A stretch of DNA of 64,000 nucleotides from Cohaesibacter intestini. GTDB lineage: Bacteria; Pseudomonadota; Alphaproteobacteria; Rhizobiales; Cohaesibacteraceae. The position numbers were made by a program, and so were the translations under genes. Below, in pieces: positions 1-64,000 of the stretch. The notes below the pieces were generated by a model, which was given only the letters and a program-made list of their open reading frames with translations, was not told the DNA's origin and did no database searches. Positions within the stretch are counted from its first letter, which is position 1, and every line of letters begins with the position of its first letter. Location: NCBI RefSeq assembly GCF_003324485.1, contig NZ_QODK01000003.1:124001-188000 (forward strand), given 5' to 3'.

Positions 1-1043
1 TCTTTGTCGATCTGATCGGAGAAGACATCCGTCGCAGGCTCTATGTGGCCCCCGGTGCCAATGGCGAAGCCATGGCGCTGCGGCCCGAATTCACCATTCC
101 GGCCTGCCTGCACCATCTCTCCTCGGCCCCGATTGATCAAGTTGCCAATTATGCCTGTGTTGGTCCGGTCTTCCGCCAGCGTGGTGACGATCTGCCCGGC
201 GAAAGCTGGCAGGCGGGCCTTGAACAGTTCGACCCTGAAGGTGGTGTTAGCTTTGACGCCAACAGCCTCACCGGGGCCTTGAAGCTTGTCGAAAGCCTGT
301 CGAACCGCACCCCGATTGTCACCATTGGCGACAATGCGCTCTTCTCGGCCTTGTTGACGGCGCTGGAAACGCCAACCGTCTGGCAGCGTCGCCTTGAAGG
401 GGCGTTCGGCGACCGGGCATTGCTCGACAAGATGCTCAAGCGTCTGGCTCAGGGTGGGGCGGATGATCAGGAAGCCTCTGCCGGTCTTGCCCGTATTCTT
501 GAAGGCAAGGATCCTGCCGCCGTGCGCGACGCGGTCGAGGAAATGCTCGACATTGCCGGTCTTGCCGCGGTTGGCGGACGCTCTGTCGGCGACATTGCAG
601 AGCGTTACATGGAAAAGGCCGAGCTGGCAGCCAATGCAGGCTGGGACGCTGGGAAAATCGACACCATCTCTCGCTATCTCGCCATTTCCGGTTCGCTTGA
701 TGACAGCCTGTCTCAGTTGCAAGCCTTTGATGCGGCTGAAGGCAATCCGTTGGGAGACGCCTTGAGCCAGTTTGCAGAGCGCGTTGAAGCGATCAAGGCG
801 TCTGTTGCTTCCGACGCACCCATCTGCTTCAAGGCCGATTTCGGCCGCCGCCTCGATTACTATTCCGGCTTCAATTACGAGCTGAATTTTGAAGACGAAG
901 CCAGCCCGGTTGCCGGTGGCGGTCGCTATGATCGCCTGCTGGGCCTGTTGGCCCCGCGCGTTGATGCAAACCTTTCGCTCGAGGCCCTGCCTGCCATCGG
1001 GTTTGTGATCTGGCTGGATCGTTTGAACAAAGCTGAGGGCTAG
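1..1043 (+). CDS. hisZ: ATP phosphoribosyltransferase regulatory subunit HisZ (5'-truncated by window edge)
   Basis: This is a class II aminoacyl-tRNA-synthetase-like protein without tRNA activity that partners HisG in the first step of histidine synthesis. The reading frame is open from base 3 with no start codon, so the N-terminus lies outside the window. The visible part starts in the motif 2 region ([15 protein letters not shown]) and ends with the HisRS-like segment [11 protein letters not shown] followed by GGGRYDRLL and a C-terminal [13 protein letters not shown]. The stop codon is 11 bases before hisG, so the two genes are almost certainly cotranscribed. The linkage to hisG separates it from a true HisS. 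Confidence 0.9.
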
Positions 1044-1054
1044 GGAAGATTATC

Positions 1055-2035
1055 ATGAGCAAGTCACCTCTCATCATCGCCGTGCCCTCCAAAGGCCGCC
1101 TGCAAGAAAACGCCAACGCCTTCTTCGCCCGTGCTGGGCTGAAAGTCGCCCGTCCCGGCGGAGCACGCAATTATCGCGGTCACCTCAAAGGCATCGACAA
1201 TGTCGAAATCGCCTTCCTGTCAGCCTCTGAAATTGCCAAGGAACTGAAGGCCGGTTCCGTCCATCTTGGGGTGACGGGCGAGGATCTGATCCGCGAGCAT
1301 CTGACCACGCCGGAGCGCTATGTCGATCTGTTGATCAAGCTCGGTTTTGGTCATGCCAATGTGGTGATAGCCCTGCCCAAGGCCTGGATTGATGTCCGCA
1401 CCATGGAAGATTTGGGCGACGTCGCCATCGACATGCCCGCCCGCTATGGTCACCGCCTGCGGGTCGCGACCAAATATATCAACCTGACCCGCAGCTTCTT
1501 TGCCAGCCACGGGATCGTCGATTACAAGATCGTCGAGAGCCTTGGCGCGACCGAAGGGGCGCCGGCGGCAGGCTCCGCAGACGTGATTGTCGACATCACC
1601 TCGACCGGTTCTACCCTTGAAGCCAACAATCTCAAGATCTTGGATGATGGTGTCATCTTGCGCTCCGAGGCCAATCTGGTCGCCTCCCTCACAACGGACT
1701 GGTCGGAAGAGGCCCGCCTTGCCTTGAGCGAAATTCTTGATCGGATACAGGCCGAGGAAGCTGCCCGCACCCGGCGCGAAATCACCGCCGCCCATTTTGA
1801 TGCCGCCTCTGTCAGTCAGCAGATTTGTGATGAATTTGCCGACGCCAATGCCTATGCGCCGCTCGGCCATGGGGAAGGGTTCGTCACATTGCATGCGCCC
1901 GAAGGTTCGGTCTATCCGATCGCCGCACGCCTCAGGGCTTTGGGGGCGACGGAAGTGTCGGTCAAAAGCCTCGATTATATTTTCGAAGCCTCCAATCCGC
2001 TGTTTGATCACCTGATCGCGCGCCTCGACGACTAG
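1055..2035 (+). CDS. hisG: ATP phosphoribosyltransferase HisG
   Basis: This enzyme catalyses the first committed step of histidine biosynthesis (ATP + PRPP). The N-terminal part shows the family start [15 protein letters not shown] and the PRPP-binding loop around [14 protein letters not shown] (about residues 175-190). At 326 residues it is about 100 longer than the short form that normally needs HisZ. The C-terminal portion ([14 protein letters not shown], then [20 protein letters not shown]) resembles the ACT-like regulatory domain of long-form HisG, yet hisZ lies directly upstream. A ribosome site (gggaag) precedes the ATG. Confidence 0.95.
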
Positions 2036-2179
2036 GCTTTTTGCCGAGGCCTTGATTTCGACTCAAAGCTCTGGCTTCAAGGGAAGCGAAATCGGCTCGT
2101 CAGAATCATGCAGGCACGCCTGTGCCTTGGTTTTGACGCGTCCAAGCGGATCCATCGGGCACAAACAGCGGACCTATCC

Positions 2180-3280
2180 ATGCAGCAGCCTTTCTTGCTT
2201 TCTCGTCGTCGGGCCTTGCAACTGGCTGCCGGTTCTCTTGCTGCGCCTGCCTTGATCAAGGCCGACATCGTCAATGCCGCTGATCTGGATCGGGCGATTG
2301 GGCGTCTGATCATGATCGGCTTTTCCGGCAAGAGCGCCAAGGGTCGTTTTGCCCGCTCCATTGCCAATCATGTGGCAAAGGGCAGGGCCTCTTCAGTCGT
2401 CTATCTCTCGGGCAATATTGGCTCGGGTCGTGATGTGCAGGGGCTGAACAACCTGTTTCACAATGCCAAGGTCACCCATATTGCCGTTGATCATGAAGGT
2501 GGGGCTGTTCAGCGCCTGCGCGAGAAGCAGGGCTTCACGCGTCTACCGTCTGCCTTGCGTGTCGCCCAGACAAGAGATGTGGCGGGTGCAGAAAAACTTT
2601 ATGGAGTGGCGGCCCGCGAACTGGCCAAAATGGGCTTCACGCTCAATCTGGGCCCCGTTGCAGATCTTCATCGCGCCTACAATCCTGTCATAGGCCGCAA
2701 CCTGCGCGCCTATGGCGCTGATGCTGATACGGTTGTCGCCTATGCGGCTGCCTTCATCCGCGCCCATCGCCGCTATGGCATCAACACGTCCCTGAAGCAC
2801 TTTCCCGGCCACGGTCTGTCCAACAAGGACAGCCATAACGGCTTTGTCGACATTCGCGACAGTTGGGATCCGGAGGAGTTGAAACCTTTCTCCTTGCTGG
2901 TCCGACAGGGGCTGGCCGACATGATCATGACCGGCCATCTCTATGTACGGATTTCCCAGCAGGACAATGGTGAATTGACCACCTTTTCAAGGACCCTGAT
3001 CCGGGATGTGCTACAGCGGGGCCTGCAATTCAAGGGTTTGACCATGACTGACGACCTCGATATGGGAGCAGTGCGCAAGGTCGCCAAACCCCGTGAAGCG
3101 GTGCTCAGAGCAGTGGAAGCGGGTTATGACTTGCTGCTTTTATCCAACAGTCTCAAGCCCGACCCGGATCACCCGTCCGAAGCGGTCGATTGGATCCGCT
3201 CGGCCATCCGCGAGGGGCGCATTCAGGAAGGTCGGATTTTCCAGTCGGCAGACAAGATCCAGCGCTCCCGCTCAACCTGA
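2180..3280 (+). CDS. Glycoside hydrolase family 3, NagZ-like beta-N-acetylhexosaminidase, possible Tat export
   Basis: The protein is a family 3 glycosidase resembling NagZ, which removes N-acetylglucosamine from muropeptides. The hallmark KHFPGHG (about residues 206-212) is followed by the Asp-x-His acid dyad (KDSHN, about 216-220). The nucleophile region MTDDLDMGA lies near residues 289-297. I chose the ATG at 2180 because the protein then begins with an SRRRALQLAAGS stretch like a twin-arginine signal. An in-frame ATG at 2108 would bury it. Classical NagZ is cytoplasmic and lacks a leader, so this may be an exported cell-wall glycosidase. It follows hisG by 144 bases on the same strand. 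Confidence 0.82.
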   Translation: MQQPFLLSRRRALQLAAGSLAAPALIKADIVNAADLDRAIGRLIMIGFSGKSAKGRFARSIANHVAKGRASSVVYLSGNIGSGRDVQGLNNLFHNAKVTHIAVDHEGGAVQRLREKQGFTRLPSALRVAQTRDVAGAEKLYGVAARELAKMGFTLNLGPVADLHRAYNPVIGRNLRAYGADADTVVAYAAAFIRAHRRYGINTSLKHFPGHGLSNKDSHNGFVDIRDSWDPEELKPFSLLVRQGLADMIMTGHLYVRISQQDNGELTTFSRTLIRDVLQRGLQFKGLTMTDDLDMGAVRKVAKPREAVLRAVEAGYDLLLLSNSLKPDPDHPSEAVDWIRSAIREGRIQEGRIFQSADKIQRSRST

Positions 3281-3330
3281 TGAAGGCTGACCAAGCCGAG
3301 GGTGCGTTGAGACCCGTGCGCACAGTTGGA

Positions 3331-3690
3331 TCATCGGGGCTGACGGGCAATATCGCGCGCAAGCGGAGCATAATGAAAAACCAAAGCCGCAAACAGGGTT
3401 TCGTCAATCGCACAACCCAGACCGGCATCAATCAACCGGACGCATTGGCTGACGCGCTCCCGCAGCGCTTCGAGGGACAGATTGTTCTGTGCGCCCAGAT
3501 CATAGGCAGATCGCCAGGACAAAACCCGTGCCTTGAACCCAGCCTCGAGAATGGTGCGTACCGCCCGTTCATAGGCAATCGCATCGACGGGTGCTTTCAG
3601 GGGAGATGAAATCCGTTTTCCATGTCCTTGTGCCAGAATGGAATCGGACTCTGCAGAATGGTGACGATCGAAATCGGCTGCTTCAAACAT
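3331..3690 (-). CDS. Conserved-looking hypothetical protein (119 aa)
   Basis: I do not recognise this protein. The start is set by a strong ribosome site: the minus strand reads AAGGAAGGAAC just before the ATG at 3690. It has no signal peptide or membrane segment and is predicted to be mostly helical, with an Arg/Glu-rich centre (ALRERVSQCVRLIDAG) and three cysteines or fewer. It is convergent with the glycosidase gene, with a 50-base gap. Function is unknown. The evidence is the ribosome site and the coding-like composition. Confidence 0.5.
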   Translation of the reverse strand: MFEAADFDRHHSAESDSILAQGHGKRISSPLKAPVDAIAYERAVRTILEAGFKARVLSWRSAYDLGAQNNLSLEALRERVSQCVRLIDAGLGCAIDETLFAALVFHYAPLARDIARQPR

Positions 3691-4951
3691 TTTTGTTCCT
3701 TCCTTGCATGTCAAAGCGCCTGGTGCACCTGACACGGTTTGGAAGACTGGCGACGATATGGGAATATCCGCGTGTTTGCGCCATCTTCGCGGTTTGCAAA
3801 GATGCCGCCACATCCCGTAATAGGTGCCACCTTGCCGCGGTTGGCAGGTTGGCGAGGGCGCCAGCCCTTCTCATGATGATGGCCAAACCATACGGCGACA
3901 TTGCGGCCAGATCAAGGTGGTTTAATGAAGAAGCGGTTGTTCAGACTGTTGGCGTGGCGCAAGGGCAACAGTTAACAAAAAGAGGCCGTCGTTGCCGACG
4001 ACCTCTCGTGACGGTTAGATGTGGGGACCGTCTTGGGAGAAACCGCGCTCCTATACGGCATCGATTTGGGGGACAAATGCCGGTCGGGCAGTCTTAGTTT
4101 CTCCGTGTTTCAGTATATTTTACAGGAGATCACTTTTCCATAGTAAAAGTGGTTATACGGGGAAATTCTTGAAAAAGGCCAGATTTTTTCCTTATAAAGT
4201 TAGGAGAAAAGTGTATTAAATAGTCAATAAAAAGAATATCTAGAAAAATTCAGGAAAATAATTTTATGATATTTATAAATTGACAGTATTGTGATTTGAT
4301 AAAAACATATTTTAATTTTGTTCAGTGATGTATGGCTGTAATTATGACTTTAGTTATTGTTAAATGATTTTTTTTAAACTGAAAATTTAATTGATAGGCT
4401 GAAATTGGGCTGTGCATTGGAATGCTGAGAGTTAAGGTGGGGTTTAGTCCTGAATTTACTATTGTTTTTATTTACACGAACAATTGGGCGCGCGGAAAAA
4501 TAACCTCATATATGAGAAGGCGAAGATTTGAGTATGACGTAAGTGGATTGGAATTTAAATACCAATTTCTCCACTCAAATCTCAGGACCCATGGTCGCAT
4601 GCAGGTTTCCTGCCGAAATATTGAGACCATCCTGCATTTGGAATGGTCTGTCTTGTAAGCCCAATTTGTTGACCAGACCCGATCGCCTTGCCCAGTTGTC
4701 AAAAGGTGTTTTTAACAGTTCTGAACCCGCCGCTTCGGAAATAAGTCGATATCGCCTTGTACGCACGAAGAAAAATAGGTCTCGCGTTGAGGTCAACGAA
4801 TCATTCCGGCCCGAAAACACATATTGCACAGGTTCGATCAAGAGCCTATTGATGCTGCGGAATAGAGGCGCCAACTGACCATCAGTATGAAACGGTTGAT
4901 GTCTGGAGATGGGTCGAGTTGCGCTGGCATGGTGCCTGAACCGGCTGAAGA
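3691..4951. other. Gene-poor, partly AT-rich stretch
   Basis: I find no convincing protein gene in these 1.26 kb. A strong minus-strand terminator lies at 3973-4008. From about 4110 to 4480 the composition turns sharply AT-rich compared with the rest of the window. A perfect 12-bp palindrome CTCATATATGAG occupies 4505-4516. An imperfect inverted repeat with GATTTGAGT/ACTCAAATC arms spans 4525-4581. Both strands between 4540 and 4950 carry medium-length open frames without recognisable domains. The stretch looks like decayed or transferred DNA next to a pseudogene. Confidence 0.5.
3973..4008 (-). terminator. Rho-independent terminator, minus strand
   Basis: On the minus strand the stem AGAGGTCGTCG pairs with CGACGGCCTCT around a GCAA loop and is followed by a TTTTTG tract. 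No recognised gene ends here, so it may end a small RNA transcript. Confidence 0.7.
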
Positions 4952-5726
4952 ATGAAAAGGACTCGCCTTGCTCTGTGTTCTGGACTATGCGATGACCGAT
5001 GGCATCAACAAGGCCGTTTTGCAGCTCGTGCGGCATCAGGTTCTCGGAGCGGTTGCCTGTCTGCCTGTGTCGGACCTTTGGCCCCAGAGTGCTCGGCTCT
5101 TGCGCGAGGAGGTGGTCGAAAATCCGGCTCTGTCAACTGTCATCGGAATGCATCTGAGCCTGACAGGCGCATTCTCTCCTTTGAGCAGTGGCTTTGCTCC
5201 GGCCAACCGTCTTTCTGAGGGATCTCTGCCGCGTCGGCAGGATCTGATTGCAGCGGCGCGGTTTGGTGGGTTGGATGCGCGCATTTTGGAAGGGGAGTTC
5301 CGTACCCAGATCAAGCGCTTCATTGCGCATATGGGCAGGTCGCCGGCTTTCATTCTGTTGGAAGAGGCCATCATAATGTTTGCACCGGCAGTGTTGGGAG
5401 CGACTGCCAGTCTCGGGCATTTCAATCTCGGATCCATTGCCATGGTTGTGCCCACCCTGTCACGGCCCGGTGGTTTGCGTGAAAGAATGGCACGCCGTTT
5501 CGTTTGGCATAGCGATCTGCATCAGGCCCAGAGCTGGAACCGCCGGATGCTGGTGGAAGTCAAACAGTTCAAACGACTGCCTCAGAAATCCAGCTGGCGA
5601 CAAGACACCCAGATATGGTACGCAGTGCGCCCCTCTCTTGACGAGGAACGCGACAGGGCTCGGCTCGAGCGCTTTGACAATGACCCGGGAAGGCGTTTTG
5701 ATCAAATGGATTGGTTCAACACCTAG
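4952..5726 (+). pseudogene. Decayed YdjC/ChbG-type carbohydrate deacetylase
   Basis: The remains match the YdjC/ChbG family, metal-dependent deacetylases of N-acetylated sugars. Translation from the ATG at 4952 gives MKRTRLALC, as in the family. It must then change frame to continue as DYAMTDGINKAVLQLV, so the conserved N-terminal Asp-Asp is destroyed. The second metal-site segment IGMHLSLTGAFSPLSSG is preserved. The later region expected to hold the His-rich DGHQHVH-type motif reads FILLEEAIIMFAPAVLG, with no histidine. The tail (RPSLDEERDRARL) also looks family-like. Frame break plus lost ligands argue for a pseudogene. A TTG start at 4968 would give a single 252-residue frame, but a nonfunctional one. 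Confidence 0.6.
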
Positions 5727-5754
5727 AATACTGGCTTGCGGGAAAGAAAGTGAT

Positions 5755-6315
5755 ATGCAGCAGGAAGACGACAACGATCTCGGCATGGGCCCCCACACGG
5801 CTACCAGCGAAGAGTTGGTCGGGCGTCCTCTGGTGAGAAAGCAACGTACCGGCAAACCGCTCCACGCATCCATCACCGAGCAGCAGGTCTCGGATCTGGT
5901 CGACACATTTTACGGCAAGGTCCGCCAGCATCCCCGGCTGGCCATGTTGTTTGCCGGTGGCCTGAGCATGGAGTGGCCTGAGCATCTGGACCGGATGAAG
6001 GCATTCTGGCGCTCTATGTTGATGCAGACGCGGGAATATGGCGGCAAGCCTGTTCCTGCCCATCTCAAGCTCGAGGGGCTCGATCCGGAAGACTTCGCCG
6101 ACTGGTTGACCCTGTTCCGCCAAACCGCGCGTGATCTGTGTCCCGAGGCGGCGGCGGATCTCTATATCAGCCGGGCGGAGACCATCGCCAAGACCTTGCA
6201 AATGGCAGTGTTTATGCAAGGTCGGATCGCGCCACCCGATGCCTTTGATCACGGTGTCATGTCGAAGGACTTCCTCGCTTTCGTCCGGCGCAAGGATCAA
6301 CAGGACGAGTCCTGA
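5755..6315 (+). CDS. Group III truncated haemoglobin
   Basis: This is a cytoplasmic heme globin of the trHbIII (Ctb-like) class, linked in other bacteria to NO and oxygen handling. Alignment from memory with Campylobacter Ctb places Tyr B10 at residue 53 (TFYGKV), distal His E7 at 78 (EWPEHLDRMKAFW), proximal His F8 at 103 (PVPAHLKL) and Trp G8 at 117 (FADWLTLF). There is an extra N-terminal tail of about 40 residues. The start at 5755 follows a GGAAAGAAAG ribosome site. The 3' end overlaps the convergent Cas6-like gene by 19 bases. The neighbouring NsrR-like regulator supports a nitric oxide context. Confidence 0.9.
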   Translation: MQQEDDNDLGMGPHTATSEELVGRPLVRKQRTGKPLHASITEQQVSDLVDTFYGKVRQHPRLAMLFAGGLSMEWPEHLDRMKAFWRSMLMQTREYGGKPVPAHLKLEGLDPEDFADWLTLFRQTARDLCPEAAADLYISRAETIAKTLQMAVFMQGRIAPPDAFDHGVMSKDFLAFVRRKDQQDES

Positions 6316-7337
6316 TCGGCAGTCAGGAACAGCTCATAACGCCCCAGTCCAAAGGCTAGATCCTGGCCGCAATGAAGCTGTGAGCCAATCTGCAGCAGCC
6401 GCAACAGAGCCGGATCCGGCGCCGGTCCCAACTGCAACTGCAACAGCCCTGTATGTCCCCGCATGGGAATACGGGCCGTACCGCTCTGGCTGATAGCCCG
6501 GTTCCATTCGCTTACATCAAGTGCGTCCATCGTCATCTGAACCGATGCAACGGCATCATCCAGCATCTGACGGTCCACTGCCAGCGAAAGGCCATGCCAG
6601 CGTGCAATATCCTCTGCCCGCGAAAGCAGGCTGCTCAGGAACTGCGACCCGACGGTCGCCCGATCAGAAGGGCTATCCATCAACTCTTCTGTCGATGCTG
6701 CCCCATGGAAGGGCGTGGTGAAGTGCACCAGTGCCCTGTTGGCCTTCGGGACCGGGTCTTGCAAGGGAGACCAGAGACGATCCACCGAACGGATCAGCAC
6801 CCCTTGGCATGCCGATTTCACCCCCGCCAGATTGATGCCCCGCTCCAGTGCCCGATGGGCTGCTTCCCCCAAACTGTTGCACCAAAGCTGCCCCAGCCCG
6901 AACAATCGCAAGGTGACGCGCATGCTGTTCGCGCCAGTGCTGTCTGTCCGCACTAGCCAAGGGCAGGCCAGTCCGGCCATCTGCTTGTTGCTTTGACCAT
7001 TGAAAAAGACATGCAGGCCGCAGGCCGGGCCCCAGGGGCAGGGCAGTCCCGCCAGTGCCTCACGCGAGGCTGTCGACATCAGTTCCGACCCGATCACCTG
7101 ACGCACGGCTGCGGGAAAGGCGGGATGTTGAGCCAGCTGTCCGTCTCCTTCGCATTCAAAGGCCAGGTCCTGCATGCTGATTGCAGCCGCAAGGCCCTCC
7201 AGATCACACTGACCTTGCGGATGGGCCAGCAAATGCGTCAGTTCGACACCTGATGGTGCAATTGCAGGAGGCGTTAAATGGGTGACAGGGCCTTCCTTAT
7301 GGCTTTGGTGATGGGCATGGGGTGCATCGAATGGCAT
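6297..7337 (-). CDS. Orphan Cas6-like RAMP protein (CRISPR pre-crRNA endoribonuclease family)
   Basis: The C-terminus has the signature of Cas6 proteins of the PF10040 type: LLRLLQIGSQLHCGQDL followed by the glycine-rich loop FGLGRYEL. The N-terminal half carries a second RAMP-like region, with CPWGPACGLHVFFNG and VTLRLFGLGQLW. At 346 residues it is longer than most Cas6 enzymes. The start at 7337 is fixed by an excellent ribosome site, AAAGGAGA. No CRISPR repeats or other cas genes occur in this window. It sits in a minus-strand series with a CII-like and an NsrR-like regulator and converges on the trHbIII gene. RNA cleavage is therefore an inference from family only, and the real job may be unrelated to CRISPR. 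Confidence 0.75.
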   Translation of the reverse strand: MPFDAPHAHHQSHKEGPVTHLTPPAIAPSGVELTHLLAHPQGQCDLEGLAAAISMQDLAFECEGDGQLAQHPAFPAAVRQVIGSELMSTASREALAGLPCPWGPACGLHVFFNGQSNKQMAGLACPWLVRTDSTGANSMRVTLRLFGLGQLWCNSLGEAAHRALERGINLAGVKSACQGVLIRSVDRLWSPLQDPVPKANRALVHFTTPFHGAASTEELMDSPSDRATVGSQFLSSLLSRAEDIARWHGLSLAVDRQMLDDAVASVQMTMDALDVSEWNRAISQSGTARIPMRGHTGLLQLQLGPAPDPALLRLLQIGSQLHCGQDLAFGLGRYELFLTADQDSSC

Positions 7338-7357
7338 TTCGCATCTCCTTTGCGCAG

Positions 7358-7381
7358 GCGCACATCGGTTCACCGGTGCGC
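7358..7381 (-). promoter_or_regulatory. Stem-loop in the leader of the Cas6-like gene
   Basis: The minus-strand transcript would fold GCGCAC-CGG-UGAA-CCG-AU-GUGCGC, a nine-pair stem with a two-base bulge and a UGAA tetraloop. It ends six bases upstream of the ribosome site. It could block translation or be bound by the Cas6-like protein. The latter is speculation. Confidence 0.4.
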
Positions 7382-7485
7382 GGCGTCTGATGCACCAGAC
7401 ATGGCAAGGAAAGGGGTCTGCCGTCGCTAAAAAAACGCTACGGGTTTTTAAGCTGGCGTGAACAATCATCTGGAGGGGAGGGCAA

Positions 7486-7950
7486 CTATCGCCCGGCAAT
7501 GAAAGTGCGCAAGGAGATCAGGCTGCGCTCTGCATCCTCGATTTCCTTGACGATGGAAGCCGTATCGCGATGGTCGATCCGGTGATCTCTAAGCGCAACA
7601 TCAATTTCGCGCAACACATCGGATGCCTCCAGAACCACCCGATGAGCGGCCTGGTAAAGGGTGTCCTCGGGGTCGCCTTCCGTTTCTCCAATCCGCTCGG
7701 CGGCGACATAGGCCGTGCCGCGCAGCAAATAGCTGACGATGGAAGGGTCGGGAAAGACGGCAATCAGACGACGGATTTCGTCCGCAGCAAAAGGGGTGGA
7801 CCCATTCAGTCGCTGATAGAAGGCCTGATAGCTCAGTCCCATGCGCTTGGCGATGGTTTTGATATCATACCTCTCGCTGCGCGAGATGGCTTGACGCACC
7901 AGAAAGGAAAACTGCGCCCCGCGATCCTTGACATGCACATCATCCAGCAT
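7486..7950 (-). CDS. Phage CII-like helix-turn-helix regulator
   Basis: This 154-residue protein has an N-terminal helix-turn-helix (IKTIAKRMGLSYQAFYQRLN, about residues 30-49) resembling the phage regulatory CII (CP76, PF06892) family. A helical C-terminal half rich in acidic residues follows. A strong ribosome site (GGGGAGGGG) precedes the ATG at 7950. It is the middle gene of three on the minus strand, between the Rrf2 regulator and the Cas6-like gene, with gaps of 91 and 148 bases. A weak AT-stem hairpin with a T run (7430-7449) lies between it and the Cas6-like gene, so the latter may have its own promoter. The DNA target is unknown. Confidence 0.6.
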   Translation of the reverse strand: MLDDVHVKDRGAQFSFLVRQAISRSERYDIKTIAKRMGLSYQAFYQRLNGSTPFAADEIRRLIAVFPDPSIVSYLLRGTAYVAAERIGETEGDPEDTLYQAAHRVVLEASDVLREIDVALRDHRIDHRDTASIVKEIEDAERSLISLRTFIAGR

Positions 7951-8041
7951 TCGCCCCTCCCCAAAAAGACGAGTGCCAGAATAGACAGTGCAACTTTTAA
8001 TATCAAGTCGGGTGTAGGGCTTCTAACACTTTCAGCTCGGA

Positions 8042-8566
8042 TCAGTCCGCAGCGAGAGAAACAGGGGCCGATTGCGAAAGTTCATCGGCTTTTCCCGGCG
8101 TGCCGCGACCGGTTTCACAGCCACACATCACCAGATTGGGTGTGTTTTTGGAGCGTTCAAGGATGTCCGCTAGGCTGTTTTCATTGAGGCTGGCAACAAA
8201 CTGCTTGACCGCCTTGGACATAAGACGGCTCATTTCGCAGCCGCCAAACATCGGACAGTCTGGTTGGGGGGCATCCTCACAACGAGGGCAAAGGCATTCG
8301 ACAAAGCCGAAATCCGCCTCCATCACCTTGGCCACATCGCCCATACGGATTTCGGCAGGCTCCTTGCCCAGCTCCAATCCGCCACCGCGCCCGCGCATGG
8401 TTTTCAGAAAACCATTGTTCGACAGCTTCGCGATGATTTTCATGCAATGGGTGCGCGACAGATGCAAAGCGCTCGCAACGCTCTCAACCGTCAGATTGCG
8501 ATCATCATTCATCGCCACCAACATCAGGATGCGGTAGGCATAATCAGTGCCTTTGGCCAGTCTCAT
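8042..8566 (-). CDS. Rrf2-family regulator, NsrR-like
   Basis: The protein is a winged-helix Rrf2 regulator close to NsrR, the Fe-S nitric oxide sensor. The N-terminus MRLAKGTDYAYRILMLVA and the recognition-helix region HLSRTHCMKIIAKLSNNGF followed by RGRGGGLEL are typical. The cluster-ligand region is cysteine-rich (VECLCPRCEDAPQPDCPMF, then GGC), with five Cys where NsrR has three, and two more lie near the C-terminus (VMCGCETG). The start at 8566 follows GAGGAAACAACG. With a trHbIII gene nearby, an NO-responsive switch is likely. Which metal cluster it binds cannot be told from sequence. Confidence 0.75.
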   Translation of the reverse strand: MRLAKGTDYAYRILMLVAMNDDRNLTVESVASALHLSRTHCMKIIAKLSNNGFLKTMRGRGGGLELGKEPAEIRMGDVAKVMEADFGFVECLCPRCEDAPQPDCPMFGGCEMSRLMSKAVKQFVASLNENSLADILERSKNTPNLVMCGCETGRGTPGKADELSQSAPVSLAAD

Positions 8567-8582
8567 CGTTGTTTCCTCAAGC

Positions 8583-8636
8583 TTGACGCCCCACATTTCT
8601 GCGGAAGTTGGCGCATTTTTCCTTGCGCTGCGTCAA
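8583..8636. promoter_or_regulatory. Inverted repeat upstream of the NsrR-like gene
   Basis: Arms TTGACGC (8583-8589) and GCGTCAA (8630-8636) form a wide perfect dyad 17 to 70 bases upstream of the regulator start. This is where an autoregulatory operator would be expected. The spacing is unlike a classical FNR or NsrR box. Confidence 0.3.
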
Positions 8637-8795
8637 TTCATGAAAAAAAGGGGAACTTTTAGGGTGTTCCTTTGTCCTGTTGTCGCATCCATGGGACGAG
8701 GGGCGGGAGAACGTAACCCGGAGAAGGCTCTCGACAAAGCAACGCGCGCGCGATATCCCATGAACCAGCAAACAAGCCAGAACGAGGAAAGCGGA

Positions 8796-9005
8796 ATGTC
8801 AAACCCATTGGAAGAGCGCGTCGTCGATCTCGAAATCCAGCTCGCCCATCAAACCAAGACGGTCGAGGACTTGTCCGATATGGTCTCTCGCCAGTGGGAC
8901 ATGATTGATCGCCTGACCCGCAAGATGAAGTTCCTCCAAGAGGCTGTCGTCGAACTGGAAGACAATGTCGGCCCACCTGCCAACCAGAAGCCACCGCATT
9001 ACTGA
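8796..9005 (+). CDS. slyX: SlyX family protein
   Basis: This short coiled-coil protein of 69 residues matches SlyX: LEERVVDLEIQLAHQTKTVE, then SRQWDMIDRLTRKMKFL and the proline-rich PPHY end. SlyX function is unknown. A GAGGAAAG ribosome site sets the ATG at 8796. An in-frame ATG at 8760 would add 12 polar residues. The gene ends at a bidirectional terminator shared with the convergent chemoreceptor. Confidence 0.85.
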   Translation: MSNPLEERVVDLEIQLAHQTKTVEDLSDMVSRQWDMIDRLTRKMKFLQEAVVELEDNVGPPANQKPPHY

Positions 9006-9045
9006 GCTTTACTGAGGGCTGAGCCGCCTTGGGAAATGGACAAAC

Positions 9046-9080
9046 AAAAAGGCCGCCTTCCAATGAGGCGGCCTTTTGTT
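9046..9080. terminator. Bidirectional terminator between slyX and the PAS chemoreceptor
   Basis: AAAAAGGCCGCCT pairs with AGGCGGCCTTTT and has T runs on both strands, so it serves both convergent genes. Confidence 0.85.
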
Positions 9081-9097
9081 GCAATTATGCGTGACGG

Positions 9098-10576
9098 TCA
9101 AGCCAGTTTTTTGGAAGCCGCTCGAACTTTGATGGTGGAATCCTGCATCTGTGCCGTCGCCTTGGAAATGGTCTCGATATTCTCGGAGATGGTCGCAACG
9201 CCCGTCGACGCCATTTGCATATTGTCGGAAATGTCGCGGGTGACAGCAGCCTGTTCCTCGACAGCTGCGGCGATGTTCTCCGAGATGGCGTTGACTTGTT
9301 GGATAACGGATTTGATTTGCTGAATGGCGGAGACGGCGTTGCCCGTTGAGGACTGAACCGAACTGATTTGCGCTGAAATCCGTTCCGTTGCCTTGGTGGT
9401 CTGAGATGCCAGTTCCTTGACTTCGGAGGCCACGACGGCAAAGCCTTTTCCAGCTTCACCCGCACGGGCAGCCTCGATGGTGGCGTTGAGGGCCAGCAGA
9501 TTGGTCTGGGAGGCGATATTCTCGATCAGCTCGATGACCTCACCAATACTCTGAGCATCTTCGGACAGGCCTGCCATGATGCCTTCTGACTGGTTGGCCT
9601 CCTGCACGGCTTGACCCGAAACCGAACTGGCCTGCGCAACCTGACGGCTGATTTCCTCGATCGATGCGACCAGTTCCTCAGAGGCCGCTGCCACAGTCTG
9701 AACGCTCGAGGAAGCCTGTGTCGCGGCGCTGGCGGCGCTTGCTGCCTGTTGGTTGGTGCCAGTGACGGCATCTGCGACCAGATCAAGATCAGCATCAATG
9801 TCTTTCTGGATCGTCATTCGGCGCAGGCGGTTTTCAACGACATCCGTGATGTCTGTGGCAAACTTCACAACCCGTATTGGCTTGCCTGTGTCATCGAGGA
9901 TTGGATTGTAGGTGGCCAGTATCCAGACCTCTTTGCCACCCTTGCCAATTCGTTTGAATTCCCCGGAATGGTATTGTCCGGAACGCAGGTGGTTCCAGAA
10001 GTTGCCATAGTCCGGGCTGTTGACCTGTGAGGGATCGATAAAGACCCTGTGGTTCTGGCCCTTAATTTCCGACAATGCATAGCCGAGTGCATTGCAGAAA
10101 TTTTCGTTGGCATCAATGATCGTGCCATCCAACTCAAACTCGATCACCGCCTGTGACCGCTGGATGGCTGCAATCTGACCGGCAGAGCGTAGATTTTCCA
10201 GTTTCTTCTGTGTGATATCTGCTGCAATCTTGATCACGCGGTATGGGTTGCCGGAACCATCCTTGAGGACGCTGTAGCTGGCCTCAATCCAAATGGTCTC
10301 GCCATCCTTTCGAATGCGTGGAAACTCGCCCGTTTGCGCTTTGCCGCAGGCAAGGGCCTTCCAGAACTCAACGTAAGATGAGCTGCTGGCCAGATCATCC
10401 TTGACGAAGATACTGTGATGCTTCCCCAAGATCTCATTTAATGAATAGCCCAGCGCGTTGCAGAAATTGTCATTGGCCGTGAGAATGGTGCCGTCGAGAT
10501 CGAACTCGATCACGGCCCAAGACTCACCAATTGCATTCAGACGTGCCTTATCGAGATTTCCTGAAAGTTTAAACAT
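9098..10576 (-). CDS. Soluble methyl-accepting chemotaxis protein with two PAS domains
   Basis: From the ATG at 10576 the 492-residue protein has no membrane helix. Two PAS domains, each with a PAC motif, come first: about residues 15-125 ([20 protein letters not shown]) and about 137-250 ([20 protein letters not shown]). They resemble Aer-type PAS sensors of internal redox or ligands. The signalling hairpin tip reads [21 protein letters not shown] start at 10729 would add a hydrophobic segment, but it lies in AT-rich DNA without a ribosome site, so I reject it. The two PAS copies are clearly internal duplicates. It should relay to CheA/CheW, whose genes are not in this window. Confidence 0.9.
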
Positions 10577-11068
10577 AGAGTGACCCCACAAGATCAAAGA
10601 TTTTCCATGACTCTGACTGTATCCAGTAAAATTATCATTAAATCTGACAGTGTTTGATCTAAGGAGAAGAACTAATGTCGAAATACTGATGGTTATAGGT
10701 AGTAAAATTAGAAACTGGTTTAAAAACAAATGCGGAATAAATGGATATGGCGATTAGTTATTTACCGATAATTTAGCAAGATCGGCGCGATTTGATTTTA
10801 CACGCTCCGGTTTAGGTGGGTACAAGTAAGCAATTATACGAACATTAGGTTGTGAACTGGCAATTTGTGTCGATAATCTGTAAGTGCAGTCAATATTTGC
10901 GAAGCAACCAATGGTTGATCTAAGAATTGGTTCCAGTTCCATATATGCAGATTTCAATAGCAGCACCTTCGTGACTGCCTACAATCTCAGTCAGATGTTG
11001 ACCGGTTGTGCTGGCATCACGTCGCCTCCGTGTGCAGGCGGCGCATAAATGCAGGGTTGCATGGGTGC
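10577..11068. other. AT-rich intergenic region
   Basis: About 490 bases between groEL and the chemoreceptor, AT-rich from 10600 to 10960. It should carry the chemoreceptor promoter. Short open frames on the minus strand have no ribosome site or recognisable content. Confidence 0.4.
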
Positions 11069-11101
11069 AAAAAAAGGGCAGCCCCGTCGGGACTGCCCTC
11101 A
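11069..11101 (-). terminator. groESL terminator
   Basis: On the minus strand GGGCAGTCCC pairs imperfectly with GGGGCTGCCC, followed by a run of seven T. It lies 32 bases after the groEL stop. Confidence 0.85.
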
Positions 11102-11132
11102 ATTTCAGCTAGGTACTGAACGGTGATGCTTA

Positions 11133-12803
<1,671 letters not shown>

Positions 12804-12846
12804 CTATAAACTTGGAATGTGAGGCGATACGACGTCGGATCCGGCC

Positions 12847-13134
12847 TTAGCCCATGATGCCGAGAATGTCGTTCTCTTTCATGATCAGCAGATCTTCACC
12901 GTCGATCTTGACTTCGGTGCCAGCCCATTTGCTAAACAGCACACGGTCACCAGCCTGCACGTCAAGTGCAACCAGTTTGCCAGCTTCGTCACGAACGCCG
13001 CTGCCTACAGCAACAACTTCGCCTTCAGACGGCTTTTCTTTGGCGGTATCAGGAATGATGATGCCACCGGCGGTTTTCTCTTCGGATTCCAAACGGCGTA
13101 CAACGACGCGGTCATGCAGAGGACGGAATTTCAT
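12847..13134 (-). CDS. groES: 10-kDa co-chaperonin GroES
   Basis: This 95-residue lid protein of the GroEL chamber begins [16 protein letters not shown] and has the mobile loop [18 protein letters not shown]. It is the first gene of the groESL operon. The leader of about 110 bases carries a perfect CIRCE element and a recognisable housekeeping promoter upstream, so HrcA repression is expected. Confidence 0.99.
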
Positions 13135-13246
13135 CTCTGAAACGTTCCCTAATCTGTTATGCAGTCCCCGGACCCTGGTTGGGCATGCTATGCCCCTACC
13201 ATTTATAGCGGCATCCGAGCGATCTGCTCCTCGTTCAACAAGTGTA

Positions 13247-13273
13247 TTAGCACTCCTAATAGGCGAGTGCTAA
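13247..13273. promoter_or_regulatory. CIRCE operator of groESL (HrcA site)
   Basis: TTAGCACTC and GAGTGCTAA are separated by exactly nine bases, a perfect match to the CIRCE consensus. HrcA binds it and is released on heat shock. Confidence 0.97.
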
Positions 13274-13284
13274 CGACGGTCTCT

Positions 13285-13313
13285 CATTTAGGCAAGGCAT
13301 AGGGAGAAGTCAA
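13285..13313 (-). promoter_or_regulatory. Probable sigma-70 promoter of groESL
   Basis: On the minus strand a TTGACT -35 box (13308-13313) is followed 17 bases later by TAAATG (13285-13290). The CIRCE dyad then covers the expected start of transcription. Confidence 0.6.
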
Positions 13314-13450
13314 CAATTGAGACAAATTTTTTTGCCATCTGGCGCCTCGCTGACAGACAAAAACCATAGGGCTTGGTCTCCAAACGGTTTCCAGAGGCTG
13401 TGTGCCAAAGGGGGGAGGGCTGGAAATCTCAAGGCGCGGTCCAAAGGACC

Positions 13451-14032
13451 TTATCTGTTTGCATGATGGCGTACCAGATGGGCAAGCACGCTGCTCAGCC
13501 GTTCATCCAGAGAGCCAGAGACGCAAATAAAATCATGGCCCATGGCTTCCAGCTCGGTTTTGAAGCGTTTGAGAAACAGCCCGCGTAGGTCCGGCGCATC
13601 ACGCTGGCCATCGTCAACCCAAGGCCAGTCCACATCGCACAATATATAGAGACGGGGCGTATAGGGGGGCTTGGCGAGGCGCTTCTTGTGGCGCTCCGAC
13701 CATTGCTCCCACAAGGCCCAGAGCGGGGTGTTGATCTCATCTTCGTAATAATGACAGCTATAGACGAGGGAAGAGACGAGATCGGTGTCACAAACCAGCA
13801 GCCGGTTCTGCTCGCTGGCCTGTTCGGCACCGCGTTCTTCATTCACCCACTGGCCCTGTGCAATCGGGATGGCATCTTCTAGTGTCAGGCTGCCTTCTAC
13901 TTGGAAATAGTCTCGCAGATATTCCGGTACCAGAACACCATCCAGATGCTCGGCCAAGGCTTTGGCAAGGGTTGTCTTGCCAGTGCTTTCAGGCCCGGTC
14001 AGGACAAGGCGGGGCAAACGTGAAACAGCCAT
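13451..14032 (-). CDS. AAA-type ATPase, NadR-like nucleoside kinase
   Basis: The protein resembles the kinase half of NadR, which phosphorylates ribosylnicotinamide. It has a P-loop at residues 13-20 (GPESTGKT), a PEYLRDYF segment and DTDLVSSLVYS, as in that family. It lacks the N-terminal adenylyltransferase domain. It begins seven bases after the SulP transporter gene ends, so they form an operon. Substrate identity is inferred from family only. Confidence 0.75.
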   Translation of the reverse strand: MAVSRLPRLVLTGPESTGKTTLAKALAEHLDGVLVPEYLRDYFQVEGSLTLEDAIPIAQGQWVNEERGAEQASEQNRLLVCDTDLVSSLVYSCHYYEDEINTPLWALWEQWSERHKKRLAKPPYTPRLYILCDVDWPWVDDGQRDAPDLRGLFLKRFKTELEAMGHDFICVSGSLDERLSSVLAHLVRHHANR

Positions 14033-14038
14033 TGATAC

Positions 14039-15304
14039 TCACCGTTCCGGCATGTGCCAGTCACTTTCGACAGATTTGCGGCGCGAGAGACGAATGGCAA
14101 GGCCAACCGAAACCCCGACACCGATCGCGACGGTTAAATCCACTAGGACTGTCAGAATAAGCGTAAGCAGCAGCAGCGCAAGCTCGGTTCTGTCTCCACG
14201 CAGATATTCTCCCCACTTGTGGACTTCGCACATATTCCATGCGGTCAACATCAACAGGGCGGCAAGCGCTGGCATCGCCAATCCAGCCGCCAGCGGGGCG
14301 GCAAACAGCATGGCCAGCAGGATCACGATCGAATGAACAATCCCCGCAACCGGGGTCTTGCCACCTGCTTTCACATTGGTTGCCGTGCGGGCAATGGCTC
14401 CGGTGGCTGGCATGCCGCCAAACAGGGACGAGGCCACATTGGCAGCCCCCTGAGCCAACAGCTCCGCATTCGGGCGATGATTGCCATCAATCATCCGGTC
14501 CGCCACCATGGCTGACAACAGGGATTCGACCCCAGCCAGAAAGCAGATGATCAGCGCGGAAGGAAACAGCTCAATGACCCGCCCAATCGACAGATCCGGG
14601 AATGCCGGGACCGGCAATTTACTTGGCAGCGCCCCAAAGCGTCCACCCAGCGTATCCACGGGCAATTGCAGCAGGGCCACCATCACCGATCCGACCGCAA
14701 CCGCAATGATCAGGCCGGGAAAGCGTGGTAAGGCATGGCGCAAGCCGACAATCAACAACAGCGTGCCCAAAGCTATGATGAAGGCGGCCAGATTGAAGCT
14801 GTCGAGGCCATTCCACAGGACGGGCAGTTTTTCAAGGAAATCCGCTGGAACCGACGCAAGATCCAGCCCCATGAAATCCTTGATCTGGCTGGAGCCGATA
14901 ATGATGCCGATGCCGATGGTAAAACCATTGACCACCGCATCGGGGATATAGGCGATCAAGCGTCCGACCCGGAAAAACCCCGCCACCAGCAAAATCAACC
15001 CGGCCATGAAACTCGCCAAAACCAGACCATCATAGCCATGGGTGGCAATCACGTCATAGACAACAACGATGAAGGCCCCGGTTGGACCGCCAATCTGGAC
15101 CCGGCTGCCGCCCAGCAGCGAAATGAAGAAACCGGCAACAATCGCCGTGATCAATCCATTGCCCGGATCAGCCCCCGACGCAATGGCGATCGCCAGACTA
15201 AGCGGGATCGCCACCATCGCCACCGTGATCCCCGCCATGCAGTCGGCTGCAAAGGCGCGGCGATTATACGTGCGAAGGGTGGTCAGTAGCTTTGGTTGGC
15301 GCAT
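14039..15304 (-). CDS. SulP family inorganic anion transporter
   Basis: This inner-membrane transporter of 421 residues has about 10-12 helices. The family signature GGSRVQIGGPTGAFIVVVYD lies near residues 64-83, and FGGMPATGAIARTATNVKAG is the SulP transport core. It ends right after the last helix (SRRKSVESDWHMPER) and so lacks the usual C-terminal STAS domain. Substrate may be sulfate, bicarbonate or another anion. The overlap-free link with the NadR-like kinase gene gives no clear hint. Confidence 0.88.
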   Translation of the reverse strand: MRQPKLLTTLRTYNRRAFAADCMAGITVAMVAIPLSLAIAIASGADPGNGLITAIVAGFFISLLGGSRVQIGGPTGAFIVVVYDVIATHGYDGLVLASFMAGLILLVAGFFRVGRLIAYIPDAVVNGFTIGIGIIIGSSQIKDFMGLDLASVPADFLEKLPVLWNGLDSFNLAAFIIALGTLLLIVGLRHALPRFPGLIIAVAVGSVMVALLQLPVDTLGGRFGALPSKLPVPAFPDLSIGRVIELFPSALIICFLAGVESLLSAMVADRMIDGNHRPNAELLAQGAANVASSLFGGMPATGAIARTATNVKAGGKTPVAGIVHSIVILLAMLFAAPLAAGLAMPALAALLMLTAWNMCEVHKWGEYLRGDRTELALLLLTLILTVLVDLTVAIGVGVSVGLAIRLSRRKSVESDWHMPER

Positions 15305-15553
15305 GGATCAGCCTGTCCTGACAAAAGGCGTGCGACGGGCGCTCTGCCCCTGCACGCGGGGGGCAGGCCATCCTAGACACGAATAGGTGTTTTCGAGAGG
15401 GTACGGCAAAAGGCTGGCCTGATAGATTACGACCTGCTTAAGGCTTTTGCTCTCACGGCTCAAGCCCTGCCTTCGACTGAAAGAGGCGGGCATTGCTGCA
15501 ATGCATGGATGGGATAGCTGGAAGGGCGAAACAGGCCCTGATGCCATGCAAAG

Positions 15554-16078
15554 TCAGCACAGCTGACGATCATGCTCAAACTCTGGATCGACCTGCAAGT
15601 CGCTATGGGCGATCTCTTTTTCGAAATGCACCCGCAGAATGTCATCGCGGCCATGGCTGGGCAGGGCGCGCTTGGTTTCCCTGAAACCGAGATGCTCATA
15701 GAAACCAAGAAGCTCGTCCATGACTTCCGGCGTGTGCAGCCGCAAATGTGGGCATCCACGAGACTCGGCAATCATTTCGGCATCCTGCAGCAGCATCGTG
15801 CCCAGTCCACGTCCCTGATGATCAGGATGGATCGCCACCGTATCGACATGAATATGGTCCTTGCCTTCTCTCAAGCAAAGGACACCGAGGATGGCATCAC
15901 CGTCCTCGTCTTTCAGAATATAGAGATTGCGCTGATCGACATAGTCGCCAAGATCGGACCAGGCATCGTCCGGGATCGTCTTCTTCATGCGAGCGGCAAC
16001 GGGGGAGAAGGCGGAGAAAATGAGTGGCCGGATATGAGCAATCTGCTCGGCCTTGGCGAGACGCAATTGTGCTGTCAT
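15554..16078 (-). CDS. GNAT family N-acetyltransferase
   Basis: This 174-residue acetyltransferase shows the acetyl-CoA pyrophosphate loop HPDHQGRGLGTMLLQDAE (about residues 93-110). The later GNAT segment FYEHLGFRETKR follows near residues 136-147. The acceptor substrate is unknown. It stands alone on the minus strand, with gaps of 250 and 157 bases on either side. Confidence 0.88.
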   Translation of the reverse strand: MTAQLRLAKAEQIAHIRPLIFSAFSPVAARMKKTIPDDAWSDLGDYVDQRNLYILKDEDGDAILGVLCLREGKDHIHVDTVAIHPDHQGRGLGTMLLQDAEMIAESRGCPHLRLHTPEVMDELLGFYEHLGFRETKRALPSHGRDDILRVHFEKEIAHSDLQVDPEFEHDRQLC

Positions 16079-16235
16079 CGGATTATCCTTATATCAACCG
16101 GCCTGACATGGGCCTCGCCCGAATGGCGATGGCGACCGACTTTGAACGGGTTCTTTGGTTCTTGCCGGTTATGCACTGAAACAGATGACAATAATGTGAC
16201 GCCGTGCCCAACCTTCGCGCTTCTCGACACATCTG

Positions 16236-17786
16236 TCAGCGTGGCAGCTGAATGGTTGCTTTCAGCCCGCCGCCAGAACGATTGGTCAGTGTGATGTCAC
16301 CCCCATGGCTGCGGATGATTGTGCGCGTGATCGACAATCCAAGCCCGACGCCTCCTGTTTCCAGATTGCGCGATCCCTCCACCCGGAAGAAAGGCGAGAA
16401 GACCTCTTCAAGCTTATCCTCGGGAATGCCCGGTCCACGGTCACAGACATCGATCCGTAGCCCGGTTGCTGTTTTGGCGAGTTGAACCGTCGCATCCCCA
16501 GCATAGCGCAAGGCATTTTCAGTGAGGTTGCGCATGGCCCGTTTCAGGCTCACCGCCCGGCACAGCTGGATCAGACTGTCGGGCCCTTCGAAGCGCACAT
16601 CCTTGCCCATTTCCTGATAGTCATCCACCATCGACGACAGCATTGCGGCAATATCCACCTCGCGGGTTTCCTCACTTGTCGCATCCTCGCGGGCAAAGGC
16701 CAGCACAGCCTCGGTCATCGCTTGCATTTCTTCGAGCGTCTCAAGAACCTTGCCGCGCATTTCCTCATCATCAATAAACTCGGCCCTGAGGCGCAGGGTG
16801 GTGATGGGGGTGCGCAAGTCATGGCTGACCGCTGCCAACATCCGGGTTCGGTCCTGAACAAAGCGCATCAAGCGTTCCTGCATCGCATTGAAGGCGATGA
16901 TGGTGCCGCGCACCTCCTTCGGCCCTTTCTCGGCCAATGGCTCGATGGTTTCACCCCGTCCCAGCTTGCGGGAGGCATTTTCCAGATCGCGCAACGGTGC
17001 CGTCAAACGGCGAACGGTGAAGATGACCACCAGAAAGATGAAACTCGCTGTTGTCACCAGCGAAATCAGAAAAGGCCGGCCCCACTTTTCGGGCGGTTTG
17101 GGCAAACCAGTGCGCACCTGCAGCCATTTTCCACTATTCAGGGGCACAGCAAGGGTCATGTCCAGAGCAGCAAGCTTGGGGCGTCGATCCCGCCAGTTGC
17201 GATCACGCATCCGGTCGTCATGACGCTGTTTCCAGGCCTCAAAGCCTCTTTTGCGGGCTTCGTCCCTCTCTTCTTTCCATTTCCGCCAGCGGTCATCCGT
17301 TTGCACAGCATCGTCATTGCGCGACTGGGGATCGGATTTGTTGAAGGTCAACTTGCGCGGAAGATCACTGATCCGCACAGTGCCCTCTTCGAGGCCTGCG
17401 CGGCGTTCCAGACGACGGACAAGAAAGGATTCCTTGGTTCCTGAACGCGGCACCAAAAGGCTGGTCTTGTCACGCAGGGTGAACAGGATGTCCGGCCCTT
17501 CTGCCGCTCGGATCACCCGTTGATGCAGGCTTTCGTCTGTTTCATTCAACAACCGGACAACAGAGGCCGTTCTGTCCAGCACCTGTCCGCGGGTCGTCGT
17601 TACCGCGATGTTCGAGCGTTCATAGGCAAACAGCAGGATGGTCACCGCCTGGGCCACCACCAATGCAATCATCAAGGCAGCCACCAGCTGTCCGGCCAAT
17701 GAACTTGGCCAGAGCCGGAAGGAGCGCGCAGGGGAAGGGCGCTTCTTGTCGTCAGACTTGGTTGTGGGCTGCTTTTTATTGATCAA
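16236..17786 (-). CDS. EnvZ-like sensor histidine kinase
   Basis: This membrane kinase of 516 residues has helix 1 near 31-53 and helix 2 near 239-258. A periplasmic loop of about 185 residues between them is unusually charged and Arg/Trp-rich (for example RWRKWKEERDEARKRGFEAW). HAMP follows, then the phospho-acceptor His322 in AAVSHDLRTPITT. The N box is NLTENALRYA, and the ATP-binding boxes are DRGPGIPED and GGVGLGLSI. It overlaps the response regulator by four bases (ATGA), so they are cotranscribed. Divergent EF-hand genes share an operator with this pair, suggesting calcium or another cation as the signal. Confidence 0.93.
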   Translation of the reverse strand: MINKKQPTTKSDDKKRPSPARSFRLWPSSLAGQLVAALMIALVVAQAVTILLFAYERSNIAVTTTRGQVLDRTASVVRLLNETDESLHQRVIRAAEGPDILFTLRDKTSLLVPRSGTKESFLVRRLERRAGLEEGTVRISDLPRKLTFNKSDPQSRNDDAVQTDDRWRKWKEERDEARKRGFEAWKQRHDDRMRDRNWRDRRPKLAALDMTLAVPLNSGKWLQVRTGLPKPPEKWGRPFLISLVTTASFIFLVVIFTVRRLTAPLRDLENASRKLGRGETIEPLAEKGPKEVRGTIIAFNAMQERLMRFVQDRTRMLAAVSHDLRTPITTLRLRAEFIDDEEMRGKVLETLEEMQAMTEAVLAFAREDATSEETREVDIAAMLSSMVDDYQEMGKDVRFEGPDSLIQLCRAVSLKRAMRNLTENALRYAGDATVQLAKTATGLRIDVCDRGPGIPEDKLEEVFSPFFRVEGSRNLETGGVGLGLSITRTIIRSHGGDITLTNRSGGGLKATIQLPR

Positions 17787-18550
17787 AGGCCGGTCTCCTC
17801 ATCCATGTCAGGCAGGTCGGCATCAGAGACTTTGCCAGTCACCTTGCCGGTGAAGACATAGCCGCCTCCGCGGACGGTCTTGATCAGTTTGGGCACTTTG
17901 GGGTCTTCTTCGATCTTCTTGCGCAAGCGGGAGACCTGATTGTCGATGGAACGATCAAAGATCTGGGCTGTCCGACCAGAGGTCAGGTCAAGCAACTGAT
18001 CGCGTGACAGCACCATGGTGGGGCGTTTGAGAAAGGTGACCAGCAGCCGATAGTCTGCCGCGCTCAGGGGAACCGTGACCCCTTTCGGGCTGACCAACTC
18101 GCGTTGATGCACATGCAGCACCCAGTCATCAAATCGAAGCCGCTCGGGCTCTTCGGAACGCTGGGCTTCAGGTGGCATCGACTGGCTGCGGCGCAAAACC
18201 GACTTGATGCGCGCCAGCAATTCGCGCGGGCTGAAGGGTTTGGACACATAATCATCCGCACCGATTTCCAGCCCGACGATCCTGTCGGTTTCCTCCCCCA
18301 GAGCCGTCAGCAGAATAACCGGGATATTCTCATTCCCGCGCACATGACGGCACAGCGTCAGCCCATCTTCGCCCGGCATCATCACATCGAGCACAATGAG
18401 GTCGATGGCGGCGGTCTTCAGCACCTGCCGCATTTTCACCCCCCCATCGGCATCCGAGACGCGAAAACCATTCTTGGAAAGATACTTTGACAACAGCTCA
18501 CGAATGTCGCGGTGATCGTCAACCACCAGAATATGTGCTGATTGCTCCAT
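17783..18550 (-). CDS. OmpR-family response regulator
   Basis: The 255-residue protein has a receiver with the acidic pair DD11-12, phospho-acceptor Asp55 (IVLDVMMPGEDG) and the conserved Lys in YVSKPFSPREL. The C-terminal winged helix includes LLDLTSGR and DRSIDNQVSRLRKKIEEDP. The ATG at 18550 follows GGAGAGACAC. It is cotranscribed with the EnvZ-like kinase. The intergenic region to the divergent EF-hand gene carries two opposed copies of a 17-bp motif, so autoregulation is likely. Confidence 0.95.
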   Translation of the reverse strand: MEQSAHILVVDDHRDIRELLSKYLSKNGFRVSDADGGVKMRQVLKTAAIDLIVLDVMMPGEDGLTLCRHVRGNENIPVILLTALGEETDRIVGLEIGADDYVSKPFSPRELLARIKSVLRRSQSMPPEAQRSEEPERLRFDDWVLHVHQRELVSPKGVTVPLSAADYRLLVTFLKRPTMVLSRDQLLDLTSGRTAQIFDRSIDNQVSRLRKKIEEDPKVPKLIKTVRGGGYVFTGKVTGKVSDADLPDMDEETGL

Positions 18551-18706
18551 GTGTCTCTCCTTGTGGTCTCGTCGTCTGTGTGATGCACGCGCCACTTCAC
18601 AGAAGCTGTCTGTGCGGGTTGGCGTGGGTCATGCTTCTTCAAATAGCATGATTTCCTTATCAACAAAGCCAGAATAGCGGGTTTTTTCAACGCAAAGTCC
18701 GGTAAT

Positions 18707-18753
18707 TTGTATCGCTCTGTAACGGTTTGGGATGCGGTTACAGAGCGCGACAA
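18707..18753. promoter_or_regulatory. Divergent double operator between response regulator and EF-hand gene 1
   Basis: The motif GTTACAGAGCGNNACAA occurs on the minus strand at 18707-18723 and on the plus strand at 18737-18753. The two share a perfect 11-bp inverted repeat (CGCTCTGTAAC/GTTACAGAGCG) with a 13-base spacer. Each copy faces one of the divergent genes. The adjacent OmpR-type regulator is the obvious candidate ligand. Confidence 0.6.
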
Positions 18754-18966
18754 TTCTGCCGCTTTGCGAGATAGTTCTGCGACAAATCCTTCCTAACTTC
18801 AGTGCATCGGCAGAACGGCCAAACCAAGACCAACTGGCCAGCATCCACGCCGACCATCACCCGGCCAGCCCAATCAACAAATGGGCGGGTCATCACGCGC
18901 AAACCGGCCTGTGAGACGGCCCCAAGGCCAATGAGGAATTGGCCCCTTGAACAAAGGAATAGATCA

Positions 18967-19743
18967 ATGAAAAACTTTAGCAAAATCGCACTGGCAGTCG
19001 CTTTGATCGGCGGTGTATCAGCAACCGCACTGTCCCTTGATACGGCATCTGCACGCGGTTGGAACGACCGTGGCCCGCAACAGGGTCAGAATTTCATGGG
19101 CCCTCGTGGTGGCTTCAAGGGTGGACCGCGCGGAATGGGGCCAGAACAGCGCATCCAGCAGTTTGACATCAACAAGGACGGTGTGCTGACCAAGGAAGAA
19201 CTGGCGACCGCGCTGGAGCAGAAAATCACCGACAATGACACCGACGGTGACAAGGCGATCACGCTTGAAGAATTCAAAACCGAATGGGCCAAGCAGACCG
19301 AACGGATGATGGTCCGTGCCTACCAGCGCCTTGATCCCAACGGGGATGGCAAGGTGACGCTGGAAGAATTGCAACAGCAGTCCAGTTTCATGTTTGACCG
19401 CATGGATCGCAATGATGACGGAAAAATCGACAAGGACGACCGCCCGCAACAGCGCATGGGCAAACGCGGTGGACGCTGGGGTGACGACGATGGCCGTCGC
19501 GGTGGACGCCATGGTGGCCGCTGGCAGCAAGGCAATATGCAGCAGGGCCCCAATGGTCCTCAGTTCGGCCAGCAGAATGGACGCTTCGGACCACAAAACG
19601 GCCAGTTTGGACAACAAAACAGCCAGTTCGGCCCCAAAGGCTTTGGTCCGGGTTTCGGTCCACAGGCCCCGCAGGGACCTCAGACACCACAGGCCCAGCA
19701 GGCCCCTCAGCCGCCTCTGCCCCCTTTGGCGCAGGTCAACTAA
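18967..19743 (+). CDS. Secreted EF-hand protein 1
   Basis: The 258-residue protein starts with a clear signal peptide (MKNFSKIALAVALIGG to TASA). It then has four EF-hand loops: DINKDGVLTKEE, DTDGDKAITLEE, DPNGDGKVTLEE and DRNDDGKIDKDD. The C-terminal 90 residues are low complexity, first Arg/Gly-rich, then Gln/Gly/Pro repeats such as FGPQNGQFGQQ. It should bind calcium in the periplasm or outside the cell. A ribosome site AAAGGAAT sets the start. It is divergent from the two-component genes and is a paralogue of the next gene. Confidence 0.88.
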   Translation: MKNFSKIALAVALIGGVSATALSLDTASARGWNDRGPQQGQNFMGPRGGFKGGPRGMGPEQRIQQFDINKDGVLTKEELATALEQKITDNDTDGDKAITLEEFKTEWAKQTERMMVRAYQRLDPNGDGKVTLEELQQQSSFMFDRMDRNDDGKIDKDDRPQQRMGKRGGRWGDDDGRRGGRHGGRWQQGNMQQGPNGPQFGQQNGRFGPQNGQFGQQNSQFGPKGFGPGFGPQAPQGPQTPQAQQAPQPPLPPLAQVN

Positions 19744-19774
19744 GCCTGTAGATCTCACTCTGATCTGACATCAC

Positions 19775-19812
19775 GCCCCTGTCACCGTCATCGGTGGCGG
19801 GGCTTCTTTTTT
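19775..19812 (+). terminator. Terminator after EF-hand gene 1
   Basis: GCCCC-TGT-CACCG pairs with CGGTG-GC-GGGGC around TCAT and is followed by a TTCTTTTTT tract. Confidence 0.85.
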
Positions 19813-19916
19813 GGGGTGCCTGCAGTCGGGCTTGATGCCGAGACATATGGGCCATGAAAGGCGTCTCCAGCCGATGGTTGGGAAATTTGTAACCGAATGT
19901 ATCAAGCCGCAAGATG

Positions 19917-19933
19917 GTTACAGAGCGCGACAA
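19917..19933 (+). promoter_or_regulatory. Third copy of the EF-hand regulon motif
   Basis: GTTACAGAGCGCGACAA is identical over 17 bases to the plus-strand copy at 18737-18753 and sits 184 bases before EF-hand gene 2. A TGTAAC half-site lies about 30 bases upstream of it. Confidence 0.6.
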
Positions 19934-20117
19934 AATGGCGCAATTTCAGCATTTTTTCGCGGCAATTGCCCCCTATCTGTTGGATGTGGCGCAAGGGAAG
20001 AGGTGCTGAAAGGCCCGCCCGAGCGCAATAAGTTTCTGACTTTGAATGCGACATTGAGCAACCAAATCGCCCTGAAAACGCCAACCGAACTGGCGCCATA
20101 CATTGAGAGGAAATGAT

Positions 20118-20654
20118 ATGAAAAACGCATCGAAAATCGCTTTGGCTGTTGCCCTGATGACTGGCCTGTCTGCAACCACTCTGGTTTCCGCCGATCCGGC
20201 TTCCGCCCGGGGATGGGGCAATGACTATGGCCAAAAAGGCCATCACGGCTGGCACAAGAAAGGCATGCGCGGCGGCATGAAAGGTCCCATGCAGCTGTTC
20301 AAGGAGTTTGATACCGACAGCGACCGCGCCCTGACCAAGGAAGAGCTGGATGCCGGCCTGACCAAAAAGATCAAGGACAATGACGCCAACGGCGACGGTG
20401 CCGTTGATCTTGAGGAATTCAAGGCTGAATGGATGCGCATGACGCAGGATCGTATGGTGCGGGCTTTCCAGCGCATGGATCGCGACGGCAGCGGCAAGGT
20501 GACCCTTGAAGAAATCAGCGAACCGGCGGGCTTTATGTTCGAGCGCATGGACCGCAATGATGACGGCAAAATCGACAAATCCGACCGCCGCGGCGGCAAA
20601 TGGGGCCGCTCCATGCAGAAGCAGCCAGCCCCGCAAGACGCGCCAAAATCCTGA
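20118..20654 (+). CDS. Secreted EF-hand protein 2
   Basis: This 178-residue paralogue of the preceding EF-hand protein has a near-identical signal peptide (MKNASKIALAVALMTG to SASARG). The loops are DTDSDRALTKEE, DANGDGAVDLEE, DRDGSGKVTLEE and DRNDDGKIDKSD. It lacks the long Gln/Gly/Pro tail. The ATG at 20118 follows GAGAGGAAATGAT. The shared promoter motif suggests co-regulation with gene 1 by the adjacent two-component pair. The spacing and the separate terminator make it an independent transcription unit. Confidence 0.88.
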   Translation: MKNASKIALAVALMTGLSATTLVSADPASARGWGNDYGQKGHHGWHKKGMRGGMKGPMQLFKEFDTDSDRALTKEELDAGLTKKIKDNDANGDGAVDLEEFKAEWMRMTQDRMVRAFQRMDRDGSGKVTLEEISEPAGFMFERMDRNDDGKIDKSDRRGGKWGRSMQKQPAPQDAPKS

Positions 20655-20700
20655 TCAGATGACCCGCTTATCCATCACCGACATTTGACACGATTGCCTG

Positions 20701-20731
20701 CTCCGCCATTCGCAAGGATGGCGGAGTTTTT
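20701..20731. terminator. Terminator after EF-hand gene 2
   Basis: CTCCGCCAT pairs with ATGGCGGAG and is followed by TTTTT. It lies between convergent genes and may also serve the AraC regulator. Confidence 0.85.
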
Positions 20732-20764
20732 GCGTTCTTCCTCGGGGGGCAGCAGTTCGGGCTG

Positions 20765-21649
20765 CTAATGCCCATTGCGAAAATGCTTCGGATAGACCCC
20801 GAAATGACGGTGAAACTGGTTTGAAAACTCATATTGCGAAGCATAGCCCAACTGGTCGGCAATCTGGGAGATCCGCAAGGAGCTTGAACGCAACTGGCGG
20901 CAGGCATGATCCATCCGTCGTCGGATCAGATAGTCTCGCGGTGCAATGCCCGTATGCTGTTTGAAAACCTTGCGGAAATGCTCATAGGACCAGCCCTTGT
21001 CCATGCAATAGGCCCTGAGATCGAGCCGACCAGCATAGATCTGGTCAAAATCCTCACAGGCTTGGGTGATCCGCCTGTGCATCTGGCTTTCCTTGCTGCC
21101 AGCTTCTTGTGGCCGGGTAAGGGAAACCAGCAAGGACAGGAAGTGAATCTGGATCTCTGCCAGATCGCTCTCCACCCCATGCTTGAGGCTCGAAAGCATG
21201 TCTTCCAGCCGCCCCATCAGGCGATCAGAAGGGGATTGTTGCAACACTGGTAGCTTGGCGGACAACAGTCCCTGCCGTATCAGTTGCTCATAGAGAGCCT
21301 GATCGCAGTCGAGATAATATTCGCGCCATTTGGCGACATCATCGACCGTGCTGGAATGGACCATACCGGGAAGACGCATGAACACCGACCCTGCCGACAA
21401 TGGAAAGACATTGCCATCCTGATCGATATAACTGCCCGTGCCGGAGGCCACATAAACGAGGGAGAAATAGGGGAACTTGATATTGTAATAATTGCCGTCC
21501 GAATGAACCTGCGCAATGAAGCCGCAGCCGATCCAGTTGCCATCTGTGCCCAGACTGCGGGAGTAATTCAGGTTGCCGCTTTCCCCCGACGGATGATTGC
21601 AGGGTGGAAAGCTGTCGGTGCGCAGCAGATATTTATGACCATTTTCCAT
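20765..21649 (-). CDS. AraC-family transcriptional regulator
   Basis: This 294-residue regulator has an N-terminal cupin-like sensing region (about 40-150, including LVYVASGTGSYIDQDGN). The C-terminal double helix-turn-helix is typical of AraC/XylS: LRAYCMDKGWSYEHFRKVFK and RISQIADQLGYASQYEFSN, then FHRHFGVYPKHFR. The effector and targets are unknown. It is convergent with EF-hand gene 2 and has no obvious operon partner. Confidence 0.92.
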   Translation of the reverse strand: MENGHKYLLRTDSFPPCNHPSGESGNLNYSRSLGTDGNWIGCGFIAQVHSDGNYYNIKFPYFSLVYVASGTGSYIDQDGNVFPLSAGSVFMRLPGMVHSSTVDDVAKWREYYLDCDQALYEQLIRQGLLSAKLPVLQQSPSDRLMGRLEDMLSSLKHGVESDLAEIQIHFLSLLVSLTRPQEAGSKESQMHRRITQACEDFDQIYAGRLDLRAYCMDKGWSYEHFRKVFKQHTGIAPRDYLIRRRMDHACRQLRSSSLRISQIADQLGYASQYEFSNQFHRHFGVYPKHFRNGH

Positions 21650-21861
21650 GCGTCCGGCCTCTTGGTTTCTGTCTCATGCAAAGACTACCATTGAGCATAT
21701 CATATTGGCCAGTGCGATCATTCTCTTTTCATGCATCAAACCATAAAATACAGCCTGTAAACGCAAAAATACGGGATTTTGAGACGGAAGCAGCCCTAGC
21801 CTCAGACAGGCGCGGGTGAGAGATTTTGCTCGTCCAGAATGCCGGGAAATGGAAGCCAGAC

Positions 21862-22020
21862 ATGAGTATCCTGGACCATTGGACTCAAATGCCGCAGCTG
21901 GAATCGCAACGATCGAAGCGATCTGGATTGTCCCTGCCAGACTTGCCGCAAAGCCCCATTTGGTGGCCGATCCTGCTGCATATCGTGGTTTGCAGCCTTG
22001 CCCTTTGGGCGCTGAGCTGA
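21862..22020 (+). CDS. Possible small membrane protein (52 aa)
   Basis: The ATG at 21862 follows GGAAG. The frame ends just before a strong terminator. The product is polar at the N-terminus and ends in one hydrophobic helix (IWWPILLHIVVCSLALWAL). No family is recognised. It could be a real one-helix protein or chance. Confidence 0.35.
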   Translation: MSILDHWTQMPQLESQRSKRSGLSLPDLPQSPIWWPILLHIVVCSLALWALS

Positions 22021-22044
22021 GGGCAAATGATCGTAAGGCCTTGC

Positions 22045-22078
22045 AAAAAAGGGCGCTTCCGGATGGGAGCGCCCTTTT
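22045..22078. terminator. Bidirectional terminator
   Basis: GGGCGCTTCC pairs with GGGAGCGCCC around a short loop and is flanked by A and T runs. It would serve the minus-strand acetyltransferase and any plus-strand transcript. Confidence 0.8.
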
Positions 22079-22100
22079 CTATGTCCAATCGTCAACGGAA

Positions 22101-22589
22101 CTAGCCGTCATGGGCGTCCAGCCGGTAGCAATATTCCCATGTGTCAGACGCATCATTGAGATAGCGCGTGACCGGAACCCGCTCGAAGCCAACCTTTTCA
22201 TAGAATTGATGGCCTTCGACAAAGCGTGTGTCCGTCCATAATTTGAGAGTATGGCCTTCACGGCTATCCACCAGATCGGTGGCCAGATTATACATCGACC
22301 AGGCCAGACCCTGACCACGCGCCTTCCGGGCCACATAAACCTTGAACAATTCGAACACGCCCGGCGTCAGGCTCTCGCCGACTGCCAGTGAGCCAACCAG
22401 CGCACCGTCCGATTCCGCCACCCACATCTGGCCACCCAGTGCCACATAATAGCTGGCGGGGTGGGCCAGTTCGGGAAATTCCTCATCTACGAAGTGACAA
22501 TTGTCATAATCGGCAAAAATCTCGGTGATCAGAAGCTTGAGTGCCGGGCCATCCTCATCGGTGGCAGGGCGAATGAACGTATAGCTCAT
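22101..22589 (-). CDS. GNAT family N-acetyltransferase
   Basis: This 162-residue GNAT enzyme has the cofactor loop VARKARGQGLAWSMYNLA (about 87-104). The strand preceding it reads GVFELFKVYV, and FYEKVGFERVPV is the late GNAT motif. The substrate is unknown. It follows the small unknown gene at 22632 on the same strand with a 42-base gap and may be cotranscribed with it. Confidence 0.88.
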   Translation of the reverse strand: MSYTFIRPATDEDGPALKLLITEIFADYDNCHFVDEEFPELAHPASYYVALGGQMWVAESDGALVGSLAVGESLTPGVFELFKVYVARKARGQGLAWSMYNLATDLVDSREGHTLKLWTDTRFVEGHQFYEKVGFERVPVTRYLNDASDTWEYCYRLDAHDG

Positions 22590-22631
22590 GACTGGCTCTT
22601 TCGTTGCAGGCAGAGGGAAGCGGGTCGGAAC

Positions 22632-22898
22632 TCAGCGATAGATCGCGAGTCCAAGGCCGTTTCTGCGGGCTTCGTCCACGATTTTGGCCAGTGCCGGATC
22701 GCGCGTCTCGCCACGCACTTCCAGAATGCGGGTCACGGTGATGAAGCTGCAATCGATCGCTTCGAGCGCCTTCTCAGCCTCTTCCTGCGCGGTACGCGGA
22801 TGGTCACTATCAATGCAGACCACGAAGTTGCGACGCTGTGCTTTGGTTTGGGGTGGTTTTGGGGCCTCGCTGGCCCGCCCCTGAATACAGAAAATCAT
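22632..22898 (-). CDS. Hypothetical protein (88 aa)
   Basis: I do not recognise this protein. From the ATG at 22898 it reads MIFCIQGRASEAPKPPQT. A small mixed alpha/beta body follows (RRNFVVCIDSDHPRTAQEE, then FITVTRILEVRGETRDP), ending NGLGLAIYR. It has no signal peptide or membrane helix. It lies upstream of a GNAT gene on the same strand. A start at 22931 is possible, but the shorter one has an AAGAGAGAT site nearby. Confidence 0.5.
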   Translation of the reverse strand: MIFCIQGRASEAPKPPQTKAQRRNFVVCIDSDHPRTAQEEAEKALEAIDCSFITVTRILEVRGETRDPALAKIVDEARRNGLGLAIYR

Positions 22899-23013
22899 GC
22901 CATCTCTCTTCAAGACATTGGATCTGCCCACTCATAGTCGGCAGAAACGCGTCTGTCGAGAGGCTATCTTTGTCCAGGAGCAACTGGACGGCTCCAAGGA
23001 TGCGCGAAAAAGC

Positions 23014-24501
23014 CTAGCAGACTTCCTTCTGCGCCCAGCTCATACGCTTGCGATAGATCGTTGAAGGGCTGATCTCCAGAGCAGCAGCCGCGCGTGAGAT
23101 GTTGCCGTTAAAATGACTGAGAGCCCCTTCGATAATCTGCTTTTCCTGCATCCAGAAGGGCTCGATACTCTCCGCCATCACCGATCCGATATCGCGCAGG
23201 TTGGAAATGGCGTGATCCAGATCGCTTTCATAATGCTCGTCGCTATGCATCAGATCAGGCAGGAAGTCGGCTTCGACAATCATCCCGTCATACATCACTG
23301 TCAGTCGGCGAATGATATTCTGCAACTGTCGCACATTGCCCGGCCAGCGATAGGCCTTGAGCATATGTTCAGCCTCGGTGCTGAACAGAGCAAAGGCCTT
23401 GCCTTCCTCTTGCGCATACTGCGTCAGGAAGGATTGGGCCAGCGGCATAATGTCCCCGCTGCGTTCGCGCAAAGGCGGCAAATGGATCGGCAAGACATGC
23501 ATCCGGTAGAACAGATCTTCGCGGAACCGACCCGCACGCACTTCCTCGACCGGATCCCGGTTGGTGGCAGCGACAAAGCGGATATCGAGGGAGATTTCCT
23601 CATGCCCTCCGACCCGGCGCAGGGTGCCTGTCTGGATCAGGCGTAGCAACTTGGCTTGCAGATCATGGGGCATTTCGCCGATTTCATCCAGAAACAGCGT
23701 GCCGCCATCGGCCAGTTCAGCAGCCCCCTTGCGGTCTTCGGTGGCGCCTGTGAATGAGCCGCGCATATGTCCGAACAATTCCGATTCCATTAGATCGGAC
23801 GGAATGGCTGAGCAATTGATGGCGATGAAAGGGCCTTCGCCACGGCTGGAGCGCGTATGCAGCGCTTGCGCACAGACTTCCTTGCCCGTGCCGGATTCAC
23901 CTGTGATGAAGACCGGCGCTTTGGAGGCGGCAATCCGCAGGATCTGGTCATAAACTCCCTGCATGGCGGGAGACTTGCCGATAAAGCCTTCAAAATCGCG
24001 CATCGCTTCCGAGTTGTCCTGCACGGAAATCGGTTGCCCATTGGAGACATGCAAAGCGGTCTCTGCTGTTGCAGGCGCCTCTATGCGTGTTGGATGGGGC
24101 GCTGGGCGGTGTTGGGCCAGCAATTCGGTCAGCCGGCTCGCCAAGGCGGCGGCGCTCACTGGGCGGGCGACGAAATCATGGGCACCAGCTTGCATCGAGG
24201 CAACCGCGCGTGACACCGAACCATTCTCGCTCAAGGCCAGCAGCAGCATGTTGGGATGACGGCTTGCAAGGCGCGACAGGCTTTTGAGGTCTTCCTCGTC
24301 ATCGAACGTGACAAGGGCGCAGCTCGGCTCCATGAGGAAGGTCGCCGGGGCCTTGTCGTCGAAGATCTGAAAATCACAGGGCTGCATCAACCGCTCTTCC
24401 AGCATGCTCGACAATCGCTCGTTGATCATGCGGCGGAAGGCGGGGTCAGAACTGACAACGGCAATGCGGACGGAATTGGCATCCGCGTGTCCTGATAACA
24501 T
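23014..24501 (-). CDS. Sigma-54-dependent activator with degenerate receiver and GSFTGA motif
   Basis: The 495-residue protein has the NtrC layout. An N-terminal receiver-like domain (about 10-130) lacks a clear phospho-acceptor Asp and has Arg in place of the usual Lys (VARPVS). The AAA+ domain carries Walker A GESGTGKE (201-208), Walker B GGTLFLDEIGEM and RWPGNVRQLQN. A Fis-type helix-turn-helix closes the protein (NISRAAAALEISPSTIYRK). The loop that contacts sigma-54, normally GAFTGA, reads GSFTGA (248-253). No kinase gene is adjacent. It may be controlled by something other than phosphorylation. Target promoters are unknown. Confidence 0.9.
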   Translation of the reverse strand: MLSGHADANSVRIAVVSSDPAFRRMINERLSSMLEERLMQPCDFQIFDDKAPATFLMEPSCALVTFDDEEDLKSLSRLASRHPNMLLLALSENGSVSRAVASMQAGAHDFVARPVSAAALASRLTELLAQHRPAPHPTRIEAPATAETALHVSNGQPISVQDNSEAMRDFEGFIGKSPAMQGVYDQILRIAASKAPVFITGESGTGKEVCAQALHTRSSRGEGPFIAINCSAIPSDLMESELFGHMRGSFTGATEDRKGAAELADGGTLFLDEIGEMPHDLQAKLLRLIQTGTLRRVGGHEEISLDIRFVAATNRDPVEEVRAGRFREDLFYRMHVLPIHLPPLRERSGDIMPLAQSFLTQYAQEEGKAFALFSTEAEHMLKAYRWPGNVRQLQNIIRRLTVMYDGMIVEADFLPDLMHSDEHYESDLDHAISNLRDIGSVMAESIEPFWMQEKQIIEGALSHFNGNISRAAAALEISPSTIYRKRMSWAQKEVC

Positions 24502-24652
24502 GATGGTGGCGCCTTTCTAAAAACTACTTACGACGCCATGTTGCTCAAACAGGGTAAACAAAGTCTTTGCAAATCGAAATCTTTACCAAAGAAGCCTCGA
24601 AACCAATGCAGAATGCGAGGGTTTTACGCTGTTTTTGTCCAAAAACAGCAAA

Positions 24653-24675
24653 GACGCTTCCCGTGGGAAACGCCT
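24653..24675 (-). terminator. Possible terminator after the copper chaperone gene
   Basis: The minus strand reads GGCGTTTCCC-AC-GGGAAGCGTC, pairing with one G-T wobble, followed by TTTGCTGTTTTTGG. A second perfect 9-bp hairpin (24628-24649) lies just beyond. Confidence 0.4.
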
Positions 24676-24711
24676 TTGCATAAGTTCGCCACCTAACATG
24701 CCCTAACGGCA

Positions 24712-24909
24712 TTAGGCCAATTGTGCGGGGAAACCGGCTTCCTCGATTGCGGCGCGGATGGCTTCCGGTTCCGCAGAGCTGGTGACTTCCACGGTGCCTG
24801 ATTCCAGATCGGCATTGACGTTAACTGATCCGTCAAGCGCGGTCAGCGCTTCCTTGATGGATTTAACGCAACCGCCGCAAGCCATTTCCTGTACTGTCAA
24901 TTTGATCAT
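24712..24909 (-). CDS. Heavy-metal-associated domain copper chaperone, CopZ-like
   Basis: This 65-residue single HMA domain has the metal-binding loop MACGGCV (residues 8-14, CxxC), followed by the usual babbab fold and ending EEAGFPAQLA. It should carry Cu(I), or less likely another soft metal, in the cytoplasm. The ATG at 24909 fits the family start (MIKLTVQEM). No copper ATPase gene is adjacent. It follows the thiolase stop with a 41-base gap on the same strand. Confidence 0.9.
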   Translation of the reverse strand: MIKLTVQEMACGGCVKSIKEALTALDGSVNVNADLESGTVEVTSSAEPEAIRAAIEEAGFPAQLA

Positions 24910-24950
24910 GCTCTTTGTCCCTGACATCTGGGTGCTTCGATGAACGCTCA

Positions 24951-26072
24951 CTATAGGCCCGGCGTGCCCGATTTGACAATCAGGGCTGTGCCCAACCCAC
25001 CGGCCGCAGCAATGGCTGCCAGACCGACACCATTCTGCCTTTGCAAGTGATGAAACAGGCGCACAGCCAAAACCGCGCCTGATGCACCAATGGGATGGCC
25101 GCGCGCCAGCGACCCGCCAAATGGATTGACGATGGCCGGATCGATACCGGCTTCACGCTGGCAGGCAATCGCCTGTACGGCAAAGGCCTCCATAATTTCG
25201 GCAATCGTCAGATCGCCGGTCGATAACCCCGCCTTGGCAAGGCTTTCCCGGATGGCAGGCACAGGGCCAAGGCCTGGCATGTCAGGCTCTCCGCCCACTG
25301 TCGCTCCCGCCAGCAATTCGGGCAAAGGGTGAGGGGCCTTTTTCGCCACCCGCTCGGAAACCAGCACGACGAAGGCCGCCGCATCGGCTGCCACACACAT
25401 ATTGGCGCTGGTGATACTACCGGCGATCACCGGGGAGCGGTCACATAGCCGCTGGCTCAGTTTGCGGCCAAACGGATCATGGGCAAGCTCAGCGATCGGA
25501 ACGATCTCGCAAGCGGCTTTGTCTTGTGAAGCCAGTGCCTTGGCATGGCTGTGGATAGCCCAATCATCCTGTTCAGCGCGGGAAATGGAGAGCCGCTGAG
25601 CCAGCTGATCAGCAGCAACCGCCATATTGGGGTCCCGTTCTGGCCATGGGGTGAAGGGGGCCTGATCATAGGGCCGAGGCTCGGAACCATCGGCAAAGGT
25701 GTGGGAGCGAAGTGGACGGCGGGAATAACTCTCCACGCCCCCGGCCACCACCACATCATGCTGGCCTGAGCGTATCATCGCGTCCGCCAGCAGCAGGGCA
25801 TCCAGACCACCACAGCATTGCCGATCAATGCTCAGGCCGCCGATCCGTTCCGGCAGGTCGCTGGCCAGGGCCACCAATCGCGCCGGGTTGCCCCCAGCCC
25901 CCAGTGCATTGGAGACAATGATCTCACCCACGTCCGAAGTGTCCAGCCCTGCATCGGCCAGCACCGCCTTGACCACAGGCACGGCCAATTGATGCGGCAA
26001 CAGATCGGCAAAAGCGCCATGGCGCGGCGACACGGCACTGCGTCTGGCGGCCATCAAGTAGCTCTTGCTCAT
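24951..26072 (-). CDS. Thiolase-family protein, second catalytic Cys missing
   Basis: The 373-residue protein has the thiolase fold. The nucleophile is Cys86 in SIDRQCCGGL and the catalytic His lies in SLARGHPIGASGA. The C-terminal CxG motif that holds the second catalytic cysteine reads AAIAAAGGLG, so that cysteine is absent. This suggests an altered reaction, such as acyl transfer without Claisen chemistry, or loss of classical thiolase activity. It overlaps the upstream AMP-ligase gene by four bases, so the pair works as a unit. The substrate is unknown. Confidence 0.85.
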   Translation of the reverse strand: MSKSYLMAARRSAVSPRHGAFADLLPHQLAVPVVKAVLADAGLDTSDVGEIIVSNALGAGGNPARLVALASDLPERIGGLSIDRQCCGGLDALLLADAMIRSGQHDVVVAGGVESYSRRPLRSHTFADGSEPRPYDQAPFTPWPERDPNMAVAADQLAQRLSISRAEQDDWAIHSHAKALASQDKAACEIVPIAELAHDPFGRKLSQRLCDRSPVIAGSITSANMCVAADAAAFVVLVSERVAKKAPHPLPELLAGATVGGEPDMPGLGPVPAIRESLAKAGLSTGDLTIAEIMEAFAVQAIACQREAGIDPAIVNPFGGSLARGHPIGASGAVLAVRLFHHLQRQNGVGLAAIAAAGGLGTALIVKSGTPGL

Positions 26073-27367
26073 GGTCGCTCCTTCGCCAAAATACCCTCAA
26101 GCCATTCAGACAAGGCGAGAAGATCCGGCTTGCCTGCTGGCAGCAGGGGGAGATGATCGATGAAATGAACCGCTTTGGGCGTTGCCAGAGGTCCCAAAAC
26201 CGCACGACATTGCGCTTGCAAGTGAGTGGCTAACGGATCGACATGCGTGCCAGCATCCTCGCCATCGCTGGCCGCGCTCGGTGTGCGTTCGACAATCGCC
26301 ATCACCACGTGACCGCGATGCTTGTCCGGCACCGCGAGGGCCGCACAGATCCGAACCGACGGATTCGATTGCAACACCGCTTCGACATCTTCCAGAAAGA
26401 CATTTTGATCGGCCACCGTTACCATGCGGCTTTTCCGGCCTTTCAGGAACAGGAAGCCATTGGCATCAAGCGATCCCATCTCGCCGACGGTCAAATATCC
26501 ATCCCGCCAGAGCGTGTCGCGGCTAGACCCCGCCTCATAGCCATCAAACAGATAGGGGCTCTTGATCCATATCTCGCCGATCTGGTCGGGCGCTGAAAGC
26601 ACGGCCCCGTCAGCATCCCGTATCTGAACATCAACACCGGGATAGGCCTTGCCGACCGAGCCAACCGGTGTTTCCTTGTTCGACAGGGTGATCAGGCTGG
26701 TTTCCGATGCGCCATAAAATTCCAAAATTTGCCCATTGGGGCAGAGTGCCTCCAAACCGGTTCGGCAATCCGGGTCCAGCTTGCCGCCGCCGCTCCAGAT
26801 CAGTTTCATTGCGGGCAGGGTGATCTGTGCGATCTTTGCCCCTTCCAATAGCAACCGCAATTGCGAAGGGGTCGCATACAGCACCGCGCTTTGCGCTTGT
26901 GCCAGAGCCACTGCCTGATGGCGCGGCGTGAGGCCGGTGAGCACATCGACACCGCCGCCCACCTCCAGTCCTTCAAGGATGCCATAGAGTGTGAGGGAGT
27001 GGCTAAGAGCGCCTAGAACCGCATAGGGGTCCTGCGCGGAGAGATGAAACAACGAGCGGGTCTTGCGAAAGGTTCGGATCCAGGACGCAGCCGTCCGACG
27101 GATCGTCTTGGCCTTGTCGCTTGAGCCCGAGCTCTGGCAATAGAGCATTTGACCACCGCCTGCTTTGCTCTTGCCCCAATCTTCATAGCCTGCATGACCA
27201 GCAAGGATTGAATGCCCATCCTCAAGGCACTGCCGCAGCAGGGCAATGTCGCGTTCAACATCAGCCCGCCCACTGGCAAGCCGGATCATGCCGTCATCAG
27301 CGCGTTGAAAAGTCTCGTTACTCAAGGGGGCTCCTGTCACAAGGCAATTGCCATAAAGCAAGTGCAA
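26069..27367 (-). CDS. AMP-forming acyl ligase (ANL superfamily)
   Basis: This adenylate-forming enzyme has 432 residues, shorter than typical acyl-CoA synthetases. The phosphate loop reads SSGSSDKAK rather than SGTTGxPK, and the A5 motif is EFYGASE. The usual TGD is replaced by VGE (GYLTVGEMG). The C-terminal lysine motif is LLPAGKPDLLAL. It overlaps the thiolase-like gene by four bases, so it probably activates an acid for that enzyme. The substrate is unknown. The motif deviations suggest a specialised branch. Confidence 0.85.
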   Translation of the reverse strand: MHLLYGNCLVTGAPLSNETFQRADDGMIRLASGRADVERDIALLRQCLEDGHSILAGHAGYEDWGKSKAGGGQMLYCQSSGSSDKAKTIRRTAASWIRTFRKTRSLFHLSAQDPYAVLGALSHSLTLYGILEGLEVGGGVDVLTGLTPRHQAVALAQAQSAVLYATPSQLRLLLEGAKIAQITLPAMKLIWSGGGKLDPDCRTGLEALCPNGQILEFYGASETSLITLSNKETPVGSVGKAYPGVDVQIRDADGAVLSAPDQIGEIWIKSPYLFDGYEAGSSRDTLWRDGYLTVGEMGSLDANGFLFLKGRKSRMVTVADQNVFLEDVEAVLQSNPSVRICAALAVPDKHRGHVVMAIVERTPSAASDGEDAGTHVDPLATHLQAQCRAVLGPLATPKAVHFIDHLPLLPAGKPDLLALSEWLEGILAKERP

Positions 27368-27545
27368 TCGAACCCTATCGGGGGGATTGCTGCCAAGTCA
27401 ATTCTGCCTAAATGATAAGTCTGCGCCCCAATGGGGTGAGCTATGCCAGTTTTGCGGTGCTGATGGAACAAAGCTTGGTTGCTGTTCAGGTGAAAAAAGG
27501 CGCATATTGGCCCTCAATCAACATCAAGACGGAAAGACTGAAGCT

Positions 27546-28382
27546 ATGAGCGACAAGACGGTAGCCATTGCATTTGGCGGCGGCGGGGCGCGCGGCCTGT
27601 CCCATATCTGGGTGATGGAAGCGTTCGATGAACTGGGCGTGACGCCCGTCGCCGTGTCCGGCACCTCGATCGGTGCCATTGCCGCGGCCTGTTATGCGTC
27701 CGGTATCAGCGGGGCAGAGTTGCATGACTTCAGTTTGCGGGTCTTTGCCAACAGGACAGAAGTCCTGTCTCGCGTCTGGCAGAATCGCCCCAAAAGCTTT
27801 TCCGATTTCTGGTCAAACTCCTCGCCGGTCGGTGCGTGGGTGCAGTTCGATCCGGAATGGATTGCCGAAGCTTTCTTTCCCAAAGAGATCAAACGGCGTT
27901 TTGAAGACATGCTGTTCCCAGCGAGCCTGTCGGCAACCGATTATTTTTCCGGTGAGGAAGTGGTGTTGAAGGAAGGTGCGGTGCTGCCTTCGCTTGCCGC
28001 CTCCATGGCCATTCCCGCCATTTTTCGACCCGTTACCCTGAATGGAAAGCTTCTGGTCGATGGTGGCTGCGTCAATCCCATGCCCGTCGATCACGTTCGC
28101 GCCTTGGCCGATATCGTGGTGGCGGTGGATGTGGTTGGCCTGCCCAAGACCCCGGATGAGGGCAAGTTGGGGGCGTTTGAGATGGGGTTCGGAGCGTCAC
28201 AGATCCTGATGCAGACCATTCAACGCGAAAAAATGCGCCATGACCGGGTTGATCTGCTGGTTCATCCGCGTATTGGCGCCTTTCGGCCCCTTGATTTTCT
28301 TAAGGCAGACGAAATCCTCAAGGCGAGCGAACAAACCAAGGAGGATGTCAAACACGCCCTTGACGCCATGCTGAGCCATTAA
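27546..28382 (+). CDS. Patatin-like phospholipase family protein
   Basis: This 278-residue serine hydrolase of the patatin/RssA type has the oxyanion loop GGGGARG (about 11-17), nucleophile Ser41 in GTSIG, and the dyad Asp in LVDGG near residue 178. It has no signal peptide, so it likely acts on lipids in the cytoplasm or at the inner membrane. The start at 27546 is chosen by the family N-terminus KTVAIAFGGGG. It stands alone between divergent and downstream genes. Confidence 0.92.
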   Translation: MSDKTVAIAFGGGGARGLSHIWVMEAFDELGVTPVAVSGTSIGAIAAACYASGISGAELHDFSLRVFANRTEVLSRVWQNRPKSFSDFWSNSSPVGAWVQFDPEWIAEAFFPKEIKRRFEDMLFPASLSATDYFSGEEVVLKEGAVLPSLAASMAIPAIFRPVTLNGKLLVDGGCVNPMPVDHVRALADIVVAVDVVGLPKTPDEGKLGAFEMGFGASQILMQTIQREKMRHDRVDLLVHPRIGAFRPLDFLKADEILKASEQTKEDVKHALDAMLSH

Positions 28383-28499
28383 CGCTTTCTGCAGGCAAAT
28401 CACCGCTAAGGAATCGATAACACTTCCGCGAGGCGTCGTTGCTTTTGCTCATTCTGTGATATGGTGTGGTGATCCGTATAATCACATAAAGTGGGCATA

Positions 28500-29117
28500 A
28501 TGTTGAAACGAGACAGACGACTGGCAGGACTGCTGGCCATTGCGACCATGGCGGCCAGCTCGTTGCCGGCCGTGGCCAGTACGAACAAACCGACTCATCA
28601 ACATACGTCGACCTATGCAGGGCAGGAAAACCGCGCCATTAAAAGCCTGTCAGAAGAGGATATTGCCCAGTTGCAGCGTGGTGCCGGCTGGGGATTGGCA
28701 AAGGCCGCGGAGCTGAATGGTGTTCCCGGTCCTGCTCATCTGCTGGAAATGCAGAAAGACATCACGCTGACGCCCGAACAGATCGCGGCTCTTCAGCGCC
28801 TGTTTGACGAGATGAACGAAAAGGCAAGGCTGCAGGGCGCGACCTTGATTGATCTGGAACGGGAACTGGAAACGCATTTTCGGTCCGGCAACATCACAGA
28901 TGCCATACTCAAGGACAGTCTGCATCGGATCGCAGAAGCGCGTGAGAGCCTGCGATACATTCATCTCTCAGCCCATTTGAAGACACCCGCCATCCTGACA
29001 AAACAGCAGATCGCGCTTTACAATACGCTGCGTGGATATGCCAAGGATGATCCATGCAGCTCCGTTCCAAAAGGCCATGATCCGGCCATGTGGAAGAAGC
29101 ACAATGGTTGCCAATAG
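28500..29117 (+). CDS. Periplasmic Spy/CpxP-like protein
   Basis: This 205-residue exported helical protein has a signal sequence (LAGLLAIATMAASSLPAVA). The repeated LTPEQ-type motifs of the Spy/CpxP/ZraP group appear as ITLTPEQIAAL and ILTKQQIALY. The C-terminus has two cysteines and several histidines (KGHDPAMWKKHNGC), which could bind metal. The start may be ATG 28500 or GTG 28491. Such proteins often act as chaperones or metal sensors in the envelope. No two-component genes are adjacent. Confidence 0.7.
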   Translation: MLKRDRRLAGLLAIATMAASSLPAVASTNKPTHQHTSTYAGQENRAIKSLSEEDIAQLQRGAGWGLAKAAELNGVPGPAHLLEMQKDITLTPEQIAALQRLFDEMNEKARLQGATLIDLERELETHFRSGNITDAILKDSLHRIAEARESLRYIHLSAHLKTPAILTKQQIALYNTLRGYAKDDPCSSVPKGHDPAMWKKHNGCQ

Positions 29118-29152
29118 GCCAGCATAGAGATGATGCTGATGCTCATGCTATT

Positions 29153-29192
29153 GCAAAGGGGCAAAGGGGCAAAGGGGCAAAGGGGCAAAGGG
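29153..29192. repeat. Octamer tandem repeat (GCAAAGGG)5
   Basis: Five perfect tandem copies of GCAAAGGG lie between two convergent genes, 20 bases from the stop of the DUF6101-like gene. Confidence 0.95.
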
Positions 29193-29212
29193 AATGAGGG
29201 GAAAGCGCCAGA

Positions 29213-29860
29213 CTAGTCGCGGGCGATGATCTCGCGGCCCTTGAGGGCGGGCATCTGACCGGCAAGGCCGGTTTTGCGGCGGGCCAGAAAGCGTGGGCGG
29301 CGGGCAGAAAACTGCGCATGTGGCCGCCTTGGCTGCTGTTTGGCCACGGACAGCCCGGAGAGGGATGTATCATTGGATTCTGCGGCAACATAGTCACCAG
29401 AACCAAGCGGCTGATGCAGCATGGTCAGATCATACCGGCGCGACCAGCTCTGCCAGTCAATGGCAATATCCTCAAGGTCGGTCGACACCGCCACCGGAAC
29501 CGAAAGGCTTGGATCCTTATGCACCAGTTCAAGGATGCAAACCAGCGGATTGCCCTCGCGATTGCCCACGACGAAGCGCGCACCAATGCCTTGATAATAG
29601 CCCATCGGCACTCGCACGATTAGCGGCAGACCACAGGTCAGCGCGCATTCCACAAGGGCGTGGTCGCTTTTGATCTGCACCATACCGGAGCGGCTCTCAC
29701 CAAACAGGATGGCTTGCGGCAAGCCGGTCAGCGTGGCTGCCTTCTTGCGGATCTCTGATGTCTGGAAAAATTTCTTGAGATTGTGGGGGTCGATCCGGGC
29801 CGACCCCTCAACCTGATAGGAAATGGCTTGTGTGTATTTATGATTGTCTTGACGCCTCAC
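29213..29860 (-). CDS. DUF6101-like protein
   Basis: The 215-residue protein has a central region (LPLIVRVPMGYYQGIGARFV, then CILELVHKDPSLSVPVAVS) like the DUF6101 family of Rhizobiales, as far as I recall. The C-terminal 40 residues are basic and low complexity (RRPRFLARRKTGLAG). There is no signal peptide. Function is unknown. It is convergent with the Spy-like gene. Confidence 0.6.
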   Translation of the reverse strand: MRRQDNHKYTQAISYQVEGSARIDPHNLKKFFQTSEIRKKAATLTGLPQAILFGESRSGMVQIKSDHALVECALTCGLPLIVRVPMGYYQGIGARFVVGNREGNPLVCILELVHKDPSLSVPVAVSTDLEDIAIDWQSWSRRYDLTMLHQPLGSGDYVAAESNDTSLSGLSVAKQQPRRPHAQFSARRPRFLARRKTGLAGQMPALKGREIIARD

Positions 29861-30248
29861 GTGCCTTCTCCTGCGAGCCCCATTTTCGGGTGCTTCTTTC
29901 TGTATGCGCTCACTCTAACAGGCAGGCTTCGCTATTCTCTTAAGCGGCAGGGTTAAAAAATCGTGATATATTATAGGGTTAGAGATTGGTTACCAGATGT
30001 TGGCCTTCATCTTTTGCTAACCACGCCCTCATTGCCCACAAGCAGAGGCTTCATGCCTTTTTGCTTGCCCCCATGGGCAACAGGACCTAAGTGTTAGGGA
30101 TGTGAATGATGCAGCATGGAGCCAGCTATCCGGGTCAAGTCGGGACAGTCTGGGGCCGAACTGACCATGCAAGCAGCCGAGCCGGAAGAGATGGCGCACG
30201 ATCTGTGCCGCCTCCGGCCTGACCCAGTTTATGATTGTTAGAAGCGAT
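29861..30248. other. Divergent intergenic region
   Basis: These 390 bases separate the divergent DUF6101-like and pmbA genes. The part from 29930 to 30010 is AT-rich and probably holds promoters. I see no gene or clear regulatory dyad. Confidence 0.4.
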
Positions 30249-31619
30249 ATGTCCGATTTACTTGATCAATCCATCATCCTCGACCGGGCTCAACATCTGG
30301 TGGAAGCCGCGCTCAAGGCGGGCGCAGATTCTGCTGATGCTGTGGCCGCACGGTCAGCCTCCAGCTCCGTTGGTTATCGGGATGGCAAGTTGGAAGAGAA
30401 TGAGCATTCCGAAAATGACTCCATGGCCCTGCGCGTCTTCATCGACGGTTGCAAGGCATCGATCTCGACCAACACGACCTCGGATCCGGACATCCTGAAA
30501 AACCTTGCCGAACGGGCCGTCGCCATGGCGCGCCTGTCGCCACCTGATCCATTTGCCCGTTTGGCCGCCCGAGACATCCTGCTCTCGCCGGAACTGATCG
30601 CTGACAGACTGGACCGACTGGATCCGGTCGATCTGACCATTCCCAGCACTGAAGAGTTGGCTGCCATGGCGCAAGGTGCCGAAGAAGCCGCCTTGGCAGA
30701 GCATGGTGTCAGCAAATCCGGAGGCGCCAGTGCCGGGCATTTTCTCGGTGGCATGGTGTTGGCGACATCGCACGGTTTTGTGGGCTCCTATATGTCTTCG
30801 CGCATTTCCTTCTCCACCACCGCCATTGCGGGTACGGGTACGCAAATGGAGCGAGACTATTCCTTCTCCACCGCCGTGCATCGCGAAGATCTCAAGTCGC
30901 CTGCCCATGTCGGTCGCCGTGCAGGGGAGAGGACGGTTGCCCGTCTCAACCCCGCCAAGGTCGAAACCGGCACCTATGATGTGATTTTCGAGCCGCGCGT
31001 TGCGGGCACCTTGCTTGGTCATCTGGCCGGAGCCATCAATGGCTCGGCGGTGGCCCGTCACACCTCGTTCCTCAAAGACAAGCTCGGCCGCCGAATTTTC
31101 CCAAAAGGGCTCAACATCACCGACGATCCGACCATGGTGCGGGGACTGGGCTCGCGCCCCTTTGATGGCGAAGGGGCCGATTGCCTGCCGCTTGATCTGG
31201 TGGCCGATGGCTATCTCAACCAGTGGATCCTCGACAGCGCCACGGCAGCCGAGTTGGGCATGAAAACCAACGGCAGGGCTGCGCGATCCGGAGCCAATCC
31301 CTACCCCTCGACCACCAACCTGACCCTCCAGCCGGGAAGCCAGAGCCAGGAAGACCTCATAGCAGGCGTCAAGAATGGCGTCTTCATCACCGATTTGATT
31401 GGCCACGGGGTCAATGGTGTCACCGGCGACTATTCCCGCGGGGCGTCGGGCTTCCGGATCCGTGACGGGCAACTGGCCGAATCCATTTCCGAAATCACCA
31501 TCGCGGGCAATCTGATTGACATGTTTGGTCGGATGGTGCCTGCCGACGATTTGAAATTTGAAAGCGCCGTCAGCGCCCCATCTGTTCTGATCGAGGGCAT
31601 GACGATTGCGGGCCGCTAA
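30249..31619 (+). CDS. pmbA: TldE/PmbA-family metallopeptidase subunit
   Basis: This is the TldE (PmbA) partner of the TldD/TldE heterodimeric protease that degrades unfolded or modified peptides. It lacks the HExxxH motif, as expected for TldE. It has the family core GHFLGGMVLATSHGFVG and a C-terminal FRIRDGQLAESISEITIAGN. The start at 30249 (MSDLLDQ) is preferred over 30231 because of the AGAAGCGAT site. The TldD partner lies 13 kb away at 44114-45616. It heads a plus-strand block with the phosphatase and lipid A genes. Confidence 0.93.
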   Translation: MSDLLDQSIILDRAQHLVEAALKAGADSADAVAARSASSSVGYRDGKLEENEHSENDSMALRVFIDGCKASISTNTTSDPDILKNLAERAVAMARLSPPDPFARLAARDILLSPELIADRLDRLDPVDLTIPSTEELAAMAQGAEEAALAEHGVSKSGGASAGHFLGGMVLATSHGFVGSYMSSRISFSTTAIAGTGTQMERDYSFSTAVHREDLKSPAHVGRRAGERTVARLNPAKVETGTYDVIFEPRVAGTLLGHLAGAINGSAVARHTSFLKDKLGRRIFPKGLNITDDPTMVRGLGSRPFDGEGADCLPLDLVADGYLNQWILDSATAAELGMKTNGRAARSGANPYPSTTNLTLQPGSQSQEDLIAGVKNGVFITDLIGHGVNGVTGDYSRGASGFRIRDGQLAESISEITIAGNLIDMFGRMVPADDLKFESAVSAPSVLIEGMTIAGR

Positions 31620-31650
31620 GGCCAAATAGTCTTTGGGAAAGGTGTCACAA

Positions 31651-32463
31651 GTGACCATCAAGCCAACCAGTGAAGATCGGGACGATCTCGCTCTGCTCGA
31701 AACAGCCGCAAGAGAGGCCGGTGCGATCGCGCTTGGCTATTTCAAGGCCGATCCACAAGTCTGGACCAAAGGCAACAGCAGCCCTGTGACCGAAGCCGAC
31801 CTTGCCGTCGACAAATATCTCCACAAAACCCTGATGGCGCGCCGCCCCGACTATGGCTGGTTGTCCGAAGAGAGCGAGGACGACAAGAGCCGCTTGCAAA
31901 AAGATCGGGTCTTTGTCATCGATCCGATTGACGGCACCCGCGCCTTCATTGATGCCGGCACCGAATGGACCATCTCGCTGGCTGTGGTCGAGCGGGGGCG
32001 TCCGGTGGCTGCCGCTCTGTTTGCCCCGGTGCGCGATGAAATGTATTGCGCCCACTTGAATGGTGGGGCGACGCTGAATGGGGAGACACTGGTCTGCCCG
32101 GACCGCAAAAAGCTGCTGGGTGCCCGCGCAGCAGGTCCCGGCAGTGCCATCCGCAAGGGGCCTTTGGCCCGTGCAGGCGTCGAGTGCCACGACTATATTC
32201 GGTCGCTCGCCTACCGCATTGTCATGATCACCACCGGAGCCCTTGATCTGGCGCTTGCCCGTGAACATGCCAATGACTGGGATCTTGCCGCCGCCGACCT
32301 GATCGTCGAAGAGGCCAAAGGCCAGCTGCGCGACAAGAATGGCAGCCATTTGCTGTATAATCAGCCCCAGACGCGCCATGCCAGCCTTTATGCGGCCAAT
32401 GCCCATTTGGGCGAACTGGTTCAGCCAATGATGGCGCGCCTGTCCTTCCCTGTGCGCCGATAA
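31651..32463 (+). CDS. Inositol monophosphatase/CysQ-family phosphatase
   Basis: This 270-residue metal-dependent phosphatase has the signature DPIDGTRAFIDAG (about residues 91-103), the first metal-site motif WLSEESEDD and the C-terminal WDLAAADLIVEEA. It could act as a 3'(2'),5'-bisphosphate nucleotidase or on inositol-type phosphates. The start is GTG at 31651, placed by GGGAAAGG eight bases upstream. It follows pmbA by 31 bases and precedes a DUF4170 gene, the usual alphaproteobacterial order ahead of waaA-lpxK. Confidence 0.88.
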   Translation: MTIKPTSEDRDDLALLETAAREAGAIALGYFKADPQVWTKGNSSPVTEADLAVDKYLHKTLMARRPDYGWLSEESEDDKSRLQKDRVFVIDPIDGTRAFIDAGTEWTISLAVVERGRPVAAALFAPVRDEMYCAHLNGGATLNGETLVCPDRKKLLGARAAGPGSAIRKGPLARAGVECHDYIRSLAYRIVMITTGALDLALAREHANDWDLAAADLIVEEAKGQLRDKNGSHLLYNQPQTRHASLYAANAHLGELVQPMMARLSFPVRR

Positions 32464-32609
32464 CGCCCTGAAATGGCACAACAAGGGTCTACTTTCGACG
32501 GAGAAACAGCCTTTGTGCTGAAAATCCCGTTCTCTGCACTGGTTCTTGCGGCATTTTGCCGTTACAGAACAGGAATTCTGAGGATCATCAACTTTAGCGG
32601 AGAGAGACG

Positions 32610-32846
32610 ATGGCGCAAGAACAGCAGAAGCAACTCCTGCATCTCGTATTTGGTGGTGAATTGAGCAGCCTTGATGGATTGGACTTCAAGGACTTGGACA
32701 ATCTCGATATTGTTGGCATCTACCCAAACTATGCCACCGCCTATGACGTCTGGAAATCCAAAGCCCAAAGCACGGTAGACAATGCGCATATGCGGTACTT
32801 TGTCGTCCATATGCACCGCTTGATGGATCCTGAAGAGCCCAAATAA
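32610..32846 (+). CDS. DUF4170 family protein
   Basis: This 78-residue protein matches DUF4170: LHLVFGGELSSLDGLDFKDL, then IVGIYPNYATAYDVWKSKAQ and RYFVVHMHRLMDP. A clear ribosome site, GGAGAGAG, precedes the ATG. It has no known function but is typically found in this same locus before a DUF374 acyltransferase and waaA. Confidence 0.92.
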   Translation: MAQEQQKQLLHLVFGGELSSLDGLDFKDLDNLDIVGIYPNYATAYDVWKSKAQSTVDNAHMRYFVVHMHRLMDPEEPK

Positions 32847-33080
32847 GGCCAACGGACCACAAGGGCCCGGAATCCCGGCAAGCAAGGCAAGAGCTGGCGA
32901 GACAAGAGCATGCAAGATTGCCACCACGCCTGTGTATCGGGATAGCCCCACCTTTGGGTAGCCCTTTCATTTATGGACAAATGGTTCTATATGGAAGCTG
33001 CATCCATAAGCAAGCGCCACTCAGTCGCAAGACCTTGAAGGTCTCTGCGGCTGTTGTCCCCTTGGGAGACAAACCAAACC

Positions 33081-33785
33081 GTGTCCGGACTGAAGAAATT
33101 AACCCGTTCCAAGACCGTCCTGACGATTGGCGGGTTGGCGATTGCCTATTGGCTCCGTTTTGTCCATGCCACGACGCGCATGGCTGAGGATCCGGCACGA
33201 CAATATGATGGCATCAAGGACGAGTTTCCTGTCATTGTCGCGCTCTGGCACGGTCAGCATCTGATGGTGCCTTTCATGAGACGCGAAGACTTTCATGTCC
33301 GCGCTCTGATTTCCCGCTCTGGCGATGGCCATCTGAATTCCATTGCAGCCCAAAGCCTTGGTGTCGAGGTGGTGCGTGGCTCCGGTGGGCGCAACCGGGC
33401 CAAGACCCTTTCCAAAGGCGGAATCCAGGCTCTCAAGAGCCTGATTTCCACACTTGCAGAAGGTCTGAGTGTGGTGATGACGGTCAATGTCCCCAAAACG
33501 GGCGCTCGTGAATGCGGCATGGGTGTGATCACTCTGGCAAAAATGTCTGGACGACCGATCGTTCCGGTTGCCTATGCTTCCTCCCGATATATCGAGCTGA
33601 ACAGCTGGGATCGTGCCGTCATCAATCTGCCTTTCAGTCGCGCCGCGTTGAAGGTGGGGCAGCCGATCTATGTTCCTCGTGATGCAGACGATGCCGAAAT
33701 GGAGCGATTGCGCAAAGCGGTTGAAGCTGGGTTGAATGGGGTCACTGAGGAGGCTTACGCCATCAGTGGTACCGCCAAGGGTTGA
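33081..33785 (+). CDS. DUF374 lysophospholipid-acyltransferase-like protein
   Basis: This 234-residue membrane-associated acyltransferase-like protein has one N-terminal helix (TVLTIGGLAIAYWL). It also has VALWHGQHLMVPF, a conserved LISRSGDGHLNSIAAQSLGV and the end SWDRAVINLPFSRA. It belongs to DUF374 proteins found beside waaA in alphaproteobacteria and may work on lipid A or phospholipids. The GTG start at 33081 follows GGGAGAC. A TTG at 33054 is the alternative. The DGPRGP-like site reads NVPKTGA. Confidence 0.88.
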   Translation: MSGLKKLTRSKTVLTIGGLAIAYWLRFVHATTRMAEDPARQYDGIKDEFPVIVALWHGQHLMVPFMRREDFHVRALISRSGDGHLNSIAAQSLGVEVVRGSGGRNRAKTLSKGGIQALKSLISTLAEGLSVVMTVNVPKTGARECGMGVITLAKMSGRPIVPVAYASSRYIELNSWDRAVINLPFSRAALKVGQPIYVPRDADDAEMERLRKAVEAGLNGVTEEAYAISGTAKG

Positions 33786-34127
33786 ATATCCTTGCATTTA
33801 CTGTGGCCTGCATAGGATAGTAGTCGCACATATGGGACATGATGCCCCTGCGACAGGCAGTCGGACATAGCGATACAAACGGGACGAAGAGCCGCTGACT
33901 GTGGAAATATCCGCCGAAAAGAGGCTATCAATATATTCCTATCAGCCAAGTCCATTTGAAAGATCCGATTTTTGTGCAAAATTGTACTATATTTGTTGCT
34001 GGCCTGAACAAGCGGTGCAAAAGCGGTTTTCCTTCTTGCACGGCAAAGCGTCTTCCAGCAATTGCCATGTTTGATCTTTAACACGGTCCAGAACGACACG
34101 AATCGCAGAGTAGAGAACGGACACTTG
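33786..34127 (+). other. Intergenic region before waaA
   Basis: These 340 bases between the DUF374 gene and waaA hold no recognisable gene. The AT-rich part (33900-33995) may contain a separate waaA promoter. Confidence 0.35.
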
Positions 34128-35456
34128 ATGGATTGGTCAGGACGCATTGCCCTTTCAGCATACCGCGCAGCAGGTTATGCCGTCACGCCTTTGACGCCTT
34201 TGCTGGTTGCCATCCGCAGTGCCCGCGGCAAGGAAGTCCGGGCTCGGCGTGGTGAGCGTTATGGCAAGTCCAAATTGAAGCGGCCACTGGGACCACTTGT
34301 TTGGGTTCATGCAGCTTCGGTTGGTGAAACCAACGCGGTCATGCCGTTGCTCGAACAGATCGTCGAAATGGGCACCAATGTCCTTTTGACCACCACGACA
34401 GTGACGTCGGCTCAAGTGGCCGAGCAAAGACTGCCAAAAGGGGCCTTTCATCAGTTCGTGCCTTTTGACACGATGCCTTTCGTGCGCCGTTTCCTTGATC
34501 ATTGGATGCCGGATCTTGCCTTGTTTGTTGAATCGGAAATGTGGCCCAACATCATGTCCGAGCTCAATCATCGCGATGTCCCACTGATCGTGGTCAATGG
34601 CCGTATGTCGGAACGCTCTTTCGAGCGCTGGTCGCGCTTTCCCTTTGCCGTGCGGGAAATGTTTGGCAATGTGCCATTATGCCTGACCCAGAGCGAGGAA
34701 GACGGTCAACGCTATGCCCAGCTTGGCGTGTCTCATGTGGAAGTGACCGGCAACCTCAAGTTCGACGTGCCGCCGCCCGCCGCCGATGAAGCCGAACTGA
34801 CCGCCTTGCGCGCAGCCATTGGCGCACGCCCGGTCTGGATTGCCGCCAGCACCCATCCGGGCGAAGAGCGTGTGCTGGCTCAGGCGCACCGGCGCATGGC
34901 TGCCCTCTTGCCCAATATTCTGACGATCATGGTGCCACGCCATCCCGAACGGGGAGAAGAGTTGGAAAAAGAACTGTCCGGCATTGTCAAACGCGTTCAG
35001 CGCCGCTCGCAGGACCCCGCCTTGAAGCCGGATACCTCGATTTATCTGTGCGACACGCTTGGTGAGCTGGGCTTGCTCTATCGACTCTCACGAATTGCTT
35101 TCCTTGGAGGGTCGCTCATTCCCCATGGCGGTCAGAACCCGATTGAACCGGCCCGCCTTGGCTGCACCATTCTGCATGGCCCCAACACTCAGAATTTTGC
35201 CGACATCTATAATGCACTCGATGCTGCTGGTGGGGCCGAGTGTCTGTATGCGGAGCGCGATCTTATTCAGGCACTGTCACGCATGTTTGCTTCCCCGGCA
35301 GACGTTCATCGCCGGTCTGAGCTGGCGCGCCATGCCCTGCATCCTTTTGCAGGTGCACTGGATCGCACCGTCATGGCCTTGACGCCGTTCCTCAATCCGC
35401 TCAAAATCAACGCAGAATTGCAGCGCTCGGGCAACGGCGCGGACAATGGGCATTGA
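34128..35456 (+). CDS. waaA: 3-deoxy-D-manno-octulosonic acid transferase (Kdo transferase)
   Basis: This enzyme adds Kdo to lipid IVA at the inner membrane in LPS synthesis. The 442-residue protein has an N-terminal anchor and the typical VWVHAASVGETNA (about residues 60-72). FVESEMWPN and the C-terminal GGSLIPHGGQNPIEPA are hallmarks of GT30. The start at 34128 follows AGAGAACGG. lpxK follows by 27 bases, so both lipid A steps are cotranscribed. Confidence 0.96.
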   Translation: MDWSGRIALSAYRAAGYAVTPLTPLLVAIRSARGKEVRARRGERYGKSKLKRPLGPLVWVHAASVGETNAVMPLLEQIVEMGTNVLLTTTTVTSAQVAEQRLPKGAFHQFVPFDTMPFVRRFLDHWMPDLALFVESEMWPNIMSELNHRDVPLIVVNGRMSERSFERWSRFPFAVREMFGNVPLCLTQSEEDGQRYAQLGVSHVEVTGNLKFDVPPPAADEAELTALRAAIGARPVWIAASTHPGEERVLAQAHRRMAALLPNILTIMVPRHPERGEELEKELSGIVKRVQRRSQDPALKPDTSIYLCDTLGELGLLYRLSRIAFLGGSLIPHGGQNPIEPARLGCTILHGPNTQNFADIYNALDAAGGAECLYAERDLIQALSRMFASPADVHRRSELARHALHPFAGALDRTVMALTPFLNPLKINAELQRSGNGADNGH

Positions 35457-35483
35457 TATAAAGTTAGAGAAGAGGACCCGGCT

Positions 35484-36503
35484 TTGAAAGCGCCCCGTTT
35501 CTGGAACGAGCGCGGCCTGCTCGCATGGCTGCTGTATCCCGCCAGCCTGATTTATGGCCGGCTTTCCCTGTCCCGTTTCAAAAAACCGGCCCGGTACAAA
35601 GCCCGTTTGCCGGTTATCTGCATTGGCAATCTGGTTGCCGGTGGAGCGGGCAAGACACCAATGGCGCTGGCGCTTGGAGAAACGGCTGTTTCCATTGGTC
35701 TATCGCCGATCTTCCTGACCCGTGGTTTTGGTGGGGCACAGGAAGGACCTTTGCTGGTGGACCCGACCAAACATGTCTCGGCAGACGTGGGCGACGAAGC
35801 CCTGTTGCTGGCCCGCATTGCGCCGACCATCGTGGCCCAAGACCGGGTTGAAGGCGCACGTCAGGCTGAAGAGCTGGCCAAAACCCGTGAAGGGGCCATT
35901 GTCATCATGGATGATGGCTTTCAAAATCCCTATCTGTTCAAAGATCTCAATCTGGTTGTGGTGGATGCTCAGCAGAGCATCGGCAACGGTTTTGTCATGC
36001 CGGCAGGCCCCTTGCGGGCACCCTTGGTGCCGCAGGTCCGGCGGGCCGATCAGTTCGTGGTTGTGGGGAAAGGGGATCGCGGTCCCCGTCTGCGGCAATT
36101 GGCAGCCCAATTGGGCAAGGCGTCAAACCATGCCTATATCAAGCCCGCCCGCTGTCATCTGATTGGTGGCACACGGGTCTTTGCCTTTTGCGGCATCGGT
36201 CAGCCAGCAAAGTTCTACCGCACTGTGGAGGCTTTGGAACTCGACATTGTCGACAGCCGCGACTTTGCTGACCACCATCCCTACACCAACGGGGAAGCGC
36301 ACGAAATTCTCGCAAAGGCCGAAGAGCAGAATCTCACCATCGTCACCACCGCCAAGGACCATGTCCGACTGATTGGCATTGGTGAGGCCGCAGCGACCCT
36401 GGCGCGCAAGACCCATATCATTGATGTGAAGATGCAGTTCGATGATGCGACCTTCCCGCGCCGGGTGCTGGAACAGGCCCAACGAAAATATTCCCGGCGC
36501 TAG
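35484..36503 (+). CDS. lpxK: Tetraacyldisaccharide 4'-kinase LpxK
   Basis: This kinase phosphorylates the 4' position of the lipid A precursor at the inner membrane. The 339-residue protein has an N-terminal membrane segment (LLAWLLYPASLIYG). The P-loop region is GNLVAGGAGKTPMALAL (about residues 52-68), and IVIMDDGFQNP is the family DDGxQ motif. The start is TTG at 35484, supported by the AGAGG ribosome site and the family N-terminus. It ends 50 bases from the convergent DUF2093 gene. Confidence 0.96.
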   Translation: MKAPRFWNERGLLAWLLYPASLIYGRLSLSRFKKPARYKARLPVICIGNLVAGGAGKTPMALALGETAVSIGLSPIFLTRGFGGAQEGPLLVDPTKHVSADVGDEALLLARIAPTIVAQDRVEGARQAEELAKTREGAIVIMDDGFQNPYLFKDLNLVVVDAQQSIGNGFVMPAGPLRAPLVPQVRRADQFVVVGKGDRGPRLRQLAAQLGKASNHAYIKPARCHLIGGTRVFAFCGIGQPAKFYRTVEALELDIVDSRDFADHHPYTNGEAHEILAKAEEQNLTIVTTAKDHVRLIGIGEAAATLARKTHIIDVKMQFDDATFPRRVLEQAQRKYSRR

Positions 36504-36553
36504 AAGGCCATCAGATGGCTTTCAAGGAGCAGACAAATGCGCCCGAGAGCCGA

Positions 36554-36766
36554 TCAGACCGTCTCTGAACGCTTTTCAGCTTCAAGGGAAGCCGCAGCAT
36601 CGACATAGGCTTCCTGCCGTTTGACGGACCAGTATTTCAGATCTTCCAGCGCAATGGCACGTCCGGTGACGGCACATTTTACGAATGTGCCACCTGCCAG
36701 CACCTGATAGTCGCCGTCGAGATAGCGGATTTGGGCTTCTTTGCCTGCGCCGGTAAGGGAAATCAT
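36554..36766 (-). CDS. DUF2093 family protein
   Basis: This 70-residue protein matches DUF2093: EAQIRYLDGDYQVLAGGTFV followed by CAVTGRAIALEDLKYWSV. It is a small alphaproteobacterial protein of unknown function, commonly next to lpxK. It has two cysteines or fewer and no membrane helix. It is convergent with lpxK. Confidence 0.93.
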   Translation of the reverse strand: MISLTGAGKEAQIRYLDGDYQVLAGGTFVKCAVTGRAIALEDLKYWSVKRQEAYVDAAASLEAEKRSETV

Positions 36767-36908
36767 GATCTGTCACGTCCTGTCGAATTTGTATATTTCT
36801 GACCTGGGGATGCCCAAAGGCCCCAAGGGCTTTTGTCAAGACCTGCTCTAGCGAGTGGCGTCGCACTTGGCAAGGGTTGGAGCAGGGCTTTGGGCATGAA
36901 TTTCAAGC

Positions 36909-38393
36909 CTACATGTTTGCCTTGCCCGATGACAATCCCGAAAGGGCACGGCGCCAGATCGCAGCATCGCTGCCTGTGGCATCGCCTGCTTGTGGAGCCT
37001 GTTCCTCGCGGCGATGGATCACTCGGAAGCAGGTGACAATCGCAAGAGTGCCGAACACCAGCGCGCCTACAGCCTGACCCAGTATGGCCCCTTCTGCGCC
37101 TGCCAGATAGGTGCCCAACATCACCGGCGGTATGGTCCCCACCGTTGCCTTGCCCCAGTTGTAGAAGGTCGAATAGGTTGGATAGCCCAGATTGTTGAAC
37201 GCTGCATTGGAAACAAACAGGAAGCCCATAAAGATCCCGCTTGCCGCAACCCAGTTACAGAAGAAGCGGACAAAATTCTCTGTCTCCCCTTGCGCATTGA
37301 ACCATATGACGATCAAATCCTGCGCCAGAAACAGAACCAGCCAGATGCTGACAGAATAGATCAGGATGAAGGTCATGCTGTCCTTGAGCGTCGCTCTTAC
37401 GCGATCAAACCGCTCGGCTCCGAGATTCTGACTGAAGATCGGTCCGACCGATCCCGACAGGGCGAACAGGGCGGTATAGGCAATCGGAATGATGCGTCCG
37501 ACGATCGCCCAGCCTGCCACTGCAGCATCCCCGTAACGGGCAATCGCTATGGTGACATAGGCATTGCCGACGGGTGTCGCCACATTGGTGGCAATGGCCG
37601 GAATAGCGATCGGGAACAAGACGCGCCAATGGCTGACCAGTTCAGCGACATTTTTCGGCATATGCACCAGTTTCTGCTTGAGGAAAGTGCGTTGCACTCC
37701 GGCAGCAATCATCACCATCCGCGACAAAACTGAAGCGACCGCAGCGCCTGTCACCCCCATATTGAGGCCGAAAATGAAGATCGGATCCAGAATCGCTGAA
37801 GCAAAGCCCCCGGCGAGTGTCACCATCATCGACCCTTTGGCGTCGCCGTTGGCACGCAGGATCCCGCCCAGCATCATTGCAATGCCGAGCAAGGGCAGGG
37901 AAGGGATCACAATCGACAGAAAGTCGACCGCGACCGTATGGGCTTCACCTGTGGCTCCAAGCAGGGTCAGGAGGTGTGGGATGAAGGAATAGACCGTAGC
38001 AGCTATCACACTCATCACTAGGGCAACGGTGACCAAGGCACTGCCTGCGCGCCGACCTGCCAGATCCTTGTCTCCCGCCCCAATTGCGCGTGCAACAATC
38101 GCCGAGCCGCTGATCGCCAGACCAATGCCGACCGATGTGTTGAAGAACATCAACGTCGCAGAATAGCCAATCGCCGCCGCCAGCTCCGTATGTCCAAGCA
38201 GGGAGATATAGAAAAGATTGGCAAAATCAACCGCGAACACGGCCATCAAGCCGACAGACCCCGCCCCGGTCATTGTCACCACGTGGCGGAAGATCGAGCC
38301 GGTGACGAACTTGCCGACATCTTTCTTGCTGGATTGCTGTGCGCCGTTGCCATCGGAGGTTTGCTCGTCTGACTGCGCTTTTTGATCCGTCAT
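36909..38393 (-). CDS. MATE family efflux transporter
   Basis: This 494-residue inner-membrane protein has about 12 helices, organised as two MatE halves. Segments include LFYISLLGHTELAAAIGYSA in helix 1-2 and GSAIVARAIGAGDKD in helix 2-3. The second half has FSQNLGAERFDRVRATL. It should export drugs or metabolites using an Na+ or H+ gradient. The ATG at 38393 follows GCGGAG. The N-terminal 40 residues are polar and Gln/Ser-rich. Confidence 0.93.
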   Translation of the reverse strand: MTDQKAQSDEQTSDGNGAQQSSKKDVGKFVTGSIFRHVVTMTGAGSVGLMAVFAVDFANLFYISLLGHTELAAAIGYSATLMFFNTSVGIGLAISGSAIVARAIGAGDKDLAGRRAGSALVTVALVMSVIAATVYSFIPHLLTLLGATGEAHTVAVDFLSIVIPSLPLLGIAMMLGGILRANGDAKGSMMVTLAGGFASAILDPIFIFGLNMGVTGAAVASVLSRMVMIAAGVQRTFLKQKLVHMPKNVAELVSHWRVLFPIAIPAIATNVATPVGNAYVTIAIARYGDAAVAGWAIVGRIIPIAYTALFALSGSVGPIFSQNLGAERFDRVRATLKDSMTFILIYSVSIWLVLFLAQDLIVIWFNAQGETENFVRFFCNWVAASGIFMGFLFVSNAAFNNLGYPTYSTFYNWGKATVGTIPPVMLGTYLAGAEGAILGQAVGALVFGTLAIVTCFRVIHRREEQAPQAGDATGSDAAIWRRALSGLSSGKANM

Positions 38394-38531
38394 GCTAACT
38401 CCGCTGGGACTCAAAGGAGGGAGCCCTCAAGATAGGGATTGCGGCGGGTCAGGAAAAGAGCGAGCCGCACAAAAGGAGGAACTTTAGGGAAGCGGGTTTG
38501 CCATGGTTCTTTGCTATGGCCCAAAACAAGG

Positions 38532-38563
38532 ACGGCAGAACAGGGAAATCCCTGTCCTGCCGT
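38532..38563 (-). terminator. Terminator after the DEAD-box helicase gene
   Basis: ACGGCAGGACAGGGA pairs with TCCCTGTTCTGCCGT on the minus strand with one mismatch. The following T tract is weak (CCTTGTTTTGG). Confidence 0.65.
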
Positions 38564-38590
38564 TTGATCTCACTGGACTGGCTTTACAGC

Positions 38591-40381
38591 TCAGTCGCGC
38601 GCTTTGCTGCGGGGTTTGCCGCCAAAGGTCTTCTTGCCTTTATAGTCCCCATGCTGCTTGCGTCCGCCCCGGCCTTCGGGACGTTTGCCGCGCTTGAAGC
38701 GATCCGGACCTTGACTGTCACCCCGTTTGCCGCGACCACCCTTGCCGCGAGGGCCTTCGTCATTTCTGCCAATGCTCGCGGGGCGATCCCCGATTTTCTC
38801 AATCCGAAGGCTTTTTTCGCCGGTCCCTTCGGTCTGGGCAGTCTCAAAGAAAGTGTCCGCTACGTCAGGGGACAGTTCGAACACGGTTTCGGCTTCCAGA
38901 ATGCGAATGAAACCGACTTTCTTCTTCGAGAATCCGCCAATACGGCAAATCATCGGCAACAGCCAGCGTGGCTCGGCGCGATGCTTACGGCCCGCATTGA
39001 CCCGGAACCAGACACCATCGTCGAAATCGGCCCGGTCGCGGGACTGACTGCGCTCTTCAAAGCGATCCGCAATCTCGATGATTTCCTCAGGTGCCGGATA
39101 ATTGGACTGTTGCGTGGCCAGAAAGGCGGCTGCCACCTGTTCAGGACCATAGATGGCCAACAGGCTCTGGGCATTTTCCAGCTGGTCACCGGTCGGCACA
39201 TCCTGAAGCATGGGATTGGCAAAAATCCGCTCCTGATCGCGCTTGAGGATGGCATCAATGCCCGGAATCTGCGACCAGGTTGCTCGCAGATTGGCGAATT
39301 TCAGCAGGCGATTGACCTGATGACGCTTATTTTGCGGCACGATGATCGCGCAATTGCCCTGACGTCCCGCGCGACCCGTCCGGCCCGAACGGTGCAATAG
39401 GGTCTCGGAATTGTTTGGCAGATCGGCATGAATCACCAGATCGAGATTGGGCAAGTCAATGCCGCGGGCGGCGACGTCCGTTGCCACACAGACCCGTGCA
39501 CGGCCATCGCGCATTGCCTGCAGTGCATGATTGCGCTCTGCCTGACTCAACTCGCCAGACAGTGCCACGACTGCAAAACCGCGATTGGACAGGCGGGCAG
39601 ACAAATGACGGACCATCTCGCGGGTTGAGCAGAAAATCATCGTGCTCGTCGCTTCATGATAGCGCAGCACATTGATGACTGCCTTTTCCTTGTCCTTGGG
39701 CGCGATCAGGTGGGCGTGATAATCAATATCCGCATGCTGCTTGCGCTCTTCGGCCGTGGTGATCCTGAGAGCATCCCGCTGATAGGTCTTTGCGAGTTCC
39801 GCAATCGGCTTGGGTACGGTGGCCGAGAAAAGGAAGGTTTGACGGTCTTGCGGAGCATTGGACAGGATGAATTCCAGATCCTCGCGAAAGCCCAGATCGA
39901 GCATCTCGTCAGCTTCATCAAGCACGACCGTTTTCAGCCAGGTCAGATCCAGCGATCCGCGTTCGATGTGATCGCGCAGGCGCCCCGGCGTTCCCACCAG
40001 AATGTGGCAGCCATGCGCCAGATCACGGCGTTCGCGGCGGATGTCCATGCCACCAACGCAAGAGGCGATAATGGTGCCGCATTTGGCATAGAGCCAGGTC
40101 AGCTCTGCCTTGACCTGCTGGGCCAACTCGCGGGTCGGTGCGATCACAAGGGCCAGCGGTTCGGCGGCGCGCCCAAAGCGTTCAGCATCTCCAAGCAGGG
40201 TTTCTGCCATGGCCATACCGAAGGCGACAGTCTTGCCCGATCCGGTTTGTGCAGAAACCAGCAGATCGCGATTCTTGGCTTCGGGTTCGATTACAGCGGT
40301 CTGAACGCTCGTCAGAGTTTCATAGCCGCGCGCATCCAGTGCAGTCCCCAGCGCGGGATGCACATTTTCATATTGTGTCAT
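38591..40381 (-). CDS. DEAD-box RNA helicase (DeaD/CsdA-like)
   Basis: The 596-residue ATP-dependent RNA helicase has the Q motif and P-loop AQTGSGKT (44-51). The other motifs are PTRELAQQ, GTPGRL, DEAD in VVLDEADEML, SAT (LFSATV) and HRSGRTGRAGRQG. A DbpA-type RNA-binding domain follows at about 455-530 (WLLPMICRIGGFSKKKVGFI). The Arg/Gly/Lys-rich tail would aid RNA binding. It probably acts in ribosome assembly or cold adaptation. It is preceded by a long untranslated region. Confidence 0.95.
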   Translation of the reverse strand: MTQYENVHPALGTALDARGYETLTSVQTAVIEPEAKNRDLLVSAQTGSGKTVAFGMAMAETLLGDAERFGRAAEPLALVIAPTRELAQQVKAELTWLYAKCGTIIASCVGGMDIRRERRDLAHGCHILVGTPGRLRDHIERGSLDLTWLKTVVLDEADEMLDLGFREDLEFILSNAPQDRQTFLFSATVPKPIAELAKTYQRDALRITTAEERKQHADIDYHAHLIAPKDKEKAVINVLRYHEATSTMIFCSTREMVRHLSARLSNRGFAVVALSGELSQAERNHALQAMRDGRARVCVATDVAARGIDLPNLDLVIHADLPNNSETLLHRSGRTGRAGRQGNCAIIVPQNKRHQVNRLLKFANLRATWSQIPGIDAILKRDQERIFANPMLQDVPTGDQLENAQSLLAIYGPEQVAAAFLATQQSNYPAPEEIIEIADRFEERSQSRDRADFDDGVWFRVNAGRKHRAEPRWLLPMICRIGGFSKKKVGFIRILEAETVFELSPDVADTFFETAQTEGTGEKSLRIEKIGDRPASIGRNDEGPRGKGGRGKRGDSQGPDRFKRGKRPEGRGGRKQHGDYKGKKTFGGKPRSKARD

Positions 40382-41168
40382 GAGTATTTGGCTTTCCGGG
40401 AAATCCCTGTCAGCACAAGGCTGACTTACCAGTCAAATTTTCCCGCGGTCTCAAGCCCAAACCCCTGTCGGATGGATCTCGTTTGTCGTCCATCGTCAAA
40501 TAGGCCACTTTGCACGGGGTGAGCGGCTCTTGTACTGGAGGGAAGGCGAAAGGTCAAATCCTCCCGAAGAGAAAGCGTGACATTTCGCAACAAACGGTAA
40601 AAAGACCGAGCCGTAAAACGATTTCTTTGTTTGGGAGAAAACCATGGTCGCCTCCTGGCAGACCTGTGCCCGTCTGCAGGCTGATACCGCTGGTAGCTGG
40701 ATTTCCTGCAATGACAATCAGTTGAGCTGTGCGGCCTTTCCGCCTGCGTGAACTCAGATCGCGGCGCCCAACGCCATGAGAAACCCGGCTCTGCAGGCTC
40801 TTTTTATTCAGGTGTATTATGGGTGCGGCAAACTGACGCGCGCCATTGTGGGTAGAACTGCGCTGTCATCTGCTTACTCCTTAGGCAGATTTGAGACGTA
40901 ACCCTGCGACATTATGGACATAACTCGCCATCTAGCGACGATTTGAGCTTCCGTGTTGTGCCAGCGAGATATGCAATAAGAAATTAACATATAACGGCAA
41001 AGGCTGCGGATTTCAGCCAGTTCCTAGCCTTATGGATATAAGTTTTTCCAATGGTTAAACGGTTTTGAAACAAATTGCCTAGATTCTTGACATAGATCTA
41101 GAAGCGTGGGGTGCAGAGGAACTTGATGGCATCTCTTGCTAGAAGTCTCTGCAATTGGAGCCAGTGGG
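40382..41168. other. Long divergent intergenic region
   Basis: These 787 bases separate the helicase and chemoreceptor genes. Open frames on both strands around 40500-40720 lack ribosome sites and known domains. The stretch probably holds both promoters and a long helicase leader, as in cold-shock helicases. I see no classical riboswitch. Confidence 0.4.
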
Positions 41169-42848
41169 ATGTTTAAGCTTTTTCGTTCGCTATCAAGCAA
41201 GCTGTATGCGCTTGTAGCCTTTTTTACCTTGTCTTTTGTCGTGATGCTTGTCTATCAGCTGCAAACGCTGGGTTGGAACCTCGATTCCTTCAAGCGCAAT
41301 GAAATCAAGAGCGTGGTTGAAGTCGCGCACAATGTGATCGCCAAACATCATGCGATGTTCAAGGACGGCACCTTGAGCGAGGACGAAGCCAAAGTCCGTG
41401 CCAAGACTTCCCTGCGCAGCATGCGGTATCAGGGCAAGGATTACGTGTTTGTTTTTGACTATAAAGGCAACACGGTTGTTCATCCGGTCAAACCGGATAC
41501 CGAGGGCACCAACAAGATCAAGTCGACCGATGGTGATGGCAAGTTCCACGTCAAGGAATTTGTGGATTTGGCACAACGCGACGGTTCTGGCTATGTCGAC
41601 TATGTCTGGAAAGATCCCAAGGGCAAGAGCCGGGATAAACTCAGCTATGTCAAAGCGTTCCAGCCTTGGGGTTGGGTGATCGGTTCAGGCGTGCTGATGT
41701 CGGCAGTGGAAGAAGCCTTCTGGAAAGCGGCCCTGACCAGCGCAGGCATTGCAGGTTTGCTGATCCTGGTTGCTGTCGGTTTTGGTTTCATGCTCGCACG
41801 GTCGATTGCGCGTCCGGTTTCCACGCTCAACCAGAATATTCTGGCGATTGCACAAAACAAACTTGATGAGCCGGTATCCGGCACCCACCGCACCGACGAA
41901 ATCGGTGATATGAGCCGTGCCGTTGAAACCTTCCGCGTCAATGCGATTGAACGTCTTCGTCTCGAAGAACAGGAAAAAGAGCATGACAACAAGCGGATGG
42001 CGGAAGCCCAACGCACCCGGAGACTGATCGAAAGCTTCGAAAAGCAGGTCTCGGAAAATATCGGCATCGTCAATGGACGCACCATTGAGATGGAACAGGC
42101 AGCCCTTCAGTTGAAGGAAATCGCCATTGAGACCGAAGGCAGCTCGCGCGAGGCATCCAACTCGTCGACCAATGCTTCGAACAATGTGCAGACCGTTGCG
42201 TCTGCGGCAGAAGAGCTGACGGCTTCAATCAATGAAATCATGCAGCAGGCGGTGCGCAGCAAGGAAGTGGTCGCCATTGCAACCGAAGACGCGCGCATTT
42301 CCAATGAGAAGGTGGCGCAGCTCGATGAATCCTCGCGTAAGATTGGCGAAGTCGTCAGCCTCATCCAGGCCATTGCCGAGCAGACCAACCTGCTGGCGCT
42401 GAATGCGACCATCGAAGCGGCACGTGCCGGTGAAGCCGGCAAAGGTTTTGCCGTGGTGGCCTCCGAAGTCAAGGAACTGGCCAATCAGACCTCAAAGGCG
42501 ACCGAAGAGATCAGCATGTTGATTACCGCGATCCAGTCTTCCAGCCGGGAGTCGGTGGAATCCATTGCCAAGATTGCCAGCGTCATGAGTGAAGTTGACG
42601 GTTACACGACAGCCATTGCCTCAGCTGTCGATCAGCAGGGCGCAGCAACCGGTGAGATCGCTAACAATGTGCAGGAAGCTGCTGCCAGCACCCAAAGCGC
42701 TTCTGGCAATATGCGAGACGTGATGGACCGGGCGCAGGTGACCACCCAGTCGGCAGAAACCGTCAAAGACGCAACCGATCAGCTCAAGGACAGCACCGAT
42801 ATCCTGCGCTCTCAGATTGAAACCTTCCTCAGGGAAGTGGCTGCCTGA
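41169..42848 (+). CDS. Methyl-accepting chemotaxis protein with Cache sensor
   Basis: This 559-residue membrane chemoreceptor has helix 1 near residues 10-32 ([19 protein letters not shown]). A periplasmic single-Cache domain at about 35-175 includes [20 protein letters not shown] and WVIGSGV. Helix 2 lies near 185-210, followed by HAMP. The signalling domain tip reads [20 protein letters not shown]. The Cache type usually binds small organic acids. The start follows GGAGCCAGTGGG. It has its own terminator. Confidence 0.95.
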
Positions 42849-42885
42849 TTGCAGAAGCAGTTTTTGCTTTGGCCCAGGACAAACG

Positions 42886-42912
42886 AAAGGCGACCGTGCG
42901 GTCGCCTTTTTC
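42886..42912. terminator. Terminator after the Cache chemoreceptor
   Basis: AAAGGCGACC pairs with GGTCGCCTTT around GTGC and is followed by TTT. It lies between convergent genes. Confidence 0.88.
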
Positions 42913-42931
42913 GTCTCTGGCTTATGCTCGC

Positions 42932-43879
42932 TCAGATCAGGCTGCGCAGCAGCAGATTCAAGTTTTTGGGATTTTCACCAATCCGCCGGATCGCATAGGG
43001 CCACCAATCCGCGCCGAAGGGAAGATAGAGACGGACCCGCTCCCCATGGGCAGACAGCTCCTCGGCAACATCATCGCGTGCCCCATAGAGCATTTCGATT
43101 TCATAACTGCATTGCGGCCAGCCATTGGCGCGTGCTGTCTCGATGGCATAGCCGTGAATTTCATGATCATGGGTCGCGAAGATTGGATAGAAGCCATATT
43201 CCAGCGCTTCCTTCGACAACATCCTGTCGACGAGGCGATAGTAATTGGCCTTCACGGCGGCGTTGCCCACATGGGCTATGTCTGATCCGGCCACAAAGGC
43301 ACCTTTGACCAGCCGTACCTTGCCGCCTTGTCTGATGACCTTTTCAAGATCACCTTCCGTGTGCTTCAGATAAGCCTGCAGCGTTAGTGCAACCGGATAA
43401 CCATCCGCATGCAAGGCATGATAGAGCGCTACGGTTCTCTCGACGACACTGTCATCTTCCATATCGATCATCAGGCAATGCACGCCGTCTCGCTCGCCAA
43501 CCGCTTTCTTCAGCGCTTCGGCGATCGGCCAGAAGGCTGCTGCACCTTTGTCCCAGTCAATCGAACACCCCACCTGAGTGGGATCGACGGAAAGATGCCC
43601 GTCCAATTCGGACAAGCTGATCATGTCAATGGCACGGTTGATCGATGTGATGTTGCGATCAACCAACTCATGGGTGTCGACATACTCGCCCAGATAGAAC
43701 AGGGAGCTGCGGATGTTGCTGCGAGAAAGGCGGTTTGCACAATCCAATGCCTCGACAACATTGTCGCCGCCCACATAGCGGGTGGCGAGCTTGGAGGCTC
43801 CGCGATTGGATTGCATGAAGTGTTTCAGGCGGGAAGAGCGCGCAAGCGCAATCATCCCCTTTTGCCAAAATCGGCGCAT
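42932..43879 (-). CDS. Proline dehydrogenase, monofunctional
   Basis: The 315-residue FAD enzyme oxidises proline to pyrroline-5-carboxylate. It has the barrel strands LMIDMEDDSVVERTVALYH and VRLVKGAFVAG, and ATHDHEIHGYAI. The substrate-binding end RLYLPFGADWWPYAIRRIGE is typical of PutA proline dehydrogenases. It has no aldehyde dehydrogenase domain, unlike the long PutA of many proteobacteria. No P5C dehydrogenase gene is nearby. Confidence 0.92.
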   Translation of the reverse strand: MRRFWQKGMIALARSSRLKHFMQSNRGASKLATRYVGGDNVVEALDCANRLSRSNIRSSLFYLGEYVDTHELVDRNITSINRAIDMISLSELDGHLSVDPTQVGCSIDWDKGAAAFWPIAEALKKAVGERDGVHCLMIDMEDDSVVERTVALYHALHADGYPVALTLQAYLKHTEGDLEKVIRQGGKVRLVKGAFVAGSDIAHVGNAAVKANYYRLVDRMLSKEALEYGFYPIFATHDHEIHGYAIETARANGWPQCSYEIEMLYGARDDVAEELSAHGERVRLYLPFGADWWPYAIRRIGENPKNLNLLLRSLI

Positions 43880-44113
43880 GACTCTGTTTCCCCAAAAACA
43901 TGAATCTGTGAAGAATGGAATGCCAGACTAGGATGTATAATTTTAAGGAACAAGCAAACGTTTCAGTGCCCCACTGCTAAGCTGCCGCAGGCAGTATCCG
44001 TGTACACCACAGGCGAACACCATGCTCCTGAAATGGACATGTTGGGGCTATTATGAATCAAAAAGGACATCACTTTCATGCGCAAGTGTGGCAAGGCGTG
44101 GAGCTGCGGCCCA

Positions 44114-45616
44114 TCAGCCGGTTGCTGTACCGCCCACAGTGATGCCATCGATTCGCAAGGTTGGTTGTCCAACGCCGACCGGCACGCCTTGTCCTTGCTT
44201 GCCGCAAGTGCCGATGCCGGTATCGAGCGCCATGTCATTGCCGATCATCGAAATACGCTTCATCGCTGCAGGGCCGTTGCCGATCAGGGTCGCTCCCTTG
44301 ACCGGCGCACCAATCTTGCCATCCTCGATCCGATAGGCCTCGGTGCAGGAAAAGACGAATTTGCCCGAGGTGATATCAACCTGACCGCCGCCGAAATTGA
44401 CTGCATAGAGCCCATTCTTGACGGACTTCAGAATCTCTTCGGGCGCATGCTCTCCGGGTTCCATGATCGTGTTGGTCATCCGTGGCATAGGCAGATGGGC
44501 ATAGGATTGGCGACGCCCGTTGCCGGTCGACTGGCCGCCCATCAGGCGACCATTTTGCCGATCCTGCATATAGCCAACCAGAATGCCGTCTTCGATCAGT
44601 GGGGTGCGTTGTGTCGGTGTGCCCTCATCATCGATCGTCAATGAACCACGCTTGCCGCCAAGCGTGCCATCATCCACCACGGTTACGCCTTTGGCTGCGA
44701 CCTGCTGGCCCATCAATTCGGAAAAAGCCGAGCTCTTGCGTCGGTTGAAGTCGCCCTCAAGGCCGTGGCCCACCGCTTCATGCAGCAATACCCCCGGCCA
44801 GCCCGGCCCCAGCACGACATCCAGCTCTCCGGCTGGCGCATCCACGGCGTCAAGATTGACCAGCGCCTGACGGACGGCTTCATCCACCGCATTCTGCCAG
44901 CCACCCTCAAGGCCGTTTTCTTCCAGATAGAAGTCATAGGCATTCCGACCGCCAAATCCGTGGCTGCCTGCTTCCTGTCGGGACCCTTCGCCCACAACCA
45001 CGCCGACATTGATCCGCACCAAGGGGCGAATGTCTTCCACGAAGGAGCCGTCTGCCCGCAAAATGGCAATCCGCCGCCAGCTGCCGGACAGCGAGGCGGT
45101 AACCTGCCGGACCCGTTGATCCTTGTCCCGCGCATAGGCATTGATGTCTTCCAGCAGCGCGATTTTCGCGCCCAAAGCCATCGAATCCACCGGATTGAGG
45201 CTGTCATAGAGATTGCGATTGATCTTGTTGGGGGCCAGCGCCAGAACGCCACCATAGCCCTGACCGACACTGCGCACCGCATCAGCAGCCCGCTTGAGAC
45301 TGCCCATGTCGATTTCGCCGGAATGCGAATAGCCTGCCATCTCGCCGGCAATCGCTCGCATGCCAAATCCCTGGCCGGTGTCAAAGGTGGAGCTTTTCAG
45401 GCGACCATTGTCAAAGACCAGACTTTCCGACTGGGTTTGTTCAAGGAACAGTTCGCCATCATCCGCACCGTCAAGGGTGTCAGCCAACAGCCGACACACG
45501 GTCTCGCGGTCCAGTCCGTAACTTTCCAGCAAATCCTTGCCTTCCCCCGGAATGAGACTTGCGGCAGGGGTGATGTCCTGAAGGGAGGCTGGCAGAGTGG
45601 CATTTGTATACAGCAT
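44114..45616 (-). CDS. tldD: TldD metallopeptidase subunit
   Basis: This is the catalytic subunit of the TldD/TldE protease. The zinc motif HEAVGHGLEGD (HExxxH type) is intact in the centre of the 500-residue protein. FLEQTQSESLVFDNGRL and the end LRIDGITVGG are family-typical. Its partner pmbA is at 30249-31619, so the two genes are in the same neighbourhood but not an operon. The start at 45616 gives MLYTNATLPASLQ. It is divergent from mutY. Confidence 0.95.
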   Translation of the reverse strand: MLYTNATLPASLQDITPAASLIPGEGKDLLESYGLDRETVCRLLADTLDGADDGELFLEQTQSESLVFDNGRLKSSTFDTGQGFGMRAIAGEMAGYSHSGEIDMGSLKRAADAVRSVGQGYGGVLALAPNKINRNLYDSLNPVDSMALGAKIALLEDINAYARDKDQRVRQVTASLSGSWRRIAILRADGSFVEDIRPLVRINVGVVVGEGSRQEAGSHGFGGRNAYDFYLEENGLEGGWQNAVDEAVRQALVNLDAVDAPAGELDVVLGPGWPGVLLHEAVGHGLEGDFNRRKSSAFSELMGQQVAAKGVTVVDDGTLGGKRGSLTIDDEGTPTQRTPLIEDGILVGYMQDRQNGRLMGGQSTGNGRRQSYAHLPMPRMTNTIMEPGEHAPEEILKSVKNGLYAVNFGGGQVDITSGKFVFSCTEAYRIEDGKIGAPVKGATLIGNGPAAMKRISMIGNDMALDTGIGTCGKQGQGVPVGVGQPTLRIDGITVGGTATG

Positions 45617-45785
45617 TGGAACCCGTATCGGTTGGCATTCAAAAGTGTTTCACCTAGACATAAGGGGATTGACCGCGAATATCCAGAAGAGAATAAAGTC
45701 TTGATCGCAATTGGCCGCACCTTACGTTACGTCCTGTGACCGACAGAGTGGGGCTTTGTGATGCATAAGAAACAAGGATCACCCT

Positions 45786-46877
45786 ATGGACCAGCGCCTT
45801 GCGTCTCCGAACGCCGACGCTTTGCTTGCATGGTATGACCGCCATCACCGCACCTTGCCATGGCGTGTCTCGCCGGAGGATGCCGCGCTTGGTGTCGTGC
45901 CCGACCCCTATCATGTCTGGCTGTCGGAAATCATGCTGCAACAGACCACGGTCGGTGCGGTCAAAAGCTATTTCACCGCCTTTGTCGCCGAATGGCCCGC
46001 AGTGACTGATCTGGCCGCCGCCGAAGAAGACGATATCCTCAAGGCATGGGCCGGGCTTGGCTATTATTCCCGTGCCCGCAATCTGCACAAATGTGCGCGG
46101 CAGGTGGTCGAAGACCATGCAGGTCGCTTCCCATCCAGCGCAGCAGAGCTCAAGACTTTGCCCGGCATTGGCGATTATACAGCGGCGGCCATAGGGGCGA
46201 TCGCCTTTGACGAAGCTGTTGCGGTGGTCGATGGCAATATCGAGCGGATCATCGCCCGGCTTTATCACATCACCGAGGCCCTGCCTGCAGCCAAAAGGCC
46301 GATCAAGGAAAAGATGGCTGTGCTGACACCGACCCAGCGCCCCGGAGACTTTGCTCAGGCCATGATGGATCTGGGGGCGAGCCTCTGCAGCCCGAAAAAG
46401 CCCGCCTGCGGCCTGTGCCCCTTCTCAGGCGCTTGTGAAGCGCAACGGGCGGGCGACATGGAGCGATATCCGGTGAAAGCGCCAAAAAAAGAAAAGCCGA
46501 CCCGACGCGGCGCTGCCTTTCTGATCGAACGGTCAGATGGCGCATTGTGGCTCGGCAAACGCCCCGCCAAGGGGTTGCTTGCCTCGATGGCGCAGGTGCC
46601 AACCACCAACTGGTTCGACAAAAGGGAAGGGGAGGCGTTTGACCTTGCCACCGCCCTTGATTACGCACCCGAAAGCTTGATATTCACCAAGAAGGTCGGG
46701 CAGGTGACCCACACTTTCACCCACTTCCACCTCCAACTCGATGTCTATCACGCCAACACCGATCAACCCGCCCCGACTCCTGAGGGCTGGTGGTCAGAAC
46801 CTCACGCCATCAGCGGTGAAGCTCTCCCGACGGTCTTTCGCAAGGTGGTAGACTTTTCCGAGAAAACAGATGATTAA
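45786..46877 (+). CDS. mutY: A/G-specific adenine glycosylase MutY
   Basis: This base-excision enzyme removes A opposite 8-oxoG. It has catalytic Glu48 (SEIMLQQTT), a helix-hairpin-helix (LKTLPGIGDYTAAAIG) with Asp149 in AVVDGN, and the 4Fe-4S loop CSPKKPACGLCPFSGAC. The C-terminal Nudix-like domain for 8-oxoG recognition follows. The stop overlaps the start of a GNAT gene by eight bases. Confidence 0.97.
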   Translation: MDQRLASPNADALLAWYDRHHRTLPWRVSPEDAALGVVPDPYHVWLSEIMLQQTTVGAVKSYFTAFVAEWPAVTDLAAAEEDDILKAWAGLGYYSRARNLHKCARQVVEDHAGRFPSSAAELKTLPGIGDYTAAAIGAIAFDEAVAVVDGNIERIIARLYHITEALPAAKRPIKEKMAVLTPTQRPGDFAQAMMDLGASLCSPKKPACGLCPFSGACEAQRAGDMERYPVKAPKKEKPTRRGAAFLIERSDGALWLGKRPAKGLLASMAQVPTTNWFDKREGEAFDLATALDYAPESLIFTKKVGQVTHTFTHFHLQLDVYHANTDQPAPTPEGWWSEPHAISGEALPTVFRKVVDFSEKTDD

Positions 46878-47358
46878 ACCCAGACGCATCAGAGCAGGCG
46901 ATCCGAGCCTTCATGACATTCTTTCCCTCATTCAGCGCAATTTCGCCTACATGGAGAGCCGCATTGATCCGCCCAGCTCGATGCATCGCTTGAGTGTTGA
47001 AGCCATTGAAACACAATGCGAAGACGGCGAGGTCTGGACCATTGGCTCGCCGCCTGTTGCCTGCATCTTCATGACTTTGAAGCCAGATTGCCTTTATCTG
47101 GGCAAGGTAACGGTGGACGAGCCAACGCGCGGGCAGGGGTTGGCTTCTCGGATGATGCAGCTGGCTGAGGAAAGAGCCCACATCCATGGCTATGACTGGC
47201 TGGAACTACAAAGCCGGATCGAGTTGGTGGAAAATCACCGCACCTTTGGCGCGTTCGGTTTCATCAAGACTGGCGAAGATGCCCATGAAGGCTATGACCG
47301 GCCAACCTCGATCACCATGCGCAAGAGGCTTTCCAAAACCAAACCGTCGTCTCCATAA
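46870..47358 (+). CDS. GNAT family N-acetyltransferase
   Basis: This 162-residue acetyltransferase has the cofactor loop VDEPTRGQGLASRMMQLAEE (about residues 80-99) and RTFGAFGFIKTGED as the late GNAT motif. The start overlaps the end of mutY by eight bases, so translation is probably coupled. The substrate is unknown. The next gene on the minus strand (ccrM) is 221 bases away. Confidence 0.9.
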   Translation: MIKPRRIRAGDPSLHDILSLIQRNFAYMESRIDPPSSMHRLSVEAIETQCEDGEVWTIGSPPVACIFMTLKPDCLYLGKVTVDEPTRGQGLASRMMQLAEERAHIHGYDWLELQSRIELVENHRTFGAFGFIKTGEDAHEGYDRPTSITMRKRLSKTKPSSP

Positions 47359-47361
47359 AAT

Positions 47362-47401
47362 TAGGGCGCTTTGCGGCTCAGCAGAGACACAAAACGCCCT
47401 A
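47362..47401. repeat. Inverted repeat between GNAT and ccrM genes
   Basis: TAGGGCGCTTTG and CAAAACGCCCTA (11 of 12 pairs) flank 16 bases. No strong T run follows on either strand, so a terminator role is uncertain. Confidence 0.45.
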
Positions 47402-47579
47402 GGTAGGTGAAGTTTGATGTCGCAAATACCAATCGACCGATGCTCAGTTACGCAGCACAATCGGCTGAGCATATCCGGCCAGAACTGGACTTCACCAAGG
47501 TTTGGAACTCAGAACTCTTCCTTTTGCCTTAAACTTTTCTGGGCGGGCCGTGGCCCGCAGTGTGTGGAACCTTGCGTTG

Positions 47580-49234
<1,655 letters not shown>

Positions 49235-49780
49235 ATGAGCAAACAGAAAGACAATCGAGACGGAACGCGTAGGAACGCCGACATCGTGGCTTTGGAAAAA
49301 GCCCGAAAGAAAGGTGCGCGACCGCTGGGTGACCTGATTGGATCATCATTGACACCGCTTTGCCGCAAGCAGGGCTTTGCGTCCGCCGACATCCTGCGCT
49401 ATTGGGGCGAGATCGTTGGGCCGCAATTTGCCGATTGTACCGAACCTGACCGCATCCGTTGGCCACGACGGGGGGAAGGCGATGGTTTCAAGCCCGGTAC
49501 CCTTGTTCTGCATTGCGAGGGCGCACAGTCCGTCTTTCTGCAGCATGAGCAGGCAACGATCATCCAGCGCGTCAACGCCTATTTCGGTTATCCGGCAATT
49601 GATCGCATCCAGATCCTGCAGCGCCCCATCAACACCAAGAAATCCAGCCGTCCAGCTCCGTTGCGGTCACTGACACGCAATGAGGCCCAGACACTCGAGC
49701 ATCAGCTTGAAGGGGTCAATGATGATCGGATGGCTGCCGCCCTGCGCCGTTTTGGTGCTGCCGTCATGGCCAAGGGCTGA
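49235..49780 (+). CDS. DciA-family protein (DUF721)
   Basis: This 181-residue protein matches DUF721/DciA, the ancestral loader of the DnaB helicase at the replication origin. Typical segments are LTPLCRKQGFASADILRYWG, then IVGPQFADCTEPDRIRWPRR and GTLVLHCEGAQSVFLQHEQA. The start at 49235 (MSKQKDN) matches the family length. An open frame extends upstream but has no support. In related genomes this gene precedes dsbA and smc. Here ohrR-ohr and two others lie between. Confidence 0.85.
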   Translation: MSKQKDNRDGTRRNADIVALEKARKKGARPLGDLIGSSLTPLCRKQGFASADILRYWGEIVGPQFADCTEPDRIRWPRRGEGDGFKPGTLVLHCEGAQSVFLQHEQATIIQRVNAYFGYPAIDRIQILQRPINTKKSSRPAPLRSLTRNEAQTLEHQLEGVNDDRMAAALRRFGAAVMAKG

Positions 49781-49811
49781 CGACCAGGCAATCAAACTGA
49801 CCATGAACAAC

Positions 49812-49830
49812 GGCGCCCAAAGGCGCCTTT
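49812..49830 (+). terminator. Possible terminator after dciA
   Basis: GGCGCC-CAAA-GGCGCC is a short GC stem followed by TTTC. Both arms are the same palindrome. Confidence 0.45.
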
Positions 49831-49930
49831 CACTTGTGAGAGTTGCTCAATGCATAGCTCGAGGCTGTTTTGGGGCAAGGCGTCAAAAATCGTTTCGGCA
49901 GCTTGATTTTTTGCCGATTCTCGATTTACT

Positions 49931-49948
49931 TTGTGCGATAACTAAATA
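49931..49948. promoter_or_regulatory. Degenerate OhrR-like operator upstream of ohrR
   Basis: TTGTGCGATAACTAAATA shares GCGATAACTAAATA with the operator at 50660-50673 and its flank. The left half-site is altered. Confidence 0.4.
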
Positions 49949-50014
49949 AGAACCACTGTGTTGCCTGCAAATCACCCAAACAAAACATCCATGCCGAACA
50001 ACGAGACGCGCCCA

Positions 50015-50494
50015 ATGGCTGACAGCATTCACGACGATCCATCTGCCGGCCCTGCGCCTTTGAGCAAGCAAATGTGTTTTGCGCTCTATTCCGCTTCGCT
50101 CGCCTTAACGCAGATCTACAAACCTCTGCTGAAACCACTGGGACTGACCTATCCACAATATCTCATCATGCTGATCCTGTGGGAGAAGGACGGGCGGACA
50201 CTTAAGGAAATTGGCACCATGCTCGGCCAAAAATCCGGCGCATTGACCCCGGTCCTCAAACGCATGGAGCAGGAGGGGTTTCTGGAGCGTGTGCGCGATG
50301 AGGCGGATGAACGGGCGTTGAACATCCGGCTCACCGATCATGGACGGGCGCTCAAGGCTCAAGCCGCGAATGTTGGCACCGGTGTGGTTGGCGCCTGTGG
50401 TGTTCCTTTTGATGGCTTGATGGATTTGCATGGCCAACTGATCGAGTTGCGGGACAATCTGATCAACTCCATTGATGCATCACAGGAGGCTTGA
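50015..50494 (+). CDS. ohrR: MarR-family regulator OhrR
   Basis: This 159-residue MarR protein represses ohr and is inactivated by organic hydroperoxides. The sensing Cys lies in the N-terminal LSKQMCFALYSASL motif, exactly as in OhrR, and the winged helix contains GQKSGALTPVLKRMEQEGF. I chose ATG 50015 because the family starts close before this motif. ATG 49991 is the alternative. It precedes ohr, with two palindromic operators between them. Confidence 0.92.
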   Translation: MADSIHDDPSAGPAPLSKQMCFALYSASLALTQIYKPLLKPLGLTYPQYLIMLILWEKDGRTLKEIGTMLGQKSGALTPVLKRMEQEGFLERVRDEADERALNIRLTDHGRALKAQAANVGTGVVGACGVPFDGLMDLHGQLIELRDNLINSIDASQEA

Positions 50495-50588
50495 ACCGCC
50501 TTTTTGTGCAGCAAAAGCCCGAATAATGCCCTTATTCTGAAAACGACACCCATTCTCAAAAGGAGTGGCCGAGAGCGCTGCCGAAATA

Positions 50589-50602
50589 GTTATCGCGATA
50601 AC
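50589..50602. promoter_or_regulatory. OhrR-type operator 1
   Basis: GTTATCGCGATAAC is a perfect 14-bp palindrome in the ohrR-ohr gap, 121 bases upstream of the ohr start codon. Confidence 0.6.
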
Positions 50603-50659
50603 AAATGTGTGGATTACAGGTTGTTCAACCGGGTTGCGCAACATTTATGGGTTGAATTA

Positions 50660-50673
50660 ATTATCGCGATAAC
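50660..50673. promoter_or_regulatory. OhrR-type operator 2
   Basis: ATTATCGCGATAAC has the same TTATCGCGATAA core as the site at 50589 and lies 50 bases before the ohr start. Confidence 0.6.
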
Positions 50674-50722
50674 TAAATATCCGGTTCAAGACAAGTAACC
50701 ACCGAATGAAAGAGGAACGAAT

Positions 50723-51145
50723 ATGGGCATTCTCTACACCACCAAAGCGATGGCAACAGGCGGTCGTGAAGGCAACGCAAAGTCTGAAGACGGAAAACTG
50801 AACGTCACCCTGAGCACGCCAAAGGAAATGGGTGGAGACAATGGACCGGGTACCAACCCAGAACAATTGTTTGGTGCCGGGTATGCGGCATGTTTCCTCG
50901 GTGCAATGAAATTTGTCGCAGCACAGGAAAAACTGGCTCTTCCATCCGAACCCACGGTTGCGGCGACTGTAGGGATCGGTCCGAATGACAAGGGTGTTGG
51001 CTTTGCAATTGAGGTAGATTTGGAAATCGATCTGGGCGATCTGGAGCGCAACGAGGCCGTTGCACTGGTGGACAAGGCCCATCAGGTTTGTCCATATTCC
51101 AACGCGACCCGAGACAATATCCGCGTCGGTCTGACTGTGAAATAA
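50723..51145 (+). CDS. ohr: Organic hydroperoxide resistance protein Ohr
   Basis: This thiol peroxidase reduces organic hydroperoxides with two cysteines. Both are present: AACFLGAMKF (the peroxidatic one) and VCPYSNATR (the resolving one). The 140-residue length is standard. It follows ohrR by 228 bases on the same strand with operators between, the usual arrangement in proteobacteria. It ends at a strong terminator. Confidence 0.96.
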   Translation: MGILYTTKAMATGGREGNAKSEDGKLNVTLSTPKEMGGDNGPGTNPEQLFGAGYAACFLGAMKFVAAQEKLALPSEPTVAATVGIGPNDKGVGFAIEVDLEIDLGDLERNEAVALVDKAHQVCPYSNATRDNIRVGLTVK

Positions 51146-51188
51146 CCTATTAGGCAGCACTCGTTTGTCCCCACACGAGTTGCGCTCG

Positions 51189-51222
51189 AGGCGGCCCAAT
51201 CAAATTGGGGCCGCCTTTTTTA
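51189..51222. terminator. Terminator after ohr
   Basis: AGGCGGCCC pairs with GGGCCGCCT and a T run of six follows. It lies between convergent genes. Confidence 0.85.
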
Positions 51223-51256
51223 TGTCTGAAGACGCCAACCGATGAACAAAACGGCA

Positions 51257-52024
51257 TCAATTGCCGCTGATGGAATAAAGACCAAGCATACCGTCATTGT
51301 CGCGCGAGAAGGATACTTCAACCCAGTATCGCCGGCCGATACAGGAAAACTCCCATCGCTCGATGAAGGACAATGCATCCAGAACATAGGCTGGTTGATT
51401 GATCGTCTCGGTACGCTTCTTGCGGATCAGATCAATCTTTTCGACAAAGGGTTGGGTGCATTGCCGTGGGCTGTGGGATTTGGCAATGGACTTCAACACG
51501 ACCTGCTGAAAGGCGGGCAAGGCGTAGCTTTTCAAGAGCTTGTTGCTATCCAGCGGCACGGGTTCAATTTTCACGTCAGACCGTGCAGCATAGGCGCGCA
51601 ACCAACGACGGGTGTCAAGGCGCTGGAAGCTGGCAATGATTTTCAGCAACTGGCTGTTGGATGCCATGGTGCAGAGCCGGTAATCACTGGTGTTTTTGGC
51701 CTGACGACTGAGCCACATGCGCACTTGACCGGCGGCAGCATCACTGGTCAGGCCCGGCGACAGTTTGGTGGCCCTGCTGGCAAGGCTGTTGATCAGAAAC
51801 TCCCCGAACTGGGCGATCTGGCTTTGCCGTCTGGTAATCCGCTCATCTGCTGACGCAGTTGGGCAGCGCTTCAGCATTTCCGATGCCATCAGATAGTTTC
51901 GAATGAGAGGTCGGGGTGAACCGATCTCCGCAGCAGAAACACGCGTCGATGTGGCTGGCAGACAATGAAGAAGAAACAGGGCTAGGAGGGAGATTTGAAC
52001 AAAAGTGGGCTTCATGAATTTCAT
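51257..52024 (-). CDS. Secreted hypothetical protein
   Basis: The 255-residue protein has a signal peptide (QISLLALFLLHCLPATS, cleaved near VSA-A). The mature part is helical, with four cysteines (MLKRCPTAS, YRLCTMAS, RQCTQP, EFSCIG) that may form disulfides. The family is not recognised. It is divergent from the methyltransferase gene at 52180 and convergent with ohr. Its start could also be internal at ATG 52012. Confidence 0.6.
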   Translation of the reverse strand: MKFMKPTFVQISLLALFLLHCLPATSTRVSAAEIGSPRPLIRNYLMASEMLKRCPTASADERITRRQSQIAQFGEFLINSLASRATKLSPGLTSDAAAGQVRMWLSRQAKNTSDYRLCTMASNSQLLKIIASFQRLDTRRWLRAYAARSDVKIEPVPLDSNKLLKSYALPAFQQVVLKSIAKSHSPRQCTQPFVEKIDLIRKKRTETINQPAYVLDALSFIERWEFSCIGRRYWVEVSFSRDNDGMLGLYSISGN

Positions 52025-52179
52025 CTACAGGTTAGTGCGTAACCTCTCATAAAACCGATGGTGTGTCTATAAGCGGATGATTATATTCAGCGCTTCCATA
52101 TTTATGCTGCCCCAGCCATGGCATGGGCAGGGAATACACCTATATATGGGGCATTGTTACAACCTGAAAGTAATTGCCC

Positions 52180-52821
52180 ATGTCTGAAACCACGCCTAAA
52201 TCTGCCGTTTTCTGGGATAAGCTGGCGCGCCGTTATGCTGCCAGACCAATCTCCAATGTCGAGGCTTACGAGCAGACCTTGGATCGGGTGCGACACTATC
52301 TCTCAACGGATGCGTCTGTGCTCGAACTGGGCTGCGGCACCGGTTCCACCGCTTTGCTTCTGGCGAGTCATGTCGGGCAATATCGTGCCAGTGACATTTC
52401 CGGCGAAATGATTGCCATTGCCAATGAAAAGCTGGCACAGTCCGATCAGGCCAACCTAGAGTTCGTCAAGGCCGATCTCTACGCCGAAAGCCTCGATGAG
52501 CAAGCGCCCTATGACGCGCTTCTGGCCTTCAACGTCATTCATTTGTTCGAAGACACGCCGGACGCCCTAAAGCGCATCAATGGCTTGATCAAGCCGGACG
52601 GTTTGCTGATTTCCAAAACCGTTTGCCTGTCTGGACTGTATGGCTTGTTACGCATTCCCATCTTCTTCATGCAATTGTTTGGCAAGGCACCACCCGTCCG
52701 CTTCATCTCGGCCAAGCGCCTTGCGCGCATGATGCGGGAGGCCGGGTTCGAGATTGTCGAAGAAGGCAATTTTGCCAAGGTGAAGATGGCCCATTTCGTG
52801 GTGGCCCGGAAGGTGCGTTGA
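52180..52821 (+). CDS. Class I SAM-dependent methyltransferase
   Basis: The 213-residue protein has the SAM-binding motif I VLELGCGTGSTALLLA (about residues 48-63). DISGEMIAIANEKL and a later YDALLAFNVIHLF follow, as in UbiE/ubiquinone-type methyltransferases. The substrate is unknown. An ATG at 52180 fits the family better than a TTG six bases earlier. Confidence 0.88.
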   Translation: MSETTPKSAVFWDKLARRYAARPISNVEAYEQTLDRVRHYLSTDASVLELGCGTGSTALLLASHVGQYRASDISGEMIAIANEKLAQSDQANLEFVKADLYAESLDEQAPYDALLAFNVIHLFEDTPDALKRINGLIKPDGLLISKTVCLSGLYGLLRIPIFFMQLFGKAPPVRFISAKRLARMMREAGFEIVEEGNFAKVKMAHFVVARKVR

Positions 52822-52999
52822 GCATAGTTGCGATAGACTGAAAATTACAAACATGTAACGAAAAGAAATTGCTTGAACCTTGCCCTTTCATCGCCAAAAT
52901 GTGATTGAAAAGTAGGAACATACCAAGGACTGACGGGCTCTGGCTCGCTAAGATGCCCCAAACCCGGCTGACCCAGTCGCCAATGATTAGGAAGAGACA

Positions 53000-53656
53000 A
53001 TGGCCCTGACGCGTAGAGATTTTCTTGTATCGGCATCGAAATTAAGCCTCGGCGTGGCTGCCCTTGGCAGCTTCGGCCTTGCCACCAGCCTGCCCGCCCA
53101 TGCCCAGAGTGTCGATCTCGATGCCTTGATGGAAAAGGGCACACTCGACGATATCGTGCTTGGGCCGGAAGATGCGCCGGTGACTGTTATTGAGTATTTC
53201 TCGATGACTTGCGGTCATTGTGCAAACTTCCACAACACCACTTTCAAGCATTTGGAAGAGACCTACATCAAAGAAGGCAAGATGCGCTTCATCCTGCGCG
53301 AATTCCCTCTTGATCCGCTGGCCGCAGCCGGAGCCATGCTGGCCCGTTGCACGCCGGGCGACAATGCGGTTGCCATGATCGATGTGTTGCTTGGCAATCA
53401 GAGAATTTGGGCCTACTCGGATAATCCGGTCTCGAGCCTGTTCAACTTTGCCAGACAGGCAGGTTTTACACAGGACAGCTTCAATGCCTGTCTGACCGAC
53501 CAAAAACTGCTGGACGATATTACAGCAGTGCGGGAACGTGGTACGAAGGAATTCGGAATCAATTCAACGCCAACCTTCTTTGTGAATGGCGAAAAGCATG
53601 TCGGAGCCCTGTCGAGTGAAGAGTTCGACAAAATTCTGGAGCCTCTGCTCACTTAG
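53000..53656 (+). CDS. DsbA-family thiol-disulfide oxidoreductase
   Basis: This periplasmic protein of 218 residues has a twin-arginine-like leader (TRRDFLVSASK) and a mature thioredoxin-fold DsbA domain. The active site CGHC lies at residues 71-74 and the cis-proline loop reads STPTFFVNG. It should form or shuffle disulfides in exported proteins. It precedes smc, an arrangement common in Rhizobiales. Confidence 0.93.
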   Translation: MALTRRDFLVSASKLSLGVAALGSFGLATSLPAHAQSVDLDALMEKGTLDDIVLGPEDAPVTVIEYFSMTCGHCANFHNTTFKHLEETYIKEGKMRFILREFPLDPLAAAGAMLARCTPGDNAVAMIDVLLGNQRIWAYSDNPVSSLFNFARQAGFTQDSFNACLTDQKLLDDITAVRERGTKEFGINSTPTFFVNGEKHVGALSSEEFDKILEPLLT

Positions 53657-53686
53657 GTCCGGCAACTTACCCAGTCAAGCCGCTTC

Positions 53687-53732
53687 AAAGGCGTGCCCGC
53701 AGCATGATGTGCTTTGCGCGGCGCGCCTTTTT
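53687..53732 (+). terminator. Possible terminator after dsbA
   Basis: An imperfect stem (AAGGCGTGCCCGC with GCGCGGCGCGCCTT) is followed by TTTTTG just before the smc start. It would separate smc from dsbA. Confidence 0.5.
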
Positions 53733-53764
53733 GTATCCGTGCCTGAGGGCCGGAGGCGTGCGCG

Positions 53765-56700
53765 ATGAAATTCACCAAACTGCGCCTGTTGGGCTTCAAG
53801 TCCTTTGTGGAGCCGATGGACTTTCACATCGAGCCCGGGCTGACTGGCGTGGTCGGTCCCAATGGCTGTGGCAAGTCCAATCTGGTCGAAGCCCTGCGCT
53901 GGGTCATGGGCGAGAATAGCTACAAGAATATGCGCGCATCGGGCATGGATGACGTGATCTTTGCCGGTTCAACCAATCGGCCGGCCCGCAACACCGCGGA
54001 AGTCACCGTCTATCTCGACAACAGCACCCGCACCGCGCCCGCCGGCTTCAATGATGCCGATGATCTGGAAGTCTCCCGCCGCATCGAGCGCGAGTCAGGG
54101 TCCAACTACAAGATCAATGGCAAGGATGTCCGCGCCCGTGACGTGCAATTGCTGTTTGCCGACGCTTCCACCGGCGCCCGTTCCCCGTCGCTGGTCGGGC
54201 AGGGCCGCATTGGCGAGATCATCAGCCAGAAACCAACCCAGCGCCGTGGCCTCTTGGAAGAAGCGGCTGGCATTTCCGGTCTTCACAGCCGCCGCCACGA
54301 GGCTGAATTGCGCCTTAAGGCTGCCGAGAGCAACCTTGAACGGCTCGAAGACATCATGGCGCAGATATCGACCCAGCTTGAAGGCTTGAAGCGTCAGGCC
54401 CGACAGGCCAGCCGCTATCGCAATTTGTCGTCCGATATCCGGTCCATGGAAGCGACGCTTTACCATTTACGCTGGCGGGAGCTCTTGGACGAGGAGGAGG
54501 CCGCACGGCAGGACCTGCGCAAGGCGGATCTGAGCGTTGCCGAAGCCACCACCGCACAGGCCACAGCCGCCCGCGAAGAAGCCATCGTCAGTCACAAGCT
54601 GCCCGAGCTGCGTGATGCCCAAGCTGCCAAGGCTGCGGCGCTGCAGCGCTTGACCCTTGCTGCCCGAGAGCTGGATAGCGAAGAAACCCGGATCCGTGAA
54701 AAGCTCGCCGATCTTGGTCGGCGTGTTGAGCAATTGAAGGCGGACGAGCTGCGCGAGCGCCAGCTGGTCGAAGAAAATGCCGATCTGTTAAGGGCACTCG
54801 ATGACGAAAAAGCCGAATTGATGGCAGAAGATGCCGAAAGCTCCGAGGTTGAACAAGAGGCCAAGGAGGCACAGGCCGCAGCAGAATATGAGCTGCAAGA
54901 GATTGAAACGACAGCCAGTGAGCTGACCACACGTCTGGCTGAAGCCGAAGGGCGCGCGCGCCAATTGCATCAGGCAACCGAGGCCGCCCGCGGCCGGGTG
55001 GCCCGTCTGGCCAGCCAGTCGGCCCAGACCGCGCGCGACTTGCAAAGGGTCAATGACGAACTCAACAACGACGATGGTCTGGAGCCACGCCGCGAAGAAG
55101 TGGAAGTGGCAATTGCGCAGCTTGAAACCTTGGAGCTGGCAGCCGAAACTGCCAGCAATGATGTTGCAAAGGCACGCGACGCGGAAACCGATGCAAGGCG
55201 GGCCCGTGCCGACGCAGAAGCCGCCTTCAACCGACTGGACACCGAGGCCCGTACTTTGGCCAAAGTGGTTCATGCGGGGCAGGACGATCGCTTTCCGCCG
55301 ATTGTTGGCACTCTCAAGGTTGATGCAGGGTTCGAAGTGGCTCTGGCCGCTGCCTTGGGCGAAGATCTCGACGCACCCATTGACGCCAATGCGGCGCGTC
55401 ATTGGGGGGAAATGGATCCTTTGGAAACCGATCCGTCCCTGCCGCATGATTTGCCCTCCTTGGCCAACCATGTCGAGGGGCCTGAGCGGCTCACGCGTCG
55501 CTTGCAGCAAATCGGTATCGTTGCAGCGGATCTCGGTGCAGGGTTGCAAGCACAGTTGGCTCCGGGGCAACGGCTGATCAGTCGGGAAGGGGACCTGTGG
55601 CGTTGGGACGGGCTGGTGATCAAGGCAGGCGCTCCCACGCCCGCCGCCCAGCGGCTCGAACAGCGCAACCGGCTGGAAGAAGTGGAAGCCAGTCTCAATC
55701 AGGCCGAAAGCAGGCTCGATGCCGCCCGTCAGGCTTTCCAGATCATGCGAGACGTCGCCGTCGACAAGGCCAAGGCGGAGCAGACCGCCCGCATGCAGGC
55801 ACGGGACATGCAAAAACGCCTGTCGAACCTGAGGGACATGCTGGCCAAAGCCGAACGTGAGGCCAACCAGTTTTTGGCCCGCAAGGCCACTCTGGAAGCG
55901 ACATTGGCCCGCTTGCAAGAAGAGGAAGAGGAAGCCCGCGCAGCGCTTTTGGAAGCGGAAGAGCAACAATCTGACCTGCCGGATTTTGACCATTTGAAAC
56001 AGGAACGCGACGAAGCTCGCTTGCTTCAGAGTGAACAACGCAGTCATCTGGCAGAAGTGCGGGCTCACGCCCAAGGGCTGCGTCGGGAAGCCGAATTGCG
56101 CGAGCGTCGCCTGTCGGCCATTGCCCGTGAGCGCAGCAGCTGGGAAATGCGCGCCAAGAATGCCGATGCACAGATCGCCACATTGCGCCAACGTCTGGCC
56201 GACACTGAGGCCGAAATCGAGACCCTCAAGGACAATCCCGATGCCATCGACGAAAAGCGCCGTGCTCTTTTGTCAGAAATTTCCAAGGCTGAAGACGCCC
56301 AGAGACAAGCAAGCGATGTGTTGGCCACCGCAGAACGAGCCGCGATGGAAGCCGGTGTCGCTGCAAAACTGGCGATGGAAACACTGGGCAGTACGCGAGA
56401 AGCCCGCATCCGGGCCGATGAACGGGTCAAGGCAATTGAGGGGCGCAAACAAGAGCTGACGCGCCAGATTGCCGAAGCACTCGACTGTTCTCCCGCCGCC
56501 ACCTTCGGTCTTGCGGGCCTGAAGAAGGATGCGCCCCTACCCACCATGCAGGCCGTAGAGGGCAAGCTGGACCGTCTGAAGAACGAACGAGAACGCCTTG
56601 GCGGCGTCAATCTGCGGGCCGATGAAGAGGCCAGTGAAATTGCCGACCAGCTCCAGACCATGGAGACCGAACGAGACGACCTGATCGAGGCAATCAAGAA

Positions 56701-57277
56701 ACTGCGGACCGGTATTTTCAACCTCAATAGAGAAGCCCGCAGCCGCCTCCTTTCCTCATTCGATGTGGTCAATGAGCATTTCAAGGCGCTCTTCTCCAAG
56801 CTGTTTGGCGGCGGTCAGGCCGAGTTGCAACTGACCGACGCCGATGACCCCCTTGAGGCAGGCCTCGACATCATCGCCCGCCCTCCGGGCAAAAAGCCAC
56901 AAACCATGACCCTGTTGTCCGGTGGAGAGCAGGCCCTGACGGCAATGGCGCTGATTTTTGCGGTGTTCCTGACCAATCCGGCCCCGATCTGCGTGCTCGA
57001 TGAGGTCGATGCGCCGCTGGATGATGCCAATGTGGAGCGCTTCTGCACCTTGCTCGAAGAAATGCGGGCGCTGACCGAAACCCGTTTTGTCACCATCACG
57101 CACAATCCGATCACCATGGCCCGAATGGACCGGCTGTTTGGGGTGACCATGGCCGAACGGGGCATATCGCAGCTGGTCTCCGTTAGCCTTGAAGCAGCCG
57201 AGGAACTGATCGCGGAAGATGAACAAAAGGCCGCTGTCGCCACCATCCCACCCAATCATCCTTCGGTAGGTTCCTGA
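53765..57277 (+). CDS. smc: Chromosome segregation protein SMC
   Basis: This 1170-residue ATPase forms V-shaped dimers that compact and segregate the chromosome. The Walker A motif GPNGCGKSN is at about residues 33-41. Two long coiled coils flank a hinge at about 510-620. The C-terminus has the signature LSGGEQALTAMAL and Walker B ICVLDEVDAPLDDAN. It starts at ATG 53765 and ends overlapping the next gene by one base. scpA and scpB are not in this window. Confidence 0.97.
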   Translation: MKFTKLRLLGFKSFVEPMDFHIEPGLTGVVGPNGCGKSNLVEALRWVMGENSYKNMRASGMDDVIFAGSTNRPARNTAEVTVYLDNSTRTAPAGFNDADDLEVSRRIERESGSNYKINGKDVRARDVQLLFADASTGARSPSLVGQGRIGEIISQKPTQRRGLLEEAAGISGLHSRRHEAELRLKAAESNLERLEDIMAQISTQLEGLKRQARQASRYRNLSSDIRSMEATLYHLRWRELLDEEEAARQDLRKADLSVAEATTAQATAAREEAIVSHKLPELRDAQAAKAAALQRLTLAARELDSEETRIREKLADLGRRVEQLKADELRERQLVEENADLLRALDDEKAELMAEDAESSEVEQEAKEAQAAAEYELQEIETTASELTTRLAEAEGRARQLHQATEAARGRVARLASQSAQTARDLQRVNDELNNDDGLEPRREEVEVAIAQLETLELAAETASNDVAKARDAETDARRARADAEAAFNRLDTEARTLAKVVHAGQDDRFPPIVGTLKVDAGFEVALAAALGEDLDAPIDANAARHWGEMDPLETDPSLPHDLPSLANHVEGPERLTRRLQQIGIVAADLGAGLQAQLAPGQRLISREGDLWRWDGLVIKAGAPTPAAQRLEQRNRLEEVEASLNQAESRLDAARQAFQIMRDVAVDKAKAEQTARMQARDMQKRLSNLRDMLAKAEREANQFLARKATLEATLARLQEEEEEARAALLEAEEQQSDLPDFDHLKQERDEARLLQSEQRSHLAEVRAHAQGLRREAELRERRLSAIARERSSWEMRAKNADAQIATLRQRLADTEAEIETLKDNPDAIDEKRRALLSEISKAEDAQRQASDVLATAERAAMEAGVAAKLAMETLGSTREARIRADERVKAIEGRKQELTRQIAEALDCSPAATFGLAGLKKDAPLPTMQAVEGKLDRLKNERERLGGVNLRADEEASEIADQLQTMETERDDLIEAIKKLRTGIFNLNREARSRLLSSFDVVNEHFKALFSKLFGGGQAELQLTDADDPLEAGLDIIARPPGKKPQTMTLLSGGEQALTAMALIFAVFLTNPAPICVLDEVDAPLDDANVERFCTLLEEMRALTETRFVTITHNPITMARMDRLFGVTMAERGISQLVSVSLEAAEELIAEDEQKAAVATIPPNHPSVGS

Positions 57278-57726
57278 TGATCATTCGCCCGGCCCGCCTA
57301 GACGAATTGTCCGCCCTGTCGGATCTTTGCTTAAGATCCAAGAGCCTGTGGGACTATGAACCCGCGTTTTTGGAAGGCTGCCGCACGCCTTTGACCATTC
57401 ATCCTGCGGACCTCACAACGGATTATGTCATGGTGGCCGAAGAAGGAAACCTGATATTCGGAGTCGTCCAACTAGGCATCGAGGGGGACGAGGCGGAGCT
57501 TGAAAAGCTGTTTATTGATCCTCAGTCCGTGGGCAAGGGCGTGGGAAAAATGTTGCTCGAATGGGCAATGGACAAAGCCCGGAGCGCAGGCGCCAAGCGC
57601 ATGATGCTCGCCTCGGATCCTTTTGCAGAGCCATTCTATCGCAAATATGGCGCGCAACAAATCGGAGCCGTTCCGTCCGAAGTGGACCCGGATCGCTCGC
57701 TTCCACAAATGGAAATTACGCTGTAG
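57277..57726 (+). CDS. GNAT family N-acetyltransferase
   Basis: This 149-residue acetyltransferase begins at the last base of the smc stop (TGATG overlap), so translation is coupled. The cofactor loop reads DPQSVGKGVGKMLLEWAM (about residues 82-99) and FYRKYGAQQIG is the late motif. The substrate is unknown. The position after smc may be historical rather than functional. Confidence 0.9.
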   Translation: MIIRPARLDELSALSDLCLRSKSLWDYEPAFLEGCRTPLTIHPADLTTDYVMVAEEGNLIFGVVQLGIEGDEAELEKLFIDPQSVGKGVGKMLLEWAMDKARSAGAKRMMLASDPFAEPFYRKYGAQQIGAVPSEVDPDRSLPQMEITL

Positions 57727-57834
57727 CTGTAACGCCAACCGTCACTCTCCACCCGCTTTCCAAGGCAAAAATCCTTTGCTTTGAAGGGGATTCCCACTAG
57801 TCTGAGGTCCCAATGAGAAAGACGGGAGAAACAA

Positions 57835-58518
57835 ATGTCCGATCAGGTTGCCTTGACGCTTTACATTGCCAACAAAAACTACTCTTCCTGGTCCATGCGT
57901 CCCTGGATGGCGTTAAAGACCAAAGACATTCCCTTTACTGAGCATTTGTCGCCCTTTGATGAATCCACCGGGCATGCCCATTTCATTGAATTCTCCCCGA
58001 CCAAGAAGGTGCCTGCCCTCAAGATCGAGCGCGCTGGCAAGGACCCCGTCACGATCTGTGAGAGCCTCGCCATCATCGAGGCTGTTGCCGACCTGTTCCC
58101 GCAAGCGGCGCTCTGGCCATCTGATCCGATTGAGCGTGCCAAGGCCCGCGCTTTTGCAACGGAAATGCATGGCGGTTTCTTCGGTCTGCGCGGGTCCTGC
58201 CCGATGAATATGCGACGTCCGGTCAAAGCGCTTGATCTCGATCCCTATAGTGCCGCCGCAGTGGTCAAGAATGTCGAACGGATCGAAGACATCTGGTCCG
58301 AATGCCTTAACGCTTCGGGCGGTCCGTTCCTGTTTGGTGCGTTTGGGGCTGTGGATGCGATGTTCGCTCCGGTCATCAACCGGTTCGAGATCTATGCTCT
58401 TAGTGACAGCACAGTCTTTCACGCCTACAAGAGCGCCATGAAAGCGCTGCCATCCTGGCAAGCGTGGGAAGCGGCAGCGCTTGAGGAAAGCTGGATAGTG
58501 GAGGAGGATGAGGCATGA
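57835..58518 (+). CDS. Glutathione S-transferase family protein
   Basis: The 227-residue protein has an N-terminal thioredoxin-like domain (LYIANKNYSSWSMRPWMALK, VPALKIERAG, ICESLAIIEAVADLFP) and an all-helical C-terminal domain. The Ser in SSWSMR is the likely glutathione-activating residue. The substrate is unknown. The ribosome site GACGGGAG precedes the ATG. Confidence 0.92.
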   Translation: MSDQVALTLYIANKNYSSWSMRPWMALKTKDIPFTEHLSPFDESTGHAHFIEFSPTKKVPALKIERAGKDPVTICESLAIIEAVADLFPQAALWPSDPIERAKARAFATEMHGGFFGLRGSCPMNMRRPVKALDLDPYSAAAVVKNVERIEDIWSECLNASGGPFLFGAFGAVDAMFAPVINRFEIYALSDSTVFHAYKSAMKALPSWQAWEAAALEESWIVEEDEA

Positions 58519-58772
58519 GGGGTCTGGGGTATGCCGCACCCTCCTCCTAAGGGGATGACTGTGTCTGGGATGCGAAATACAGCACAGTCTGTCCCCAATC
58601 TGGTTGAAAATAGTGAGCCTGGAAAAGAGATTTCTCGGGCATCTGTCTTACTGGCCCTCGGCTTGCCTGTCGGCACGCAGCAGCAGAGTGGCAGAGACAC
58701 AAAGCCAAGCCAAATCACTTGGCGTCAAACAATTGTGAGAGGGATGCTGAAGAGAGATCGAAGCCAGACCGG

Positions 58773-59231
58773 CTAGGTCAGCATGCGTGTTCCTGACAGG
58801 ATTTTTTCGATCACCGCCAGCGTGCCATCGGTCAGGGCATAGTCAGAAAGCGCATCTGGAGACACCCATCGCACGTCCATGGCATCGTCTCCAGCCACGA
58901 CAGGGGGCAACATTCCGTCGGCGTCGCGCACCGTGCAGAAGAAAACCGCAATGACAAAGTGCCGCTCACAGCGCCCACTGGCATCATGGCGAAGAATTTC
59001 GACAAGGTCGGCAACATAAAGCGGGTCAATCTGTAGGCCAGCCTCTTCCATCAGTTCCCGCTTGATCGATGCTGAAAGGGCCTCGCCTGTTTCAACCGCA
59101 CCACCGGGCAGGCTCCAGACGCCAATTGCTGGTGGGTTGCCGCGCTGAGCCAGCAAAACATGGCCATTGTGCAGAACTAGGGCAGACACGCCCAAGAAGG
59201 GACGAGCCGGATAGGAGCGATCATTGGCCAT
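58773..59231 (-). CDS. Nudix hydrolase
   Basis: The 152-residue protein has a full Nudix box, GX5EX7REUXEEXGU, as GAVETGEALSASIKRELMEE followed by AGL. It would hydrolyse a nucleoside diphosphate derivative. The start ATG 59231 has GAGAGG upstream. An alternative ATG at 59252 overlaps that site. The substrate is unknown. It stands alone on the minus strand. Confidence 0.92.
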   Translation of the reverse strand: MANDRSYPARPFLGVSALVLHNGHVLLAQRGNPPAIGVWSLPGGAVETGEALSASIKRELMEEAGLQIDPLYVADLVEILRHDASGRCERHFVIAVFFCTVRDADGMLPPVVAGDDAMDVRWVSPDALSDYALTDGTLAVIEKILSGTRMLT

Positions 59232-59290
59232 GGTGGCGATTCCTCTCATCACTCCGGTGACGTATCAGGATCCGAGAGGATCCAGCAGCA

Positions 59291-59800
59291 TCATCCGAAG
59301 AGACGATCAACCTCATCCTGAGCGGTTGGATGATCAATGGCCAGCATCCAGTCGGTCACCGTATCCGCATCATTGATCAGCGCGCTTGCACGGTCAATCA
59401 AGGGGCGAATTTCCGTAGAGGCGGAAAAGGCCAATGCTTCAAATGAGTCCATCGTTGGCGTGCCATCCGACGCGCTGATTTTCTCGATCAGAAGCAAAAC
59501 CTTGGCGTCGATATCCGCGATCAAGTTTTCGAACCGTTCCCGAATGGTCAGGACAACCGAATCGTAGAGCGAAATCGCCAGCTGCTTTTCTTTGAAGGTG
59601 GATTGGGCGAAATAGTCGCAATAGGTCATGGGCCGCCAGGAAAAAAGATCCTCGGCGCAATCAGGCATATCCGGTAGCATTTCAATCAGCATCAGAACTT
59701 CATTGAAATGATTGAGATAATCCGTCGCAAGCAACGTCGTCGGATTGATGTTTGCCGCGCGAAGTGTTGCTTCATCAGGAAGGGGTGCTTGTTCTGACAT
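59291..59800 (-). CDS. Hypothetical protein (169 aa)
   Basis: I do not recognise this acidic, helical protein. From the ATG at 59800 it reads MSEQAPLPDEATLRAANINP and includes LPDMPDCAEDLFSWRPMTYC. It has no signal peptide or membrane helix. It precedes the Nudix gene on the same strand with a gap of 59 bases, so they may be cotranscribed. A longer frame to 59953 is not supported by a ribosome site. Confidence 0.55.
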   Translation of the reverse strand: MSEQAPLPDEATLRAANINPTTLLATDYLNHFNEVLMLIEMLPDMPDCAEDLFSWRPMTYCDYFAQSTFKEKQLAISLYDSVVLTIRERFENLIADIDAKVLLLIEKISASDGTPTMDSFEALAFSASTEIRPLIDRASALINDADTVTDWMLAIDHPTAQDEVDRLFG

Positions 59801-59975
59801 ACTGGGCCCGCCTTGACCGTCTGTTGATTGACAAGGTGCAATCAGCCCTAGACTAAAAGCGCAAGGTTTCCAAATGCTTGACGAGATGTCGAAAATTGCC
59901 GGAAAAGGTGAGCAAAGTCTCAACAACACCAACAGGCTGCAATGATCCTGCAATCAGAACAGCATAGTAACAACA

Positions 59976-60011
59976 AAAAGGGCCCCGAGAGAATGAACTC
60001 TCGGGGCCCCT
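59976..60011 (-). terminator. Porin terminator
   Basis: GGGGCCCCGAGAG pairs with CTCTCGGGGCCC around a short loop and is followed by a T run on the minus strand. A second small hairpin (TAGAAAC-TTAC-GTTTCTA, 60011-60028) precedes it. Confidence 0.9.
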
Positions 60012-60047
60012 AGAAACTTACGTTTCTAAATCCAAGCTAGGCTTAGA

Positions 60048-61130
60048 TTAGAAGTCACGCTGCAGGCGGATTTTGCCTTCCCAGCTGTCGGTGGTTTTAG
60101 CGCCATCCTGGTCTTTGTAGAGAACAGCAGCTTTAACCGAGAAGTTTTTCACTGGGGTGTAGCCAACTTCAGCAGTGATCTGCCATTCTTCGTAATCGGT
60201 ACCAGCAGCGCCGTCATATTCGCCGTAGCCAGCAGCGATCAAGCCGTAAGCGTTGTCAGCGAATGCATATTTCAACATACCGGAGACGGACCATGCATCG
60301 TTAACGGTACCGGAGAGAGCGTCAACGCCGCCAACCCACTCGGTGTAACCCAGAGCACCATCAGCATAAACAGCGTTCAATGCAGCGGTCAGAGCGTCGA
60401 ATTTGCCGGTGATACCAGCAGCAATTGCCCAGCCGAGATCGGAGTCAATAGCAGCGTTGGTGTAGTTGATCTGACGAACAACACCACCCAAGGAAGCGGA
60501 ACCCCAAGCCTGATCAACTTTGATGCGTGCAGCAAATGCAGGCATGGACTGACCAGCTTCGATACCACCAACAACAGCGGAAGCACCTTCTACGATTTCG
60601 TTTTCAATTGCGAAGTGTGCAGATACACCGTTGCCCAGATCAGCATTGTAGCCGATTGCGCCAACAGTCTGGTCACCAAGGTCGAAATCGCCGAGATACA
60701 TGCCGCCAACGTGGTCAACTACAGAAGCAGAAGTGATGTAACCAGCATACATGCCACCGAGGGACAACCATGCTTTGTCGATAGCTACATAACGGCCAGC
60801 GCCCTGATCGGTTGCGCCTTCGAGTTCGATGTAGGAAACGAGGGTGCCGAGTTCGGTTTCTTCTTTAGCGGTAACGGTTACAACGCCACGAGCCCAAATG
60901 CTGAACTTGTCGTCAGCACGTGCAAAACGCTCGTTGAATTTAGCTTCTGCACGAACGTAACCGCCGATTTTCAGGCAGGTGTCGGTGCCTGGGATGAAGT
61001 GGTAACCAGCGCCGTATGCGTCACATACTTTAACGTAGTCTACTGGCTCAGCTACAGGCAGATCTGCAGCCATTGCAGGAGCTGCTACGAGAGCAGCTGC
61101 GGAACCAAGGATAAGGCTCTTGATGTTCAT
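60048..61130 (-). CDS. Outer-membrane porin (Omp2/RopA type)
   Basis: This 360-residue alphaproteobacterial porin (PF02530 type) has a signal peptide (MNIKSLILGSAAALVAAPAM, then AA). The first strand contains DACYGAGYHF-like CDAYGAGYHFIPGTD and CLKIGGYVRAEAKF. The C-terminus ends in IRLQRDF, with the terminal Phe needed for barrel insertion. The ATG at 61130 follows GAAGGTCAG. The 61145 start would add MKVRN. It should be a major outer-membrane protein. A strong terminator and long leader fit high expression. Confidence 0.95.
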   Translation of the reverse strand: MNIKSLILGSAAALVAAPAMAADLPVAEPVDYVKVCDAYGAGYHFIPGTDTCLKIGGYVRAEAKFNERFARADDKFSIWARGVVTVTAKEETELGTLVSYIELEGATDQGAGRYVAIDKAWLSLGGMYAGYITSASVVDHVGGMYLGDFDLGDQTVGAIGYNADLGNGVSAHFAIENEIVEGASAVVGGIEAGQSMPAFAARIKVDQAWGSASLGGVVRQINYTNAAIDSDLGWAIAAGITGKFDALTAALNAVYADGALGYTEWVGGVDALSGTVNDAWSVSGMLKYAFADNAYGLIAAGYGEYDGAAGTDYEEWQITAEVGYTPVKNFSVKAAVLYKDQDGAKTTDSWEGKIRLQRDF

Positions 61131-61564
61131 GTTTCTGACCTTCATTTGTCATAAAAACTTTTTTAGGGCAGTGACCAGTCCAGTCAGACATTTGCGTTCA
61201 CTGCTTGCGACAAGGGAGACAATACTCGTTTCCCACGGAGTTGCAATCTTCTCCACCCTTTGCCCGGATCGCTTTGCATCGACTGTTGCACAAAAAACAC
61301 AAAAATGCCTCTAACCCCCGGATTTCTGCCAATTCGTTACCGAATGGTTAATGGAATTTACCTATATGATCGCCTTGAACAAAAGGCGACATTCTTGCAT
61401 CAAGGCCGATCCGAGGGCCTTCACAAGAACGAATCCGAGAAACTTATCTACTTGCCAGGTACGGAATCACCGACCGAAAACCGATATGGGTATGGTGCGA
61501 GTCGCAAAATGCGCGCGGAGTGAGGCATACGGCAGTGGCGTTTCCCCCAAGGACTGCCTGACAA
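61131..61564 (-). other. Intergenic region upstream of the porin
   Basis: These 430 bases contain the porin promoter and leader. I find no gene. The next minus-strand gene upstream is closed by the terminator at 61565-61599. Confidence 0.4.
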
Positions 61565-61599
61565 TAAAAAACCTGCCGTGGTGATACCAAGGCAGGTTT
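61565..61599 (-). terminator. Terminator after the lipoprotein gene
   Basis: On the minus strand AAACCTGCC pairs with GGCAGGTTT and is followed by TTTTATT. It lies 50 bases beyond the stop at 61647. Confidence 0.85.
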
Positions 61600-61646
61600 G
61601 TTGTCGATCTGTGGCAGAGGGCGGGGCGACGCAATAGAACTTAGTT

Positions 61647-62408
61647 TCAGAAAGGCCAAAGGCGTCTCAGTCCACCTTTTTTCTCTTCCTTTTGTTCTTC
61701 GGTCGCAAGCTTGTCCAGTTCCTGCTGCACTTCCGGGCCAACTTTCGTCACGCGTGTTGGCGGCTGGGTCAGATACTTCCGGCCTTTTGTATTCTCGCCA
61801 TTCCTCTCCTTGATCAAGGCGAGGCGCTCTTTCACCTGACGACTATAGGCCTTCGCCTGAGCGGGCGAGACATGCGTGCTATAGTCGGGTTCCTCGATCT
61901 GATTGGCAAATTCTGTTGACGCGGGGTCATTCTTGAAGATTTGGTCGCGCTGTTCCTTTGGAAGCTTGCGGATTTCGGCAAGCAAGGCTTTGCGTTCCTG
62001 CTCTGTCATGTTGGTCAGGCGGTTGTGATAGAGTTTCCGCAGCTTGTCCGGATCCTGTGGCCAGTCAGTCGCAACACTGTTGGAGGCGGGTTGGCTTGTC
62101 TGTGGTGTCGGCATCGGTGCGCCTTCAGGCGGTAGAACCAGTCCTCCGCGTGCGGAATAGTCGATCGGCTCTTTCTTTTCTTCATCGCCGAGAATGCCAA
62201 AACCGGTGGTGACCGTTTTTAGCAGTTCTGCTTCCTGGCTTTTGCCTGTGCCATAAGTGGTGCCGCCAATGCTGGAGCATGCGGTTAAGGCGATGCTGAC
62301 CGAGCCGATGATAGCCAGAGTCGCAAAACGAGACGCGACCGGAGCGGTCTGGTCGGCCGACGCTTCGGCAGCAGGAGCACTTGCGCTCTGTTTCTTCACA
62401 TTCAACAT
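61647..62408 (-). CDS. Lipoprotein, possibly DUF3035/BamF-like
   Basis: This 253-residue protein carries a lipobox (IALTAC) after a hydrophobic stretch (ATLAIIGSVSIALTA), so it should be lipidated and kept in the envelope. A short central segment (DYSARGGLVLPPEGAPMPTP) recalls DUF3035/BamF proteins, which also lie near lspA in other alphaproteobacteria. That assignment is tentative. The rest is charged and helical, with a Glu/Lys-rich C-terminus. It lies 263 bases after lspA on the same strand. Confidence 0.65.
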   Translation of the reverse strand: MLNVKKQSASAPAAEASADQTAPVASRFATLAIIGSVSIALTACSSIGGTTYGTGKSQEAELLKTVTTGFGILGDEEKKEPIDYSARGGLVLPPEGAPMPTPQTSQPASNSVATDWPQDPDKLRKLYHNRLTNMTEQERKALLAEIRKLPKEQRDQIFKNDPASTEFANQIEEPDYSTHVSPAQAKAYSRQVKERLALIKERNGENTKGRKYLTQPPTRVTKVGPEVQQELDKLATEEQKEEKKGGLRRLWPF

Positions 62409-62671
62409 GTCACACTCACTTTACACACGCGCTGGCGAAACCGTCCGGTCGGCAGCATTTCGTCTTGGCGCTTCAAAGGCAGCAATCCCGTCTTAACGGG
62501 ACATTGAGCCATGCAATGAACCAAGTGTCGCTAGACATACTGCGCATTGATGCTTGAGATCAAGACTGCAATCCGCCTGATTCATCGGCGGATGGGTAGT
62601 CAGGGCCGATTCTGCCTGCACTTGGCTTGCTCGTCGTCACCAATCACGACTTTGCGGCATCAATGCGGCGA

Positions 62672-63178
62672 TCACTTTCCCGCCGCTTTTTCCGCCTTGG
62701 CGCTGGGGCCAAAGAAGCTGTCATAGACCAGCAACAGCACACCGAGGACAATCCACACATCAGCCAGATTGAAGACATACCAGCTGAAGTCACCCCAGTA
62801 GAAGTGAAACAGATCAACCACCGCACCATGCATAATCCGGTCAAAGGCATTGCCAATGGCTCCGCCAAGGATCAGACCGGCTGCGGCAGCCGGCAGACCA
62901 AACTGCATCCGGCGGATCCAGGCAACCAGAAGGCCTGCAGCCAGAGCAGCGACCATGATCAGCACGATCTGTCCCAGCGGATCATCCTGTTGGAACAGGC
63001 CAAAGGACACCCCTTTATTCCAGGCGAGAATAAGATCGAAATAGGATGTCAGATGAATTGGGCCGTTATTGGCGACCTTGTTGTACAGATCAAATTCCAG
63101 CAACAGCCACAATTTCAAAGCCTGATCGGTGATCAGCCCAAAGGCGGCAACGGCAAAGCCGATAATTCGTGCAGACAT
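62672..63178 (-). CDS. lspA: Signal peptidase II (lipoprotein)
   Basis: This four-helix inner-membrane aspartyl protease cleaves prolipoproteins. Both catalytic Asp motifs are present: GNAFDRIMHGAVVDLF and FNLADVWI. NKGVSFGLF is the usual entry motif. The ATG at 63178 follows GGAG. It lies 66 bases after the ileS stop, the common ileS-lspA order. The nearby lipoprotein is a natural substrate type. Confidence 0.96.
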   Translation of the reverse strand: MSARIIGFAVAAFGLITDQALKLWLLLEFDLYNKVANNGPIHLTSYFDLILAWNKGVSFGLFQQDDPLGQIVLIMVAALAAGLLVAWIRRMQFGLPAAAAGLILGGAIGNAFDRIMHGAVVDLFHFYWGDFSWYVFNLADVWIVLGVLLLVYDSFFGPSAKAEKAAGK

Positions 63179-63244
63179 AGCGCACTCCAATTGATACCTG
63201 ATCGCAGCCGGGCCGCTAGGCCCGGCGCAGAATCGTCGGCCTGA

Positions 63245-64000
63245 TCAGGCCGCTTCGATCTCACGCATGGCTGCCGCATCGCGCAGGCAAAGATCTGGAT
63301 AGTCCGCATCGCTGCCGACTTCTGGCAGGATCTTCCAGCTGCGCTGACACTTTTTGCCTTCCGCAAGAGCTGGCACCACACCGACACCAGCCACCTCATC
63401 AATCGTGAAAGCACCCTCTGGTGCATTGCCCTCGATCAACTCGGCTTGAGATGTGATGGCGATTTCCGCAAGATCAATGCCATCCATTGCCGTCACAATG
63501 TCCTTGTCTGTGACATAGACCTTCGGAGCGGCCTCCAGCGAAGAACCGATGCGTTTTTCCTTGCGCTCGACTTCCAGCGCTCCGGTGACGACACGGCGCA
63601 GAGCTTTGATCTTGCTCCATTTCGCAGCCAGAGCTGCATCGTGCCAATCGGCAGACACATCCGGGAACTGGCGGAAATGCACCGAATCGGTGTCGGATGG
63701 GAAACGGCTGAGCCAGGTTTCTTCCATGGTGAATGGCAGGATTGGTGCCAGCCAACTGGTCAGATGCATGAACAGCTCGTGGATCACATAGAGCGAAGCC
63801 TTGCGGCGGGCCGAGCTTGGCGCATCACAATAAAGGGCATCTTTGCGCACGTCGAAATAGAAGGCCGACAGCTCGATGCCCATGAAATAGTTCAACTCAT
63901 GCATGATCCGCTTGAAATCGAAATTGTCATAGGCAGAGCGCACCATGGCATCAAGCTCGTGGAGCCGATGCAGCATCAGCCGCTCCAGTTCCGGCATGTC
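63245..64000 (-). CDS. ileS: Isoleucyl-tRNA synthetase, C-terminal part (cut by window edge)
   Basis: The frame is open to the end of the window, so only the C-terminal 250 residues are seen. They include the anticodon-binding domain (HELFMHLTSWLAPILPFTME, TWLSRFPSD) and the end. The terminal zinc-finger region reads KCQRSWKILPEVG and YPDLCLRDAAAM, with two of the four usual cysteines replaced by Ser and Asp. The rest of the enzyme lies outside the window on the right. lspA follows. Confidence 0.92.
   Translation of the reverse strand, partial: DMPELERLMLHRLHELDAMVRSAYDNFDFKRIMHELNYFMGIELSAFYFDVRKDALYCDAPSSARRKASLYVIHELFMHLTSWLAPILPFTMEETWLSRFPSDTDSVHFRQFPDVSADWHDAALAAKWSKIKALRRVVTGALEVERKEKRIGSSLEAAPKVYVTDKDIVTAMDGIDLAEIAITSQAELIEGNAPEGAFTIDEVAGVGVVPALAEGKKCQRSWKILPEVGSDADYPDLCLRDAAAMREIEAA

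Follow-up and report, generated by a model that had tools for sequence, protein, structure and literature searches.

Within the window, by which we mean the whole 64-kb stretch of Cohaesibacter DNA analysed, we identified a gene for a Cas6-like protein (hereafter solo Cas6) next to genes for a CII-like regulator, an Rrf2-family regulator and a truncated haemoglobin (Table 1). The ATG at 7337 is preceded by AAAGGAGATGCGAAATG, a good ribosome-binding site. The earlier note on this DNA had let the frame run further, up to a TTG at 7499, and its coordinates left the globin gene outside. Other genes read have products that we take, from their sequences, to be NagZ, HisG, a HisZ-like protein, SlyX, an MCP and GroEL.

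Table 1. Genes and sequence features of the solo Cas6 locus (window coordinates)
Feature	Position	Strand	Remarks
Group III truncated haemoglobin	5755..6315	+	convergent to cas6; probably an older resident
Solo Cas6-like gene	6297..7337	-	346 aa; ATG at 7337 is the best start
Glycine-rich loop, C-terminal stretch	6300..6390	-	G318, G324, G330, G332 of the 346-aa protein
Arg79 codon	7101..7103	-	invariant in 16/16 rows of a mixed alignment of solo proteins and relatives
Conserved AT-rich dyad	7419..7454	-	TTAAAA, 11 bases, GTTTTAATCGA (consensus); candidate operator
CII-like (Phage_CP76) HTH regulator	7486..7950	-	154 aa
Rrf2-family regulator	8042..8566	-	probably an older resident of the locus

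The Cas6-like frame described in the earlier note was found in place, and its assignment is backed by the PADLOC Cas6 model PDLC01477 (E 3.7e-17 for the window protein) and by AlphaFold2 models. Cas6 profiles of PADLOC also match all four further solo proteins tested among the 12 other intact ones. The note had proposed a check against PF10040: the match of the window protein was seen at 20.8 and 21.2 bits, under the Pfam curated cut-off of 25, and recurs at E <= 1 in 13/13 intact solo copies (best E 4.1e-5). The structural similarity to Cas6 stood. The predicted structure of the window protein (mean pLDDT 85.3) aligns with S. thermophilus Cas6 (6fjw) at Z 18.6 and rmsd 3.3 over 229 residues spanning 55-338, and has the two RRM-like domains in tandem that are seen in solved Cas6 structures. 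The peptides IGSQLHCGQDL and GLGRYEL, on which the note had relied, are both present, and in the alignment they fall on the glycine-rich C-terminal end of CRISPR-associated Cas6 proteins. A profile of eight of the 13 intact solo proteins (set A2) matched one of eight Cas6 relatives, most of them CRISPR-linked (set A3, including L133 and L134, the latter with a short array only), over the whole length with probability 100 and E 1.1e-40. Profile A1, set A2 and the Cas6 tree were built, and charges compared, without the copy that has a nonsense codon (L033), and the contig-end pieces L039/L040 and L131 were omitted from the tree and from sets A2 and A3.

Two of the neighbours named in the earlier note were borne out. 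The globin matches the group III truncated haemoglobin 2ig3 (E 1.2e-14), and the CII-like protein belongs to PF06892 by score (53.7 bits; cut-off 26) and matches phrog_101 (E 1.9e-13). Although a member of these phage regulator families, it is chromosomal, and no prophage genes were recognised among the neighbours of its gene. The regulator called NsrR-like lies above the Rrf2 superfamily cut-off, so that the family holds. Its identity as NsrR is not established because the scores for the closest subfamily models, RirA (103.3 bits; cut-off 193) and NsrR (82.2 bits; cut-off 182), are both far under the NCBIfam equivalog cut-offs. A box, presumably FNR/NnrR-like, was seen before the Rrf2 gene and none was noticed before cas6.

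Upstream dyad, conserved residues and charge

The dyad lies 82 to 117 bases upstream of the cas6 start in the window and is present before cas6 in 14/14 loci. The copy in the window is divergent (three mismatches to the consensus), and was detected only by a matrix scan whose matrix included that copy. Across 18 genomes the pattern gave 22 matches, 13 before cas6 and nine elsewhere, compared with 18 for the reversed-pattern control; three of the nine are copies of a single sequence shared by G001, G004 and G007. The dyad is above chance only before cas6. Scans of the gap between the CII-like gene and cas6 in single sequences were mostly not above shuffles, and thus the dyad rests on conservation across species. 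A dyad was also seen before the CII-like gene in some loci, of which only L025 and L034 beat all 60 shuffles, and we do not rely on it. A hairpin in its own leader RNA as the target of Cas6 was considered and rejected, as RNAalifold found no consensus pair in 14 sequences.

In the alignment of solo and related proteins G324, G330 and G332 are invariant (16/16), as is Arg240. The region of the first RAMP helix, where a catalytic histidine would be sought, contains no histidine in the window protein (residues 72-108); H71, directly before this helix, is leucine in L029 and L033, and H109 is glutamine in 9/13 rows. Some true Cas6 proteins also lack a catalytic histidine in this region. From its position, Arg79 is a candidate catalytic residue. 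This position was deduced from the ranges of structural alignments and from two papers (PMC8102632, PMC3652601), of which the former names arginine R37 as the active-site residue of the Thiomicrospira Cas6-RT-Cas1 protein. The latter describes Sulfolobus Sso1437, which resembles the solo protein in its Cas6 fold, in having no canonical catalytic histidine and in carrying a basic residue close to where the first RAMP helix begins, but which, unlike the solo protein, works with CRISPR (PMC3652601). The putative correspondence of Arg79 to R37 and K28 comes from ungapped offsets of structural ranges, with K28 taken from Sso1437 and the range from the related entry 4ill. A residue-level match of Arg79 to Thiomicrospira R37 or Sulfolobus K28 was not obtained, because searches of PDB sequences aligned only the C-terminal part or gave no Cas6. 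Structural alignments of the solo model with the Sulfolobus-type entries 4ill, 4ilm and 4ilr have 7-13% identity.

The residues E61-C62-E63 and H161 are invariant among solo proteins and variable among relatives. Mean net charge is -10.6 in the 13 intact solo proteins versus +3.9 in eight relatives (CRISPR-linked relatives range from -5.4 to +9.9), and because this comparison sets one clade against its relatives, the shift may represent one evolutionary event. All 13 intact copies are acidic; CRISPR Cas6 proteins of the same genus have charges of -0.8 (L035) and +5.4 (L038). Solo proteins also have fewer basic residues than the relatives in the rows compared, and RNA binding may thus have been lost. 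The strong acidity speaks against ordinary Cas6-type RNA binding, while the conservation of Arg79 and of the glycine-rich loop argues that the core was kept.

Distribution in Cohaesibacter and beyond

Fourteen of the 18 Cohaesibacter genomes carry the Cas6-like gene in one syntenic position, and exactly these 14 also have the CII-like gene. The Cas6-like gene is intact in 13, with 44-72% identity to the window protein; the copy in G006 has an in-frame stop (TAG). Nine close pairs (those with dS below 1.6) have dN/dS of 0.07-0.18, indicating purifying selection. In the Cas6 tree the solo proteins form a clade apart from CRISPR-linked Cas6 (support 100/100). In the species tree, bootstrap support for the branch of the cassette carriers is weak (54/97), and a single entry is therefore not proved.

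Four genomes of the genus lack the cassette. The cassette was probably inserted into an existing locus, since G010 and G017 have empty sites at which the Rrf2 gene directly adjoins the globin gene. In the 8 kb of G008 that were read, the globin was seen but no match to Rrf2, and G005 was covered for about 4 kb around HisG. The globin is absent from this place in a nine-species clade (9/14 carriers) that keeps cas6 and the CII-like gene. The two empty sites and the absence of the globin from this place in nine genomes suggest that these neighbours are older residents and count against the nitric-oxide control proposed in the earlier note; we set aside an NO or haem function as the main idea. 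The co-occurring partner of cas6 is the CII-like gene rather than the globin.

Profile A1 was searched in 397 genomes of the order, 385 of the class and 398 of the phylum, and 19, 6 and 11 of these, respectively, had matches; all matches outside the genus were weaker. Those in G047, G078, G235, G557, G654 and G760 adjoin arrays, and that in G507 is at a contig end; further matches are in G295 and G575, and ten are in the phylum set. The nearest relatives of solo Cas6 are next to CRISPR arrays, mostly of type III. In the genome contig collection the window protein had no match, and A1 matched three Cohaesibacter loci. Plasmids yielded two Cas6 matches, in Azospirillum and Tistrella, the former inside an annotated CRISPR locus. 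We found no relatives of the Cas6-like protein in IMG/VR (peptide-pattern scan) or PHROGs. Phage records gave no relative of the CII-like protein. CII-like relatives elsewhere were identified in G101 and two Rhizobium plasmid records; no Cas6-like frame was recognised in 3.2 kb of G101, and 10.4 kb of one of the plasmids had no significant Cas6 match. In the literature searched, mostly non-subscription, no paper on a conserved CRISPR-free Cas6 gene was found and none joining Cas6 and Cohaesibacter.

The alphaproteobacterial type III-like Cas6 proteins (L035, L036, L037, L038, L130, L132 and Azospirillum lipoferum AZOLI_RS18725) share with the solo clade the fold, the glycine-rich loop, Arg79, W247, a length of about 300-340 aa and the whole-length profile match. 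They adjoin arrays and also, wherever this was checked, Cas1, Cas2 and RAMP genes, the Cas1 proteins having what we take to be a reverse transcriptase part. In contrast, no array lies near the genes of the solo clade, whose proteins are acidic and have invariant residues of their own. The solo model also has the predicted fold of the Cas6 domain in Cas6-RT-Cas1 fusions (6dd5, 7kft, 7kfu; Z 15-16), but the solo protein is unfused, with no RT or Cas1 nearby.

The absence of a CRISPR array from the window, reported in the earlier note, was confirmed by a repeat scan (exact 16-mers or 23-mers in at least three copies), and no array was found within 13.5 kb of solo cas6 in 13 loci. The genome to which the window belongs has no Cas1, Cas2 or RAMP match and no second Cas6. 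A repeat search, which the note had called for over the complete genome, gave no array in the 38.5% of this genome read; no link of solo cas6 to an array, within that extent, or to other cas genes was found. One Cas3_HD match in this genome (24.1 bits; cut-off 23.1) was rejected as Cas3, since by sequence it is an HD-GYP protein.

Cas1 matches were identified in 8/18 genomes of the genus, five of them carriers, and 9/14 carriers have none. RAMP matches occur in G006, G008 and G012, each with its own Cas6 near an array (the Cas6 of G008 is broken over contig ends). G006, the sole genome with a broken solo copy, is among those having a RAMP locus with its own Cas6. Further cas loci read are L135 in G004, with genes that we presume to be type I-C-like, and L136 in G011, with a Cas9-sized gene that is presumably Cas9; type I-C and Cas9 systems need no Cas6. 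G004 also has another, type I-like locus, with Cas1 and Cas3 matches near 0.33 Mb.

Possible roles of the solo Cas6

The earlier note's view of an orphan Cas6 kept outside CRISPR agrees with the synteny in 14/18 genomes, the purifying selection, the separate clade and the nine carriers without a Cas1 match. The fixed place, selection, constant regulator partner and lack of CRISPR nearby suggest that a component of CRISPR has been recruited to a different task. A decaying CRISPR remnant without function is hardly tenable: the in-frame TAG in G006 would fit it, but 13/14 copies are intact, the upstream dyad is conserved, and the dN/dS of 0.07-0.18 in nine pairs already largely refutes it. It is also very improbable that the protein processes pre-crRNA in trans for arrays gained and lost within the genus. 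Kinship to type III Cas6, Cas1 matches in eight of 18 genomes (five carriers) and the second type I-like locus in G004, with its Cas1 and Cas3 matches, are consistent with such a role; against it, nine of 14 carriers have no Cas1 match, the RAMP-bearing G006, G008 and G012 have their own Cas6 near an array, L135 (type I-C-like) and L136 (Cas9-sized gene) need none, and G006, with the broken solo copy, has a RAMP locus.

An innate defence cassette, in which the CII-like regulator would sense or answer phage and the Cas6-like protein would attack phage RNA or that of the cell, draws on the phage-type nature of CII-like proteins and on Cas6 relatives in CRISPR loci. We consider it quite unlikely, as the genes keep one chromosomal place in 14 species, typical defence genes come and go, and neither the IMG/VR pattern scan nor PHROGs held a Cas6-like relative, nor phage records a CII-like one. 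Somewhat unlikely, too, is that RNA work was given up and the Cas6 fold became the scaffold of a protein partner, for example a co-regulator or anti-regulator of the CII-like protein. The acidity of 13/13 intact copies (versus -0.8 in L035 and +5.4 in L038), the fact that within the genus the gene and the CII-like gene strictly co-occur, and solo-specific invariant residues such as E61-C62-E63 and H161 argue for this. However, the core that would be expected to handle RNA (Arg79, Arg240 and the glycine-rich loop) is invariant, and the charge contrast, being that of one clade with its relatives, may reflect one event.

We give close to an even chance to a cassette of a type III-kind Cas6 and a CII-like regulator, retained without CRISPR, controlled through the dyad and holding a specific RNA. 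A Cas6 like those of type III CRISPR loci would have entered the ancestor of most Cohaesibacter species, probably once, as a two-gene cassette with the CII-like regulator, between the Rrf2 and globin genes. Its retention there without CRISPR is evident from fold, relatives, synteny, selection and the array-free locus. Judging from adjacency and co-occurrence, the CII-like protein would most likely control cas6 via the dyad. The Cas6-like protein would most likely bind a single specific RNA of the cell or of an invader and may also cleave it slowly, presumably still by means of its glycine-rich loop and Arg79. Possible rather than probable, in our estimate, is that the host chromosome took over Cas6 as a regulator-controlled RNA-binding protein or ribonuclease for a non-CRISPR RNA, with an acidic surface and its own promoter element, selected throughout the genus.

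Cas6 is regarded as a CRISPR maturation enzyme. Cas proteins affect gene expression in other bacteria, according to PMC8616872. If the preferred reading is true, a CRISPR-free branch that is kept vertically, under selection and with a fixed partner would show that exaptation can bring the Cas6 fold into ordinary cell biology. The two genes also form a compact, testable system in marine bacteria of which named isolates exist.

A Cas6-family gene in Cohaesibacter

We identified the Cas6-like gene proposed in the earlier note; an alternative version of 400 residues begins at an upstream TTG. The protein matches the PADLOC Cas6 model PDLC01477 (E 3.7e-17) and three further Cas6 models. It scores 20.8 bits against PF10040, under the cut-off of 25, and no family was matched in an NCBIfam search. 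An AlphaFold2 model built from 13 orthologs has a mean pLDDT of 72.8 and a best structure match of Z 17.9, and one built from a 16-row alignment that includes relatives has a mean pLDDT of 85.3. The top solved-structure matches of the latter are Cas6 without exception (6fjw is best, Z 18.6, rmsd 3.3, 229 residues; also 4c9d, Z 16.2, and MMB-1 Cas6-RT-Cas1 6dd5, Z 16.0). As modelled, the Cas6 fold is common to this protein and solved Cas6, and fold likeness alone is no proof of function.

Features of the window around the Cas6-like gene
Feature	Position	Strand	Remarks
Small ORF	3331-3813	minus	no Pfam match
SAM-I/IV riboswitch	3780-3884	minus	55.8 bits, cut-off 41.1; heads the small ORF
Cas6-like ORF	6297-7337	minus	346 residues; ATG at 7337 with clear ribosome-binding site
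AT-rich dyad	7419-7454		between CII and cas6; divergent copy here
TTGACGCAGCTCAA-like palindrome	upstream of 8566	minus	before the Rrf2 gene

A protein search of 150 genomes (the window's own among them) gave matches in 17. The gene and its same-locus orthologs (here, solo cas6) occur in 14 of 18 Cohaesibacter genomes, and the 13 other proteins are 49-72% identical to that of the window. CRISPR-type copies account for the weaker matches, which come from three genomes of the genus (G006, G008 and G012) and from other families (G047 and G078). When 397 genomes of the order, 385 of the class and 398 of the phylum were searched by profile, the matches beyond the genus were weaker and no additional member of the solo clade emerged. 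The gene for a CII-like regulator is found in the same 14 genus genomes, plus one distant genome among the 150; both genes are absent from G005 (64% complete), G008, G010 and G017. Values of dN/dS are 0.07-0.18 for solo cas6 (the nine pairs with dS below 1.6) and 0.007-0.22 for the CII-like gene. One of the 14 solo copies (L033, in G006) has an in-frame TAG. The same genome carries, in addition, a RAMP-containing CRISPR locus that has a Cas6 of its own.

Separation from CRISPR loci

The solo protein is the sole Cas6 match in the window's own genome, where family searches gave no match to Cas1, RAMP or Cas2. Cas3 was rejected there, the Cas3_HD match being instead a protein that we take to be HD-GYP-like. 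A repeat scan of 1.844 Mb (38.5% of this genome, window included) found no CRISPR array: no 23-mer occurs three times in register, and one 16-mer occurs three times within 121 bases on contig C1. A like scan detected arrays in the relatives' CRISPR loci. The lack of an array or other cas gene noted earlier for the window extends across the genome for Cas1, Cas2 and RAMP, and to the portion scanned for arrays. No array was seen in the 13 other carrier loci (13.5 kb each). Cas1 is matched in 8 of 18 genus genomes, and nine of the 14 carriers are without it.

Arrays are present in relatives' loci L035, L036, L037, L038, L130, L131, L132 and L134. In G006, G008 and G012 a family search confirmed that such loci contain large Cas1 proteins and RAMP genes, and in Azospirillum annotation shows the same; in other relatives' loci these genes were assigned by sequence clustering or our own judgement. 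The Cas6 gene of L134 (G760:C58, 10242-11478) is adjoined by a three-repeat array only; across 19.5 kb we recognised no further cas gene, and the surroundings look like housekeeping genes. That of L133 (G507:C234, 5340-6299) lies where the locus is cut by the end of a 6.4-kb contig; no array was seen on this contig, and the adjacent ORFs are presumably RebB-like and sigma-factor-like. In the Cas6 tree a branch with support 100/100 separates the solo proteins from all others; the remaining branches are long, and the tree does not settle the order in which they diverge.

Other CRISPR systems were also observed. G004 (L135, L081/L083) has cas genes, presumably type I-C-like, with long arrays, and a second Cas1 locus bearing an array. 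G011 (L136) encodes a Cas9-sized protein beside a 35-repeat array.

History and control of the locus

The neighbours include a group III truncated haemoglobin and the CII-like regulator, as first described, and an Rrf2 regulator that is under both the NsrR and RirA cut-offs and so does not bear out the NsrR-like label. All 14 solo genes occupy one and the same locus, with CII-like and Rrf2 genes on one flank and a YdjC-like gene and what we take to be NagZ and HisG on the other. The small ORF that the riboswitch heads in the window is conserved in position at the 13 other carrier loci, as well as in G010, G017 and G008, and possibly encodes a riboswitch-controlled protein.

In G017 (L157) the Rrf2 ORF (end 3301) faces the globin ORF (end 3463), and in G010 (L158) the two are one base apart (7222, 7224), with no CII or Cas6 in either. 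Because Rrf2 and globin adjoin there without it, the CII-like/cas6 pair seems to have been inserted as a two-gene unit. In the HisG + NagZ tree the carriers fall on one side of a branch, and with support as weak as this (54/97) a single entry is likely rather than proved. Globin adjoins cas6 in five of 14 loci (window counted), and the remaining nine correspond precisely to a single clade of that tree (97/100). This fits one loss of globin at this locus with CII and cas6 retained, and we therefore reject the globin neighbourhood as a guide to cas6 function. The nitric oxide link of the earlier note is abandoned as the main idea on these grounds and on those from G017 and G010.

The AT-rich dyad is common to all 14 loci, followed in many rows by a TATA-like stretch. 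Genus-wide it occurs at 13 places at cas6 and nine elsewhere (reversed control, 18), and is above chance solely at cas6. RNAalifold predicts no base pair in the region, and so we read the dyad as a putative DNA site. Adjacency and co-occurrence prompt our guess that it is bound by the CII-like protein. The palindrome before the Rrf2 gene is strongly conserved in the 14 loci and presumably resembles an FNR/NnrR box.

Active site, charge and possible role

Eleven columns are invariant across 16 solo and related proteins (R79, L86, A90, P126, G147, P209, R240, W247, G324, G330 and G332). The first helix of the solo protein offers no histidine, and two active Cas6 enzymes are known to operate in another way. 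R37 is the named active-site residue of Thiomicrospira Cas6-RT-Cas1, its change cutting processing from 97% to 12% (PMC8102632), and Sulfolobus Cas6 is active without the histidine and depends most strongly on K28 (PMC3652601). Both residues map near model residues 79-81, by structure-alignment ranges rather than residue-level alignment, which makes Arg79 a candidate active-site residue.

The 13 intact solo proteins have a mean net charge of -10.6 (-12.7 to -7.4), and eight relatives +3.9 (-5.4 to +14.1; rank test p 1e-5, relatedness ignored). Genus composition alone is insufficient to explain this acidity, since two CRISPR Cas6 proteins of the same genus have charges of -0.8 and +5.4. The acidity counts against a simple RNA role. 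Two serious rival readings, each less likely than an RNA role, are that the solo protein is instead a protein partner of the regulator and, at lower probability, that the pair is an innate defence cassette.

A literature search, with subscription papers mostly outside its coverage, found no report of such a CRISPR-free Cas6 gene. CRISPR-associated Cas6 is defined by CRISPR linkage, whereas the solo protein is without it. The solo protein is a Cas6 homologue with a Cas6 fold, but because this linkage fails and the PF10040 score is below cut-off, we do not class it as a CRISPR Cas6. Our best reading, held tentatively, is of a domesticated, CRISPR-free Cas6-family protein that is paired with a CII-like regulator and most likely acts on an RNA.
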